Source of the DNA: Elusimicrobia bacterium HGW-Elusimicrobia-3
GTDB taxonomy: Bacteria > Elusimicrobiota > Elusimicrobia > Elusimicrobiales > UBA9959
Length of the DNA: 39,277 nucleotides
Direction of reading: 5' to 3'
Assembly (NCBI GenBank): GCA_002840355.1
Contig: PHAL01000002.1
Coordinates: 1-39,277, forward strand
A model generated the notes under the pieces. It searched no databases and was not told the origin of the DNA. It worked only from the letters and a program-made list of their open reading frames with translations. Below are positions 1 to 39,277 of the stretch, one piece after another. Positions within the stretch are counted from its first letter, which is position 1. Every line of letters starts with the position of its first letter. A program made the translations under genes and the position numbers.

Positions 1-187
1 CGCCTTGGTCTATTTCCGCCGCGGCCTGATGCCGCTGGAGCTGACCGGCGTCATCGTCACCGGCGTGCTGCTGGGCTCCTTCCTGGGCATCTACGTGCTC
101 TACAGGGCCAGGTCTGAAAAACTGCAGATAATCTTCTCGGCCCTGACGCTGCTGGTGGGGCTGAAGATGCTCTTCGGAGCTCTGTAA
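1..187 (+). CDS. TauE/SafE-type (TSUP) permease, C-terminal fragment
   Basis: This open frame enters from the left edge and stops with TAA at 185-187, so only about 61 C-terminal residues are present. They hold two hydrophobic stretches, roughly ELTGVIVTGVLLGSFLGIYV and LQIIFSALTLLVGLKMLFG, separated by a short basic loop (YRARSEK). The pattern of a glycine-rich helix, RARS-type loop and final helix ending in a KML-F-G motif is typical of the end of sulfite exporter TauE/SafE family permeases, which export small organic or sulfur anions. The DUF1634 gene that follows one base later is a common partner of such permeases and supports the call. The true start lies outside the window, and the substrate cannot be told. 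Confidence 0.6.
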   Translation, partial: ALVYFRRGLMPLELTGVIVTGVLLGSFLGIYVLYRARSEKLQIIFSALTLLVGLKMLFGAL

Positions 188-188
188 T

Positions 189-467
189 ATGTTCCAGGAA
201 AAAGATTTCAACAGGCTCATACAGCGCACGCTGCTCGGCGGCGTGTTCCTGAGCGTCTTCCTGGTGTCGGCAGGCTTCGGCCTGTCGCTGGCCGGCGCGC
301 CGTCCGGCCCCGGCCTGCTGAGGGCCGGCCTGCTGGCGCTGATACTCACGCCGGTGGCGCGCGTGGTCATGCTGGTCTACGGCTACTGGCGTACCGGCGA
401 GTCGTATTTCGCGCTGGCCTCCTTCGTGGTGCTGGCGGTGCTGATCGTTTCGATGCTGGCTGGATAA
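189..467 (+). CDS. DUF1634 family small membrane protein
   Basis: A 92-residue protein with three predicted membrane helices: about residues 14-33 (TLLGGVFLSVFLVSAGFGL), 43-64 and 72-91. The N-terminus (MFQEKDFNRLIQ) is polar and cytoplasmic. Length, the three-helix layout and the central LTPVARV-x-MLVYGYW motif fit the DUF1634 family, whose members usually lie beside a TauE/SafE permease, exactly as here. No catalytic residues are visible. It may be an accessory subunit of the permease, but that role is inferred only from the pairing. The start is one base after the permease stop, and the stop is one base before the next ATG, so the three genes are almost certainly one transcript. Confidence 0.7.
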   Translation: MFQEKDFNRLIQRTLLGGVFLSVFLVSAGFGLSLAGAPSGPGLLRAGLLALILTPVARVVMLVYGYWRTGESYFALASFVVLAVLIVSMLAG

Positions 468-468
468 T

Positions 469-1704
469 ATGAAAAAATTACTGCTTCTTCTGCTGCTGCT
501 CCCTGCCTGGCTTAATGCCGGCGCCACCGGCCCGGCCGGGGCCGACGACGGGCTGGGCCCCGCGCTGGTGGACCTGAACGCCTCCACCAGGCCCTTCGCG
601 CTGAGCCCCGGCGCCGACGAGCGCTACGACCGCGGCATCGCCATGATGTACCGTCTGGAATTCGACGGGGCGGAGCATGAATTCAAGGAGATAATCAAGT
701 TGTCTCCGCAGGACCCCGCCGGCTATTTCGCGCTGGCGGCGCTGGCCTGGTGGCGCCACTCGCAGAACTTCGACATGCAGGGCGGCGCCGGCGGCCTGGA
801 GCGCGACTTTCTCTCCAACTCCGACCGCGTCATAGAGCTCGCCCGGCGCATGGAGAAGGAAGGGCGGGACCTGGACCAGGCCTATTTCTTCATGGGCAGC
901 GCTCTCGGCCTGCAGGGGCGCTGGCACGCGGTGAAACGCAACTGGTGGCGGGCCTACACCCACGGCAAGAAGGGCCGCAAGCTCCTGAAGCGCTGCGTAG
1001 AGCTGAATCCCGCCGTCTACGACGCCTTCCTGGGTTTGGGCATCTTCGATTATTACGCCGCCACGCTGCCCGGCGCGCTGGGGCTGGCCGCGAAGCTTTT
1101 CGTCGGGGGCGACAGGGAGCGCGGCATAGAGTACGTGCGGGTGGCCAAGGAGCGAGGGCGCTTCTTCAAGACCGAGGCCAGGTTCTTCCTGATCGAAATC
1201 TACTCGATGCACGAGCACGACTATAAGGCCGCCTACGCCGAGACGGAGGCGCTCAAGGCCGTGGACCCGACCAACCTGCTCTTCCGGCTGGGCGAGATCA
1301 TGACGCATATGCAGGCCGAGGACTGGAAGGGCGTGCTGGCGGAATGCGAGGCCTTCCTGGGGGCCTGGCAGATGAAGCCCCAGCGGGGGCTGGAGCAGCA
1401 GCTGGCCATGATCTACCTATCGGCCGGCGACGCGCTGATAGCGCTCAAGCGCTACGAGGAAGCCGCCGTTTGGCTGACCGGCGGCATAGAGAAGACCGGT
1501 TTCCCGGCCAAGGGCTGGGTGACTTACTGCTACCTGCGCCGGGCGCAGGCGCTGGACCTGCTGGGCCGGCGCGCCGCGGCCCTGGCCGACTACCGGACCG
1601 CGGCCGCGCGGCCCAACTTCTGGGATTCTAAAAAGTACGCCCGTGCCGGGCTCAAGGCCGCGCCGGATTACGCCGAGGTCTACCGGCAGATGACGGTGGA
1701 CTGA
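469..1704 (+). CDS. Secreted tetratricopeptide-repeat protein
   Basis: A 411-residue protein that starts with a clear signal peptide (MKK followed by an unbroken leucine run, then AWLNAGA), so it is exported, probably to the periplasm. The rest is helical repeat: TPR-like units can be seen near residues 55-90 (YDRGIAMMYRLEFDGAEHEF, then a PQDPAGYFALA turn), 138-180, 195-260 and 315-390 (AGDALIALKRYEEAAVWL and RRAQALDLLGRRAAALADY are classic TPR helices with the A/G/Y/A spacing). No enzyme domain is present, so a scaffolding or protein-binding role is likely. It follows the DUF1634 gene by one base. Nothing ties it functionally to the permease except the shared transcript. Confidence 0.75.
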   Translation: MKKLLLLLLLLPAWLNAGATGPAGADDGLGPALVDLNASTRPFALSPGADERYDRGIAMMYRLEFDGAEHEFKEIIKLSPQDPAGYFALAALAWWRHSQNFDMQGGAGGLERDFLSNSDRVIELARRMEKEGRDLDQAYFFMGSALGLQGRWHAVKRNWWRAYTHGKKGRKLLKRCVELNPAVYDAFLGLGIFDYYAATLPGALGLAAKLFVGGDRERGIEYVRVAKERGRFFKTEARFFLIEIYSMHEHDYKAAYAETEALKAVDPTNLLFRLGEIMTHMQAEDWKGVLAECEAFLGAWQMKPQRGLEQQLAMIYLSAGDALIALKRYEEAAVWLTGGIEKTGFPAKGWVTYCYLRRAQALDLLGRRAAALADYRTAAARPNFWDSKKYARAGLKAAPDYAEVYRQMTVD

Positions 1705-1731
1705 CGCGCGCGCGGCGGCATTGCGCCGGCC

Positions 1732-1760
1732 TTGTAAGCGGCGGGATTTTCCTGTAAGAT
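1732..1760 (+). promoter_or_regulatory. Putative sigma-70-type promoter for the nucleotidylyltransferase
   Basis: TTGTAA (1732-1737) and TAAGAT (1755-1760) are separated by 17 bases. The start codon at 1780 lies 19 bases downstream behind a GGAG ribosome binding site, which leaves a very short leader. Both boxes deviate from consensus. Confidence 0.45.
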
Positions 1761-1779
1761 AACTGCACTGGAGATAAAT

Positions 1780-2784
1780 ATGAAAAAGACAGAATTTACA
1801 GCGGTAGTGCCGGTGGCCGGGGCGGGAACCCGCCTGCGCCCGCACACCCATACCTACCCCAAGGTGCTGCTCACCGTGGGCGACAAGCCGATCATCGGCC
1901 ATATCCTCGACGACCTGTCCGCCGCCGGCATCAAGAAAGTCTGCATGGTGGTGGGCTACCTCGGCGGGATGATCAGGGAGTACGTCGGCCGGCACTACAA
2001 GCATCTCGAGGTGACCTACGTGGAACAGGTGGAGCCGCGCGGCCTGGGCCACGCCATCTGGCTGACCCGCGGCGCCGTGAGCGGCCCCGTGGTGGTGATG
2101 CTGGGCGACACCGTGCTCGACGCGGACCTGTCCAAGTTCCTGACCTCCAAGGACGACTGCATAGCGGTAAAGGAAGTGGCCGACCCGCGCCGCTTCGGCG
2201 TGGTGGAGACCCGTGGCGGCTATATCTCGGCGATGGTCGAGAAGCCGGAGAAGCCCCGCACCAAACTGGCCATCGTGGGCATCTATTCCTTTCATAACTC
2301 GCTGCAGCTCTACAACAGCCTGCAGCGCCTGGTGGATTCGGGCAGGACCACCAAGGGCGAGATCCAGTTCACCGACGCGATGGCGCTGATGGTCAAGGGC
2401 GGGCACAAGATCCGCCCCGTGCCGATAGAGGGCTGGTACGACTGCGGCAAGCCCGAGACGCTGCTGGAGACCAACCGCCACATCCTCGACCGCAAGCGGT
2501 TCTCGCCCAAGGCCAGGAACTCCGTGATCATCCCGCCCGTCTACATCTCCCCGACGGCGAAGGTGACCAACTCGATAGTCGGCCCCTACGCCGCCATCGG
2601 CGACGGCGCGCGCATAGATTCAGCCATCATCTCCGACTCCATCGTCAACGAGAACGCCCAGATCATGAACATCAACCTCGCCGGCTCGCTGGTGGGCCCG
2701 AGCGCCACCGTGATCGGCCGCAAGGACCAGCTCAACGTAGGCGAGAACTCCGAGATCAGGTTCGACAAGACTACCTGCGATTAG
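1780..2784 (+). CDS. Sugar-phosphate nucleotidylyltransferase with left-handed beta-helix tail
   Basis: A 334-residue enzyme. Residues 1-235 form a nucleotidyl transferase domain: the nucleotide-binding signature G14-A-G16-T-R18-L-R-P and P27-K28 is intact, followed by KPIIGHILDDL, the LGDTVL metal-binding motif near residue 109, and VEKPEKPR near 155. This class joins a sugar 1-phosphate to NTP to give an NDP-sugar and pyrophosphate. From about residue 250 to the end, hexapeptide-like repeats (ISPTAKVTNSIVGPYAAIG, SAIISDSIVNENAQI) predict a left-handed beta-helix, as in RmlA-like and GlmU-like enzymes with regulatory or acyltransferase tails. The sugar (glucose, N-acetylglucosamine or mannose) and the base cannot be assigned from sequence. 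A good ribosome binding site (GGAGATAAAT) precedes the ATG. It is transcribed alone and probably supplies precursors for envelope polysaccharide. Confidence 0.8.
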   Translation: MKKTEFTAVVPVAGAGTRLRPHTHTYPKVLLTVGDKPIIGHILDDLSAAGIKKVCMVVGYLGGMIREYVGRHYKHLEVTYVEQVEPRGLGHAIWLTRGAVSGPVVVMLGDTVLDADLSKFLTSKDDCIAVKEVADPRRFGVVETRGGYISAMVEKPEKPRTKLAIVGIYSFHNSLQLYNSLQRLVDSGRTTKGEIQFTDAMALMVKGGHKIRPVPIEGWYDCGKPETLLETNRHILDRKRFSPKARNSVIIPPVYISPTAKVTNSIVGPYAAIGDGARIDSAIISDSIVNENAQIMNINLAGSLVGPSATVIGRKDQLNVGENSEIRFDKTTCD

Positions 2785-2798
2785 GGGGAGAGGCCGCC

Positions 2799-2908
2799 AA
2801 GGGTACGCCTTCTCCGGGTACGCTCGGCCACACCGTGGCCTCGCTCTTTCGCTTCGGTTCGGCGCTACGCAAGCCTCACCTACGCGAGGCCCCTCCGAAG
2901 GCATACCC
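2799..2908. repeat. Imperfect inverted repeat, ~110 bp intergenic element
   Basis: Arms GGGTACGCCTTC (2799-2810) and GAAGGCATACCC (2897-2908) match at 11 of 12 positions. The interior holds further hairpins such as GGCCAC-ACC-GTGGCC and GGCCTCGC paired with GCGAGGCC. It lies between convergent genes and encodes nothing convincing; the open frame across it looks accidental. Confidence 0.5.
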
Positions 2909-2932
2909 TCGTCGGCCTAAAAAGACAATAAA

Positions 2933-2962
2933 AGAGAAAGCCCGGGAAGCCGGGCTTTCTCT
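2933..2962. terminator. Bidirectional intrinsic terminator
   Basis: A 13-bp perfect stem, AGAGAAAGCCCGG / CCGGGCTTTCTCT, with a GAAG loop, rich in A upstream and T downstream. It sits between the convergent nucleotidylyltransferase (+) and aminotransferase (-) and can serve both. Confidence 0.75.
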
Positions 2963-2980
2963 ATATCTAAGCGACAGAAC

Positions 2981-4156
2981 TTATTTTAGCTTGGTCCAGT
3001 CCAGGGCTTTTACGCGGCGGGCGGCCTCGCGCAGTTTAGCGTCGGGCTCGGTGAGCGAGAACCGCACGTAACCTTCGCCGTACTTGCCGAAGCCCGAGCC
3101 GGGCGCGGTGAGGATGGAAGCTTTCTCCAGCATAAAATACACGGCGTCGAGCGAGGCGCAGTCCACGGGCGGCCGCGCCCACACGAAGCAGCTGCCGCCG
3201 GGCCGCTTGAAGCGCCAGCCGGCGCTTTCCAGCGCGGCGCAGAAGCTGTCCGCCCTGCGCTTGAAATGCGCGCGCACCGGGGGCACTATGCTCTCGTGGT
3301 GCTTCAGGCCGAAGGCCGCGGCGTTCTGTATGGCGTTGAACGGGCCGGAGTCTATGTTCTCCTTAAGCTGGTTCAGCGCGCAGACCAGTTTGGAATTGCC
3401 CACCACCCAGCCTATGCGCCAGCCAGCCATGCAGTAGGTCTTGGACGTGGAGTAGAACTCCACCGCCACGTCGCGCGCTCCGGGCGCCTGCAGTATGCTC
3501 GGGGCCGGCTCGCCGAAATAGAGGTCGCAGTAGGCCGCGTCCTGCGCTATGATCACGCCGTTCTTCCGGGCCCACTTCACCAGGTCCTTGTAGAATTCCG
3601 GCGTGGCGCCCGCGCCGGTGGGGTTGTTGGGGTAGTTCAGGAAGAAGAGCCTGGTCCGCTCCAGCACCTTGCGCGGGATCTTCCCGAGATCCGGCAGGAA
3701 GCCGTTCTTCTCTTCCAGCGGCACGTCGTGGATGCGGCCGCCGGAAAGAATCACGCCGGTCCTGTAGGTGGGGTAGGTGGGGTCCGGGATAAGGCAGTAG
3801 TCGCCGGGGTTCAGCACGGCGAAGGGCAGGTGGGCGATGCCTTCCTTGGAGCCGATGAGGATGGAAACCTCGTCGCCGGGATGGAAGTCCAGGCCGTGCC
3901 GGCGTTTATGCCAGGCGGAGATCTCTTTCCTTAAATTCTCGTTGCCCTTGGTGTTGGGGTAGCGGTGGTTGGCGCCCTTGCGCACCTCGCGCACCGCGCA
4001 GTCCACTATCGGCTTGGCGGTGGGCAGGTCGGGGTCGCCGACGGCCAGGCTGATGATGTCCTTGCCCCTGGCGCGCTCGGCCCGCTCCTTGCGGTAGAGC
4101 TCCTCGAAGAGGAAAGGGGGGAAGGACCTGAGTTTCTCGCTTAATTCTATGTTCAT
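2981..4156 (-). CDS. dapL: Class I/II PLP aminotransferase, LL-diaminopimelate aminotransferase-like
   Basis: A 391-residue fold-type I aminotransferase. Visible features are the N-terminal PPFLFEEL and SLAVGDPDLP motifs, NYPNNPTG at 174-181, D206 and Y209 in AQDAAY (cofactor contacts), the PLP-binding lysine K239 in YSTSKTYCMAGWRIGW with R247 close behind, and the substrate-carboxylate arginine in YVRFSLT near the C-terminus. DapL converts tetrahydrodipicolinate directly to LL-diaminopimelate with glutamate as donor, giving lysine and peptidoglycan precursor. The overall length and the opening LSEKLRSFPPFLFEEL fit the DapL/alanine-aminotransferase-like group, but related enzymes act on aspartate or other amino acids, so the symbol is tentative. 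It is the last gene of an operon with TRAP subunits dctQ and dctM, 34 bases after dctM, so a role in metabolising the imported compound is an alternative. Confidence 0.7.
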   Translation of the reverse strand: MNIELSEKLRSFPPFLFEELYRKERAERARGKDIISLAVGDPDLPTAKPIVDCAVREVRKGANHRYPNTKGNENLRKEISAWHKRRHGLDFHPGDEVSILIGSKEGIAHLPFAVLNPGDYCLIPDPTYPTYRTGVILSGGRIHDVPLEEKNGFLPDLGKIPRKVLERTRLFFLNYPNNPTGAGATPEFYKDLVKWARKNGVIIAQDAAYCDLYFGEPAPSILQAPGARDVAVEFYSTSKTYCMAGWRIGWVVGNSKLVCALNQLKENIDSGPFNAIQNAAAFGLKHHESIVPPVRAHFKRRADSFCAALESAGWRFKRPGGSCFVWARPPVDCASLDAVYFMLEKASILTAPGSGFGKYGEGYVRFSLTEPDAKLREAARRVKALDWTKLK

Positions 4157-4190
4157 GATGAAGTGTCGTTCCTCGCGGCGCGGCGGGCCG

Positions 4191-5453
4191 TCAGGGCTTG
4201 GCGCCGAGCAGGCTGAGTTCGGGCAGGTAGGTGACCAGCGCGAGCATGGCCAGCAGGATGAGCAGGAAGGGGCCTATCGCGCGGTAGAGCGTGGGCAGCT
4301 TGCGGTGGAAGCGCGAACTGGCCAGGAAGAGGTTCAGGCCCAGCGGCGGCAGCATGTAGCCGATCTCGAGGTTGAGCAGGAAGATGATGCCCAGGTGTAT
4401 CGGGTCTATGCCGTACTGCGCGGCCACCGGCACGATGATCGGCACGACGATGATGATCGCCGAGAAGATCTCTATCATGTTGATGATCAGCAGGAAGATA
4501 TTGAGCAGGATCAGGAAGATGACCTTGCTGGAGACGTAGGTGTGCAGCCAGCCGAAGATGCGGTCGGGGATCTGAGCGTCTATCAGGTAATTCGTGAAAC
4601 CGAGCGCGGTGCCCAGCACCATGAAGATGGCGCCCACGAGCAGCATGCTCTTCACCGCCACGCGCGGGATGTCCCTGATCAGGTCCAGGTCCTTGTAGAT
4701 GAAGACCTCGGTGACGATCACGTAGAAGGCCATCACGCTCGCGGCCTCGCTGGCGGTGAACAGCCCCTGGTAGATGCCGCCGATGATGAGGAAGGGCAGC
4801 GGCAGCTCCCAGGCTATGTCGCGCACCGACTTCTTGAGCGCCTTCATGGAGAAAGGGATGCTCTTGACCCCGGCCTTGCGGGCGATGAAATAGGCGTAGA
4901 CGGAGAGGGCCGCCAGCAGCAGCCCGCCGGGCAGCAGGCCGGCCCTGAACAGGCGGTCTATGTCTATCTTGGCCACGATGCCGTAGAGGATGATGGGCAG
5001 GCTGGGGGGGAACAGCAGGCCCAGGCTGCCGGTGGTGGTCAGCAGGCCCAGCGTGAATTTTTCCGGGTAGCCCTGCTTGGACAGCATCGGGTACAGCAGG
5101 CCGCCGAGGGCGATGATGGTGACGCCGGAGGCGCCGGTGAAAGCCGTGAACAGGGCGGTGGTGAACAGGGCCACTATGGCCAGGCCGCCGGGCAGCGTGC
5201 CGAACAGCGCCTCGGCCAGGGCCAGCATGCGCTGCGGCGCCTTGCTCTCGGCGAGCATGTAGCCGGAGAAGGTGAACAGCGGGATGGCGATGAGGGCGGG
5301 CAGCGAGGCCAGGCGCAGCATCTCCACGATGACGGCGGAGGAATCTATGCCCTCGGCCGCGAACAGGAAGATGGCGCCGCCGCCTATCAGCGTGAAGACG
5401 GGCGAGCCCAGGAAGGCCAGCAGCAGGATGAGCGGGATAACAAGGAAGGCCAT
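4191..5453 (-). CDS. dctM: TRAP transporter large permease subunit (DctM type)
   Basis: A 420-residue polytopic protein with about 11-12 hydrophobic segments. Family hallmarks include the GASGVTIIALGGLLYPML stretch, LLTTTGSLGLLFPPSLPII, an ASEAASVMAFYVI segment and the closing LEIGYMLPPLGLNLFLASS. DctM is the ion-coupled transport channel of tripartite ATP-independent periplasmic transporters and works with a small membrane subunit and a periplasmic binding protein. The frame extends 33 codons upstream, but I chose the ATG at 5453: it gives the usual hydrophobic start MAFLVIPLILLLAFLG, has a GGAGGG ribosome binding site, and overlaps the dctQ stop by one base (TGATG), a normal translational coupling. 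Its binding protein is encoded 3.6 kb away at 9038-10045. Confidence 0.9.
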   Translation of the reverse strand: MAFLVIPLILLLAFLGSPVFTLIGGGAIFLFAAEGIDSSAVIVEMLRLASLPALIAIPLFTFSGYMLAESKAPQRMLALAEALFGTLPGGLAIVALFTTALFTAFTGASGVTIIALGGLLYPMLSKQGYPEKFTLGLLTTTGSLGLLFPPSLPIILYGIVAKIDIDRLFRAGLLPGGLLLAALSVYAYFIARKAGVKSIPFSMKALKKSVRDIAWELPLPFLIIGGIYQGLFTASEAASVMAFYVIVTEVFIYKDLDLIRDIPRVAVKSMLLVGAIFMVLGTALGFTNYLIDAQIPDRIFGWLHTYVSSKVIFLILLNIFLLIINMIEIFSAIIIVVPIIVPVAAQYGIDPIHLGIIFLLNLEIGYMLPPLGLNLFLASSRFHRKLPTLYRAIGPFLLILLAMLALVTYLPELSLLGAKP

Positions 5454-5953
5454 CAGAAGGGTCCCTCCTCGTGGTCCGGCGGCCTGAAGATGCCGATGAT
5501 GGTGTGCAGGCCTATCAGCGCGAAAGAGGCGGGGATGATGATCTCGGCCCAACCGCCCAGCACGGCGAAATGGTTTATGTAGAAAGCCACGGAACCGGCC
5601 TCGAACTCGTCGCGGATGAACTTGTATGAGGCGTAGAACAGCAGCGCCGAGGCTGCCGCGGTGAACAGGTCGGCGCAGACCTCCAGCGGGCGCTGCATGC
5701 GCTTGGGGGTGAGCTTGACGAAAGTTTCCAGCGCGAAATGGTGCGAGTAGCGGGCCGCCAGCGCGGCGCCGATGAGGCCGGCCCAGAGCACCATGTGGCG
5801 CAGCATCGGGTCCAGCCAGACCACACCGGAGTGGAAGATGATGCGCAGCAGCATCTGCAGGAAGGACAGCGACACCATCGCCAGGATAAGCGTCACCACG
5901 GCGGCTTTTTCGGCCTTTACCAGGTACTCCTCAACTTTAAACACGCGGCGCAT
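5453..5953 (-). CDS. dctQ: TRAP transporter small permease subunit (DctQ type)
   Basis: A 166-residue membrane protein with four predicted helices, including AAVVTLILAMVSLSFLQMLL near the N-terminus and the conserved SGVVWLDPMLRHMVLWAGLIG loop and helix typical of DctQ (the family WxxExxR-like region appears here as WLDPMLRH). It pairs with DctM to form the membrane part of the TRAP transporter. An upstream ATG at 6025 would add 24 poorly conserved residues; MRRVFKVEEYLVKAEKA from 5953 looks like a true cytoplasmic start, although its ribosome binding site is weak. It is the first gene of the operon dctQ-dctM-aminotransferase, divergent from fhs. Confidence 0.85.
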   Translation of the reverse strand: MRRVFKVEEYLVKAEKAAVVTLILAMVSLSFLQMLLRIIFHSGVVWLDPMLRHMVLWAGLIGAALAARYSHHFALETFVKLTPKRMQRPLEVCADLFTAAASALLFYASYKFIRDEFEAGSVAFYINHFAVLGGWAEIIIPASFALIGLHTIIGIFRPPDHEEGPF

Positions 5954-6069
5954 GTCTTTATTATTGTAAATGTCGGCGGCGGTCCGCAAGGAGGGCGAAA
6001 AGGCGGGCCCGTATTTTAGTATCATTTTCCCGGGAGGGAGCGGCCCGCTCTCTCCTTAAAGGGGACCAT

Positions 6070-7743
6070 ATGCCTACGGATATAGAGATAGCCCGCACCA
6101 TCCAGCTCAAGCCCATCGGCGAGATCGCCGCGGCCCTCGGCGTGCCCGCCGACGACCTGCACCTGTTCGGCAAGTACAAGGCCAAACTGCCGCTCAAGCT
6201 CATAGACCGTGAGAAGGCGAAGCAAAACAAACTGGTGCTGGTTTCGGCCATCTCGCCCACGCCGGCCGGCGAGGGCAAGACCACGGTTTCCATCGGCCTC
6301 ACGCTGGGCCTCAACCGGATAGGCAGGAAGACCACCGTGGTGCTGCGCGAGCCGTCGCTGGGCCCTGTGTTCGGCATCAAGGGCGGCGCCACGGGCGGCG
6401 GCCGCTCGCAGGTGCTGCCGATGGAGGACATCAACCTGCACTTCACCGGCGACTTCGCCGCCATAGAGAAGGCGCATAATTTGCTGGCCGCCATCATCGA
6501 CAACAATATACAGAACAAGAAGAACAACCTCAATATCGACCCCCGCACCGTCACCTGGAAACGCGTGATGGACATGAACGACCGCTCGCTGCGCAAGATC
6601 ATCGTGGGCCTGGGCGGCACGATGAGCGGCGTGCCGCGCGAGACCGGCTTCGACATCGTGGCCGCGTCCGAAGTGATGGCCATCTTCTGTCTGTCCGACG
6701 ACCTGCGGCACCTCAAGGAGAAGCTGGGCAGCATCTTCGTAGGCTACACCTATGACCGCAAACCCGTCTACGCCCGCGACCTCAAGGCCAACGGCGCCAT
6801 GGCCGCGCTCCTGAAGGACGCGCTGATGCCGAACCTGGTGCAGACCAGCGAGGGCACGCCCGCCATCATCCACGGCGGGCCTTTCGCCAACATCGCGCAC
6901 GGCTGCAACTCCATCATCGCCACGCGCATGGGCCTGTCCCTGTCCGACTATGTCGTTACCGAGGCGGGCTTCGCCTTCGAGCTGGGTGCCGAGAAGTTCC
7001 TGGACATCAAGTGCCGCTACGCCGGGCTCTGCCCCAGCGCGGCCGTGCTGGTGGCCACCGTGCGCGCGCTCAAGTACCACGGCGGCGTGGGCCTCAAAGA
7101 ACTCAACAAGCCCGACCCGGCGGCGGTCAAGCGCGGCCTCGAGAACCTCGAGAAGCACGTGGAGAACATGCGGCAGTTCGAGCTGTCCCCGGTGATAGCC
7201 ATCAACAAATTCGCGTCCGACACCGACGAGGAACTGGCGGTGGTCAAGGCCCGCTGCGCCGAACTGGGCGTGCCGGTGGCCGTGGCCGACGTGTGGGGCC
7301 AGGGCGGCGCCGGCGCCGCGGAGCTTGCGGAGCTGGTGGCCAGGGCGGTAGAGGGCAGGACGAACTGCGGTTTCAAGCCGGTCTACGAGTGGGAGTGGCC
7401 GGTGGAGAAGAAGATAGAGGCCATAGCCGGCAAGATGTACGGCGCGGCCCACATCGACTATACGGCGCGGGCCAGGAAGGACCTGGAGAAAATAAATAAT
7501 CTCGGCCTGGACAAGCTGCCGGTCTGCATCGCCAAGACCCAGAAATCCCTGTCCGACAACCCCGACCTTATAGGCCGCCCTAAGGACTTCGTGGTGACGG
7601 TGCGCGAGATAGAGATAGCCTCCGGCGCGGGGTTTATCATCCCCATCACCGGCGACATCATGCGCATGCCCGGCCTGCCCGAGCACCCGGCCTCCGAGAA
7701 CATAGACATAGACGCCGAGGGCAACATCACCGGCCTCTTCTGA
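6070..7743 (+). CDS. fhs: Formate-tetrahydrofolate ligase
   Basis: A full-length 557-residue protein matching formyltetrahydrofolate synthetase from end to end. The ATP-binding loop T64-P-A-G-E-G-K-T-T is intact, followed by REPSLGPVFGIKGGATGGG, the DINLHFTGD motif, NNLNIDPRTVTWKRV, and the C-terminal PGLPEHPASENIDID. It makes 10-formyl-THF from formate, ATP and THF in the cytosol, feeding one-carbon metabolism or the methyl branch of the Wood-Ljungdahl pathway. No other pathway genes are nearby, so one cannot tell which use applies. A good ribosome binding site (AAAGGGGA) precedes the ATG. It is monocistronic, divergent from dctQ, and ends in a bidirectional terminator. Confidence 0.95.
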   Translation: MPTDIEIARTIQLKPIGEIAAALGVPADDLHLFGKYKAKLPLKLIDREKAKQNKLVLVSAISPTPAGEGKTTVSIGLTLGLNRIGRKTTVVLREPSLGPVFGIKGGATGGGRSQVLPMEDINLHFTGDFAAIEKAHNLLAAIIDNNIQNKKNNLNIDPRTVTWKRVMDMNDRSLRKIIVGLGGTMSGVPRETGFDIVAASEVMAIFCLSDDLRHLKEKLGSIFVGYTYDRKPVYARDLKANGAMAALLKDALMPNLVQTSEGTPAIIHGGPFANIAHGCNSIIATRMGLSLSDYVVTEAGFAFELGAEKFLDIKCRYAGLCPSAAVLVATVRALKYHGGVGLKELNKPDPAAVKRGLENLEKHVENMRQFELSPVIAINKFASDTDEELAVVKARCAELGVPVAVADVWGQGGAGAAELAELVARAVEGRTNCGFKPVYEWEWPVEKKIEAIAGKMYGAAHIDYTARARKDLEKINNLGLDKLPVCIAKTQKSLSDNPDLIGRPKDFVVTVREIEIASGAGFIIPITGDIMRMPGLPEHPASENIDIDAEGNITGLF

Positions 7744-7759
7744 CGGCGGCCGGTCATGG

Positions 7760-7785
7760 AAAAGGCCCGGGTGACCGGGCCTTTT
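7760..7785. terminator. Bidirectional intrinsic terminator after fhs
   Basis: An 11-bp perfect stem, AAAAGGCCCGG / CCGGGCCTTTT, with GTGA loop, lies between the convergent fhs and antiporter genes. A tract on one side and T tract on the other allow use in both directions. Confidence 0.8.
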
Positions 7786-7790
7786 CGCTT

Positions 7791-8924
7791 TCAGACTATA
7801 TCTTCCTCTTCCACGGGGGGGAACCAGCGCTGGGCCGCGAAGGCCGGCAGCACGGCGCTGGCCACCAGCACGCCGGTCAGTATCGAGTACTGGCCCGGGT
7901 CCAGGTAGCCGGCCTTGAGCCCGAACAGGGCGGCCATCAGGCCGAAGGTCAGGCCAGTGGACATCAGCAGCGTGGAGTAGCCGCTGTTGGCGCGGAAGAG
8001 CCGGCGCGCCGGCAGGTAGACCGCCGCTATCTTGGCGGCCTGGCGCAGCAGGAACAGCGCGGCGAAAAGTCCGGCTCCGGCCCACAGCGCCGGCAGGGAG
8101 ACCTGCATGCCGGCGACTATGAAGAAGAGCGGGGTGATAAAGGCGTAGGCCACCGTGCGCAAACGGCTCTTTACCGCCGGGCCCCCGGCCCCGCTCGCGA
8201 AATGACCGCTCATGGTCAGGCCGAAGAGGAAGGCCGGCAGCATGGCCTGGCTGGCGCCCAGGTCGGCCAGGTAGATGAAGGCCAGCAGCACGAAGAAAAC
8301 ATATTTTATCTCCGGCTCTATCACCTTGCCCGCCAGCGCCGGGTGGGAGAGCAGGCCAGCCGAGAAACGCCCGGCCAAGAGCAGGAAACCGCCAGAAAGG
8401 GCCAGGAACAGCAGCGTGTAGAGGTTGGGTTTCAGGAAGGCGAGGCTCAGGGCGAGGGCCGTCAGCGTGTTGGTGAGAAAGGTGCAGGCCAGCAGCAGCT
8501 TGCCGGTGCGCGACCCGCCCAGGCCGGTCTCGGTGACCACCGAGTAGACCACCGCCACCGAGGTTTCCGAAAGCGCTATGCCGGCCAGCAGCGAGGCCCG
8601 GACGCTCCAGCCCGCGCCGTAGCGGCAGAAGAGGTAGCCGGCGGCCAGCGGGGCCAGGAAAGAGCCCAGCCCCACGGCCGCCGCCCGCCTGAAATTATCC
8701 CTGAGCAGTTTTACGTCCACCTCCGCCCCGGCCAGGAAGGTCAGCACTATGCCGCCGAAGCCGGCTATGTAGAGCATCCACTCTTCGGCGCGCAGCCCCA
8801 GGTTGCCGGCGCCCAGCCCCAGCAGCACTTCGAAGATAGCCACCGAAACTCCCAGCTTAAGGCTCAGCGCGCTGGCCGCGAAGACCAGCAGCCCGGCTAT
8901 CAGCGGTATTTTGTCAGGTTCCAT
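7791..8924 (-). CDS. CPA2-family cation:proton antiporter
   Basis: A 377-residue membrane protein with about 11-12 predicted helices and no cytoplasmic regulatory domain, so it is the short form of the monovalent cation:proton antiporter-2 (KefB/NapA-like) family. Recognisable features are AIFEVLLGLGAGNLGL in helix 2, the FLAGAEVDVKLLRDNFRRA loop (family consensus FxxGLEx...LR), the ASLLAGIALSETSVAVVYSVV segment corresponding to the ion-binding unwound helix, and FITPLFFIVAGMQVSL near residue 270. It would exchange sodium or potassium for protons; the ion cannot be told. RBS GAGGAGAT is close to the ATG. A terminator-like hairpin lies only about 15 bases upstream of the start, between it and dctP, so its expression may depend on read-through or on a separate promoter. 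Confidence 0.8.
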   Translation of the reverse strand: MEPDKIPLIAGLLVFAASALSLKLGVSVAIFEVLLGLGAGNLGLRAEEWMLYIAGFGGIVLTFLAGAEVDVKLLRDNFRRAAAVGLGSFLAPLAAGYLFCRYGAGWSVRASLLAGIALSETSVAVVYSVVTETGLGGSRTGKLLLACTFLTNTLTALALSLAFLKPNLYTLLFLALSGGFLLLAGRFSAGLLSHPALAGKVIEPEIKYVFFVLLAFIYLADLGASQAMLPAFLFGLTMSGHFASGAGGPAVKSRLRTVAYAFITPLFFIVAGMQVSLPALWAGAGLFAALFLLRQAAKIAAVYLPARRLFRANSGYSTLLMSTGLTFGLMAALFGLKAGYLDPGQYSILTGVLVASAVLPAFAAQRWFPPVEEEDIV

Positions 8925-8940
8925 ATCTCCTCATATAAAA

Positions 8941-8971
8941 ATGACCTCCACCTTAAGGGTAGAGGTCATTA
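8941..8971 (-). terminator. Intrinsic terminator after dctP
   Basis: Read on the minus strand the stem AATGACCTC / GAGGTCATT (extended by a short inner ACC/GGT stem) is followed by TTTAT, which makes a terminator for the tatT-dctP operon. It ends only about 15 bases before the antiporter ATG and could therefore also act as a leader attenuator for that gene. Confidence 0.65.
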
Positions 8972-9037
8972 GTCCCCGCGGACGGTTCCCCCGGGCGGCC
9001 GGGGCGGCGGACATCATCGCCGTTTTAATTATAGCAA

Positions 9038-10045
9038 TTACTTCTTTTTCGGGGCGCGGAACTCCTTTAGTTCCTTCTCCACTTTTTCCAGCAGTTCCCT
9101 GGAATACAGCTTGCCAACCAGCGACACGCGGGCCGCCTGCCCCGCCGCTTCCAGGTCGGTTATCACGGAAGGGGAGGCCGGGTCGGTGAAGATCAGGCCC
9201 TTCTTCTTAAGTATGCCCACGGATTCCTCGTTCTCCTTGCGGCTCTTGAGCGTCAGCGCCCGCATGTGCTTCTCGCCGAGCTCCAGCATCACCTTCTGGT
9301 CGTCCTTGGAAAGCGTGTCGAAACTTTTCTTGGAGATCAGCACGGCGCCGGAGGCGTTGGTCAGCGGCAGCGAGAAGACGTATTTCATGCGCGCGAACCA
9401 CTGCAGGGCTATCACCGAGAGGGGCGAGCCGTAGACGCCGTTGATCATGCCGGTCTGCAGGGAGGTCATCACGTCGGTAATGGACAGCGGGATCGGCTTT
9501 ATGTGCAGCGCCTGGAAGGTGGCCTCCGCTATGGGGTCGCCTTCCCAGATCCACATCTTCACGTCCCTGAGGTCCTCGGGCTTGGTGACCGGGGAGTTGG
9601 AGAACACGTTCACGGTCCCGACCTCGGCCCAGCCCAGCAGCACGTAGCCGCGGTTCTCGAAGAACTTCCTGAAATCGGCGTCGAGCGCCTTGTAGATATG
9701 GTCTATTTCGGCGGCGTTCTTGAAGAGGAAGGGGGTGTCGAGCAGGCGCACCTCGGGCGCCACCTCGCCGATGCCCAGGCCGGTGAAGCCGCCGGCGTGC
9801 AGCTGGCCCAGGCGGATCTTGCGCACCACGTCCTTCTCGTCGCCCGAGACGCCGCCGGCGTAGATCTTGAACTTCACGCGGCCGTCCGTCCTGGCGGTGG
9901 TCTCCTTGGTGAACTGGCGCATCGCCTTCATCCAGGTGGAGCCTTCCGGGGCCAGCGTGGCGAACTTCACCACGGTCTGGGCGGAGGCGGGCAGGGCCGG
10001 CGCCAGCAGCGCGGCGGCGAGGAGCAGGGTCTTAAAATAGTTCAT
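9038..10045 (-). CDS. dctP: TRAP transporter substrate-binding protein (DctP family, TatT-associated type)
   Basis: A 335-residue periplasmic binding protein with a signal peptide (MNYFKTLLLAAALLAPALPASA). The mature part opens with VVKFATLAPEGSTWMKAMRQF, the usual first strand and helix of DctP proteins, followed by KIYAGGVSGDEKDVVRKIRLGQLHAGG and DVMTSLQTGMINGVYGSPL. In carboxylate-binding relatives, a conserved arginine usually follows the LKxL strand; here the corresponding stretch reads DVKMWIWEGDP with no arginine, so the ligand may not be a simple carboxylate. This fits the neighbouring tatT, since TatT-linked systems such as that of Treponema pallidum have been proposed to carry hydrophobic ligands. 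It starts inside the last 14 bases of tatT. Its membrane partners are probably dctQ and dctM at 4191-5953. Confidence 0.85.
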   Translation of the reverse strand: MNYFKTLLLAAALLAPALPASAQTVVKFATLAPEGSTWMKAMRQFTKETTARTDGRVKFKIYAGGVSGDEKDVVRKIRLGQLHAGGFTGLGIGEVAPEVRLLDTPFLFKNAAEIDHIYKALDADFRKFFENRGYVLLGWAEVGTVNVFSNSPVTKPEDLRDVKMWIWEGDPIAEATFQALHIKPIPLSITDVMTSLQTGMINGVYGSPLSVIALQWFARMKYVFSLPLTNASGAVLISKKSFDTLSKDDQKVMLELGEKHMRALTLKSRKENEESVGILKKKGLIFTDPASPSVITDLEAAGQAARVSLVGKLYSRELLEKVEKELKEFRAPKKK

Positions 10046-10838
10046 CTTTTTTCTCCAGCAGTTTCTTGGCTTTGATTTTTGCGACTTCGTTGGCCAGGCG
10101 GGTGTCCCCGTCCTTAAGTTCCGAAGAGAGTATCTCGCCGAGCAGGCGTTCGAAAAGCGCCTGGTCCTGCGCGGCTACCGCGGCCATCTTGGCGTACAGG
10201 TAGCGGCTCAGGTGGAAGTCGGCGCCGTGCCCCTTGAGCGCCAGCTCGAAGTGCTCGGCCGCTTTTTCCGGGCTGCCGCCCAGCATGCGCGGGCGTATGG
10301 CGTGGTAGGCGCCCATGATGTCGTGCGCGGCGTTGTAGTAGTAGCCGGGATCGAGCTCCAGCAGTTTCAGCGCGGCCGGCTCCAGCGTGGGGATCTCCGC
10401 GATGGCCTCCGGCTTGTCGCGGTTGATGTTCATGTAGAGGGCCTTGCAGAAGGTGTGCCAGAACAGCGGGTGGGCGTCCCGCTTCTTCGCGGTTTCGGTG
10501 GTGGCCCCGCGCAGCGCGCGCCCGGCGTAGGCCTGGCCTTTCAGATAGAAGAAGGAGGCCCGCTCCGGCTGGTCCTCCTCTAGGAACATGAAGGCGTAGC
10601 CGCAGAAGCCCTGCGCGGCGTTGACCAGCATCTTCTTGTTGCCGGGGTCGCTCGCGAGCAGGATCTCCATCAGCTGGAGGTTGGCCGGCAGGGCCTCCCT
10701 GACATATTGCGGGTCGCTCTGGGAGAAGACGGCGGGCAGGCCGGCGTCCACCACGCCGGAGGTCACCCGGGCCGCCGTGCGGTTCAGGGAACAGCCGGCC
10801 AGCGCGGCCAGCGGCAGCAGGAGCAGCAGTTTTTTCAT
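10032..10838 (-). CDS. tatT: TRAP transporter T-component lipoprotein (TatT)
   Basis: A 268-residue lipoprotein: MKKLLLLLPLAALAGC is a signal peptide with lipobox LAGC (lipidated cysteine 16). The mature part is all-helical with TPR-like repeats (LMEILLASDPGNKKMLVNAAQGFCGYAFMF, LLELDPGYYYNAAHDIMGAYHAIRP in pieces), matching the TatT family known as the T component of some TRAP transporters; in Treponema pallidum it forms a trimer that binds the P component. The frame runs further upstream inside malQ, but the ATG at 10838 has a GGAG ribosome binding site, starts the signal peptide and overlaps the malQ stop (ATGA). Its 3' end overlaps dctP by 14 bases, so the two products are probably made in a coupled manner. 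Confidence 0.85.
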   Translation of the reverse strand: MKKLLLLLPLAALAGCSLNRTAARVTSGVVDAGLPAVFSQSDPQYVREALPANLQLMEILLASDPGNKKMLVNAAQGFCGYAFMFLEEDQPERASFFYLKGQAYAGRALRGATTETAKKRDAHPLFWHTFCKALYMNINRDKPEAIAEIPTLEPAALKLLELDPGYYYNAAHDIMGAYHAIRPRMLGGSPEKAAEHFELALKGHGADFHLSRYLYAKMAAVAAQDQALFERLLGEILSSELKDGDTRLANEVAKIKAKKLLEKKDELF

Positions 10839-12394
10839 TTTCGGTTCTCCGTGACCAGCGCCGAGAAGCTTTCGGCCTCGCCGGCGTGCTTCTTCAGGAA
10901 ATCCTCGGCCGCCGTGGGGAAGCGGTAGGTCCAGTTGTGGTCCCCGAGCGTGCCCGGCGTGTTGACCCGTTCCTTGGAGCCGAAGATATCCTGTATGGGC
11001 AGTATGACTATGCGGGAATTCGCGGTCAGCAGCGAGCCGAGCGCCTTCGCGCGGGCCTTGGAGAACACCGGGGGCCGGCTCTCGTCGCCGGAGACCAGCT
11101 TCCAGAAGAGGCGCTTCTCGGCGCCGTCCACCGTGTCCCACCAGTCGGCCAGCGGTTCATTGTCGTGCGTGGAGGAGGTGGCCAGCGACACCGGGTGGTA
11201 GGTGGCCGGGTCGGTGTAGTTGCCGTCCTTGGCCTTCTCCCAGCGCATCACCTTGTAGCCGGGGATATTGAGTTCCGCCAGCACTTCGCCGACGTAAGGG
11301 GGGATCAGGCCCAGGTCCTCGGCCACCGGCAGCATGGAGCTGGCCCCGGCCACCGCCCGCAGGAAGCGCTTGCCGCGCGCGCGCTGGCCGGCCTCGTCCT
11401 TGATGTCGAAATCGGGCTTGAGCGACACGTCGCGCGGTATGACCCAGGTGCGGAAGAAGCCCACCATGTGGTCTATGCGGAACAGGTCGTAGAACTCGGC
11501 GGCCTTCTTTACTTTGGAGCGCCACCAGTCGAAATTGTTGCCCTCTACCACGTCCCAGTTATAGGCCGGCAGGCCCCAGCGCTGGCCGGTCTCGCTGAAG
11601 GCGTCGGGCGGGGCGCCGATCTCGCGGTTGAGGTCGAACTCGGCCTGGCGGGCCCATACGTCGGAGCTTTCCTGGTTCACCATGAAAGGCAGGTCGCCCA
11701 GCAGCTTGATGCCCAGGCCGGAGGCGCGCTCGCGGGCGGCGGTCCACTGTCGGTGTATGGCCCACTGCAGGTACTTGAAGAACACCACCTGCAGTTCCTC
11801 CCGGGCGTGCAGCCCGGCCAGGGCGGCGGCGTCGCGCCGGCGCAGCGGCTCCTCCCAGTGCGTCCAGGAGGTCCAGTCGTGCGTGTCCTTGAGGCGGCGG
11901 AAGACGGCGTAGTCCTCCAGCCAGCCGGAGTTGGAGCGGCAGAAAGCGCGGAACTCGGCCGCCAACTTGGAATCCTTGAGGATGTGGTTCTGGTGGAAAT
12001 GGGTATAGACCTTCCAGAGCGTGCTGAACTTGAGGTGGCGCACCTCGTTGTACAGCACGGCCTTGGAGGCGCGCAGCCGGCGCAGGCCGGACTGGAAGCG
12101 GCGGGAGTTGACCTCCTCGAGCAGGGCGGGGGATTCCCTGAACTCGGGCAGTTCGTCCACGGCTATGTAGATCGGGTCCAGCGCGAAGGCGGACAGGGCG
12201 GTGTAAGGGCAGGACACGCCGGGGGGCATCTCGTTTATCGGCAGCACCTGCAGCAGGTCCAGGTTCAGCGCCTTCATGGCGTCGAACCAGAGGGTCATCG
12301 AGCGGGTGTCGCCGATGCCCCAGTCTTTCTTATGGCGCATGGAGAAAAGCGGGAAGAGGGTGCCGGTATGTTTTTTTTCCAGTAAAGGGTGCAT
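10835..12394 (-). CDS. malQ: 4-alpha-glucanotransferase (amylomaltase, GH77)
   Basis: A 519-residue GH77 enzyme. It begins with the typical HTGTLFPLFSMRHKKDWGIGD and continues through LLQVLPINE and SCPYTALSAFALDPIYI, the acceptor- and donor-site motifs. Catalytic residues are present: nucleophile D308 in FRIDHMVGFFR, acid/base E359 in VAEDLG, and transition-state stabiliser D411 in SSTHDNEPL. It transfers alpha-1,4-glucan segments between maltodextrins in the cytosol, a step of glycogen or maltodextrin use. The gene is in an operon downstream of ridA (28-base gap) and overlaps tatT by four bases. No other glycogen gene is visible, so the link with the transporter is positional only. Confidence 0.93.
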   Translation of the reverse strand: MHPLLEKKHTGTLFPLFSMRHKKDWGIGDTRSMTLWFDAMKALNLDLLQVLPINEMPPGVSCPYTALSAFALDPIYIAVDELPEFRESPALLEEVNSRRFQSGLRRLRASKAVLYNEVRHLKFSTLWKVYTHFHQNHILKDSKLAAEFRAFCRSNSGWLEDYAVFRRLKDTHDWTSWTHWEEPLRRRDAAALAGLHAREELQVVFFKYLQWAIHRQWTAARERASGLGIKLLGDLPFMVNQESSDVWARQAEFDLNREIGAPPDAFSETGQRWGLPAYNWDVVEGNNFDWWRSKVKKAAEFYDLFRIDHMVGFFRTWVIPRDVSLKPDFDIKDEAGQRARGKRFLRAVAGASSMLPVAEDLGLIPPYVGEVLAELNIPGYKVMRWEKAKDGNYTDPATYHPVSLATSSTHDNEPLADWWDTVDGAEKRLFWKLVSGDESRPPVFSKARAKALGSLLTANSRIVILPIQDIFGSKERVNTPGTLGDHNWTYRFPTAAEDFLKKHAGEAESFSALVTENRK

Positions 12395-12422
12395 AAGGTC
12401 CGTTCCTTCCGGGGCGGCCGGC

Positions 12423-12800
12423 TTAGCGGGCGGCTACCGCCTCTATCTCCACCAGCGCGGCCTTGGGCAGGGCTTTCACTTCTACCGTGGCGCGGGCGGG
12501 AGGGTTGGCCGCGAAGAAGCGGCCGTATACCTCGTTCATCGCCGCGAACTGGCCGAGGTCGGCCATGAAAACGGTGGTCTTGAGGACGTTCTCCAGCGAG
12601 AGGCCTTCGGACTTGAGTATGCTTTCCAGGTTTTTAATGACGGCCTCGGTCTGGGCTTTTATCTCGGCCGGGGCCATGGCGCCGGTGGCGGGGTCTACCG
12701 GCAGCTGGCCGGAGATGAAGATCAGTCCGCCGGCCTCTACGGCCTGGGAGTAGGGGCCGATGGCGGCCGGGGCGTTCGGGGTGGAGATGATATTTTTCAT
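12423..12800 (-). CDS. ridA: RidA family reactive imine/enamine deaminase
   Basis: A 125-residue protein of the standard RidA (YjgF/YER057c) size and sequence: IGPYSQAVEAGGLIFISGQLPVD in the first half and the signature R103 in NPPARATVEV, the arginine that anchors the substrate carboxylate in true deaminases. E118-like acidic residue follows in ALVEIEAVA. RidA hydrolyses 2-aminoacrylate and similar imines released by PLP enzymes and so protects them from damage. It begins one base after the DUF6485 stop and precedes malQ by 28 bases in the same minus-strand operon. Confidence 0.93.
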   Translation of the reverse strand: MKNIISTPNAPAAIGPYSQAVEAGGLIFISGQLPVDPATGAMAPAEIKAQTEAVIKNLESILKSEGLSLENVLKTTVFMADLGQFAAMNEVYGRFFAANPPARATVEVKALPKAALVEIEAVAAR

Positions 12801-12801
12801 G

Positions 12802-13011
12802 CTAGTTCCTTTTGCTGGTGCGTATGAAATTCTCTATCGTGCGGTCGTAGGTGCGCTCCGCCTCCGGCGTGAAGAGGCAGCCGGGCAGCTCTCCGGCGGC
12901 CTTATGGTAGGCCACGCAGTCGCAGCAGACGCCTTTCCTGGGGCAGGGCTCGTAGGTGCAGGCGCAGCCGGCCTTGTTGCTGTGTTTTTTGCAGTCCATG
13001 TTCAAACTCAT
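12802..13011 (-). CDS. Small cysteine-rich protein, DUF6485-like
   Basis: A 69-residue cytosolic protein with nine cysteines in the first 50 residues (CKKHSNKAGCACTYEPC, then GVCCDCVAYH and PGC), strongly suggesting a bound metal or iron-sulfur site. Length and the pattern C-x8-C-x-C-x5-C-x5-CC-x-C fit the DUF6485 group of unknown function. The first ATG (13011) and a second ATG four codons later (MDCKK) are both possible; neither has a ribosome binding site, and a TATAAT sequence overlaps the first ATG on the minus strand, which makes the second start, possibly leaderless, plausible. It heads the operon ridA-malQ-tatT-dctP. Confidence 0.65.
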   Translation of the reverse strand: MSLNMDCKKHSNKAGCACTYEPCPRKGVCCDCVAYHKAAGELPGCLFTPEAERTYDRTIENFIRTSKRN

Positions 13012-13078
13012 TATATTAAAAAAGGGCGGCAGGGGGAGGGGGCTGGCGAAAAGCCCTAAAAGGGTCTATACTATTAAC

Positions 13079-13094
13079 GCGGGCCTGGGCCCGC
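13079..13094 (+). promoter_or_regulatory. Leader hairpin before the 13111 gene
   Basis: GCGGGCC-TG-GGCCCGC is a perfect palindrome followed by TTTTC, downstream of a possible -10 box TATACT (13067-13072; no good -35). It lies in the presumed 5' leader and could act as a weak terminator or attenuator. Confidence 0.4.
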
Positions 13095-13110
13095 TTTTCA
13101 GGCAGGAACT

Positions 13111-14769
13111 ATGGAAGGCAAATTCATCAAACCCGCTCACTTGGTCGTTTACGGCATGTTCATCATGACGCTGGGCGGCTTCTTTACCGTCATGCACGTC
13201 GGGATCAGCGCCAGGAAGGCCGAGCAGATACAGCACGGCTTCGCTTTCCGCGGGGCCCCGGCGCCGGAGAAGAGTTCCTTCGCTGGCGATTTCAAGCGCG
13301 GCGGCGCCATAGTGGCCGCGCAGGCCAGGAATTTCACCGGCGGGCTTTTTTCCCGGCCGGACAACAGGCCCGCGGCGCGGGCCTCCTACACGGCGTCCGG
13401 CAAGCGGGCCTCCATCTACGACGAGGAGCGCAACGGCGCGCCCGGCGAAAAGGACCCGTTCGAGGAATTTTACGAGAAGAATTACGGCCGCGGCGCCGGC
13501 GCGTCTTACTCCGCCCCGGCCGCCTCATGGGGCGGTTCCGCCTCCTCCTGGCGCGGCTCCGGCGGCAGTTCCACCGCGGGCCGCTCTGAAAGCGCCGCGG
13601 AGGGTCCTGCCCGTGAACCTTCACCGGATACGGCCGCCGCGGCACCGGAGGAAGAATCCTCCGGCGGCGGCGAAACTCCCGGCAGCCCCGTTTTCGGCGG
13701 CCCGTTGGGCAAGGCCGCGCCTCGGGAACAGCTGCACGCCTCGCTGCCGCAGGGCGCGGGGCCCCGGCAGGGGCTGGAGCGCCCTGGTGAGCTTTCCGGA
13801 GGAGGTCTCTCCCCGTCCGGAGTGAAAGGTGAAAAAGGCGGCACGCTCTCCGGCATGCCCGGCCCGCGGGCCCCCGGTTCCCTTGACGGCGTCGGTGAGA
13901 GCGCCCGTTCCGGTTCCCGGGGCAGCTACAATTCCAAGATGGCCGGCGGCGCGGCCGCGGCCGCGGCGGCCGCTCCTGGCGCTGTTCCCTCCGCCTCCAA
14001 GCCCAAGGAAGTTTCCGCCGGTGGCGGTGGCGGTGGCGGTTCCGGCGGCGGTTCCGGTTCCGGCGATACCTCCGGCGGCGGAGATGCTGCGCCCGACGCC
14101 GCTGCCGGCGACAAAGCCGGGGATAACACAGAACCCGCGGAGCCCAAAGCGGAAGAAGCGCCTGACAGGTCCCGTTTTTTCGCCGCCGCGCCGGAGAACC
14201 AGTCCTTTCTGAAGACGGTGGTCCTGGAGCGGAGCAAAGGCGCCGAGGTCAAGTATGTCACCGAGGAAGACGCCGCCGGCGAGCTGGACGAGTCGCTGCT
14301 GAAATCCGGCGCCGCGCTCACCGAGGCTCCCGCGGAAAAGGACTTCCTGGCCGCCCGCTCGGCCCCGGACCGCAAGGCCAGGGCTAAGGCCGACCCGGAG
14401 CAATTTTCCGCCCTTTCGTCCGAACGCAGAAAGGAACTCAAGAAGGAGATCCATGTTTTCCTTAAGCGCATAGAGCGCCGCTACGGGGCCATGGAGGATA
14501 TCGTCTACACCTCATGCGGCGCCGGGCGCGAGCTCTGCGCCGAGCACGGCCTGACCGAAGGCTACCTTACCATGAAGACCAGGACGGGAGCAAAGCTGCT
14601 GCTGGGCCTCAAGTACGTGGACAAGAAGTGGCGGCCTTATACGGTAGGCTTCACGCTGCCCGCCTCGGCGCGGCCGCGGCCTCCCGCCCGGGAGGAGAGC
14701 TTGGCGGAGGCAGAGAACCCTGCGGACGGCGACGCCGTCAGCGGGACGGACGCCGGGACGGAAGAATAA
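13111..14769 (+). CDS. Membrane-anchored Gly/Ser/Ala/Pro-rich protein with C-terminal domain (protein A)
   Basis: A 552-residue protein that I do not recognise. Residues 1-10 are short and basic, 11-31 form one membrane helix (LVVYGMFIMTLGGFFTVMHV), and the rest should lie outside the cytoplasm. Residues 40-340 are low complexity: Gly, Ser, Ala, Pro and Glu with an eight-alanine run and a block of seven glycines near 300-310. From about 435 to 525 the sequence becomes globular (ERRKELKKEIHVFLKRIERRY, then YTSCGAGRELC with two cysteines, and LLLGLKYVDKKWRPYTVGF). The ribosome binding site is AGGCAGGA. The build (charged start, one anchor, long disordered region, small end domain) is that of the 17558-27702 proteins, but clear shared motifs are lacking, so membership of that family is inferred from architecture only. 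Confidence 0.65.
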   Translation: MEGKFIKPAHLVVYGMFIMTLGGFFTVMHVGISARKAEQIQHGFAFRGAPAPEKSSFAGDFKRGGAIVAAQARNFTGGLFSRPDNRPAARASYTASGKRASIYDEERNGAPGEKDPFEEFYEKNYGRGAGASYSAPAASWGGSASSWRGSGGSSTAGRSESAAEGPAREPSPDTAAAAPEEESSGGGETPGSPVFGGPLGKAAPREQLHASLPQGAGPRQGLERPGELSGGGLSPSGVKGEKGGTLSGMPGPRAPGSLDGVGESARSGSRGSYNSKMAGGAAAAAAAAPGAVPSASKPKEVSAGGGGGGGSGGGSGSGDTSGGGDAAPDAAAGDKAGDNTEPAEPKAEEAPDRSRFFAAAPENQSFLKTVVLERSKGAEVKYVTEEDAAGELDESLLKSGAALTEAPAEKDFLAARSAPDRKARAKADPEQFSALSSERRKELKKEIHVFLKRIERRYGAMEDIVYTSCGAGRELCAEHGLTEGYLTMKTRTGAKLLLGLKYVDKKWRPYTVGFTLPASARPRPPAREESLAEAENPADGDAVSGTDAGTEE

Positions 14770-14834
14770 CCCCCGCTCAAGCCCCGCCATGCCGCCTTGC
14801 CCTGCGGCAGGCTAATTATCAATAATCTCTATTA

Positions 14835-16184
14835 ATGAGAGATACCATACACTTTTCCGGCATAGGCGGGGTCGGCATGAGCGCGCTGGCGCAGGTGGCC
14901 GCCATGGAAGGGCGCCCCGTAAGCGGCTCGGACCGCGATTTCGACCGGGGCCGCAACCTCGGCGTAAAAGCCGCGCTGGAGGCGCTGGGCATAAAGATCT
15001 TCCCGCAGGACGGCACGGGCATAAACGGCAATTCCGCCGAGCTGGCCCTCTCCACGGCCATCGAGGACAGCAACCCCGAGGTGCTGAAAGCCAAAGAACT
15101 CGGCCTCAAGATCAGCCACCGCTCCGAGTTGCTGGCCGAGCGAGTGAACGGTTCCGACACCATAGCCGTGGCCGGCACCAGCGGCAAGTCCACCGTGGCC
15201 GCGATGCTGTTCACAGTGCTCGAGGCGGGCGGCCTGCAGCCGTCCATAGTGACCGGCGGCGCGCTCGGCGCGCTCAAGCAGCGCGGCCTGGTGGGCAACG
15301 CTTACCGCGGCAAGGGCCGGGTGCTGGTGGTGGAGGCCGACGAGTCAGACGGCACCATAGTCCGCTACCGCCCCAGGACCGGCCTGGTGCTCAACATCAG
15401 CAAGGACCACAAGGACGTGGAGGTCCTCAACAAGATCTTCGCCGAATTCGCCGGCAACTGCGGCCGCGTGCTCGTCAACGCCGACGACGCCCCGGCCGCG
15501 GCCGCGCTGCCCGCCGCGCCGGTGTTCGGTTTCGACGCCGGCGGCTGGAAGGTGTCCGATGTGAAGCTCGGCCCTTTCTCTTCCTTTTTCAGGATAAACG
15601 GGACCCCGTTCGAACTGCCGGCGCCCGGCCGCTACAACGTGGAGAACGCGCTGGCGGCCTGCGCGGCGGCCTCGCTCTACGGCGTAAGCCTCGCCGACTG
15701 CGCGGCCGGCCTTAAGGATTTCCGCGGCGTAGAGCGCCGCTTCGTGCTGGTGGGGGAGAAGCGCGGCGTCACCGTGATCGACGATTACGCCCATAACCCC
15801 GCCAAGATCTCGGCCCTGCTCGCCGCGCTGCACCAGGCGCCGGGCCGGCGGTTGCTGGCCGTCTACCAGCCGCACGGTTTTACGCCCACGCGCCATCTGA
15901 AGGCCGAGCTGATAGAGAGCTTCGCCGCGGGCCTCAACCCCGGGGATATGCTGATCATGCCGGAGATCTATTACGCCGGCGGCACCGTCACCAAGAATAT
16001 TTCGTCCAAGGACATCTCCGACGCGGTGGCCGCGCGCGGCCGCAAGACGGCTTTTTACGAGAACCGCGCCGACATCCCGGCCGTTATCTCCGGGGCAGCG
16101 GCGCCCGGCGATATAGTGGTGGTCATCGGCGCGCGCGACGCGACGCTGGCCGATTTCGCCCGGCAGATCCTGGAGGCGCTCTAA
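14835..16184 (+). CDS. murC: Mur ligase family protein, UDP-N-acetylmuramate-alanine ligase-like
   Basis: A 449-residue, three-domain Mur ligase. The N-terminal Rossmann part (IHFSGIGGVGMSALAQV, then VSGSDRD) is the MurC/Mpl UDP-substrate domain; the central ATPase domain has the P-loop G114-T-S-G-K-S-T120 and VVEADESDGT; the C-terminal domain has GVERRF and DDYAHNPAKI. MurC adds L-alanine to UDP-N-acetylmuramate in the cytosol, an early step of peptidoglycan synthesis. Two things are odd for MurC: the P-loop is GTSGKST rather than the usual GTHGKTT, and the DDYxHHP motif reads DDYAHNP. It may therefore be a MurC paralogue or an Mpl-like recycling ligase. No other mur genes are adjacent. The ATG lacks a visible ribosome binding site. 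Confidence 0.75.
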   Translation: MRDTIHFSGIGGVGMSALAQVAAMEGRPVSGSDRDFDRGRNLGVKAALEALGIKIFPQDGTGINGNSAELALSTAIEDSNPEVLKAKELGLKISHRSELLAERVNGSDTIAVAGTSGKSTVAAMLFTVLEAGGLQPSIVTGGALGALKQRGLVGNAYRGKGRVLVVEADESDGTIVRYRPRTGLVLNISKDHKDVEVLNKIFAEFAGNCGRVLVNADDAPAAAALPAAPVFGFDAGGWKVSDVKLGPFSSFFRINGTPFELPAPGRYNVENALAACAAASLYGVSLADCAAGLKDFRGVERRFVLVGEKRGVTVIDDYAHNPAKISALLAALHQAPGRRLLAVYQPHGFTPTRHLKAELIESFAAGLNPGDMLIMPEIYYAGGTVTKNISSKDISDAVAARGRKTAFYENRADIPAVISGAAAPGDIVVVIGARDATLADFARQILEAL

Positions 16185-16191
16185 GTATTTC

Positions 16192-16208
16192 CCGCCGGAT
16201 TCCGGCGG
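16192..16208. repeat. Short perfect palindrome between murC-like gene and flavodiiron gene
   Basis: CCGCCGG-ATT-CCGGCGG begins eight bases after the murC-like stop. There is no T tract, so it is a weak terminator candidate at best, or an mRNA 3' stabiliser. Confidence 0.35.
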
Positions 16209-16239
16209 CTCGATAATCGCGGAACGAACGGAGAGGACT

Positions 16240-17418
16240 ATGAACCCCGAAAAAATAACCAACGACGTGTATTCGCTGAGGGTGAACCATTTCAACAGGC
16301 GGTTGTTCGACTCGCTGATCCCGCTGCCGGAGGGGACCAGTTACAACGCCTACCTGGTAAAGGGCACGGAGAAAACCGCGCTGCTCGACTCGGCCGACCC
16401 GGAAAAGGCCGCGGTGCTGTTCGAGTATCTCAAGGACGAGAAAAAGATAGATTACGTGATCGCCCACCACGCCGAGCAGGACCATTCCGGCTCCATTCCG
16501 CTGGTGCTGGAGCGCTACCCGGCGGCGAAGGTAGTCACCAACCCCAAGTGCAAAGAGTTCCTGATGACGCACCTGCACCTGCCGGCCGACAAATTTATAG
16601 AGGTCAAGGACGGCGAGACGCTCTCGCTGGGCGGCAAGACGCTCGAGTTCGTCTACCTGCCCTGGGTGCACTGGCCCGAGACCATGGGCACCTACCTGCG
16701 CGAGGAAAAAGTTCTGTTCTCCTGCGACTTCTTCGGCTCCCACCTGGCCACCAGCGCGCTGTTCTCCGAGGAGCACGTGGTCTACGAACCCATGAAGCGC
16801 TACTACGCCGAGATCATGATGCCGTTCCGCTCCAATATCAAGAGCCACCTGGAGAAACTCGCCAAGTACGATATCGCCTACATCTGCCCCAGCCACGGCC
16901 CGGTGCACCAGAACGCCAAGTTCGCGATGGACATCTACCGCGACTGGGCCGTCAGCGAGCCGCGCAACAAGGCGGTAGTGGCCTATATTTCCATGCACGG
17001 CAGCACCTATATGCTGGTCAACCGGCTGGTCAGCCGGCTGCAGGAGGCCGGCGTCTGCGTGGAAAAACTCAACCTCGACCAGATGGACGAGGGGCGCGTG
17101 GCGATGTCCCTGGTGGACGCCGCCACCATAGTTATCGGCACGCCCACCGTTCTGACCGGCGCGCATCCCAAGGCCGTCTACGCGGCGCACCTGGCCAATT
17201 TGCTGCGGCCCAAGGCCAAGTATGTTTCCGTTATCGGCTCCTTCGGCTGGGGGGGCAAGGCCGTGGAGACCATAGCCGGGCTTATCCCGAACATAAAGGC
17301 CGAGGTGCTTAAGCCGGTCATGATCAAGGGTATGCCCACCGAGGCGGACCTGGCGCTGATAGACGAGCTGGGCGCCCTCATAGCCGAAAAGCACAAGAGC
17401 CTGCCGGCCTGCGGCTGA
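16240..17418 (+). CDS. Flavodiiron protein (A-type flavoprotein, FprA family)
   Basis: A 392-residue protein with the two FDP modules. The N-terminal metallo-beta-lactamase-like domain carries the diiron ligands: H77-x-E79-x-D81-H82 in HHAEQDHSG, a histidine in WVHWPETMG near 147, the aspartate of SCDFFGSH near 165 and the histidine of PSHGPVHQ near 223. The C-terminal flavodoxin domain starts near 245 with the FMN phosphate loop ISMHGST and continues through GTPTVLTGAHP and GSFGWGGKA. There is no rubredoxin extension. FDPs reduce oxygen to water or nitric oxide to nitrous oxide in the cytosol of anaerobes, so this supports an oxygen-sensitive lifestyle. RBS GGAGAGGA is good; it follows the murC-like gene by 55 bases. 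Confidence 0.92.
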   Translation: MNPEKITNDVYSLRVNHFNRRLFDSLIPLPEGTSYNAYLVKGTEKTALLDSADPEKAAVLFEYLKDEKKIDYVIAHHAEQDHSGSIPLVLERYPAAKVVTNPKCKEFLMTHLHLPADKFIEVKDGETLSLGGKTLEFVYLPWVHWPETMGTYLREEKVLFSCDFFGSHLATSALFSEEHVVYEPMKRYYAEIMMPFRSNIKSHLEKLAKYDIAYICPSHGPVHQNAKFAMDIYRDWAVSEPRNKAVVAYISMHGSTYMLVNRLVSRLQEAGVCVEKLNLDQMDEGRVAMSLVDAATIVIGTPTVLTGAHPKAVYAAHLANLLRPKAKYVSVIGSFGWGGKAVETIAGLIPNIKAEVLKPVMIKGMPTEADLALIDELGALIAEKHKSLPACG

Positions 17419-17446
17419 GCCGGCCCGGGGCCTTTTATTCTAGGCC

Positions 17447-17475
17447 TTGAAAATCCGGGTTTTGTCTGCTAGACT
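17447..17475 (+). promoter_or_regulatory. Promoter for protein B
   Basis: TTGAAA (17447-17452), 17-base spacer, TAGACT (17470-17475) with an extended -10 TGC just before it. The 11-mer TTTGTCTGCTA at 17461-17471 overlapping the -10 recurs identically in the promoter at 18836-18864. Confidence 0.6.
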
Positions 17476-17493
17476 CTAAATATCGGTACCTGC

Positions 17494-17527
17494 TTTTTCA
17501 GTTTCCCCGCGGGGGAAGGGTGAAAAA
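17494..17527 (+). promoter_or_regulatory. Leader hairpin upstream of protein B
   Basis: Outer stem TTTTTCA (17494-17500) with TGAAAAA (17521-17527), inner stem TTCCCC / GGGGAA around GC. It sits between the promoter and the start at 17558 and is followed by a T-rich run, so it could be an attenuator or a stabilising 5' structure. Confidence 0.45.
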
Positions 17528-17557
17528 CGGGCAAGTTTTTTTATTGTAGGGGGCCGT

Positions 17558-18805
17558 ATGGCTGATAACTCTAATAACAGGAAAAAAGCGCTCATCATTT
17601 CCGTGCTGGCTTTTCTTTTCGCCGGCGGCGGAATATTCCTTTTCTTCATCGTGCAGGGCTCAAACGACATTACGGGAGCGGGCAAGAAGAACACCTTCTC
17701 CTACGGGTTCGCTGTCCGCGACGCCGTTCTGCCGCTTTTCAAGCGCATGGGCATTACCAACTTCGAAGAGGAAGTGGTCCGCCCCAGGAAAGTGGAGGAA
17801 CAGGCTTCAGGAGAAGAAGTGGCGGCGCCGCCGGCGGATGTTTCCGATTGGATGGCGCAGGCTCCCTCCGCCGCCTCGCCTTCCCCTTCAGGCCGGCCCG
17901 CGGCCCCCACCCGGGTGCCCAAGATGGCCGGCCGCTCCAAGTCGCCGGTGGGCGGCGCCTCGGCCGGCGGTTCCAAATCAGCCGGCGGCGTAACCCGCTT
18001 CGGCCCGGGCTCTGCTGCCGGCATGACCTCTGTTTCCGGCAAAGGCCTTGCCGGCTCCCAGGGTATTACCGAAAAAGGCACGCTGGCCGCGCTTAAGAAT
18101 TCCCGCGCCCTGCTGGGCGAAGGCCTTCGCTCCAATTCCGCCATGACGGCCAGCAACAAGTGGAACCAGAGCTTCGGAGTGGGCTCCGCCGGCAGCGGCA
18201 GCGGCGGCGGCAGCCTGGCCTATAATAAGACCGGACTGGTGAACCTCGACAAGATAAAGAGCGGGGAGATCTCCAATCTTAAGTTCGATAAGGCGGGGAG
18301 TTTGAAGACCACCGAAGTCAGTTCCCCCGTAAAGGACAGCGAAGGCACCTCAAAAGCCCTGTCCGCGGATAAGAAGCTTAAGGAAGACGTCGAAGCCGAG
18401 ATTAAGAAAAAAGCGGCCGCGGGCGCCCTTGAGGGTTTGGAGGATGCGGCGACGAAGCCCAAGACGGAAAAGGGCGATAGTCCCGAGGCCCAGGATCCCC
18501 CGGAATCAGGCACCTGCGATCTGAGCGCCGGCCCCCCTACTGCGCTGTGTTCCGCGGCGCTGGGTGACAGCAACACTATGGATTCCGATACCAAAGTGGA
18601 CTGGAAAGAGGCCGGGGAGGGGACGGACGGAGCCAAGAGATACGAGGTCACTTACTCGGGCACCGGGCCGGGTATCACCGACCAGTATAAAGGGCAGCCG
18701 GTCAATTACGGCGATACGGCGGTAATGGAAGTAGACTCCAAGGGGAACGTGACCATTGTGGAGTGGAAGACTCCCGTAGAGACCCCCGTGCCCGTCCTGA
18801 GATAA
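17558..18805 (+). CDS. Membrane-anchored Gly/Ser-rich protein of the 17-28 kb cluster (protein B)
   Basis: A 415-residue protein with no recognisable family. Residues 1-10 are polar and basic, 11-32 form one helix (ALIISVLAFLFAGGGIFLFF), and the remainder is probably extracytoplasmic. A short amphipathic part (VRDAVLPLFKRMGITNFEEEVV) is followed by Pro/Ala/Ser/Gly-rich sequence with TRVPKM at about 118-123. Residues 172-210 (EKGTLAALKNSRALLG and onward) align with protein C (EKRNTLVALLGNSANKSQ). A charged helix region (about 265-295) leads to a C-terminal globular part with two cysteines (GTCDLSAGPPTALC) and beta-like sequence (AKRYEVTYSGTG, TAVMEVDSKGNVTIVEW). It has its own promoter and leader hairpin, and heads the cluster of six related genes. 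Confidence 0.7.
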   Translation: MADNSNNRKKALIISVLAFLFAGGGIFLFFIVQGSNDITGAGKKNTFSYGFAVRDAVLPLFKRMGITNFEEEVVRPRKVEEQASGEEVAAPPADVSDWMAQAPSAASPSPSGRPAAPTRVPKMAGRSKSPVGGASAGGSKSAGGVTRFGPGSAAGMTSVSGKGLAGSQGITEKGTLAALKNSRALLGEGLRSNSAMTASNKWNQSFGVGSAGSGSGGGSLAYNKTGLVNLDKIKSGEISNLKFDKAGSLKTTEVSSPVKDSEGTSKALSADKKLKEDVEAEIKKKAAAGALEGLEDAATKPKTEKGDSPEAQDPPESGTCDLSAGPPTALCSAALGDSNTMDSDTKVDWKEAGEGTDGAKRYEVTYSGTGPGITDQYKGQPVNYGDTAVMEVDSKGNVTIVEWKTPVETPVPVLR

Positions 18806-18835
18806 GTAACCGGGACAGATTTGGTCAGTGGGCTC

Positions 18836-18864
18836 TTGACAAGTCAATGTTTGTCTGCTATAAC
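18836..18864 (+). promoter_or_regulatory. Strong sigma-70-type promoter for protein C and downstream genes
   Basis: Consensus TTGACA (18836-18841), 17-base spacer, TATAAC (18859-18864) with extended -10 TGC. It shares TTTGTCTGCTA (18850-18860) with the promoter at 17447-17475. Confidence 0.8.
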
Positions 18865-18885
18865 ATCCTTGTGAATCAACTTTGA

Positions 18886-18913
18886 CCTGAACGCCCGAGG
18901 GGGCTGTGTCAGG
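18886..18913 (+). promoter_or_regulatory. Leader hairpin upstream of protein C
   Basis: CCTGA (18886-18890) pairs with TCAGG (18909-18913), with an inner GCCC-GAGG-GGGC stem. It lies in the roughly 95-base leader between the 18836 promoter and the ATG at 18966. There is no T tract, so a terminator is unlikely. Confidence 0.4.
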
Positions 18914-18965
18914 AAAAGTTTAAAGTTATTTTGTGCGGCATTCTCGGAGATATAAAGGCGGGGTT

Positions 18966-19892
18966 ATGATGAAATTCCAGCCCAAAAAGAACAAGTCGAC
19001 CCAGTATGTGATAGGCGGCACCGTGGCCGTGATAATCCTGGGCATCTGGGTTTCTATCCCCCTGATGAGCGGCTCTTCGCTCGATTCCCGTGTTTCCGCA
19101 GGCAATCCTTTCCGTTCCAAGGTGGCCGACATAGGCCTGCTTGGCAGCGACATCGCCTCCGAGGCGGGCGCCCCCGGCTCCCCCCTGAGCGGCGAGATGA
19201 TAAACAACCCGGCCACTTCCGGCGAGGACATCGCCTCTTCACTCTTCCAGTCCGGCCCGGGCGTAGAGGAGCCCGAGGCTGTTACCGCCGAAGCCTCGGT
19301 CTCGGCCGACGCCCCCGCACCTTCCGCTTCCGGAGCGGCACCGGCGCCGGCGGCCCCCCGCGGTAAACTGGCCGCTGCCGCCTCCATAACCGGCGGCAAT
19401 TCCAACAGCATGACCGCCGGCGGCACGCATAACAAGTTCTTCGGTACCGGCAATAATAAGGCGGAACTCGCCTCGGTGTCGGCCGCCGACCTCGGTAAGT
19501 CCGCTTCGGTGGAGAAGCGCAACACGCTCGTGGCCCTGCTCGGCAACAGCGCCAACAAGAGCCAGTCGGCGCTCAAGACCGGCGCGGACCTGGGCGCGGC
19601 CAAAGGCGGCGCGGCCCAGGCTTTCGCCAATACGTCCAAAACTTCCAGCACGGACCTCAACAGCAACCTGGAGGAGCAGACCGCGCTTTCCGGCCTGCAG
19701 ATGGGCCAGACCGCCCAGGACCTGAAGAAGAACGATCCTTCTATAAGCAAGACCAAGGTCACGCCTCCCTCCAAGCCGGAGGACGCCACTGACGAGAGCG
19801 AAGAGATGAAGAATCAGATAAAGATGATGGTCATACAGATGGTGCTGAAAATGGCGCTGGGTGCGGTGTTCCAGGGGATGATGCCCGCTTAA
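18966..19892 (+). CDS. Membrane-anchored Ala/Ser/Gly-rich protein of the cluster (protein C)
   Basis: A 308-residue protein. I start it at the ATG at 18966, behind AAAGGCGGGG, rather than at an in-frame GTG 33 bases earlier. Residues 1-12 are basic (MMKFQPKKNKS), 13-34 are the membrane anchor (YVIGGTVAVIILGIWVSIPL), then Ser/Ala/Pro-rich sequence follows. Residues 183-225 (EKRNTLVALLGNSANKSQ, then GAAKGGAAQAFANT) match protein B and protein D. NDPSIS at 256-261 and PSKPED at 268-273 recur in protein D (NDPSLS, PSKPED). The C-terminus ends in a methionine-rich hydrophobic helix (QIKMMVIQMVLKMALGAVF), perhaps a second membrane or packing segment. It is the first gene behind the 18836 promoter, 25 bases before protein D. 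Function unknown. Confidence 0.7.
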   Translation: MMKFQPKKNKSTQYVIGGTVAVIILGIWVSIPLMSGSSLDSRVSAGNPFRSKVADIGLLGSDIASEAGAPGSPLSGEMINNPATSGEDIASSLFQSGPGVEEPEAVTAEASVSADAPAPSASGAAPAPAAPRGKLAAAASITGGNSNSMTAGGTHNKFFGTGNNKAELASVSAADLGKSASVEKRNTLVALLGNSANKSQSALKTGADLGAAKGGAAQAFANTSKTSSTDLNSNLEEQTALSGLQMGQTAQDLKKNDPSISKTKVTPPSKPEDATDESEEMKNQIKMMVIQMVLKMALGAVFQGMMPA

Positions 19893-19917
19893 TTTCAGGA
19901 CTTTACCGGGAGGAGTT

Positions 19918-21342
19918 ATGAACGACTATAACGAGAAAAAAGAAGAGAAAGGCGGTTTCCTTTCCAGCCTTTCAGCGCTTTTCAGGGGCGGGTCTTCCGT
20001 TGCGGGCGGCGCCTCTTCCGGCATGGGTTCGGCCGGCGGCCTAGGGGGGCTTTTCGCCAGCAAGGCGGGCATAGTCGGCATGGTGCTGGGCGGAGCCACT
20101 ATAGCGGCCGGCGTGGGCGTGGTCTACAACTTCGTGGGCCCTACCTCCAAACCCGTTTACTCTCCCGACCTCTTCCAGAACACCTACTACGAAGAAGAAG
20201 CCTCCAGGGCCGGGCATGAGCGGGCGCTCTCCCGCGACTCCTCCGCGGCCGCTTCCTCTACCCTGGACATGTTCAGGGAACAGGCCAAGAAAGACGGCAT
20301 AGGCCTGCCCGGCGACTCGGCCGGCGCCGGCGCCGAAGCTTCAGCGGACGCCGCTGTTGACGGTTCTTACTCCGACGCTTCTGCCGAGGCTCCCGCGGCT
20401 GACTCCGCGGCGGGCGGCGGCGCGGGCGGCGCGCCCAAACTGCAGGCTTCCGCCGGTTTCGGCGGCGGCAAGGGCGGCGCCGGCAGCGGCACCTCGATCC
20501 CCAGGATGCAGGGCGGCGGCGGACTGGCCGGCGGCATAGGCGCCAAGTTCCAGCCCGTCTACAGGCCCCCGGCCCAGGCCAATACCGGCAGGAGTTCCGG
20601 CATGACGGCGCAGGCCGCCGCGCGGGTAAAGAATTCTCCCAAGTACGCGGTTCCCAATACCAACAGGAAGGGCGCCTACGGCCAGGCCAAGTTCGCCCGG
20701 AACATGGGCAGCAAGGCCGCTTTCTCCGCTGACGCGGCCGGCGCGCGCACCGGGGCCACCGAGGCTTTCTCCGGCGAGACCGGCAACAGCGGCGACGTGG
20801 CCACCCCCGGCACCGGCGCGGGCCTTGGCGGCGCGGGCATAGCCGACGGCGCGTCCCTTAAGGGCAATGATCCCAGCCTGAGCGCCAACGAGTCCAGCGT
20901 GCCCGAACCCAGCAAGCCCGAGGACGTGGACCCGTGGCAGGCGACCGAAGACCGGGCGATGAAGTTTCTAATGATCTCCGCCGGCCTGGTGCTCCTGACT
21001 AAAATCCTGTCCAACTTCAAGTCTCCCATCGCCTACTATGCGGCCATGGTCACCTGCGCTCTGGCCATAGCGGCCGCTCTGGTCGTGATCTTCGCCGGCA
21101 TAGAGATGATGACGAAGTATGACCAGAAAATGATGGGCGGCATTTACGTCCTTACCGGCGTCATGCTGATTATCGCCGCCTGGAACGCCCTGTGCGGGGC
21201 GGCTAAGGCCACCACCGCGGCGGGCAATACCCCGTGGGGCGCCAGCAGTCTCAGCGGCGCCGGGATAAACCTCGGCGGTATGTTCGGCGGTAGCGGCGGC
21301 GCGGCCGCCGCCGGTGCGGCGGGCGCGGCTAAGAAGCCCTAA
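19918..21342 (+). CDS. Gly/Ala-rich protein with N-terminal anchor and C-terminal membrane domain (protein D)
   Basis: A 474-residue protein. It opens with MNDYNEKKEEKGG, a charged start like those of proteins E and G, then a glycine-rich segment and a membrane helix at about 48-72. STLDMF at 114-119, SIPRM near 193, a QAKFARN...GARTGATEAFSGETG module at about 256-290, NDPSLS at 317 and PSKPED at 331-336 all recur in cluster neighbours. From residue 348 onward three hydrophobic helices (about 348-365, 372-398 and 407-429) make a compact membrane domain, followed by a Gly/Ala-rich tail. The C-terminal domain resembles that of protein E (DPWQATEDRAMKFLM against SPWADDLSKIMTYLM). No catalytic motif is visible. 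Good ribosome binding site GGGAGGAG. Confidence 0.7.
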   Translation: MNDYNEKKEEKGGFLSSLSALFRGGSSVAGGASSGMGSAGGLGGLFASKAGIVGMVLGGATIAAGVGVVYNFVGPTSKPVYSPDLFQNTYYEEEASRAGHERALSRDSSAAASSTLDMFREQAKKDGIGLPGDSAGAGAEASADAAVDGSYSDASAEAPAADSAAGGGAGGAPKLQASAGFGGGKGGAGSGTSIPRMQGGGGLAGGIGAKFQPVYRPPAQANTGRSSGMTAQAAARVKNSPKYAVPNTNRKGAYGQAKFARNMGSKAAFSADAAGARTGATEAFSGETGNSGDVATPGTGAGLGGAGIADGASLKGNDPSLSANESSVPEPSKPEDVDPWQATEDRAMKFLMISAGLVLLTKILSNFKSPIAYYAAMVTCALAIAAALVVIFAGIEMMTKYDQKMMGGIYVLTGVMLIIAAWNALCGAAKATTAAGNTPWGASSLSGAGINLGGMFGGSGGAAAAGAAGAAKKP

Positions 21343-21380
21343 TCAGGTATGCGGACAAATGCGGGTTTTCTGGAGGCGTT

Positions 21381-22823
21381 ATGAACGACAATCTGCCGGA
21401 TATAAACTTTAAAGAGAAAAAAGAGAAGAAGGGCGGCGCCATTGGCTGGCTGCGCGGCAAACTGGGCTTGGGCTCGCGCGGCTCAATCGGCCAGGCGGGC
21501 GTTAACCCTTCCGCCATGAACGTGGGCAAGGCCGCCTTCGGCGGCGCCTCCAAGTTCGGGGCTTCGGCCGGCCTGGGCAGTTTCCTGGCCGGTAACGCCG
21601 GTCTGGTAGCCACCGTCGCCATGGTGGCGGTGGCAGGCGGGCTCTACCTGGCCAATAACGCGCCGGCGCCGAGCACCGCCACTTCGGCCTTCAGCTCCAA
21701 CCAGTCGCACGACAACTACGTACCGGCCATATTGCGCAGCCAGGCCGCCAACCAGGGCTCCTCGCTCGACATGTTCAAGGACACCAACAAGGGGTCCCTG
21801 GCCATGGACGAAGCGCCCGCCGCCAAGAAGGACCAGGCGGCGGACCCCAACGCGGCCGCGGCCGACGGCGAGGAAGGGCAGCCCCAGGATCCCAATGCCC
21901 AACCCGACGGCAACAACATGGCCCAAGACATGATGGGCAAGCTGCAGGGAGGCGAGATGGCTTCGCTGACCAGCCAGTTGGGCGGCGGCTCCAACAAGTT
22001 CTCCAACATGGGCGGCTTCAGCAACAAGTTCGGTTCCGGGGCTACCGGCGCCAAGACCGGCTTTACCTCCGGCATCGGCGCGGGCTTCTCCTCCATGCCC
22101 AAGTTCGACAACCGCAAGGGCAAGATGCTGGCGATGAAAGGGGCCGCGAGGCCGGTGTTCGGCAGCTCCAAGGCCGGCAAGAAAGGCAGCATAGGCGCCG
22201 GCGCCATGAACCAGGCCAAGGGCATGCGCGCGATACAGAAATCTTTCACCGGCGACACGGTGGACGGGGCCCGCTCCACCCAGGATAAGGCCTGGGAAGG
22301 CACCACCGGCGACGACAGCGCCACCGGCGGCGGCGCCGGCATCAGCGACGGCGGCGCTGGCATAGTGTCCTCGCCCTCGCTCGACAATGTGGACGGCATG
22401 AGCGGCGGCGGCGGCACTGACGTCCCGGATAGCAGTATTCCGGACGCTTCCGGCAACACCGACGAAAGCCCATGGGCCGACGATCTTTCAAAGATCATGA
22501 CGTACCTCATGCTTTCCTGTATTCTCACTTTTATCGCTTCCAAGGTTGCCAACATACTTCCTTGGGGGAGAATTGTCGCTATAATTCTCGCCGCGATAGC
22601 TGCGCTCCTTGCACTTGCGGCTATTGTCATTGCGGTAAAGGTCATGGGGTCCCAGGCCCTGATGGGGACCATGTATCTGCTCGGAGGTATAGCGGCTGTT
22701 GCGGCTGCCGTTATGGCGATAACAGGCGCTTACAACAAGACAGATATAAACCCCAACGCCATGGTGCTTCTGGCTGGTGCGGGTGCATTAGCTTTGATTT
22801 CCAGCATGCTGGGCGGCAAGTAG
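21381..22823 (+). CDS. Gly/Ala-rich protein with N-terminal anchor and C-terminal membrane domain (protein E)
   Basis: A 480-residue paralogue of protein D. The charged N-terminus ends in INFKEKKEKKGG; a membrane helix follows at about 70-93; SSLDMFK occurs at 127-133 and SMPKF at 238-242. The module QAKGMRAIQKSFTGD, then VDGARSTQDKAWEGTTG (about 278-312) is the closest match to protein D. The C-terminal domain from residue 371 has four predicted helices (about 373-392, 397-420, 424-446, 455-476). Codon choice and base composition change in this last part: bases 22501-22680 are about 52 % G+C by count, while the preceding sequence is near 67 %. That could reflect recombination or different selection. 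RBS TGGAGG. It follows protein D by 38 bases. Confidence 0.7.
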   Translation: MNDNLPDINFKEKKEKKGGAIGWLRGKLGLGSRGSIGQAGVNPSAMNVGKAAFGGASKFGASAGLGSFLAGNAGLVATVAMVAVAGGLYLANNAPAPSTATSAFSSNQSHDNYVPAILRSQAANQGSSLDMFKDTNKGSLAMDEAPAAKKDQAADPNAAAADGEEGQPQDPNAQPDGNNMAQDMMGKLQGGEMASLTSQLGGGSNKFSNMGGFSNKFGSGATGAKTGFTSGIGAGFSSMPKFDNRKGKMLAMKGAARPVFGSSKAGKKGSIGAGAMNQAKGMRAIQKSFTGDTVDGARSTQDKAWEGTTGDDSATGGGAGISDGGAGIVSSPSLDNVDGMSGGGGTDVPDSSIPDASGNTDESPWADDLSKIMTYLMLSCILTFIASKVANILPWGRIVAIILAAIAALLALAAIVIAVKVMGSQALMGTMYLLGGIAAVAAAVMAITGAYNKTDINPNAMVLLAGAGALALISSMLGGK

Positions 22824-22847
22824 TTCTTTTGGGGGAAAGGCCGCGGC

Positions 22848-22874
22848 TGCCGCCGGGTTAAAGGCCCGGCGGCA
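22848..22874 (+). repeat. Intergenic hairpin between proteins E and F
   Basis: A perfect 10-bp stem, TGCCGCCGGG / CCCGGCGGCA, with a seven-base loop. There is no T tract downstream, so it may be a processing or stabilising structure rather than a terminator. Confidence 0.5.
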
Positions 22875-22951
22875 TCAGGCGTAAAAGAGTCGGCGCGGCG
22901 CGGTAAATAGATGGAGTTTTCCGGTAGGCCGGGTAGGCCACTGGAGGTTAT

Positions 22952-24508
22952 ATGGGCAGCAAATTCGTAGAAAAACATAAACGCAAATCTCTCTTGGCCG
23001 CCTTGCTGCTGATTTTCCGCGGCAGGGCCAAGTACGTGGGCGTCCTGCTCGTCCTCGCCGTGCTCTCCGTCCCTTTCGTCATCTCCGGAGAGACCTTCGG
23101 CCGCATCGTTATGTTCCAGCCCGTCGCGGCCTTCCTGCGCACTGTAGGCCTGGGCAGCGTCGTCTCGGCCATCAACCCCAAGTATTCCAACGACCTGATG
23201 AAAGCGGCCCTTGACCGCGCGGCCGCGGACAGCGCCCAGAATTCCTTCTGGCAGAAGTTCCTCAATAACCTCAACGCCACGCTGCCCCCCGGCGGCGGGC
23301 CGTCCTCCATCGCGATGATACGCGGCGGCGGCGACGACATCTTCGGCACCCCGGAACTTAAGGACGGTTCAGGCCGGGCCAGGCCCGGGCAGGTTAAGGG
23401 CGTGGTCAACGACGATGAACGCTCGCGCGGCGAGAATGCCGACGCGGTGGACCTGGAGGGCCTGCTGGCCGGAGCCGGAGGGCCCGGAGCGGACGGCGGT
23501 CTCTACGGCGACACGATGGGTCAGAACCTGGCCGGCAATTTCGGCAGCGGTTCCGCTTCGGGCTCGGGCCCGTACATGAACCGCACCATGTTGAGCGGCC
23601 CCGGCGGCGCCGGCGGCAGCGCCTCCGGCATGTACGCGCGGGTGGTGGGCCAGGCGGCCAGCAAGGTGCCGGTGCCCGGCTCGCCCCAGAAAGTGAATTC
23701 CAAGACCATGGGCAGGGTTTCAGGTTTCTCCTGGAAGAACGTCGGGTATAAGACCAAGAGCGCCCGCATGGACACCAAACTGGGGTCCAAGAAGCCGATG
23801 TTCCAGCTGGCCGAGACCTTCGGTATGACGGCGACGGCGTTCAGGTCCAAGGACGCCGCCTACGAGTACCAGGCTTCCTATACCGGCAGCACCTACGACG
23901 GCAACGATGTCAGCGCTGACGCGCTGCAGACCGATACCGCCGCCCCGATAGTGCCCGACACTTCCTTTACCGGCAACCTGATCTCCGGCGCCGGCGCGCT
24001 GCAGGAGGACGCCAAGCGCTGCACCGACGCGCAGGGCACGCACGGCGCTGCCATGTCCGACGACGGCAAGAAGATAGACGATACCGCCAAGACCCTGGGC
24101 AAGCCCCCGAAATGCTGCAGCAGCGGCGTGGGCGCCTGGAACAGCAAGATACGCAGCATAATCGGCTACTGCAACGATTTCAACGTGCACGAGGCGCAGC
24201 AGGCGGCCGCTTGCCAGATCACCAGCAAGCCCATGAACTGCAGCAGCTACAACAAGATGATCATCAAGCCCTGCAAAAAGTGGAAGTGCTGGCTGGCGAT
24301 AATACTGATGATACTGCTGGGCGGCCTGTTCGGCATAATCGGCATGATAGCCGTCGGCGTGATGATAGGCGGTTCCGTCTCCGGCCTGTTCGGCCCGCAG
24401 ATGACGAGTTTCGTGGAGAGCATGGTAAGTTTTGTAGCTTCCGGAGGCCAGGATGAAAATTCCAAGGATGAGGCCACCAGCCTGCCTCCCATGGACCCCA
24501 GGAAGTGA
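22952..24508 (+). CDS. Membrane-anchored protein with cysteine-rich region and C-terminal helix (protein F)
   Basis: A 518-residue protein. A strongly basic start (KFVEKHKRKS) leads to a helix at about 28-45 (YVGVLLVLAVLSVPFVIS). Residues 50-110 look structured, 110-240 are Gly/Ser-rich, and a basic stretch (KNVGYKTKSARMDTKLGSKK) follows. Residues about 350-445 contain ten cysteines, including a CC pair (KPPKCCSSGVG) and CKKWKCW, just before a C-terminal membrane segment at about 446-478 (LAIILMILLGGLFGIIGMIAVG). Such cysteines suggest disulfides outside the cytoplasm. It lacks the clear B-E sequence modules but shares the architecture and gene order. Good ribosome binding site CTGGAGG. Function unknown. 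Confidence 0.7.
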   Translation: MGSKFVEKHKRKSLLAALLLIFRGRAKYVGVLLVLAVLSVPFVISGETFGRIVMFQPVAAFLRTVGLGSVVSAINPKYSNDLMKAALDRAAADSAQNSFWQKFLNNLNATLPPGGGPSSIAMIRGGGDDIFGTPELKDGSGRARPGQVKGVVNDDERSRGENADAVDLEGLLAGAGGPGADGGLYGDTMGQNLAGNFGSGSASGSGPYMNRTMLSGPGGAGGSASGMYARVVGQAASKVPVPGSPQKVNSKTMGRVSGFSWKNVGYKTKSARMDTKLGSKKPMFQLAETFGMTATAFRSKDAAYEYQASYTGSTYDGNDVSADALQTDTAAPIVPDTSFTGNLISGAGALQEDAKRCTDAQGTHGAAMSDDGKKIDDTAKTLGKPPKCCSSGVGAWNSKIRSIIGYCNDFNVHEAQQAAACQITSKPMNCSSYNKMIIKPCKKWKCWLAIILMILLGGLFGIIGMIAVGVMIGGSVSGLFGPQMTSFVESMVSFVASGGQDENSKDEATSLPPMDPRK

Positions 24509-24822
24509 GCGGTACTCTTAAGCCCGAGGTTACAGCCTGTACGGAGGAATGTTCCGGTGTCGCGAAACAAATGCTTCGACGGTACGCTTCAGCGAAAGAG
24601 TTTTACGAGGAACACCTCCGCGGCCGCCACACAGGCGGCAGGCTGACCGCAGGGCTTTTTTGCGGCCGGGGCCAAAGGGCCTAGCAGCCTGGGGGACTAA
24701 TGACACTTGGCCCGGCGCGCGGTTTTAGGTAGAGTATAGTTGGAGAAGTCTATAATATAATTTCGGCGGTCGTTGTTCGCTGCGGGATTTTAAATCAAGC
24801 AAGTTAAGCATCGGAGGCGGTT
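24509..24822 (+). other. 314-base non-coding stretch with inverted repeat and probable promoter for protein G
   Basis: No convincing gene lies here. Bases 24542-24620 form an imperfect hairpin: CGGAGG-AAT-GTTCC on the left against GGAAC-A-CCTCCG on the right. A second small hairpin GCCGCC-ACACA-GGCGGC lies near 24622-24640, followed by a T6 run at 24655-24661, which might terminate transcription from protein F. TATAAT at 24751-24756 is a good -10 box for protein G, but I see no matching -35, so it may need an activator. The ten-base AGCGAAAGAG (24591-24600) recurs inverted in the 2799-2908 element. Confidence 0.45.
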
Positions 24823-27702
24823 ATGAACTTTTACAATGAGGACGAAAAGAAGGCGGATATCCCGGTGATCCCCGGGGCGGCTTCGCCGTTCAGGAAAACT
24901 TCAGCCTTCGGAAAAGCCCCGATGTTCTCCCGCGCCGCGGGCAGCTTCGTGGACAGGCTGAAAAACCTCTCCCGCAGGGACATGGCCTTCGTGGGCATCG
25001 GCCTGAGCGTGCTGGTCATGGCCCCGGTGGCGGAGTACATGATCTCCCAGCCCTCCCAGGACAACGTGCTTAAGGGCAACGATTTCGCCCAGCGGCACGG
25101 CGACGCCGGCCCTTTCGAGCCCGGCATCCACGGCCTCAGCCAGGGCTCGGCGGACGGCTCCGGTGAAGTCATCACCCCGCTGACCTCGCGCGACCCCGCC
25201 TCGCTGATACTCGGCTCCCAGTCTTCGCAGCCCGTGCTGCCCCCGGCCGTCACCGCGCCGCCCAGCAGCAGCTGGCGCGACGCCGTTACCGATTCGGGCC
25301 GGGCCGCCTTCAGCGCGGCCACCAAATCGGTCGGCGCGCCTACCGTCATTCCCAAGATGTCGGCCAGCCTGCGCGGCTTCACCTCCTTCGGCGGCGACGG
25401 CAGCTCCCGCACCTCCGGCACCCTGGGCGGCGGCAAGATCATAGATGACGCCAAGTCGGCTTCTTCCAAGGCCGCCAAGCGCTCGATGATAGGCCCCGTG
25501 GCCATGGCCGGCTATAAGGGCGTGGCCTCCGGCACCCCCAACAGCGCCTCCAAGGGCGCCTTCGAAAAACTCCGCGGTGCGGCCGACAAGTCGGCCAGCA
25601 ACTTCTCCGGCGGTTCCGCCATGAGTTCGCTGGACAAGGCCGCGGCCGACGCCGTGCAGATCGGCGCGGGCACCGGCGGCGCCGGCGGCCTGGGCGAAGG
25701 CGAAAAGACCAAGGGCTCCAACAACTACGATAACAAGTACAAGCATGAGCGCTCCGGCGAATCCCTCGCCGAAATGGCGGCCAAAGAGCGCCAGAAGAAA
25801 GCGCTCGAGTGGGAATTCTTCAAGAAGTACGAGATCAAGAAGACCATCGTCAAAGCCGTGGTTGAGGCTTTCTCCACCACGCTGGGCAAGTTCCTGACCG
25901 GCCAGATGGAAGGCGCCCTGGGCATGACGCCCGGTTCGGCGCCCAAGTGCTATACCACGGTGCGCGAGGAGCCCGACTGGGCCGCGGCCGAGGCCGCGGT
26001 AGCCGCCGGCACGGCCGCGAGCACCCTGGAATATGTATGTAAAGCCGACGGCGGTCCCATAGTTGTATCCTACCAGATGGGTAAGGAAGCCGCCTCTTCG
26101 ATGAAAAAGAAGTGTATCTGCGATTCTTTCGCGGGTTCCACCGGGTCTGCCGCGCCGGGAACCACCCCTGGCGGCGCCAACCCCATAGTTCCGGGCGCTA
26201 CCCCGGACCAGATCGCCGCTAATACGGCGGAGAACATATCGGACTATGACTCGGTCCTGAAGACCGTTGTGCTGCCGGCCGTGAAGGGGTATCACAAGGT
26301 GGCCAAAAAGTCCGTGGACGGGAACATGCAGCCCAAGGCGGTGGATAAGGAAGAGGAGCAGGAGGTTACGCTGGCCCTGAACGACGCCATGACCAAGCTG
26401 AACACCGCCGCGACCAGTTCCGTCACCAACGCGATAACCGCCAAGAACGCCGCGGCCAGAAAAGAGCTTAACACGTACGGCAGGGCGGTCAATACAGCCT
26501 CTTCGCTGGTAGCTTCTTCCAAGGCTAAACAGAATATAGACCAGCTTGATCGCCTGAGGGCCGCCGCCGCTGCCGACGCCGCCGCCGGCAAATGCACGGT
26601 CAAGCTGAACACGACCACGGCCCAGACTGGTTCCGAGGTCGCCGCGGCCAAGGCCAACTGCGAGGCCATCGTGGCCAGGATAGACGGCAACGAGTCCTAC
26701 AAGACCGGCAAGGGCAGTTTCAATCTTGCCAAGGACGCGCTCAAGTCCCATACCCGCAGGAACGCCGTCTTGGGCACCCAGATGGATGCTATGGACGGCG
26801 CGGTGTCCGCCATGATGACCAGGCATGCCACCGTGCCCGTCAAGGTTAAAGCCATACTGGACGTGGCCGAAGGCAAGACCATGCTGGCCAAGATAGAGGA
26901 AATAATAGCCAAGGACGCGGATATTCCCGCGGATCCGGTGCCCGCCGCCAAGTCCAACGAGGACAAAAAGCCCCTGCTTATAGCCATAGAGGACCTGCGC
27001 GGCATCACCCTGGCGTCTTTCTGGGAAGAAGAATTCGACGCCAAGCATACCGTGACGGCCGAACAGACCGCCTGGGAGCCTTTCGATAAAGCCGCCGGTA
27101 CCGAGGCCCCCGGGACTCTCGGCGCGCCGGTCAACTTCGAGGCCGCCGTACAGCGCCCCAACGAGATGATCACCTCTATCGCCGGCGCCAAAAAGGGCCT
27201 TTCGGACATAGCGACCCTGCTGGATACGGCCGAAACCAACACCCAGGCCACCGTGGACGACCTGAAAGAACTGGCCGCCCCGTGTAACTTCACTGAGGCG
27301 GGCTGCGCGGCCTCTACGACCGGGGAAACCCCCGATGTCAAGCCTGATCCCATCAAGCCTGATCCCATCAAGCCGGAGCCTATCAAGCCGGACCCCATCA
27401 AGCCTGATCCCATCAAGCCGAACCCCAATGCCGCCAGCGCGGACGAGGTTGCGGAAGCCGAGGCTAACCTCGCGATCATACGTTCCGTTCATCGCTATGG
27501 CGTGGGAGTCGAGAACGGCGCCAGCAACTGCACCAATGCCCAGTCGGATATAATCAGGGTGGCATTGAACGACTCGAATGCTCTGATGAGGGGTACTCTG
27601 ACAAAGAACGACGTGGCTGTTATTGAGCGGAACGTGCAGAGTGCCTGCAATGTGTTGAGCAAGTGCAACCGCGCCGGGTATGCCGCCGCCGGCTGCAACT
27701 AG
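24823..27702 (+). CDS. Large membrane-anchored, helix-rich and cysteine-containing protein (protein G)
   Basis: At 959 residues this is the largest member of the cluster. It starts MNFYNEDEKKAD, similar to protein D, and has one membrane helix at about 54-74. The extracytoplasmic part begins Ser/Gly-rich with TVIPKM near 171, then becomes helical: a charged segment near 310-350 (EMAAKERQKKALEWEFFKKY), and long alanine-rich helices through 500-800. Cysteines cluster at 385-450 (KCYTTV, YVCKAD, KKKCICDSF) and at the end (NCTNAQ, SACNVLSKCNRAGYAAAGCN). Residues 840-868 are five KPDPI-type pentapeptide repeats, a likely stiff linker. The last 90 residues form a separate small domain with less biased codon use. 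Ribosome binding site GGAGGCGG; a strong terminator follows. No known family recognised. Confidence 0.7.
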   Translation: MNFYNEDEKKADIPVIPGAASPFRKTSAFGKAPMFSRAAGSFVDRLKNLSRRDMAFVGIGLSVLVMAPVAEYMISQPSQDNVLKGNDFAQRHGDAGPFEPGIHGLSQGSADGSGEVITPLTSRDPASLILGSQSSQPVLPPAVTAPPSSSWRDAVTDSGRAAFSAATKSVGAPTVIPKMSASLRGFTSFGGDGSSRTSGTLGGGKIIDDAKSASSKAAKRSMIGPVAMAGYKGVASGTPNSASKGAFEKLRGAADKSASNFSGGSAMSSLDKAAADAVQIGAGTGGAGGLGEGEKTKGSNNYDNKYKHERSGESLAEMAAKERQKKALEWEFFKKYEIKKTIVKAVVEAFSTTLGKFLTGQMEGALGMTPGSAPKCYTTVREEPDWAAAEAAVAAGTAASTLEYVCKADGGPIVVSYQMGKEAASSMKKKCICDSFAGSTGSAAPGTTPGGANPIVPGATPDQIAANTAENISDYDSVLKTVVLPAVKGYHKVAKKSVDGNMQPKAVDKEEEQEVTLALNDAMTKLNTAATSSVTNAITAKNAAARKELNTYGRAVNTASSLVASSKAKQNIDQLDRLRAAAAADAAAGKCTVKLNTTTAQTGSEVAAAKANCEAIVARIDGNESYKTGKGSFNLAKDALKSHTRRNAVLGTQMDAMDGAVSAMMTRHATVPVKVKAILDVAEGKTMLAKIEEIIAKDADIPADPVPAAKSNEDKKPLLIAIEDLRGITLASFWEEEFDAKHTVTAEQTAWEPFDKAAGTEAPGTLGAPVNFEAAVQRPNEMITSIAGAKKGLSDIATLLDTAETNTQATVDDLKELAAPCNFTEAGCAASTTGETPDVKPDPIKPDPIKPEPIKPDPIKPDPIKPNPNAASADEVAEAEANLAIIRSVHRYGVGVENGASNCTNAQSDIIRVALNDSNALMRGTLTKNDVAVIERNVQSACNVLSKCNRAGYAAAGCN
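27340..27426 (+). repeat. Tandem 15-bp repeats encoding KPDPI pentapeptides
   Basis: Five in-frame copies of a 15-base unit (27340-27414) encode KPDPI with one KPEPI variant, followed by a partial KPNP. Pro/Lys repeats of this kind form extended spacers in cell-envelope proteins such as TonB. Confidence 0.85.
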
Positions 27703-27722
27703 CCCTCGTTCCAGAACAAAGA

Positions 27723-27752
27723 AAACCCCGCGGAACTCCGCGGGGTTTTTCT
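27723..27752 (+). terminator. Strong intrinsic terminator ending the cluster
   Basis: Eight-base perfect stem CCCCGCGG / CCGCGGGG with an AACT loop, followed by TTTTTC, 20 bases after the protein G stop. Confidence 0.9.
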
Positions 27753-27775
27753 TTATGGCCGGCGGGCTAAAATCG

Positions 27776-27781
27776 TATAAT
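27776..27781 (+). promoter_or_regulatory. Possible -10 box for the outer-membrane protein gene
   Basis: TATAAT lies 60 bases before the ATG at 27842, directly after the cluster terminator. The best -35 candidates (TTTATG or TTATGG around 27752) are poor. Confidence 0.45.
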
Positions 27782-27841
27782 ATACCTGCGGTTTCAATAC
27801 GGGGGAGGGGCGACTCTCGACCGACATAAAGGGGAGAAACA

Positions 27842-28720
27842 ATGAAAAAACTCATATTAGCGGCGGCCATGGTAGCGGTGCTGGGCAGCGGCGCCTCGGC
27901 CTGGTTCGACGGCGGCCTCGGCATGACCACCGGTCCCGACGGCTACAGCCGGACCGACGCCTATCTCACCATGGGCGGCGACTCCATGTGGATAAAGCCC
28001 GCCCTGCTGCGCCAGGATTCCGATAACCTTAACAACGCCTTTAACACCTATTCCTTGCGCGTGGGCAAGGACTCCTCCGTGTATACGGTGGCCGGCGAGG
28101 TCGGTATGACCCCCGCCACCGAGTACTCCCCCGGCGTGGACTACTCCAGCGTGTTCTTCGGCGGCGACATCACCTTCTCGCTCAATCCTTCCGGCAGCGG
28201 CAAAGACCGCCTGGCCGGCCCCAACTCCAGGGCCTCTTCCGGCGGCGGCGGGGGGATAACCCGCGTGGACGTGGGGGCCGGTATAAAGCGCACCACCCAC
28301 AAGGTGGAGTCGGCCACCAGCGACCTGGACGCGGCGCAGACCGCTTTCTCGGTCTTCGCCGGCGCCAAGATCGCCATGGCCAACCTCAGCGCCACCTGGA
28401 CCGGCTTCAGCTACGACGATAAGAGCAATCCCATCTTCAACGTGGCGCCGATTACCGGCCAGTCTCTGGCCATAATAGGCCTGCCCGCCAAGTCCAGCGT
28501 GAACGTTCGCCTGGATATCCCGTCCACTCTGCCGATGGTCGCTCCGTACGCCAGCTATACCACCACCAAGTACAACGCGAACGTGGACGACACCAAAGCG
28601 TACGGCTTCGGCGCCTATATAGACCTCAACATGGTCGGCGCCAATGCCATGTACCAGATACTCGATGACGGCAACACCAAGGAAAGCTATATCTCGCTGA
28701 ACGCCGGTCTGAAGTTCTAA
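27842..28720 (+). CDS. Predicted outer-membrane beta-barrel protein
   Basis: A 292-residue protein with a clean signal peptide, MKKLILAAAMVAVLGSGASA, cleaved after ASA. The mature protein shows alternating hydrophobic/polar strands with many aromatic residues (SVYTVAGEVGM, SSVFFGGDITFSL, KAYGFGAYIDLNM) and ends in SYISLNAGLKF; a C-terminal phenylalanine on an amphipathic strand is the usual signal for insertion by the BAM machinery. Size suggests a barrel of roughly 8-12 strands. A loop near residues 125-140 is Gly/Ser-rich. It has its own -10 box and sits right after the anchored-protein cluster, so it is a candidate outer-membrane partner, but only proximity supports that. Good ribosome binding site AAGGGGAGA. 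Confidence 0.75.
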   Translation: MKKLILAAAMVAVLGSGASAWFDGGLGMTTGPDGYSRTDAYLTMGGDSMWIKPALLRQDSDNLNNAFNTYSLRVGKDSSVYTVAGEVGMTPATEYSPGVDYSSVFFGGDITFSLNPSGSGKDRLAGPNSRASSGGGGGITRVDVGAGIKRTTHKVESATSDLDAAQTAFSVFAGAKIAMANLSATWTGFSYDDKSNPIFNVAPITGQSLAIIGLPAKSSVNVRLDIPSTLPMVAPYASYTTTKYNANVDDTKAYGFGAYIDLNMVGANAMYQILDDGNTKESYISLNAGLKF

Positions 28721-28734
28721 GACGGCCAGCAGCC

Positions 28735-28762
28735 GCCGGCCGGGGGCCCTCCTCCGGCCGGC
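28735..28762 (+). terminator. Probable terminator after the outer-membrane protein gene
   Basis: Nine-base perfect stem GCCGGCCGG / CCGGCCGGC followed by CATTTTAAA. The T tract is short, so some read-through into dnaX is likely. Confidence 0.5.
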
Positions 28763-28788
28763 CATTTTAAAGAGCGGTTCCAAAAACT

Positions 28789-30495
28789 ATGTACGAAAAC
28801 TTTGCCACCAAGTACCGGCCCGGCGACCTCACCGAGGTAATGGGCCAGGAAACCATCAAGGTCACGCTGCAGAACGCCGTGAAACTGGGCCGCGTGGCCC
28901 ATTCCTACGTCTTCTACGGGCAGCGGGGCTGCGGCAAGACCACGATAGCGCGCATTTTGGCCCGCACGCTGAACTGCCACAAGCCCAAGGACGGGGTGCC
29001 GTGCGGTAAGTGCCCCTCGTGCGTGGAGATAGCCGAGAGCAAGTCGCTCGACGTCATAGAGATAGACGCGGCCTCCAACACGCAGGTGGACAAGGTGCGC
29101 AGCGTGATCGTGGAGCAGGCGTCGTTCGCGCCCTCGCGCGACAAGTACAAGATCTACATCCTCGACGAAGTGCACATGCTCTCCACCGGCGCCTTCAACG
29201 CGCTGCTCAAGACCGTGGAGGAGCCGCCGGCGCACGTGGTGTTCATCATGGCCACCACCGAGCAGAACAAGGTGCCGGTCACCATCCTGTCCCGCTCGCA
29301 GTGCTTCCGCTTCCGCCCCATTTCCGACGCCGACATCATCGCCCGCCTCAAGACCGTGACCGCGGCCGAAAAGATGAAGGCCGAGCCCGAGGCCCTGCGC
29401 CTGATAGCCCGCTCCTCCGGCGGCGCCCTGCGCGACGCGCTCACGATGCTCGACCGCGCGGCCTCCTTCGGCCACGGCGAGATCAAGGCCGACCTGATCA
29501 ACGAGCTGCTGGGCTACCCCGGCGGCGAGAGCGTGAACTCCATGGCGCTGGCGCTGGTCAACCGCGACGCCGCCGCGCTGCACGCCGCCTTCGACCGGCT
29601 CAACGCCGAGGGCTACGACGCGCTGGCCTCGCTGCGCGAGCTGCGCAATAATTTCGCCGAAGCCTTCCTGGCCGCGCAGGGCTTCAACGAGGGCGAGCCC
29701 ATAAAGGGCCTGCCCAAGGGCGTCAGCCCGGCGCTGCTGGCGCGCCTGTCGCGCAAGCTCAACATCATAGTCGAGGAAGTGAAGTTCTCGGACTCGCCGG
29801 CCCTGTCGGCCGAGATCGCCCTGTTCACGCTGATAGAGACCCCGCAGGACCTGGAGGCGTTGGTGCGCCGCCTGGAAGCCATGGAAACGGCCGCCGCCTC
29901 CGGCGCGCCCGCCCAGCCCGCGCCGGTTCCCGCGCAAAAAAAAAATGATTTTCTGACGTCCCCGGCCCCGGCTCCGGCCGCCGCCGCCCCGGCGTCCGCC
30001 CCCGCGGCCGCGGCCCCTGCGGCCAGTTCCGGGGAGCAGCGCAGCGGCGCGGAAGCCTGGAAGCGCCTGCTGGGCCAGGCCTCGTCGCGCAAGCCTGCCC
30101 TCTACAATATCCTGCTGTCGGTAAAGATCGTCTTCGCCGAGGAGAACAAGTGGCGCCTGCTCAGCGGCAACAAGTTCGAGACCTCGATGATAGAGACGGC
30201 CCGCCCCGAGCTCGAGGAGATGCTGGAGAAATTCGCCGGCCGGCGCATCGCGCTGGTCCCCGAGTTCTCGCAGGCCCCGGCCCCGGCGGCGGCCGAGTTC
30301 TCCGCCCCGGAGGACCCGGGCCCCGGGGAACCGACGATGGCCGACCTCTCCGACGAGGAGGCCACCCAGGACGCGCCCCCGGCCCCTAAATCGCCGCACG
30401 CCCCCAGGCAGGTGACCGCCGCCAACGAGCCGGAGCTCAAGCACCTGGCCAAGGTTTTCCACGGCCGCATCACCCGCATAGACAAGGTTAAATGA
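28789..30495 (+). CDS. dnaX: DNA polymerase III subunits gamma and tau
   Basis: A 568-residue clamp-loader ATPase. It carries Walker A G44-Q-R-G-C-G-K50-T, the zinc-binding cysteines after it (C63 and the CGKCPSC group), Walker B in LDEVHML, and the sensor motif SRSQCFRF. Domain III runs to about residue 365. Then comes a Pro/Ala linker and a tau-specific C-terminal domain (EAWKRLLGQASSRKPALYNILLSVKI). Tau links the clamp loader to the polymerase and helicase in the replisome. At codons 383-386 the linker holds a run of ten A residues; slippage by one base either way meets a stop codon within five codons, which should yield a shorter gamma form of about 386 residues. It overlaps recR by four bases (ATGA). 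Confidence 0.95.
   Translation: MYENFATKYRPGDLTEVMGQETIKVTLQNAVKLGRVAHSYVFYGQRGCGKTTIARILARTLNCHKPKDGVPCGKCPSCVEIAESKSLDVIEIDAASNTQVDKVRSVIVEQASFAPSRDKYKIYILDEVHMLSTGAFNALLKTVEEPPAHVVFIMATTEQNKVPVTILSRSQCFRFRPISDADIIARLKTVTAAEKMKAEPEALRLIARSSGGALRDALTMLDRAASFGHGEIKADLINELLGYPGGESVNSMALALVNRDAAALHAAFDRLNAEGYDALASLRELRNNFAEAFLAAQGFNEGEPIKGLPKGVSPALLARLSRKLNIIVEEVKFSDSPALSAEIALFTLIETPQDLEALVRRLEAMETAAASGAPAQPAPVPAQKKNDFLTSPAPAPAAAAPASAPAAAAPAASSGEQRSGAEAWKRLLGQASSRKPALYNILLSVKIVFAEENKWRLLSGNKFETSMIETARPELEEMLEKFAGRRIALVPEFSQAPAPAAAEFSAPEDPGPGEPTMADLSDEEATQDAPPAPKSPHAPRQVTAANEPELKHLAKVFHGRITRIDKVK
29936..29945 (+). promoter_or_regulatory. A10 slippage site in dnaX producing gamma
   Basis: Ten consecutive A bases follow GCGC in the tau linker (normal reading CAA AAA AAA AAT GAT). 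A -1 shift reads AAA then TGA at 29946-29948; a +1 shift reads ATG ATT TTC then TGA at 29954-29956. E. coli and Thermus dnaX use ribosomal or transcriptional slippage at comparable A-rich sites. Confidence 0.75.
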
Positions 30496-31085
30496 AAGCG
30501 CTAGAAAAGATCATCGGCATCTTCCGCCGTTTTCCCGGCGTCGGCCCCAAGCAGGCCGAGCGCTTCGCCATGTACGTGGTAAAGGCCTCCCCCGGCGAGG
30601 TGGAGAGCATGGTGGAAGCCCTGCGCGAGGTGAAGGCCCTGGTCAAGTACTGCCCGGACTGCTACAACTACGCCGAGGGCGGCCTCTGCCCCATCTGCGC
30701 CGACCAGAGCCGCGACCGCTCGCTGATCTGCGTGGTGGAGCGCCCGCAGGACCTGGCCGCCATAGAGAAGGCCAAAAGTTTTTCCGGCGTCTACCACGTG
30801 CTGCACGGCGCCGTCTCCCCGGTGGCCGGCGTCTCCCCGGACCAGATCCGGATGAAAGAGCTGCTCGACCGCGTGCGCGCCTCCGACGGCGCCGTCAAGG
30901 AAGTCATCATCGCCACCAACCCGGACGCCGACGGCGAAGCCACGGCCATGTACCTGACGCGCCTGCTCAAGCCTTACGTGGAAGGCATCACCCGCATAGC
31001 CTACGGCGTGCCGCTGGGCGGCGACATAGACTACATGGACGAGGTCACCCTCGGCTACGCGCTCAAAGGGCGCATAAAGATTTAG
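30492..31085 (+). CDS. recR: Recombination mediator protein RecR
   Basis: A 197-residue protein of the normal RecR length. The N-terminal helix-hairpin-helix motif is FRRFPGVGPKQAERFAMYV; the zinc finger has C54, C57, C66 and C69; the TOPRIM domain runs from about 79 (LICVVERPQDLAAIEKAKSF) to 172, followed by the usual GVPLGGDIDYMDEVTLGYAL end. RecR works with RecO (and RecF) to load RecA on single-stranded gaps. The dnaX-recR order with a four-base ATGA overlap is a common, conserved arrangement and supports both calls. Confidence 0.96.
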   Translation: MKALEKIIGIFRRFPGVGPKQAERFAMYVVKASPGEVESMVEALREVKALVKYCPDCYNYAEGGLCPICADQSRDRSLICVVERPQDLAAIEKAKSFSGVYHVLHGAVSPVAGVSPDQIRMKELLDRVRASDGAVKEVIIATNPDADGEATAMYLTRLLKPYVEGITRIAYGVPLGGDIDYMDEVTLGYALKGRIKI

Positions 31086-31118
31086 GGCTGGGTCCGCTAC
31101 TTACAACCTGTCATTCCT

Positions 31119-31148
31119 CATAGCCGCGCTCCCGCGCTACGCGCTATG
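31119..31148. repeat. Inverted repeat covering the comEC start codon
   Basis: CATAGC (31119-31124) pairs with GCTATG (31143-31148), with an inner CGCG-CTCC-CGCG stem. The ATG of the downstream gene (31146) lies inside the right arm. There is no visible ribosome binding site. Confidence 0.4.
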
Positions 31149-33062
31149 CATTTTTCATACTACCGCAGGCCGCTGTTTCTCCTGCTGCTGGCTTACTCGG
31201 CCGGCATCTTCGCTTTCCGCGACCGGCTGCTGCGGCCGCCGGCGGAATTGCCTTTCGCCCTGCCGCGGGCCGGGGTGCTGGTGGAAGGCCGGGTGACCGA
31301 GTACCCGGTGGCCGTGCCGGGCGGGCTGCGCTTCGCCCTGGAGACCGATACTGTCTACGGCCGGCCGCTGGAGACCGGGCTCATGGTCTACGCGCGCGGC
31401 GAAGCCGGCGGCGCCTCCTACGGCGACACGGTCTCCCTGCTGGCCGACCTGGAAAGCCCTCCTGGCGCCTCGGCGCCGGGCAGCCTGGACTGGCGCGATT
31501 ACCTCGCCCGGCGCGGCATAGCGGCCCAGGCGCGGGCGGCCGACCTGGAGGTGACCAAGCCTGCGGGGCCGTTGTTGCTGCTGGCCCGCCGTTTCCGCTC
31601 CTCGGCCCTGGCCTCTTTCCGGGCGGGGCTGGAGCCGGGGGCCGCGGCGGTATTCGGCGGCGTGGTGCTGGGGGAGAAGAAAAGCGTGCCGCCCGAGTTG
31701 AAAACGGCCTTCCAGGATTCCGGCGCCATGCATTTGCTGGTGGCCTCGGGCTCCAACGTGGGCTTCGTGGTGGCGGTGGTCTATTTCCTGGCCTCGCGCC
31801 TGGGCCTGCGCCGCCGCTACGCCGGGCTGGCCGCGCTGGGCCTGGCGGGCTTCTACGTGCTGGCGGCGGGGCTGGACGCGCCGCTGGTGCGGGCCTACCT
31901 GATGTTCGCCGCCGGCCTGACGGCCTGGCTGCTGCGGCGCGAGAGCGGCGCCTTCCACGCGCTTACGGCGGCCGCCCTGCTGATACTGCTGCCGGCCCCG
32001 CGCTACCTCTTCGACGCGGGGTTCCAGATGTCCTTCCTGGCGGCCTATGGCCTGACCGTGGGCCTGGCCCTTTGGGGGCGCCGGTTGCCTGCCGGGCTGC
32101 CTGGCCGGGCCCTGGGCCTGCTGCTGGTCAGCTTCTTCGCCCAGCTCTGCCTGTACCCGCTGCTGGCCGTGTATTTTCACAAGATCTCGCTGGTTTCGCT
32201 GCTGTCCAACATGGTGCTGGTGCCGGCCTCGGGGCTGGCCATGGCGCTGGGCTTCCTGCTGGCCCTCACGGGAGGGCCGCTGTTCGGCGCGCTGGCCTGG
32301 GCGGCGGGCCTGTTCATGCGCTTCTTCATAGGCGCTGTAAAATTCTTCGCGGGTCTGCCTTTCGCCGCTGTCAGCGTGCCGGAGCCTTCGCCGGTGCTGG
32401 TGGCCGGCTTCTTCATGCTCGCGCTGGCGCTGCTGCACGCGCCGCTGCTGGGGGCCAACCGCAAGCTATACGTCCCGGCTTTGCTGGGCCTGGCGCTGAT
32501 GGCGGCCGGTCTCTCCGCCGGACCCGTCGGCGCGCGGACCGCCGGCTACCGGGTGGCGCTGTTCGGGGACTCCAATACCAGCAGCGCCCTGGTCTACGGC
32601 CCGGACGGGCTTTATCTGGTGAATCCCGGGGTTAATCCCAGGGCCCTGACCGACGCCGTGCTGGCGCAGGGGACGCGCAACCTGCGCGGCGTGCTGCTGA
32701 CCTCGCTGGAGGAGAAGAATTACAGCGGCCTGGCCGGGCTGGGCGCCACAGTGGGAGTTGAAAAAGTCTTCCTGCCTCCGGGGCCCCTGCCTCAGGCGCT
32801 GGCCGCCGCGCTGCCGGCCGGGGCGGAGCGCGTGGCGCTGTGGCCGGGAGAGACGGCGGCGGGGGTCAAGGCCGCCTGGGGCGGCGCGCCCGGCTATACT
32901 GGCCGCGGGGATAAGGTGAACTGGGAGATAGGCGCCGTCAGGATAGGCCGGGAGGGGGCGCTGGCCGAGAGGGCCTGCGGCCCCTACGCCTCGGCCGCGG
33001 CGGACGCCAAAAAAACGGCCGTCCTGGAGTTCGACCTCCCGGACGGCGGTTGCGCCCAATAA
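31146..33062 (+). CDS. comEC: ComEC/Rec2 family DNA-uptake channel, degenerate lactamase domain
   Basis: A 638-residue membrane protein with two N-terminal helices, an OB-like soluble domain (about 45-140), then a polytopic competence domain (about 150-440) including GAMHLLVASGSNVGFVV, the position of the family's SGLHVG motif, and FDAGFQMSFLAAYGL. ComEC forms the inner-membrane channel through which single-stranded DNA enters during transformation. The C-terminal region (about 465-638) is in the place of the metallo-beta-lactamase-like nuclease domain, but where the family has a THxDxDH-like motif this protein has LLTSLEEKNYSGL, with no metal ligands; catalysis there is unlikely. The SGLHVG histidine is also replaced (SGSNVG). 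It follows recR by 60 bases and meets the next gene tail to tail. Confidence 0.85.
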   Translation: MHFSYYRRPLFLLLLAYSAGIFAFRDRLLRPPAELPFALPRAGVLVEGRVTEYPVAVPGGLRFALETDTVYGRPLETGLMVYARGEAGGASYGDTVSLLADLESPPGASAPGSLDWRDYLARRGIAAQARAADLEVTKPAGPLLLLARRFRSSALASFRAGLEPGAAAVFGGVVLGEKKSVPPELKTAFQDSGAMHLLVASGSNVGFVVAVVYFLASRLGLRRRYAGLAALGLAGFYVLAAGLDAPLVRAYLMFAAGLTAWLLRRESGAFHALTAAALLILLPAPRYLFDAGFQMSFLAAYGLTVGLALWGRRLPAGLPGRALGLLLVSFFAQLCLYPLLAVYFHKISLVSLLSNMVLVPASGLAMALGFLLALTGGPLFGALAWAAGLFMRFFIGAVKFFAGLPFAAVSVPEPSPVLVAGFFMLALALLHAPLLGANRKLYVPALLGLALMAAGLSAGPVGARTAGYRVALFGDSNTSSALVYGPDGLYLVNPGVNPRALTDAVLAQGTRNLRGVLLTSLEEKNYSGLAGLGATVGVEKVFLPPGPLPQALAAALPAGAERVALWPGETAAGVKAAWGGAPGYTGRGDKVNWEIGAVRIGREGALAERACGPYASAAADAKKTAVLEFDLPDGGCAQ

Positions 33063-33063
33063 A

Positions 33064-33645
33064 TTATCTGATGTGGGGGTAGGCCTCGCGCAGCCGGGCC
33101 TCGTGGCTGCGCTCTTCGTCCACCAGCCGGCGCATGTGCACTCTCTTCCATGCCTGCGGGAAGGCCTGTTCGAAAAGCGCGTAGAATTCAGCCGTCTTTA
33201 TCTCCTGGCGGATGGCGAAGGCCGCCAGCTCGTCCTCGGAGGCGCTCTCGGCTGGCGGGTCGGCGAAGAAACCCGCCTTTTTTACTTTCTCCATGAATGC
33301 GGGCCATTCTGTAAGGTGCGGGGGCAGCGGTCGCCACTTGCTGATCTGGTCCTGTATGATGCCCCGGTGTATGCCTTCCTGCTCGGCCAGCCAGGCGCAG
33401 AGCTTTTTTGTTTCGGGCCGCGCCGCCTTCAATTCCATCTTGGCGTAGAGGGCCTCGCCCTTCTCCTCTATCAGCGCGGCCAGGCGGAACAGGTCGCGCA
33501 GCTTGACGTGCTCGCCGTACTCGCCGAAGGCGCTGCCCTTGGCCGGCGCGGCGTCGGCCGCGCCGTTGCGGCGCAGGAAAAAGACGGCCAGCGCTATGGC
33601 CAGGCCGAGGGCCGCGGCCGCCGATATGTAAATGGCGTTTTCCAT
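33064..33645 (-). CDS. Membrane-anchored ferritin-like (rubrerythrin-type) diiron protein
   Basis: A 193-residue protein beginning with one membrane helix (AIYISAAAALGLAIALAVFFLRR) and followed by a four-helix domain. Diiron-type ligands can be placed: a glutamate in LIEEKGEALYAKM, E-x2-H in AEQEGIHRG, a glutamate in AIRQEIKTAEFYALF, and E-x2-H in VDEERSHEARL. This is the rubrerythrin/ferritin-like pattern, associated with peroxide or oxygen handling or iron chemistry, here tethered to the membrane. No rubredoxin domain is present. Three close ATGs are possible (33660, 33651, 33645); the last begins MENAIYI, but none has a ribosome binding site, and TATAAT lies just upstream of it on this strand. 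It is downstream of arfB and convergent with comEC. Confidence 0.7.
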   Translation of the reverse strand: MENAIYISAAAALGLAIALAVFFLRRNGAADAAPAKGSAFGEYGEHVKLRDLFRLAALIEEKGEALYAKMELKAARPETKKLCAWLAEQEGIHRGIIQDQISKWRPLPPHLTEWPAFMEKVKKAGFFADPPAESASEDELAAFAIRQEIKTAEFYALFEQAFPQAWKRVHMRRLVDEERSHEARLREAYPHIR

Positions 33646-33664
33646 AGGCATATTATACAAAAGG

Positions 33665-34072
33665 CTATTCGAAGTCCCCGCCGCGGGAGCGCTTTACGTC
33701 GGAGCGGCGCTTCTTGCCCTCTATGCGCCGCTGCTTGGAGCCGAAGGTGGGCCGCGTGGGGCGCCGGCGCTTGGGCGGGCGCAGCGCGCGGCCTATCAGT
33801 TCGGCAAGGCGCGCCCGCGCCGCCTGCCGGTTCTGGTCTTGCGTGCGGTATTCGCTGGCCGTTATCAGGATGTCTCCCTCTTCGGTCAGCTTGGCTCCGG
33901 CCAGCTCCTTGAGGCGCTCCTGCGCCGCGTACGGCAGCCCGGACAGGCGCGGGAAGAAGCGCAGCTGCACCGAGGTGGCTACCTTGTTGACGTTCTGCCC
34001 GCCGTGCCCGCCGCTGCGCACGAACTTCTCCTCGAACGAGCCGGGGGGGAGGGGGAAAGCTCTCTCTTCCAT
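33665..34072 (-). CDS. arfB: Peptidyl-tRNA hydrolase ArfB (YaeJ), ribosome rescue factor
   Basis: A 135-residue protein with the release-factor catalytic loop G24-G25-Q26 in RSGGHGGQNVNKVATSVQLRF, followed by a compact domain and a basic, disordered tail (RPPKRRRPTRPTFGSKQRR, then KKRRSDVKRSRGG). That size and the basic tail, which enters the empty mRNA channel, distinguish ArfB from true release factors. It hydrolyses peptidyl-tRNA on ribosomes stalled without a stop codon. The ATG has no ribosome binding site, and a terminator-like hairpin with nine U lies only about 15 bases upstream on the same strand. The downstream ferritin-like gene is 19 bases away. Confidence 0.92.
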   Translation of the reverse strand: MEERAFPLPPGSFEEKFVRSGGHGGQNVNKVATSVQLRFFPRLSGLPYAAQERLKELAGAKLTEEGDILITASEYRTQDQNRQAARARLAELIGRALRPPKRRRPTRPTFGSKQRRIEGKKRRSDVKRSRGGDFE

Positions 34073-34086
34073 GCGTTTATGTTAGC

Positions 34087-34116
34087 AAAAAAAAACGCGC
34101 CGGCTGTTGCGCCGGC
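34087..34116 (-). terminator. Terminator-like hairpin just upstream of arfB
   Basis: On the minus strand GCCGGC-GCAACA-GCCGGC is followed by GCG and nine T residues, ending about 14 bases before the arfB ATG. It would stop minus-strand transcription coming from behind the dehydrogenase gene, or act as an attenuator for arfB. Confidence 0.5.
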
Positions 34117-34141
34117 CCGCATAATATTCTACAAAGAGGGT

Positions 34142-34960
34142 ATGAACGAAACCGTACTGATCACCGGGGCTTCGGCAGGCATCGGCTACGCGACGGCCGA
34201 ACTGCTGCTCAAGAGCGGCTGCAAGGTCTACGCCGGGGCGCGGCGGGTGGAAAAGATGCGCGGCCTGGAATACCTGGGCGCCAAGGTCTTCGCGCTGGAC
34301 GTCACCGACGAGGGCTCGGTGAAGAACGCCGTGGACTACGTGCTCCGGGACGCCGGGCGCCTGGACGCGCTGGTCAACAATGCCGGCTACGGCGCGCACG
34401 GGGCGGTGGAGGATGTGCCGCTGGCCGAGGCCCGGCGGCAGTTCGAGGTGAACCTGTTCGGCCTGGCCCGGCTGACGCAGCTGGCGCTGCCGCATATGCG
34501 CGCCGCCGGCGGCGGCAGGATAATCAATATCTCCTCCATAGCCGGCAAGATCAGCGTGCCCGCCGGCGGCTGGTACCACGCCAGCAAGTACGCGCTGGAG
34601 GCCTATTCCGACGCGCTGCGCCTGGAGACGGCGCAGTTCGGCATAAAGGTGGTGCTGGTGGAGCCCGGGCCTATCCGTACCGAGTGGGACAGTACCGCGC
34701 TGGTGAACCTGCAGAAGTATTCAGGCTCCGGGGTCTACGCGCCCATGGTGGCCCGGCTCACCGAAAAGTTCCGCGCCGGCTACAGGAGCGGGGCGCCCGG
34801 CCCGGAAGCGGTGGCGGCCGTGATCCTGAAGGCCCTGCGCAGCCGCCGCCCCGCCGCGCGCTATGCCGTCCCGTTCAGGGCTTCTTTAATAATATTCCTG
34901 AAGTGGCTGCTGCCGGACGCCGTGCTGGACTGGGGGCTGCGCGGGGCGCTGAAGATATAA
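34142..34960 (+). CDS. Short-chain dehydrogenase/reductase (classical SDR)
   Basis: A 272-residue classical SDR: cofactor motif TGASAGIG at residues 8-15, NNAGYG near 81, the catalytic serine in INISSIAG, and YHASK near 148-152 (catalytic Y and K). ARR after the second strand suggests an NADP preference. The C-terminal part continues as in broad-specificity oxidoreductases related to retinol- and steroid-dehydrogenase-like enzymes; the substrate is unknown. The open frame extends far upstream, but the ATG at 34142 has the ribosome binding site AGAGGG and begins directly with the first Rossmann strand (MNETVLITG). It is monocistronic and ends at a strong terminator. Confidence 0.88.
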   Translation: MNETVLITGASAGIGYATAELLLKSGCKVYAGARRVEKMRGLEYLGAKVFALDVTDEGSVKNAVDYVLRDAGRLDALVNNAGYGAHGAVEDVPLAEARRQFEVNLFGLARLTQLALPHMRAAGGGRIINISSIAGKISVPAGGWYHASKYALEAYSDALRLETAQFGIKVVLVEPGPIRTEWDSTALVNLQKYSGSGVYAPMVARLTEKFRAGYRSGAPGPEAVAAVILKALRSRRPAARYAVPFRASLIIFLKWLLPDAVLDWGLRGALKI

Positions 34961-34963
34961 ATA

Positions 34964-34990
34964 AAAACCCCGGGCAGTCCCGGGGTTTTT
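34964..34990. terminator. Bidirectional intrinsic terminator
   Basis: AAAAACCCCGGG-CAGT-CCCGGGGTTTTT (with minor register choices) is a long perfect hairpin with A and T flanks. It lies between the convergent dehydrogenase and the secreted-protein gene. Confidence 0.9.
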
Positions 34991-35005
34991 CATGGCTCGA
35001 GGTGC

Positions 35006-35605
35006 TTAGTCGCCGTAGACGTAAGGGGCGGTCTCTCCGGAGCGGTCCACCACGGCCCAGTAGGGCCTGCCGTCCACGCGCAGGAAGAAGATCCAGTTCA
35101 GGTCCAGGGTCTCGCCGTTGAGCGGCTGATAGAACTTAAAAGGGCGGACCACGGCCACCAGGGAGCCGCGCCTGTTGAGCGCTTCCAGCACGCGGCGCGA
35201 GGCTTTCTTGACCTCGGACTTGGAGGGGGCCTGCAGCGAGCCCATGGCGGAAAGTTCCCTGGCCAGCGGGCTGGTGGGCCTGGCATAGTTTTCCAGTACC
35301 GCCTTTACGGCAAGGCGCAGGGCGTGATCGAAGCAGAAGGCGTTGTTGTATTCCCGGTCCTGGCGCATTACCTCGGCTTCGGGGATGTCCATGCCGATCC
35401 CGGCTATCGAGAATTCCTTGATCAGCAGCTCCTCGGCGCCCGAATAGTTCTGCCCGTCGCGCGGGCCGGCCGCGGCGGCGGGGGACGGGGCGGCGACCGT
35501 CACGGCGGAGAGCGTCTCCGGACTTACCGCCGGGCTCCAATCCAGCGCGGCGGCGCCGCCGGCCTGCAAGGCCGCTGCTAAAACCAGTGTTAAAATTCTC
35601 ATCAT
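35006..35605 (-). CDS. Small secreted protein of unknown function
   Basis: A 199-residue protein with a signal peptide (MRILTLVLAAALQAGGAAA) and a Ser/Ala/Pro-rich linker to about residue 50. The remainder (51-199) looks globular: GAEELLIKEFSIAGIGMDIP, FCFDHALRLAVKAVLENYA, VLEALNRRGSLVAVVRPF and a beta-rich end (LDLNWIFFLRVDGRPYWAVVDRSG). The only cysteine is in AFCFDHAL. I recognise no family. ATGATG at 35602-35605 is preceded by GGAGGG, a good ribosome binding site. It is probably monocistronic and convergent with the dehydrogenase. Confidence 0.65.
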   Translation of the reverse strand: MMRILTLVLAAALQAGGAAALDWSPAVSPETLSAVTVAAPSPAAAAGPRDGQNYSGAEELLIKEFSIAGIGMDIPEAEVMRQDREYNNAFCFDHALRLAVKAVLENYARPTSPLARELSAMGSLQAPSKSEVKKASRRVLEALNRRGSLVAVVRPFKFYQPLNGETLDLNWIFFLRVDGRPYWAVVDRSGETAPYVYGD

Positions 35606-35683
35606 CTTTCCCTCCGTTCCCTAACCACGTATAGTCTACCATAGGGGCTCCGCCAAGCGCCTTGACGGCGGTCAGGCGGTAGG

Positions 35684-35750
35684 GGACGCTGCTCCCTATC
35701 TTCCTAACGGGAGCCATGAGAAGCAAGTAGGAAGATAGGAAGCAGCGTCC
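35684..35750. repeat. Long inverted repeat upstream of hrcA
   Basis: Arms of 23 bases at 35684-35706 and 35728-35750 match at 22 positions around a 21-base spacer. The right arm is followed by TTCTATTTTT on the plus strand, so a transcript through it would form a terminator-like structure. No gene on the plus strand lies directly upstream of it. It may be a small RNA, a mobile palindromic element or a remnant. Confidence 0.75.
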
Positions 35751-35778
35751 TTCTATTTTTAGCAGTCGCGGGGCGGTA

Positions 35779-35807
35779 TTGACAATTATGAGGCCAAGGT
35801 GTATAAT
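35779..35807 (+). promoter_or_regulatory. Consensus sigma-70-type promoter of the hrcA operon
   Basis: Perfect TTGACA (35779-35784), 17-base spacer, perfect TATAAT (35802-35807). Transcription should start near 35814, inside the CIRCE-like operator. Confidence 0.92.
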
Positions 35808-35811
35808 ATTT

Positions 35812-35838
35812 TTGGCAGACAAATGTTTTGAGTGCTAA
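35812..35838 (+). promoter_or_regulatory. CIRCE operator (HrcA binding site), left half degenerate
   Basis: The right half GAGTGCTAA (35830-35838) matches the CIRCE consensus perfectly. After the standard nine-base spacer, the left half TTGGCAGAC (35812-35820) agrees with TTAGCACTC at six of nine positions. Its place just after the -10 box is typical for repression by HrcA, encoded by the first gene of this operon. Confidence 0.85.
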
Positions 35839-35857
35839 TTAAAGACCGGGTGGATTT

Positions 35858-36967
35858 ATGAGGGTACTTAAACCGGAAGTGGCGCAGGACAGGAAAGACA
35901 AGATCCTTAACTGGGTGGTGTACAACTATGTCAGCACGGGCCGCCCGGTCAGCTCCGATGTGATAGCGGATGAGGGCCGTTTCAACGTTTCCAGCGCTAC
36001 CATAAGGAATATTTTAAAAGAACTGGAGACCGAGGGCTACCTGGTGCAGCCCCACACCTCGGGCGGGCGCGTGCCTTCCGACAAGGGTTACCGCGCCTAC
36101 GTGGATAATATAGTGCGCATGCAGCGCCTGGCCGCCAGCGAGAAGGACCGCCTGGAGCACGAGTACGACCGCCGCGTGGAACAGCTCGACGGCTTTCTCA
36201 AGCACACCTCCCGGATGCTGTCTGACATGTCCCGGTGGGCCGGCTTCGTGATGAGCGCCGACATGGCCCTCGACAGCGTCAAGCGCCTGGACCTGCTTTC
36301 GATGGGCCCCAAGAGCGTGCTTTCCGTGATGTTCGCCCACTCGGGCCTCATCAAGCACGCCGCCTTCAACCTGGAGCACACGGCCGAAAAGGCCGCCGTC
36401 AAAGCCCTGTCCGTGCGCCTCAACAAGCGCCTCAAGGACCTGCCGCTGACGGACCTGCCGCAGGTGATCTTCAAGGAGTTCCTCGCGCGGGAGCGGGACA
36501 AGGGGCTGGAGGAGCTGCTGCGCAAGCTGGTGGACTATTTCAAGAGCCTCGTGAAAAGCGAGGACGCGCTCTATCTGGAAGGCCTCAGCCGCATCTTCTC
36601 CAACCTCGAGGACGGCAGCGTGGAGGACATGCGCAACATCGCCCGCCTGCTCGAGGAGAAGGAGCGCTTCTCCGGCCTGCTGCGCGAGCGCCTGCGCGAC
36701 AGCTCGCTGAAGGCCAAGGCCCTCGGCGAGCCCGGCAAGCGCCACATCGTGGACGTCACGATAGGCTCCGAGAACAGCATCAAGGAATTCAAGAATTTCA
36801 GCCTGGTGTCCAGTTCCTACTGTATGAACGACAAGGCCGTGGGCCTGGTAGGCATACTGGGCTACAAGCGCATGGAATACCCCCGCATGATCTCGCTGGT
36901 GGATACCGTCAGCTCCATGATGGAGGACATGCTGGGCGAGTGGGACAAGATAGATTTCGAAGAATAA
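35858..36967 (+). CDS. hrcA: Heat-inducible transcription repressor HrcA
   Basis: A 369-residue HrcA. The N-terminal winged helix-turn-helix includes ILNWVVYNYVSTGRPVSS, the SSATIRNILKELETEGYL recognition region and the wing HTSGGRVPSDKGYRAYV. The GAF-like middle domain and a dimerisation region follow, and the end has the conserved VGLVGILGYKRMEYPRMISLV. HrcA binds CIRCE and represses heat-shock genes, with its activity set by chaperones. The CIRCE-like operator directly upstream makes autoregulation likely. The protein is about 20-30 residues longer than many HrcA proteins. It is followed two bases later by grpE. Confidence 0.95.
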   Translation: MRVLKPEVAQDRKDKILNWVVYNYVSTGRPVSSDVIADEGRFNVSSATIRNILKELETEGYLVQPHTSGGRVPSDKGYRAYVDNIVRMQRLAASEKDRLEHEYDRRVEQLDGFLKHTSRMLSDMSRWAGFVMSADMALDSVKRLDLLSMGPKSVLSVMFAHSGLIKHAAFNLEHTAEKAAVKALSVRLNKRLKDLPLTDLPQVIFKEFLARERDKGLEELLRKLVDYFKSLVKSEDALYLEGLSRIFSNLEDGSVEDMRNIARLLEEKERFSGLLRERLRDSSLKAKALGEPGKRHIVDVTIGSENSIKEFKNFSLVSSSYCMNDKAVGLVGILGYKRMEYPRMISLVDTVSSMMEDMLGEWDKIDFEE

Positions 36968-36969
36968 TT

Positions 36970-37587
36970 ATGAAAAACCATAAGGCCGAAGAAAAGAAGG
37001 GGAAGAAAGCGGAGGAGACGGAGGCAGCGCCCGGGGCCGAGGCCCCGACGGAAGCGCCGCAGGGCGAGCTGGAGCAGCAGAAGAAGCAGTCGGAGGACTA
37101 CTACAACCAGCTGCTGCGCCTGCAGGCCGACTTCGAGAACTACCGCAAGCGCGTGGAGAAGGAGAAACCGGAGCTGATAAAATACGGCAAGGCCGATATT
37201 CTCATCCGCCTGCTGCCGCTCTACGACCTGCTGCTGTCGGCCCACAACCACATCAACAGCGCCAAGGACGGCGGCAACAGCGACGACGTGCTGAAGGGCC
37301 TGGAGATGATCTTCAAGGAATTTTCCAAGGTGTTCGAGGCGGAAGGGCTGCGCCAGATGGAACCGGTGGGCAAGCCCTACGACCCGATGGCTTCGGAGAT
37401 ACTCGGGGTGGTGGAGGGGACGGAGGAGAACGACGGCCTGGTAACGGAGGAGCTGCAGAAGGGCTTCTACTACGGCGACAAGATCCTGCGGCCCGCGCGG
37501 GTGAAGATAGCCAAGAAGAAGGCGGAGCCGGCGCCGGAACCGGTCCCGGAGCCGGAGCAGAAGCCGTCGGAAGAAGAAGGGCAGTGA
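36970..37587 (+). CDS. grpE: Nucleotide exchange factor GrpE
   Basis: A 205-residue GrpE. The charged N-terminus (Lys/Glu/Ala/Pro-rich, residues 1-40) leads into the long dimerising helix with LLRLQADFENYRKRVEKEK, the family signature, then LLPLYDLLLSAHNH, and the C-terminal beta domain with GKPYDPMASEILGVVEG and VTEELQKGFYYGDKILRPARVKIA. It releases ADP from DnaK in the cytosol. The C-terminus carries an extra Pro/Glu/Lys-rich tail of about 25 residues. It starts two bases after hrcA with a weak ribosome binding site, suggesting coupled translation. Confidence 0.95.
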   Translation: MKNHKAEEKKGKKAEETEAAPGAEAPTEAPQGELEQQKKQSEDYYNQLLRLQADFENYRKRVEKEKPELIKYGKADILIRLLPLYDLLLSAHNHINSAKDGGNSDDVLKGLEMIFKEFSKVFEAEGLRQMEPVGKPYDPMASEILGVVEGTEENDGLVTEELQKGFYYGDKILRPARVKIAKKKAEPAPEPVPEPEQKPSEEEGQ

Positions 37588-37620
37588 ATTTTCAGTAACT
37601 TAATTTGGAGGAAACATATA

Positions 37621-39277
37621 TGGCAAAGATAATAGGCATAGACCTCGGTACGTCTAACACCGCCGCGGCGGTGATGGAAGGCGGCAAAGTCACCATCATC
37701 CCGTCGGCCGAAGGCACGAGCCTGGGCGGGAAGGCTTTCCCTTCCTACGTGGCTTTCGCCAAGGACGGGCAGATGCTCGTCGGCGAGCCCGCCCGCAGGC
37801 AGGCCGTCGCCAACCCGGAAGGCACCGTCAGCGCCTTTAAGCGCAAGATGGGCACCGAGCACAAATACAACATCGGCGGCAAGGAGTTCACGCCCCCTCA
37901 GCTGGCCGCGTTCCTGCTGCAGAAAGTGAAGCGCGACGCCGAGGCCTTCCTCGGCGAGAAGGTGGAGAAAGCCGTCATCACCGTGCCCGCCTACTTCAAC
38001 GACAACCAGCGCCAGGCCACCAAGGACGCCGGCACCATCGCCGGCCTCGAGGTGGTGCGCCTCGTCAACGAGCCCACCGCGGCCGCGCTGGCCTATGGCA
38101 TCGATAAGGAAGGCAAGGACCAGAAGATCATGGTCTTCGACCTGGGCGGCGGCACGCTCGACGTGACCATCATGGAGCTGGGCAAGGAGGGCACGTTCGA
38201 CGTGATCTCCACCTCGGGCGACACGCAGCTCGGCGGCACCGACATGGACCGCGCGCTGGTGGAGTTCATCGCCGGCGAGTTCCGCAAGGACACCGGCATC
38301 GACCTGATGAAGGACGCCACCGCCACGCAGCGCATCAAGGAAGCCGCCGAGAAGGCCAAGATAGAGCTCTCCACCACGATGGAGACCGAGATCAACCTGC
38401 CGTTCATCTCGGCCGACGCCAGCGGCCCCAAGCACATGGCCCTCAAGCTGTCCCGCGCCCGCCTGGAATCCCTCGTGGACTCCATCGTGAAGCGCTGCCA
38501 GAAGTCCATCGACACCGCGCTGGCCGACGCCAAGCTCAAGACCTCGGACATCAGCCGCATCATCCTCGTAGGCGGCCCCACCCGCATGCCCATCGTGCAG
38601 AAGTTCATGGAGGAATACGTCGGCAAGAAGATCGAGCACGGCGTGGACCCGATGGAGTGCGTGGCCAGCGGCGCCGCCGTGCAGGCGGCCGTGCTGACCG
38701 GCGACGTCAAGGATGTGCTGCTGCTCGACGTGACCCCGCTGTCTCTGGGCATCGAGACGCTGGGCTCCGTGATGACCCGCCTGATAGACAAGAACACCAC
38801 GGTCCCCGCCAAGAAATCCCAGGTGTTCTCCACCGCCGCCGACAACCAGCCCGCCGTCACCATCCACGTGCTGCAGGGCGAGCGCGCGATGGCCGGCGAC
38901 AACGTGTCGCTCGGCAAGTTCGACCTGGACGGCATCCCGCCGGCCCCCCGCGGCATGCCGCAGATCGAGGTCACCTTCGACATCGACGCCAACGGCATCC
39001 TGCAGGTGCACGCCAAGGACCTGGGCACCGGCAAGGCGCAGCATATCACCATCAGCGCCCCGAACAAGCTCAGCAAGGAAGACATAGACAAGTTCATGAA
39101 GCAGGCCGAGCAGTTCGCCGACGCCGACAAGAAGTACAAGGAGAAGGTGGAAGCCAAGAACGAGGCCGACACCGTGCTCTACACCACCGAGAAGGCGTTG
39201 AAGGAACACGGCGACAAGATCGGTCAGGACGAGCGCCTGGCCGTGGAGCGCTCCATCGGCGAGCTCAAGGAAGCGCT
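37621..39277 (+). CDS. dnaK: Chaperone DnaK (Hsp70), 3' end outside window
   Basis: An open frame of 552 codons runs to the right edge. It begins [18 protein letters not shown], the phosphate-1 motif of Hsp70, and continues with [30 protein letters not shown], the phosphate-2 motif [15 protein letters not shown] and [13 protein letters not shown]; the linker [18 protein letters not shown] and the substrate-binding domain follow. DnaK folds proteins in an ATP cycle with DnaJ and GrpE. Very good ribosome binding site GGAGGAAA. The usual length is 600-640 residues, so about 60-90 residues are missing because of the window edge. It is the third gene of the operon hrcA-grpE-dnaK; no dnaJ is visible. 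Confidence 0.97.

What the first reader, a model, noticed from the sequence alone, without database searches (positions are those of the whole stretch)
17558..28720. Undescribed cluster of six anchored low-complexity proteins plus an outer-membrane barrel
Six consecutive plus-strand genes (B 17558, C 18966, D 19918, E 21381, F 22952, G 24823) encode proteins with the same plan: charged cytoplasmic start, one membrane helix, long Gly/Ser/Ala-rich extracytoplasmic region, and differing C-terminal domains. Together they are about 2,950 residues and take up a quarter of the window. A predicted outer-membrane beta-barrel follows the terminator. I recognise no described secretion, pilus or adhesion family in them. 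The layout suggests components of one envelope-spanning or surface-exposed assembly in which several anchored paralogues co-assemble. Seen: order, anchors, composition, motifs. Inferred: a joint function.
Basis: partly seen in the sequence, partly recalled or inferred. Interest (0 to 1): 0.88.

Follow-up and report, generated by a model that had tools for sequence, protein, structure and literature searches.

The report
Tad-pilus partner proteins with swappable ends
In a little-studied group of bacteria (Elusimicrobiota), six neighbouring genes encode membrane-anchored proteins whose relatives in sister families sit inside the genes for a Tad pilus machine, and some of these proteins have had their far ends exchanged between close species, as one would expect of the changeable part of a surface device.

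Summary
No Pfam, NCBIfam, PDB or Foldseek match. B-H gene order is conserved across the genus and family (Elusimicrobiota).

The reading "no known secretion or pilus system" needs revising. In other families of the class, profile-level relatives of C-D-E-F-G follow TadG-TadE, and in complete cases lie in one locus with CpaB, secretin, TadZ-TadA, TadB and TadC. In this genome a full Tad locus lies elsewhere and retains a B/C-type protein plus an FtsH-like protease. B-G lack prepilin motifs, so they are accessory proteins, not pilins.

Between sister species the N-terminal low-complexity parts are about 90% identical. The C-terminal parts of D, E and G, and all of B, drop to 25-50% with near-saturated synonymous sites: allelic exchange. 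E and G show this in second species pairs.

Best reading: an envelope-spanning accessory complex of a Tad machine with exchangeable ends. Tad linkage is well supported (about 0.85); the mechanism is inferred. New variant of a known kind.

The parts
17558..18805 (+). B: anchored low-complexity protein, 415 aa, related to the C-type family
   Evidence: TM at aa 13-31; profile match to f7 C-type 95% and to the Tad-locus protein c16 90%; replaced between sister species
18966..19892 (+). C: anchored low-complexity protein, 308 aa; start ATG 18966
   Evidence: profile match to C-type proteins of families f7 (99%, E 1e-21) and f2 (94%) that lie in Tad loci
19918..21342 (+). D: 474 aa; N-terminal anchor, low-complexity stalk, C-terminal three-helix membrane bundle
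   Evidence: HMM found in 73/295 phylum genomes
20908..21339 (+). D C-terminal membrane bundle (aa 331-474): exchanged segment
   Evidence: 90% identity before, 48% after in the sister species; dS 0.43 vs 1.03
20254..20274 (+). conserved SSTLDMF motif in D (same motif GSSLDMF in E)
   Evidence: alignments; helix 115-125 in the D model
21381..22823 (+). E: 480 aa, homologue of D
   Evidence: profile 100% to the same f7 D/E proteins
22401..22820 (+). E C-terminal membrane bundle (aa 341-480): exchanged segment
   Evidence: 92% vs 46% identity, dS 0.39 vs 1.46; second example in L038/L039
22952..24508 (+). F: 518 aa; anchor, low-complexity stalk, Cys-rich helical hairpin (about aa 338-421), C-terminal membrane segment
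   Evidence: profile match f7F 100%, f2F 68%
24823..27702 (+). G: 959 aa; anchor and conserved N-terminal 360 aa, variable coiled-coil-like C-terminal part
   Evidence: profile match f7G 100%, f2G 96% over the N-terminal part
25903..27699 (+). G C-terminal part (aa 361-959): exchanged segment
   Evidence: 92% vs 25% identity, dS 0.22 vs 1.45; abrupt drop near aa 360; second example in L030/L037
27722..27749 (.). 12-bp palindrome in the G-H gap, terminator-like
27842..28720 (+). H: signal peptide, barrel-like outer-membrane protein (C-terminal F), fast evolving
   Evidence: family-specific neighbour
13111..14769 (+). possible outlying member: anchored low-complexity protein, 552 aa, upstream of murC
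   Evidence: no profile match to B-H; link uncertain

Best explanation
B-G are inner-membrane-anchored accessory proteins of the Elusimicrobia Tad (type IVc) pilus or secretion machine. In this family they have become separated from the core Tad locus. Shown: relatives of C-G are encoded directly after TadG-TadE inside Tad loci in other families; the N-terminal anchor and stalk are conserved while the C-terminal ends of D, E and G, and all of B, are exchanged between close species. Inferred: the conserved stalks (short motifs such as SLDMF) dock many copies of these proteins onto the Tad apparatus and bridge the periplasm to its secretin, which is short (240-259 aa, about 60 residues ahead of the secretin domain), while the variable ends face a changing partner, much as variable tips do in other Tad pili. 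DsbA-like and FtsH-like proteins encoded in the Tad loci would fold the Cys-rich F and G and control turnover.
For: Order TadG-TadE-(FtsH)-C-D-E-(E')-F-G in f7/f8 and TadG-TadE-C-D-(small)-E-F-G in f2. CpaB-secretin-TadZ/A-TadB-TadC-TPR upstream in the same locus. Position-by-position profile matches of 68-100% against 0-9% for nearly all non-corresponding pairs and for control families. By my count, 15 of 32 non-f1 genomes with a D-type hit have TadG or TadE within 10 kb. The f1 Tad locus keeps a B/C-type protein (c16) after FtsH. C-terminal exchange: sharp identity drops at domain borders with near-saturated synonymous sites, independent species pairs for E and G. Short secretin.
Against: In f1, including this genome, the two loci are apart, so linkage here rests on homology. 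E. minutum-sized genome G033 has Tad genes without an adjacent C-G set. No interaction or expression data. No structure match. Coupled exchange of the variable ends was seen only weakly (E with G, r 0.26, p 0.011, uncorrected for ten tests; others not).
Confidence: 0.62

Rival explanations
1. B-G form a separate surface or envelope assembly that shares a chromosomal neighbourhood with Tad genes in some lineages but works alone.
For: In f1 the cluster is separate from the Tad locus and is flanked by housekeeping genes; TadG without adjacent C-G occurs (L162; L173-L178).
Against: The same internal order after TadG-TadE in three families; a C-type relative and FtsH stay in the f1 Tad locus; 69 of 73 genomes with a D hit also have TadG (my count), though shared ancestry inflates this.
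Confidence: 0.17
2. B-G are unconventional minor pilins or secreted cargo of the Tad machine rather than scaffold.
For: N-in single anchors followed by long exported regions, encoded next to TadE/TadG minor pilins; variable ends recall variable Tad tips (PMC12075869).
Against: None of B-G has the G-xxxx-E prepilin motif that the Flp-like and TadE-like proteins of the same genome have; D and E have four membrane segments, unlike pilins.
Confidence: 0.13
3. The low-complexity proteins are passive filler such as a periplasmic matrix or sheath, with variability due to relaxed constraint.
For: 33-46% Gly+Ser+Ala; mostly disordered models.
Against: The low-complexity parts are the most conserved, with dN/dS near 0.1-0.3 in C-F, and the variable parts show replacement rather than gradual drift.
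Confidence: 0.05

Closest known systems
Tad / Flp (type IVc) pilus systems
   Same: Full core in this genome: CpaB, secretin, TadZ-TadA fusion, TadB, TadC, TadD-like TPR, TadE, TadG-like and Flp-like pilins; relatives of C-G lie in the same loci in other families. Tad systems in Elusimicrobia were reported in PMC6668835.
   Different: B-G have no counterpart known to me in described tad loci and no library match; the locus also has an FtsH-like protease, a DsbA-like protein and a histidine-kinase cascade.
Kil system of Myxococcus xanthus with variable Tad tips (PMC12075869)
   Same: A Tad machine whose partner proteins expose variable domains on conserved bases.
   Different: Kil tips are pilin-fold KilL/M/N with prepilin sites; B-G lack them, and the variable part in D and E is a membrane-helix bundle.
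Polymorphic systems with exchangeable C-terminal domains
   Same: Conserved N-terminal part with abrupt C-terminal replacement.
   Different: No toxin or immunity domain found in G ends; the exchanged ends of D and E are membrane bundles.

Membership tests
Tad (type IVc) pilus core component | homology of B-G to a Tad core protein family (TadA/B/C/D/E/F/G/Z, CpaB, RcpA, Flp) | tested here: not met
   no Pfam or NCBIfam match for B-H
Tad (type IVc) pilus core component | class III prepilin cleavage motif before the anchor helix | tested here: not met
   absent by inspection of B-G, present in the genome's Flp-like and TadE-like proteins
Tad (type IVc) pilus system (genomic association) | relatives encoded within a tad locus holding ATPase, platform, secretin and minor pilins | tested here: met
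   (families f2, f7, f8); in f1 the loci are separate
Tad (type IVc) pilus system (genomic association) | core Tad genes present in this genome | tested here: met
   L200, L201, L160; pieced across contig ends
Kil-type Tad tip complex | pilin-like fold with prepilin site and variable C-terminal domain | tested here: not met
   variable ends present, but no prepilin site; AF2 models of D and F show no pilin fold, with most residues at low confidence
Envelope-spanning complex | physical co-assembly of B-G | not testable with these tools
   needs interaction data or complex prediction

The most novel reading that the evidence does not exclude
Elusimicrobiota use a Tad machine with a class of non-pilin, multi-copy anchored partners whose membrane-bundle and coiled-coil ends are exchanged among species, making a contact-dependent surface device (adhesion, recognition or antagonism) whose specificity is set by these ends rather than by minor pilins.
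Probability: 0.22. Interest if true: 0.85.

Novelty: new variant of a known kind. Interest (0 to 1): 0.66.

Why it matters
It assigns a probable machine to a large, unannotated and widely conserved gene set in a mostly uncultured phylum. It suggests Tad systems can be customised by partner proteins other than minor pilins, and the domain exchange points to strong selection on one end of each protein, which marks the parts to test for binding or recognition.

Tried and rejected
Pfam and NCBIfam scans of B-H: nothing. PDB sequence search with F: nothing; with G: only weak coiled-coil matches, judged to be composition. Foldseek with AF2 models of F and D: no E below 0.1. Pfam Flp_Fap suggested no Flp pilin in 11 genomes; reading small ORFs showed Flp-like pilins in this genome and relatives, so 'pilin-less Tad' was dropped. 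A FliF/FliG-TPR fusion next to C-D in L118/L121 looked like part of the system, but it occurs in 217 of 295 phylum genomes regardless of Tad, so it was set aside. Shared module across F and G as well as B-E: seen by eye only, not claimed. Correlated exchange of ends: only E with G weakly. Fast evolution instead of exchange as the cause of divergent ends: rejected by raised synonymous divergence. MAG chimerism: unlikely, as breaks fall at domain borders in several genes and species pairs on intact contigs.

Full report
What is there. The window (64% GC) carries murC, fprA, then B-C-D-E-F-G on the + strand, a terminator-like palindrome, H, dnaX, recR and comEC. B-G are 415, 308, 474, 480, 518 and 959 aa; 33-46% of residues are Gly, Ser or Ala; each has a strong N-terminal hydrophobic segment. 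D and E have three more C-terminal membrane helices and F one more. AF2 places the D bundle (aa 339-434) with pLDDT above 90 and leaves most of the stalk disordered; in F only a Cys-rich helical hairpin and the following membrane segment are modelled with fair confidence. No Pfam or NCBIfam family matches B-H, and Foldseek finds nothing convincing.

Who has it. Public records with D relatives that carry a phylum name are all Elusimicrobia/Elusimicrobiota. Same-genus loci keep fprA-B-C-D-E-F-G, and H-dnaX-recR-comEC where the contig reaches; other genera of the family keep the same order. D is duplicated in L037 and L040. The D profile finds 73 of 295 phylum genomes, including other families and orders of the class.

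Link to Tad. In families f7, f8 and f2, diverged C-D-E-F-G relatives sit downstream of a TadG-like and a TadE-like gene, often with an FtsH-like AAA+/M41 protease between. Pfam identifies CpaB/RcpC, secretin, a TadZ-TadA fusion, TadB, TadC and TPR genes upstream in f2, and the same genes lie upstream in f7 (L204, L205). Profile-profile comparison gives the expected one-to-one matches: C 94% (f2) and 99% (f7); D and E 100% (f7) and 75-79% (f2 E-type); F 100% and 68%; G 100% and 96%; B 95% to f7 C-type. Unrelated control families score 0-1%, and non-corresponding pairs nearly all 0-9%, apart from D with f7 C-type at 93% (a shared segment) and D with a three-sequence f2 family at 22%. TadG-type genes occur in 166 of 295 phylum genomes. 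Counting by hand, 69 of 73 genomes with a D hit also have TadG, and 15 of 32 such genomes outside this family have TadG or TadE within 10 kb of D. Relatedness of the genomes inflates the first number; the second is far above what random placement would give.

This genome's Tad locus. It lies over three contig ends: Flp-like pilins, a TadE-like gene, CpaB, secretin and TadZ-TadA (L200); TadB, TadC, TPR, HAMP, regulators and a DsbA-like gene (L201); kinases, a further Flp-like pilin, TadG, TadE, FtsH-like, an anchored low-complexity protein (c16) and an S41 protease (L160). c16 matches B at 90% and the f7 C-type at 89%, which supports a split of an ancestral single locus. G014 and G018 show the same Tad genes on one contig. 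The secretin is only 240-259 aa.

Exchangeable ends. Against the nearest species (L022; dnaX 94% identical), identity is about 90% over C, F, D 1-330, E 1-340 and G 1-360, then falls to 48%, 46% and 25% for the rest of D, E and G; B is 51% and H 50%. Synonymous divergence rises from 0.22-0.43 to 1.03-1.46 in those ends and in B; H is raised less, at 0.62. This indicates replacement by diverged alleles rather than fast amino-acid change alone. The end of G is closest to that of a more distant species, L034. Independent pairs repeat the pattern: E in L038/L039, G in L030/L037. Coupling between ends is at best weak.

Interpretation. The parts that look like filler are the conserved ones, and the C-terminal ends are the ones exchanged. 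With the Tad association, the simplest reading is a set of anchored partners that dock on, or around, a Tad machine with a short secretin and present variable ends. Docking, topology and function are inferred. Tad systems in Elusimicrobia were already reported (PMC6668835), and variable tips on Tad pili are known in Myxococcus (PMC12075869); I found no paper describing B-G-like proteins in the library searched, which is limited to open-licence papers.

Noticed in passing
L160 3-7436, L161 2-19999, L198 (this genome's contig C83): A reading frame of more than 9,100 residues with a signal peptide and repeats, directly downstream of TadG-TadE-FtsH-S41-HEAT genes; a possible giant surface protein.
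   Followed up: partly
L198 999-9632; L118 12028-18352: PorV-TPR, FliF/FliG-TPR fusion and coiled-coil genes, with MotA and MotB-like genes in L198; FliFG-type genes occur in 217 of 295 phylum genomes. The rest of a flagellum was not looked for.
   Followed up: partly
L164 1766-3985, L200 8604-10739: TadZ and TadA are fused into one protein in Elusimicrobiota Tad loci.
   Followed up: no
L200 5983-6419, L160 14883-15161: Flp-like pilins with GQxTxEYLL motifs that the Pfam Flp_Fap model misses.
   Followed up: partly
L180 6153-6428, L167 7817-8101 and similar: A small single-anchor protein of 82-94 aa between the D- and E-type genes in family f2.
   Followed up: no
window 37473-39209 (-): Matches Pfam NAD-GH, but lies after hrcA and grpE on the opposite strand, so it is probably the antisense frame of dnaK.
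   Followed up: no
window 24901-27930 (-): A 1,009-aa open frame antisense to G, a by-product of high GC content.
   Followed up: no

Follow-up and report, generated by a model that had tools for sequence, protein, structure and literature searches.

The window, as we call the whole 39,277-nucleotide stretch of DNA analysed here, contains dnaX, the gene for the gamma/tau subunit of DNA polymerase III, in which a run of ten A is followed closely by stop codons in both alternative reading frames. The features of the locus, all on the forward (+) strand, are as follows.

28789..30495, +, dnaX (DNA polymerase III gamma/tau subunit, TIGR02397), full-length tau frame, 568 aa.
28789..29901, +, residues 1-371, clamp-loader part common to gamma and tau; confidently modelled, last helix 355-371.
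29923..30039, +, residues 379-417, low-confidence (disordered) linker in the model, with the candidate slip site; hypervariable in the alignment.
29936..29945, +, A10, the putative slippage run, residues 383-386; the only A10 in the genome.
29946..29948, +, TGA in the -1 frame, abutting A10; it would be reached from A8, A11 and A14 transcripts and by a ribosome shifted to -1, with a gamma of 385-387 aa.
29954..29956, +, TGA in the +1 frame, at the fourth codon; A9 or A12 transcripts would give a gamma of 388-389 aa.
30046..30273, +, residues 420-495, folded tau-only domain in the model, absent from the predicted gamma; W424 and P436 conserved.
30492..31085, +, recR, whose start overlaps the dnaX stop; a neighbour with no part in the slippage signal.

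The dnaX product matches the TIGR02397 profile with 381.9 bits (cut-off 250) and is encoded by a gene 93% identical to that of Elusimicrobia bacterium GWB2_63_16, the nearest named relative, which places the host in Elusimicrobiota. Its zero frame is open to position 30495 without a stop, so that tau is made from one single frame, and there is no zero-frame stop directly 3′ of the site of the kind that defines a two-ORF dnaX. The zero-frame codons at the site are CAA AAA AAA AAT GAT TTT CTG ACG. The gene has a GC content of 68%, and AAA makes up 15% of its Lys codons outside the site. The A10 is the longest A/T run in the assembly (2,882,586 bases), and a scan of both strands found a run of exactly ten A in dnaX only; this bears out the claim of an earlier, sequence-only reading that such a run is beyond chance where AAG codons would be expected. 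No promoter or terminator was found at the run.

Runs of at least nine occur at nine places in the assembly, and the eight besides dnaX are of exactly nine. One, at positions 34087-34095 of the window, is intergenic, lying 5′ of a short-chain dehydrogenase-like frame and outside the likely coding part. Two A9/T9 runs on contig C90 (G000; 2309-2318 and 2805-2814, L112 and L113) fall at codons 7 and 172 of one 383-aa frame, which begins MAKHPKKNTGGG and looks by eye like a DNA adenine methylase; it is possibly a phase-variable methyltransferase. On contig C14 (G000; 21155-21164, L105) an in-frame A9 occurs early in a high-GC3 frame (0.85) for a putative secreted protein, and this second coding A9 could be a candidate for slippage.

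We computed the products of dnaX transcripts with altered run lengths. Lengths of 7, 10 and 13 leave full-length tau, while lengths of 8, 9, 11, 12 and 14 give 385, 388, 386, 389 and 387 aa, respectively; in silico, every slip other than by a multiple of three cuts the product to 385-389 aa. The earlier prediction that slippage in either direction yields a gamma-size protein of about 386 residues therefore agrees with the computed sizes, which end just past the folded clamp-loader part. The position of that boundary comes from an AlphaFold2 model of DnaX built from 36 DnaX sequences (mean pLDDT 79.7, pTM 0.58), whose best matches among solved structures, spanning about 360 residues, are gamma/tau chains of the E. 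coli clamp loader. According to the model, the slip site (residues 383-386) lies at the start of the disordered linker, shortly after the folded clamp-loader part, and a gamma ending there would retain the AAA+ clamp-loader part but not the C-terminal domain specific to tau.

Within the genus, a dnaX match was found in 31 of 32 genomes (G038 being the one without), and 30 readable genes were left for counting after G038 and one gene with an N at the site (L028) had been dropped. The run is A10 in 28 of the 30, A9 in one and A7 in one (L023). Conservation of the run in relatives, which the earlier reading had proposed as a check, thus holds for 29 of the 30 as A9 or A10; AAG codons at the site, which it had named as counter-evidence, were not seen in the genus. 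Farther out, genus g14 of the sister family and the other class members sampled do not carry the run. The residues read across the site are QKKN in 28 of the 30 genes, QKKT in L016 and QKN in L023, and AAA accounts for 0.03-0.46 of the Lys codons elsewhere in the same genes. Given these residues and each gene's own codon usage, a synonymous redraw leads one to expect a run of at least nine in 0.2 of the 29 run-bearing genes.

The two stops differ in what they tell. A -1 stop abuts the run in 26 of the 30 same-genus genes and lies within 15 nt in all 30; in the 29 run-bearing genes it is observed 29 times against an expectation of 26.2, so it adds little as evidence, the residues largely dictating it. 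Within 15 nt there is a +1 stop in 25 of the 30 genes, against 2.9 expected from codon shuffling over the 30 genes; for the 29 run-bearing genes the synonymous resampling expects 3.4 and the observed number is 25. The tail values of the resampling (~1e-29) count related genes as if they were independent and should not be taken for true probabilities; the evidence lies only in the direction of the excess and in its recurrence across separate lineages. The codons that build the 25 +1 stops are TTA (10), CTA (6), GTA (3), GTG (2), ATA (2), CTG (1) and TTG (1), and since several codon types serve, the stop has been reached by several routes. Leu codons carry 18 of the 25, 16 of these being TTA or CTA, which make up 1.7% and 1.5% (together 3.2%) of the Leu codons in the same genes. 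A near +1 stop is missing from four of the 29 run-bearing genes (L025, at +29; L027, at +38; L029 and L037, at +41). The only A7 of the genus, in L023 (G052), arose by in-frame loss of three A and keeps its -1 stop, with the +1 stop 98 nt away; this fits loss of the two-way trap along with the long run, in a single case.

These results suggest, with a probability that we put at roughly 0.77, that the A10 is a programmed RNA-polymerase slippage site by which dnaX gives rise to two clamp-loader subunits. RNA polymerase would stutter on the A10, producing mRNAs whose runs are shorter or longer than ten. Transcripts that keep ten A, or depart from ten by a multiple of three, would be translated into tau (568 aa); the others would run into a stop, directly after the run in the -1 frame or by the fourth codon in the +1 frame, and yield a gamma of 385-389 aa. 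Gamma would then enter the clamp loader, at a presumed ratio to tau. RNA polymerase is favoured as the agent because stops are kept in both wrong frames, whereas a -1 ribosomal shift needs only one; because the run is 9-11 long, a length at which transcriptional slippage becomes costly in many bacteria; and because the locus has no A_AAA_AAG, no consistent Shine-Dalgarno (SD) element and two tRNA-Lys genes in its genome. According to the accessible part of a 2005 survey, many bacteria show selection against slippage once a run reaches about nine A (PMC1088944). An upstream hairpin as a stimulator of slippage showed no excess (mean z -0.27 in the same genus, -0.03 in the others).

The ribosome could reach the same stops and make the same gamma, by a -1 shift on A_AAA_AAA or A_AAA_AAT or by sliding in both directions on the A run, and we regard this as unlikely, though worth weighing. 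A -1 shift on AAA AAA or AAA AAT does place the ribosome on the TGA at 29946, and L023, with its A7, its retained -1 stop and its distant +1 stop, fits a mode that uses -1 only, or a decaying site. Simple -1 frameshifting, however, leaves the excess of +1 stops unexplained. Two-way sliding would use both stops, and multi-frame sliding of ribosomes on poly-A has been documented in vitro (PMC4363877, as far as its available text goes); the same portion of that study gives at least 11 A as the length that E. coli ribosomes needed, a length reached by one gene only here. The elements that accompany frameshifting in E. coli are also wanting: the in-frame heptamer A_AAA_AAG was not found, no G following the run; no SD stimulator lies upstream of the run in the window, and an SD-like 4-mer occurs in 11 of 59 run-bearing genes, the window's gene not among them. 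We therefore rejected an E. coli-type frameshift. Downstream RNA structure shows no clear excess, with a mean z of -0.21 in 29 same-genus genes and -0.24 in 30 others, values to be read in the light of GC-rich RNA folding anyway. Instead of a sole tRNA-Lys reading both AAA and AAG, the genome holds two tRNA-Lys genes, with anticodons UUU and CUU, a situation that a review, in the part available, associates with dnaX of Thermus and not with that of E. coli (PMC5009743). The sequence-only reading had left the choice between ribosome and RNA polymerase undecided; the retained +1 stop now leans the evidence towards RNA polymerase.

Beyond the genus we counted A runs of at least nine at window-equivalent residues 355-430, excluding runs elsewhere in the gene (L053, L056, L057, L154) and dropping L060 from the family (gene cut before the site), L163 from the sister family and L143 from the class (short frame). 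Loci were sampled from 41 of 90 sister-family genomes, and the 49 class and phylum loci came from a larger group. The run is present in 21 of 26 readable genes from the family's other genera, in phase 1 (15 genes), phase 2 (3) or phase 0 (3), and both stops lie within 15 nt in 18 of the 21 run-bearing genes, against 4.9 expected. The sister family has it in 12 of 40 readable genes, distributed by genus as 0 of 19 in g14, 2 of 2 in g15 and 10 of 16 in g18, with three further genera, of one gene each, lacking it. This family is AT-rich, and a run of nine, expected in 5.1 of the 12, is unsurprising alone; both stops lie within 15 nt in 11 of the 12 run-bearing genes against 4.7 expected, and the sites differ in run phase, residues and stop type. 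The run was found in none of 26 readable genes from other families of the class, in 2 of 22 from other classes of the phylum and in neither of two readable genes from Nitrospinota. In every run-bearing gene the run is 9-11 long.

A quick tree was built from 122 DnaX proteins (it omits L028, L032, L059, L060, L118, L132, L143 and L163 and predates L165-L184); on it the run-presence label needs 9 changes, against 40.6 in shuffles. The A run is therefore either characteristic of the order and lost in places, or the outcome of a few gains. A further reading, to which we give even odds, is that RNA-polymerase slippage in this order works with a stop trap on both sides: shorter and longer transcripts alike would be caught after a few codons, and gamma would result from a slip in either direction. 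Separate lineages would have rebuilt the trap, varying its stops, phases and run lengths, and one sister-family genus would have lost it.

Five loci have irregular features. L053, L056 and L057, from the family, lack a run in the linker; their A10 falls instead at window-equivalent residues 461-475, and each wrong frame meets a stop within 10 nt. In these AT-rich genes the run is perhaps chance, perhaps a relocated slip site. In L163 (G130) the dnaX frame is broken at about residues 328-364, which is either an assembly fault or a broken gene; we considered it as a two-ORF dnaX and rejected it, the break lying upstream of the site and the A9 run being intact beyond. L143 (G290), a class-level relative, has a DnaX-like frame of 237 aa only. 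No two-ORF arrangement was seen among the relatives' dnaX genes examined.

The wider comparison also bears on two readings without slippage. The run might be kept for the protein, as a basic linker QKKN serving, for example, as a protease site; the residues are indeed held in nearly the whole genus, and Caulobacter gamma is a cleavage product of tau, according to the accessible text of the review (PMC5009743). We find this very improbable: AAA codons are used where AAG is usual, other genera change the residues and the phase (0, 1, 2) yet keep the run, and a protein-level constraint predicts no stops in alternative frames. Chance, an error of sequencing or assembly, or phase variation at the DNA level is scarcely credible as an account of this run. 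Homopolymers are error-prone, A runs mutate and the genome has further A9 runs, but the run is present in independently assembled genomes, it leaves the DNA-level frame open in each of the 30 readable genes of the genus, and its presence follows the tree as described above; as a general explanation this one is refuted. The reading of the dnaX A10 as a slippage site is, on the comparative evidence, well supported.

Among known systems the nearest is Thermus thermophilus dnaX, in which transcriptional slippage takes place on A9 (Larsen et al. 2000, as reported in the available parts of PMC5009743, PMC1088944 and PMC3711429). In both, one uninterrupted frame encodes tau, the gene contains at least nine A in a row, stops lie nearby in the two other frames, and the genome has two tRNA-Lys genes. 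The Thermus type is further marked by mRNAs of other run lengths and by a gamma protein at about 1:1 with tau. They differ in that the run here is A10 and its slippage is predicted from sequence, and in the place of the site, about two thirds along the gene here (383/568) and seven eighths along in Thermus (PMC1088944, from the portion available). The position is instead that of E. coli dnaX, which uses -1 frameshifting on A_AAA_AAG two thirds along, right after the clamp-loader domains; there, too, the -1 stop comes at once and tau is the unshifted product. Unlike E. coli dnaX, the gene described here is without the AAG and the SD, keeps a +1 stop and belongs to a genome with two tRNA-Lys genes. 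Two-ORF dnaX genes from GeneTack, 9 of 17 with A10 and with transcriptional realignment proposed for them (PMC3711429, in its accessible part), resemble it in a poly-A of about ten; in those the zero frame stops and the slip makes tau, whereas in the present gene tau is read without any slip and slipping would make gamma. That survey included two Elusimicrobia genomes, neither of them named for dnaX in the part of it available (PMC3711429). A literature search, with most subscription papers outside its reach, found no paper on dnaX slippage in Elusimicrobiota.

The phenomenon is known in kind from Thermus dnaX; to this the present gene adds a predicted case from another phylum, one with deep conservation and at E. 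coli's site position, together with a comparative signature of truncating slippage. Slippage-made gamma would extend to a phylum far from Thermus that is known largely from metagenomes, and the conservation suggests that the gamma/tau pair is under strong selection in Elusimicrobiota. The absence of the run from all 19 sampled genes of g14 offers a dated contrast inside one order: does that genus make gamma another way, or none? Truncating slippage was considered hard to predict by sequence comparison in the accessible part of the 2005 survey (PMC1088944). At this site it would leave a measurable mark, stops in both wrong frames kept against codon usage, which can be searched for in other genes; if our reading is true, such paired stops would be a general comparative signature for truncating slippage.
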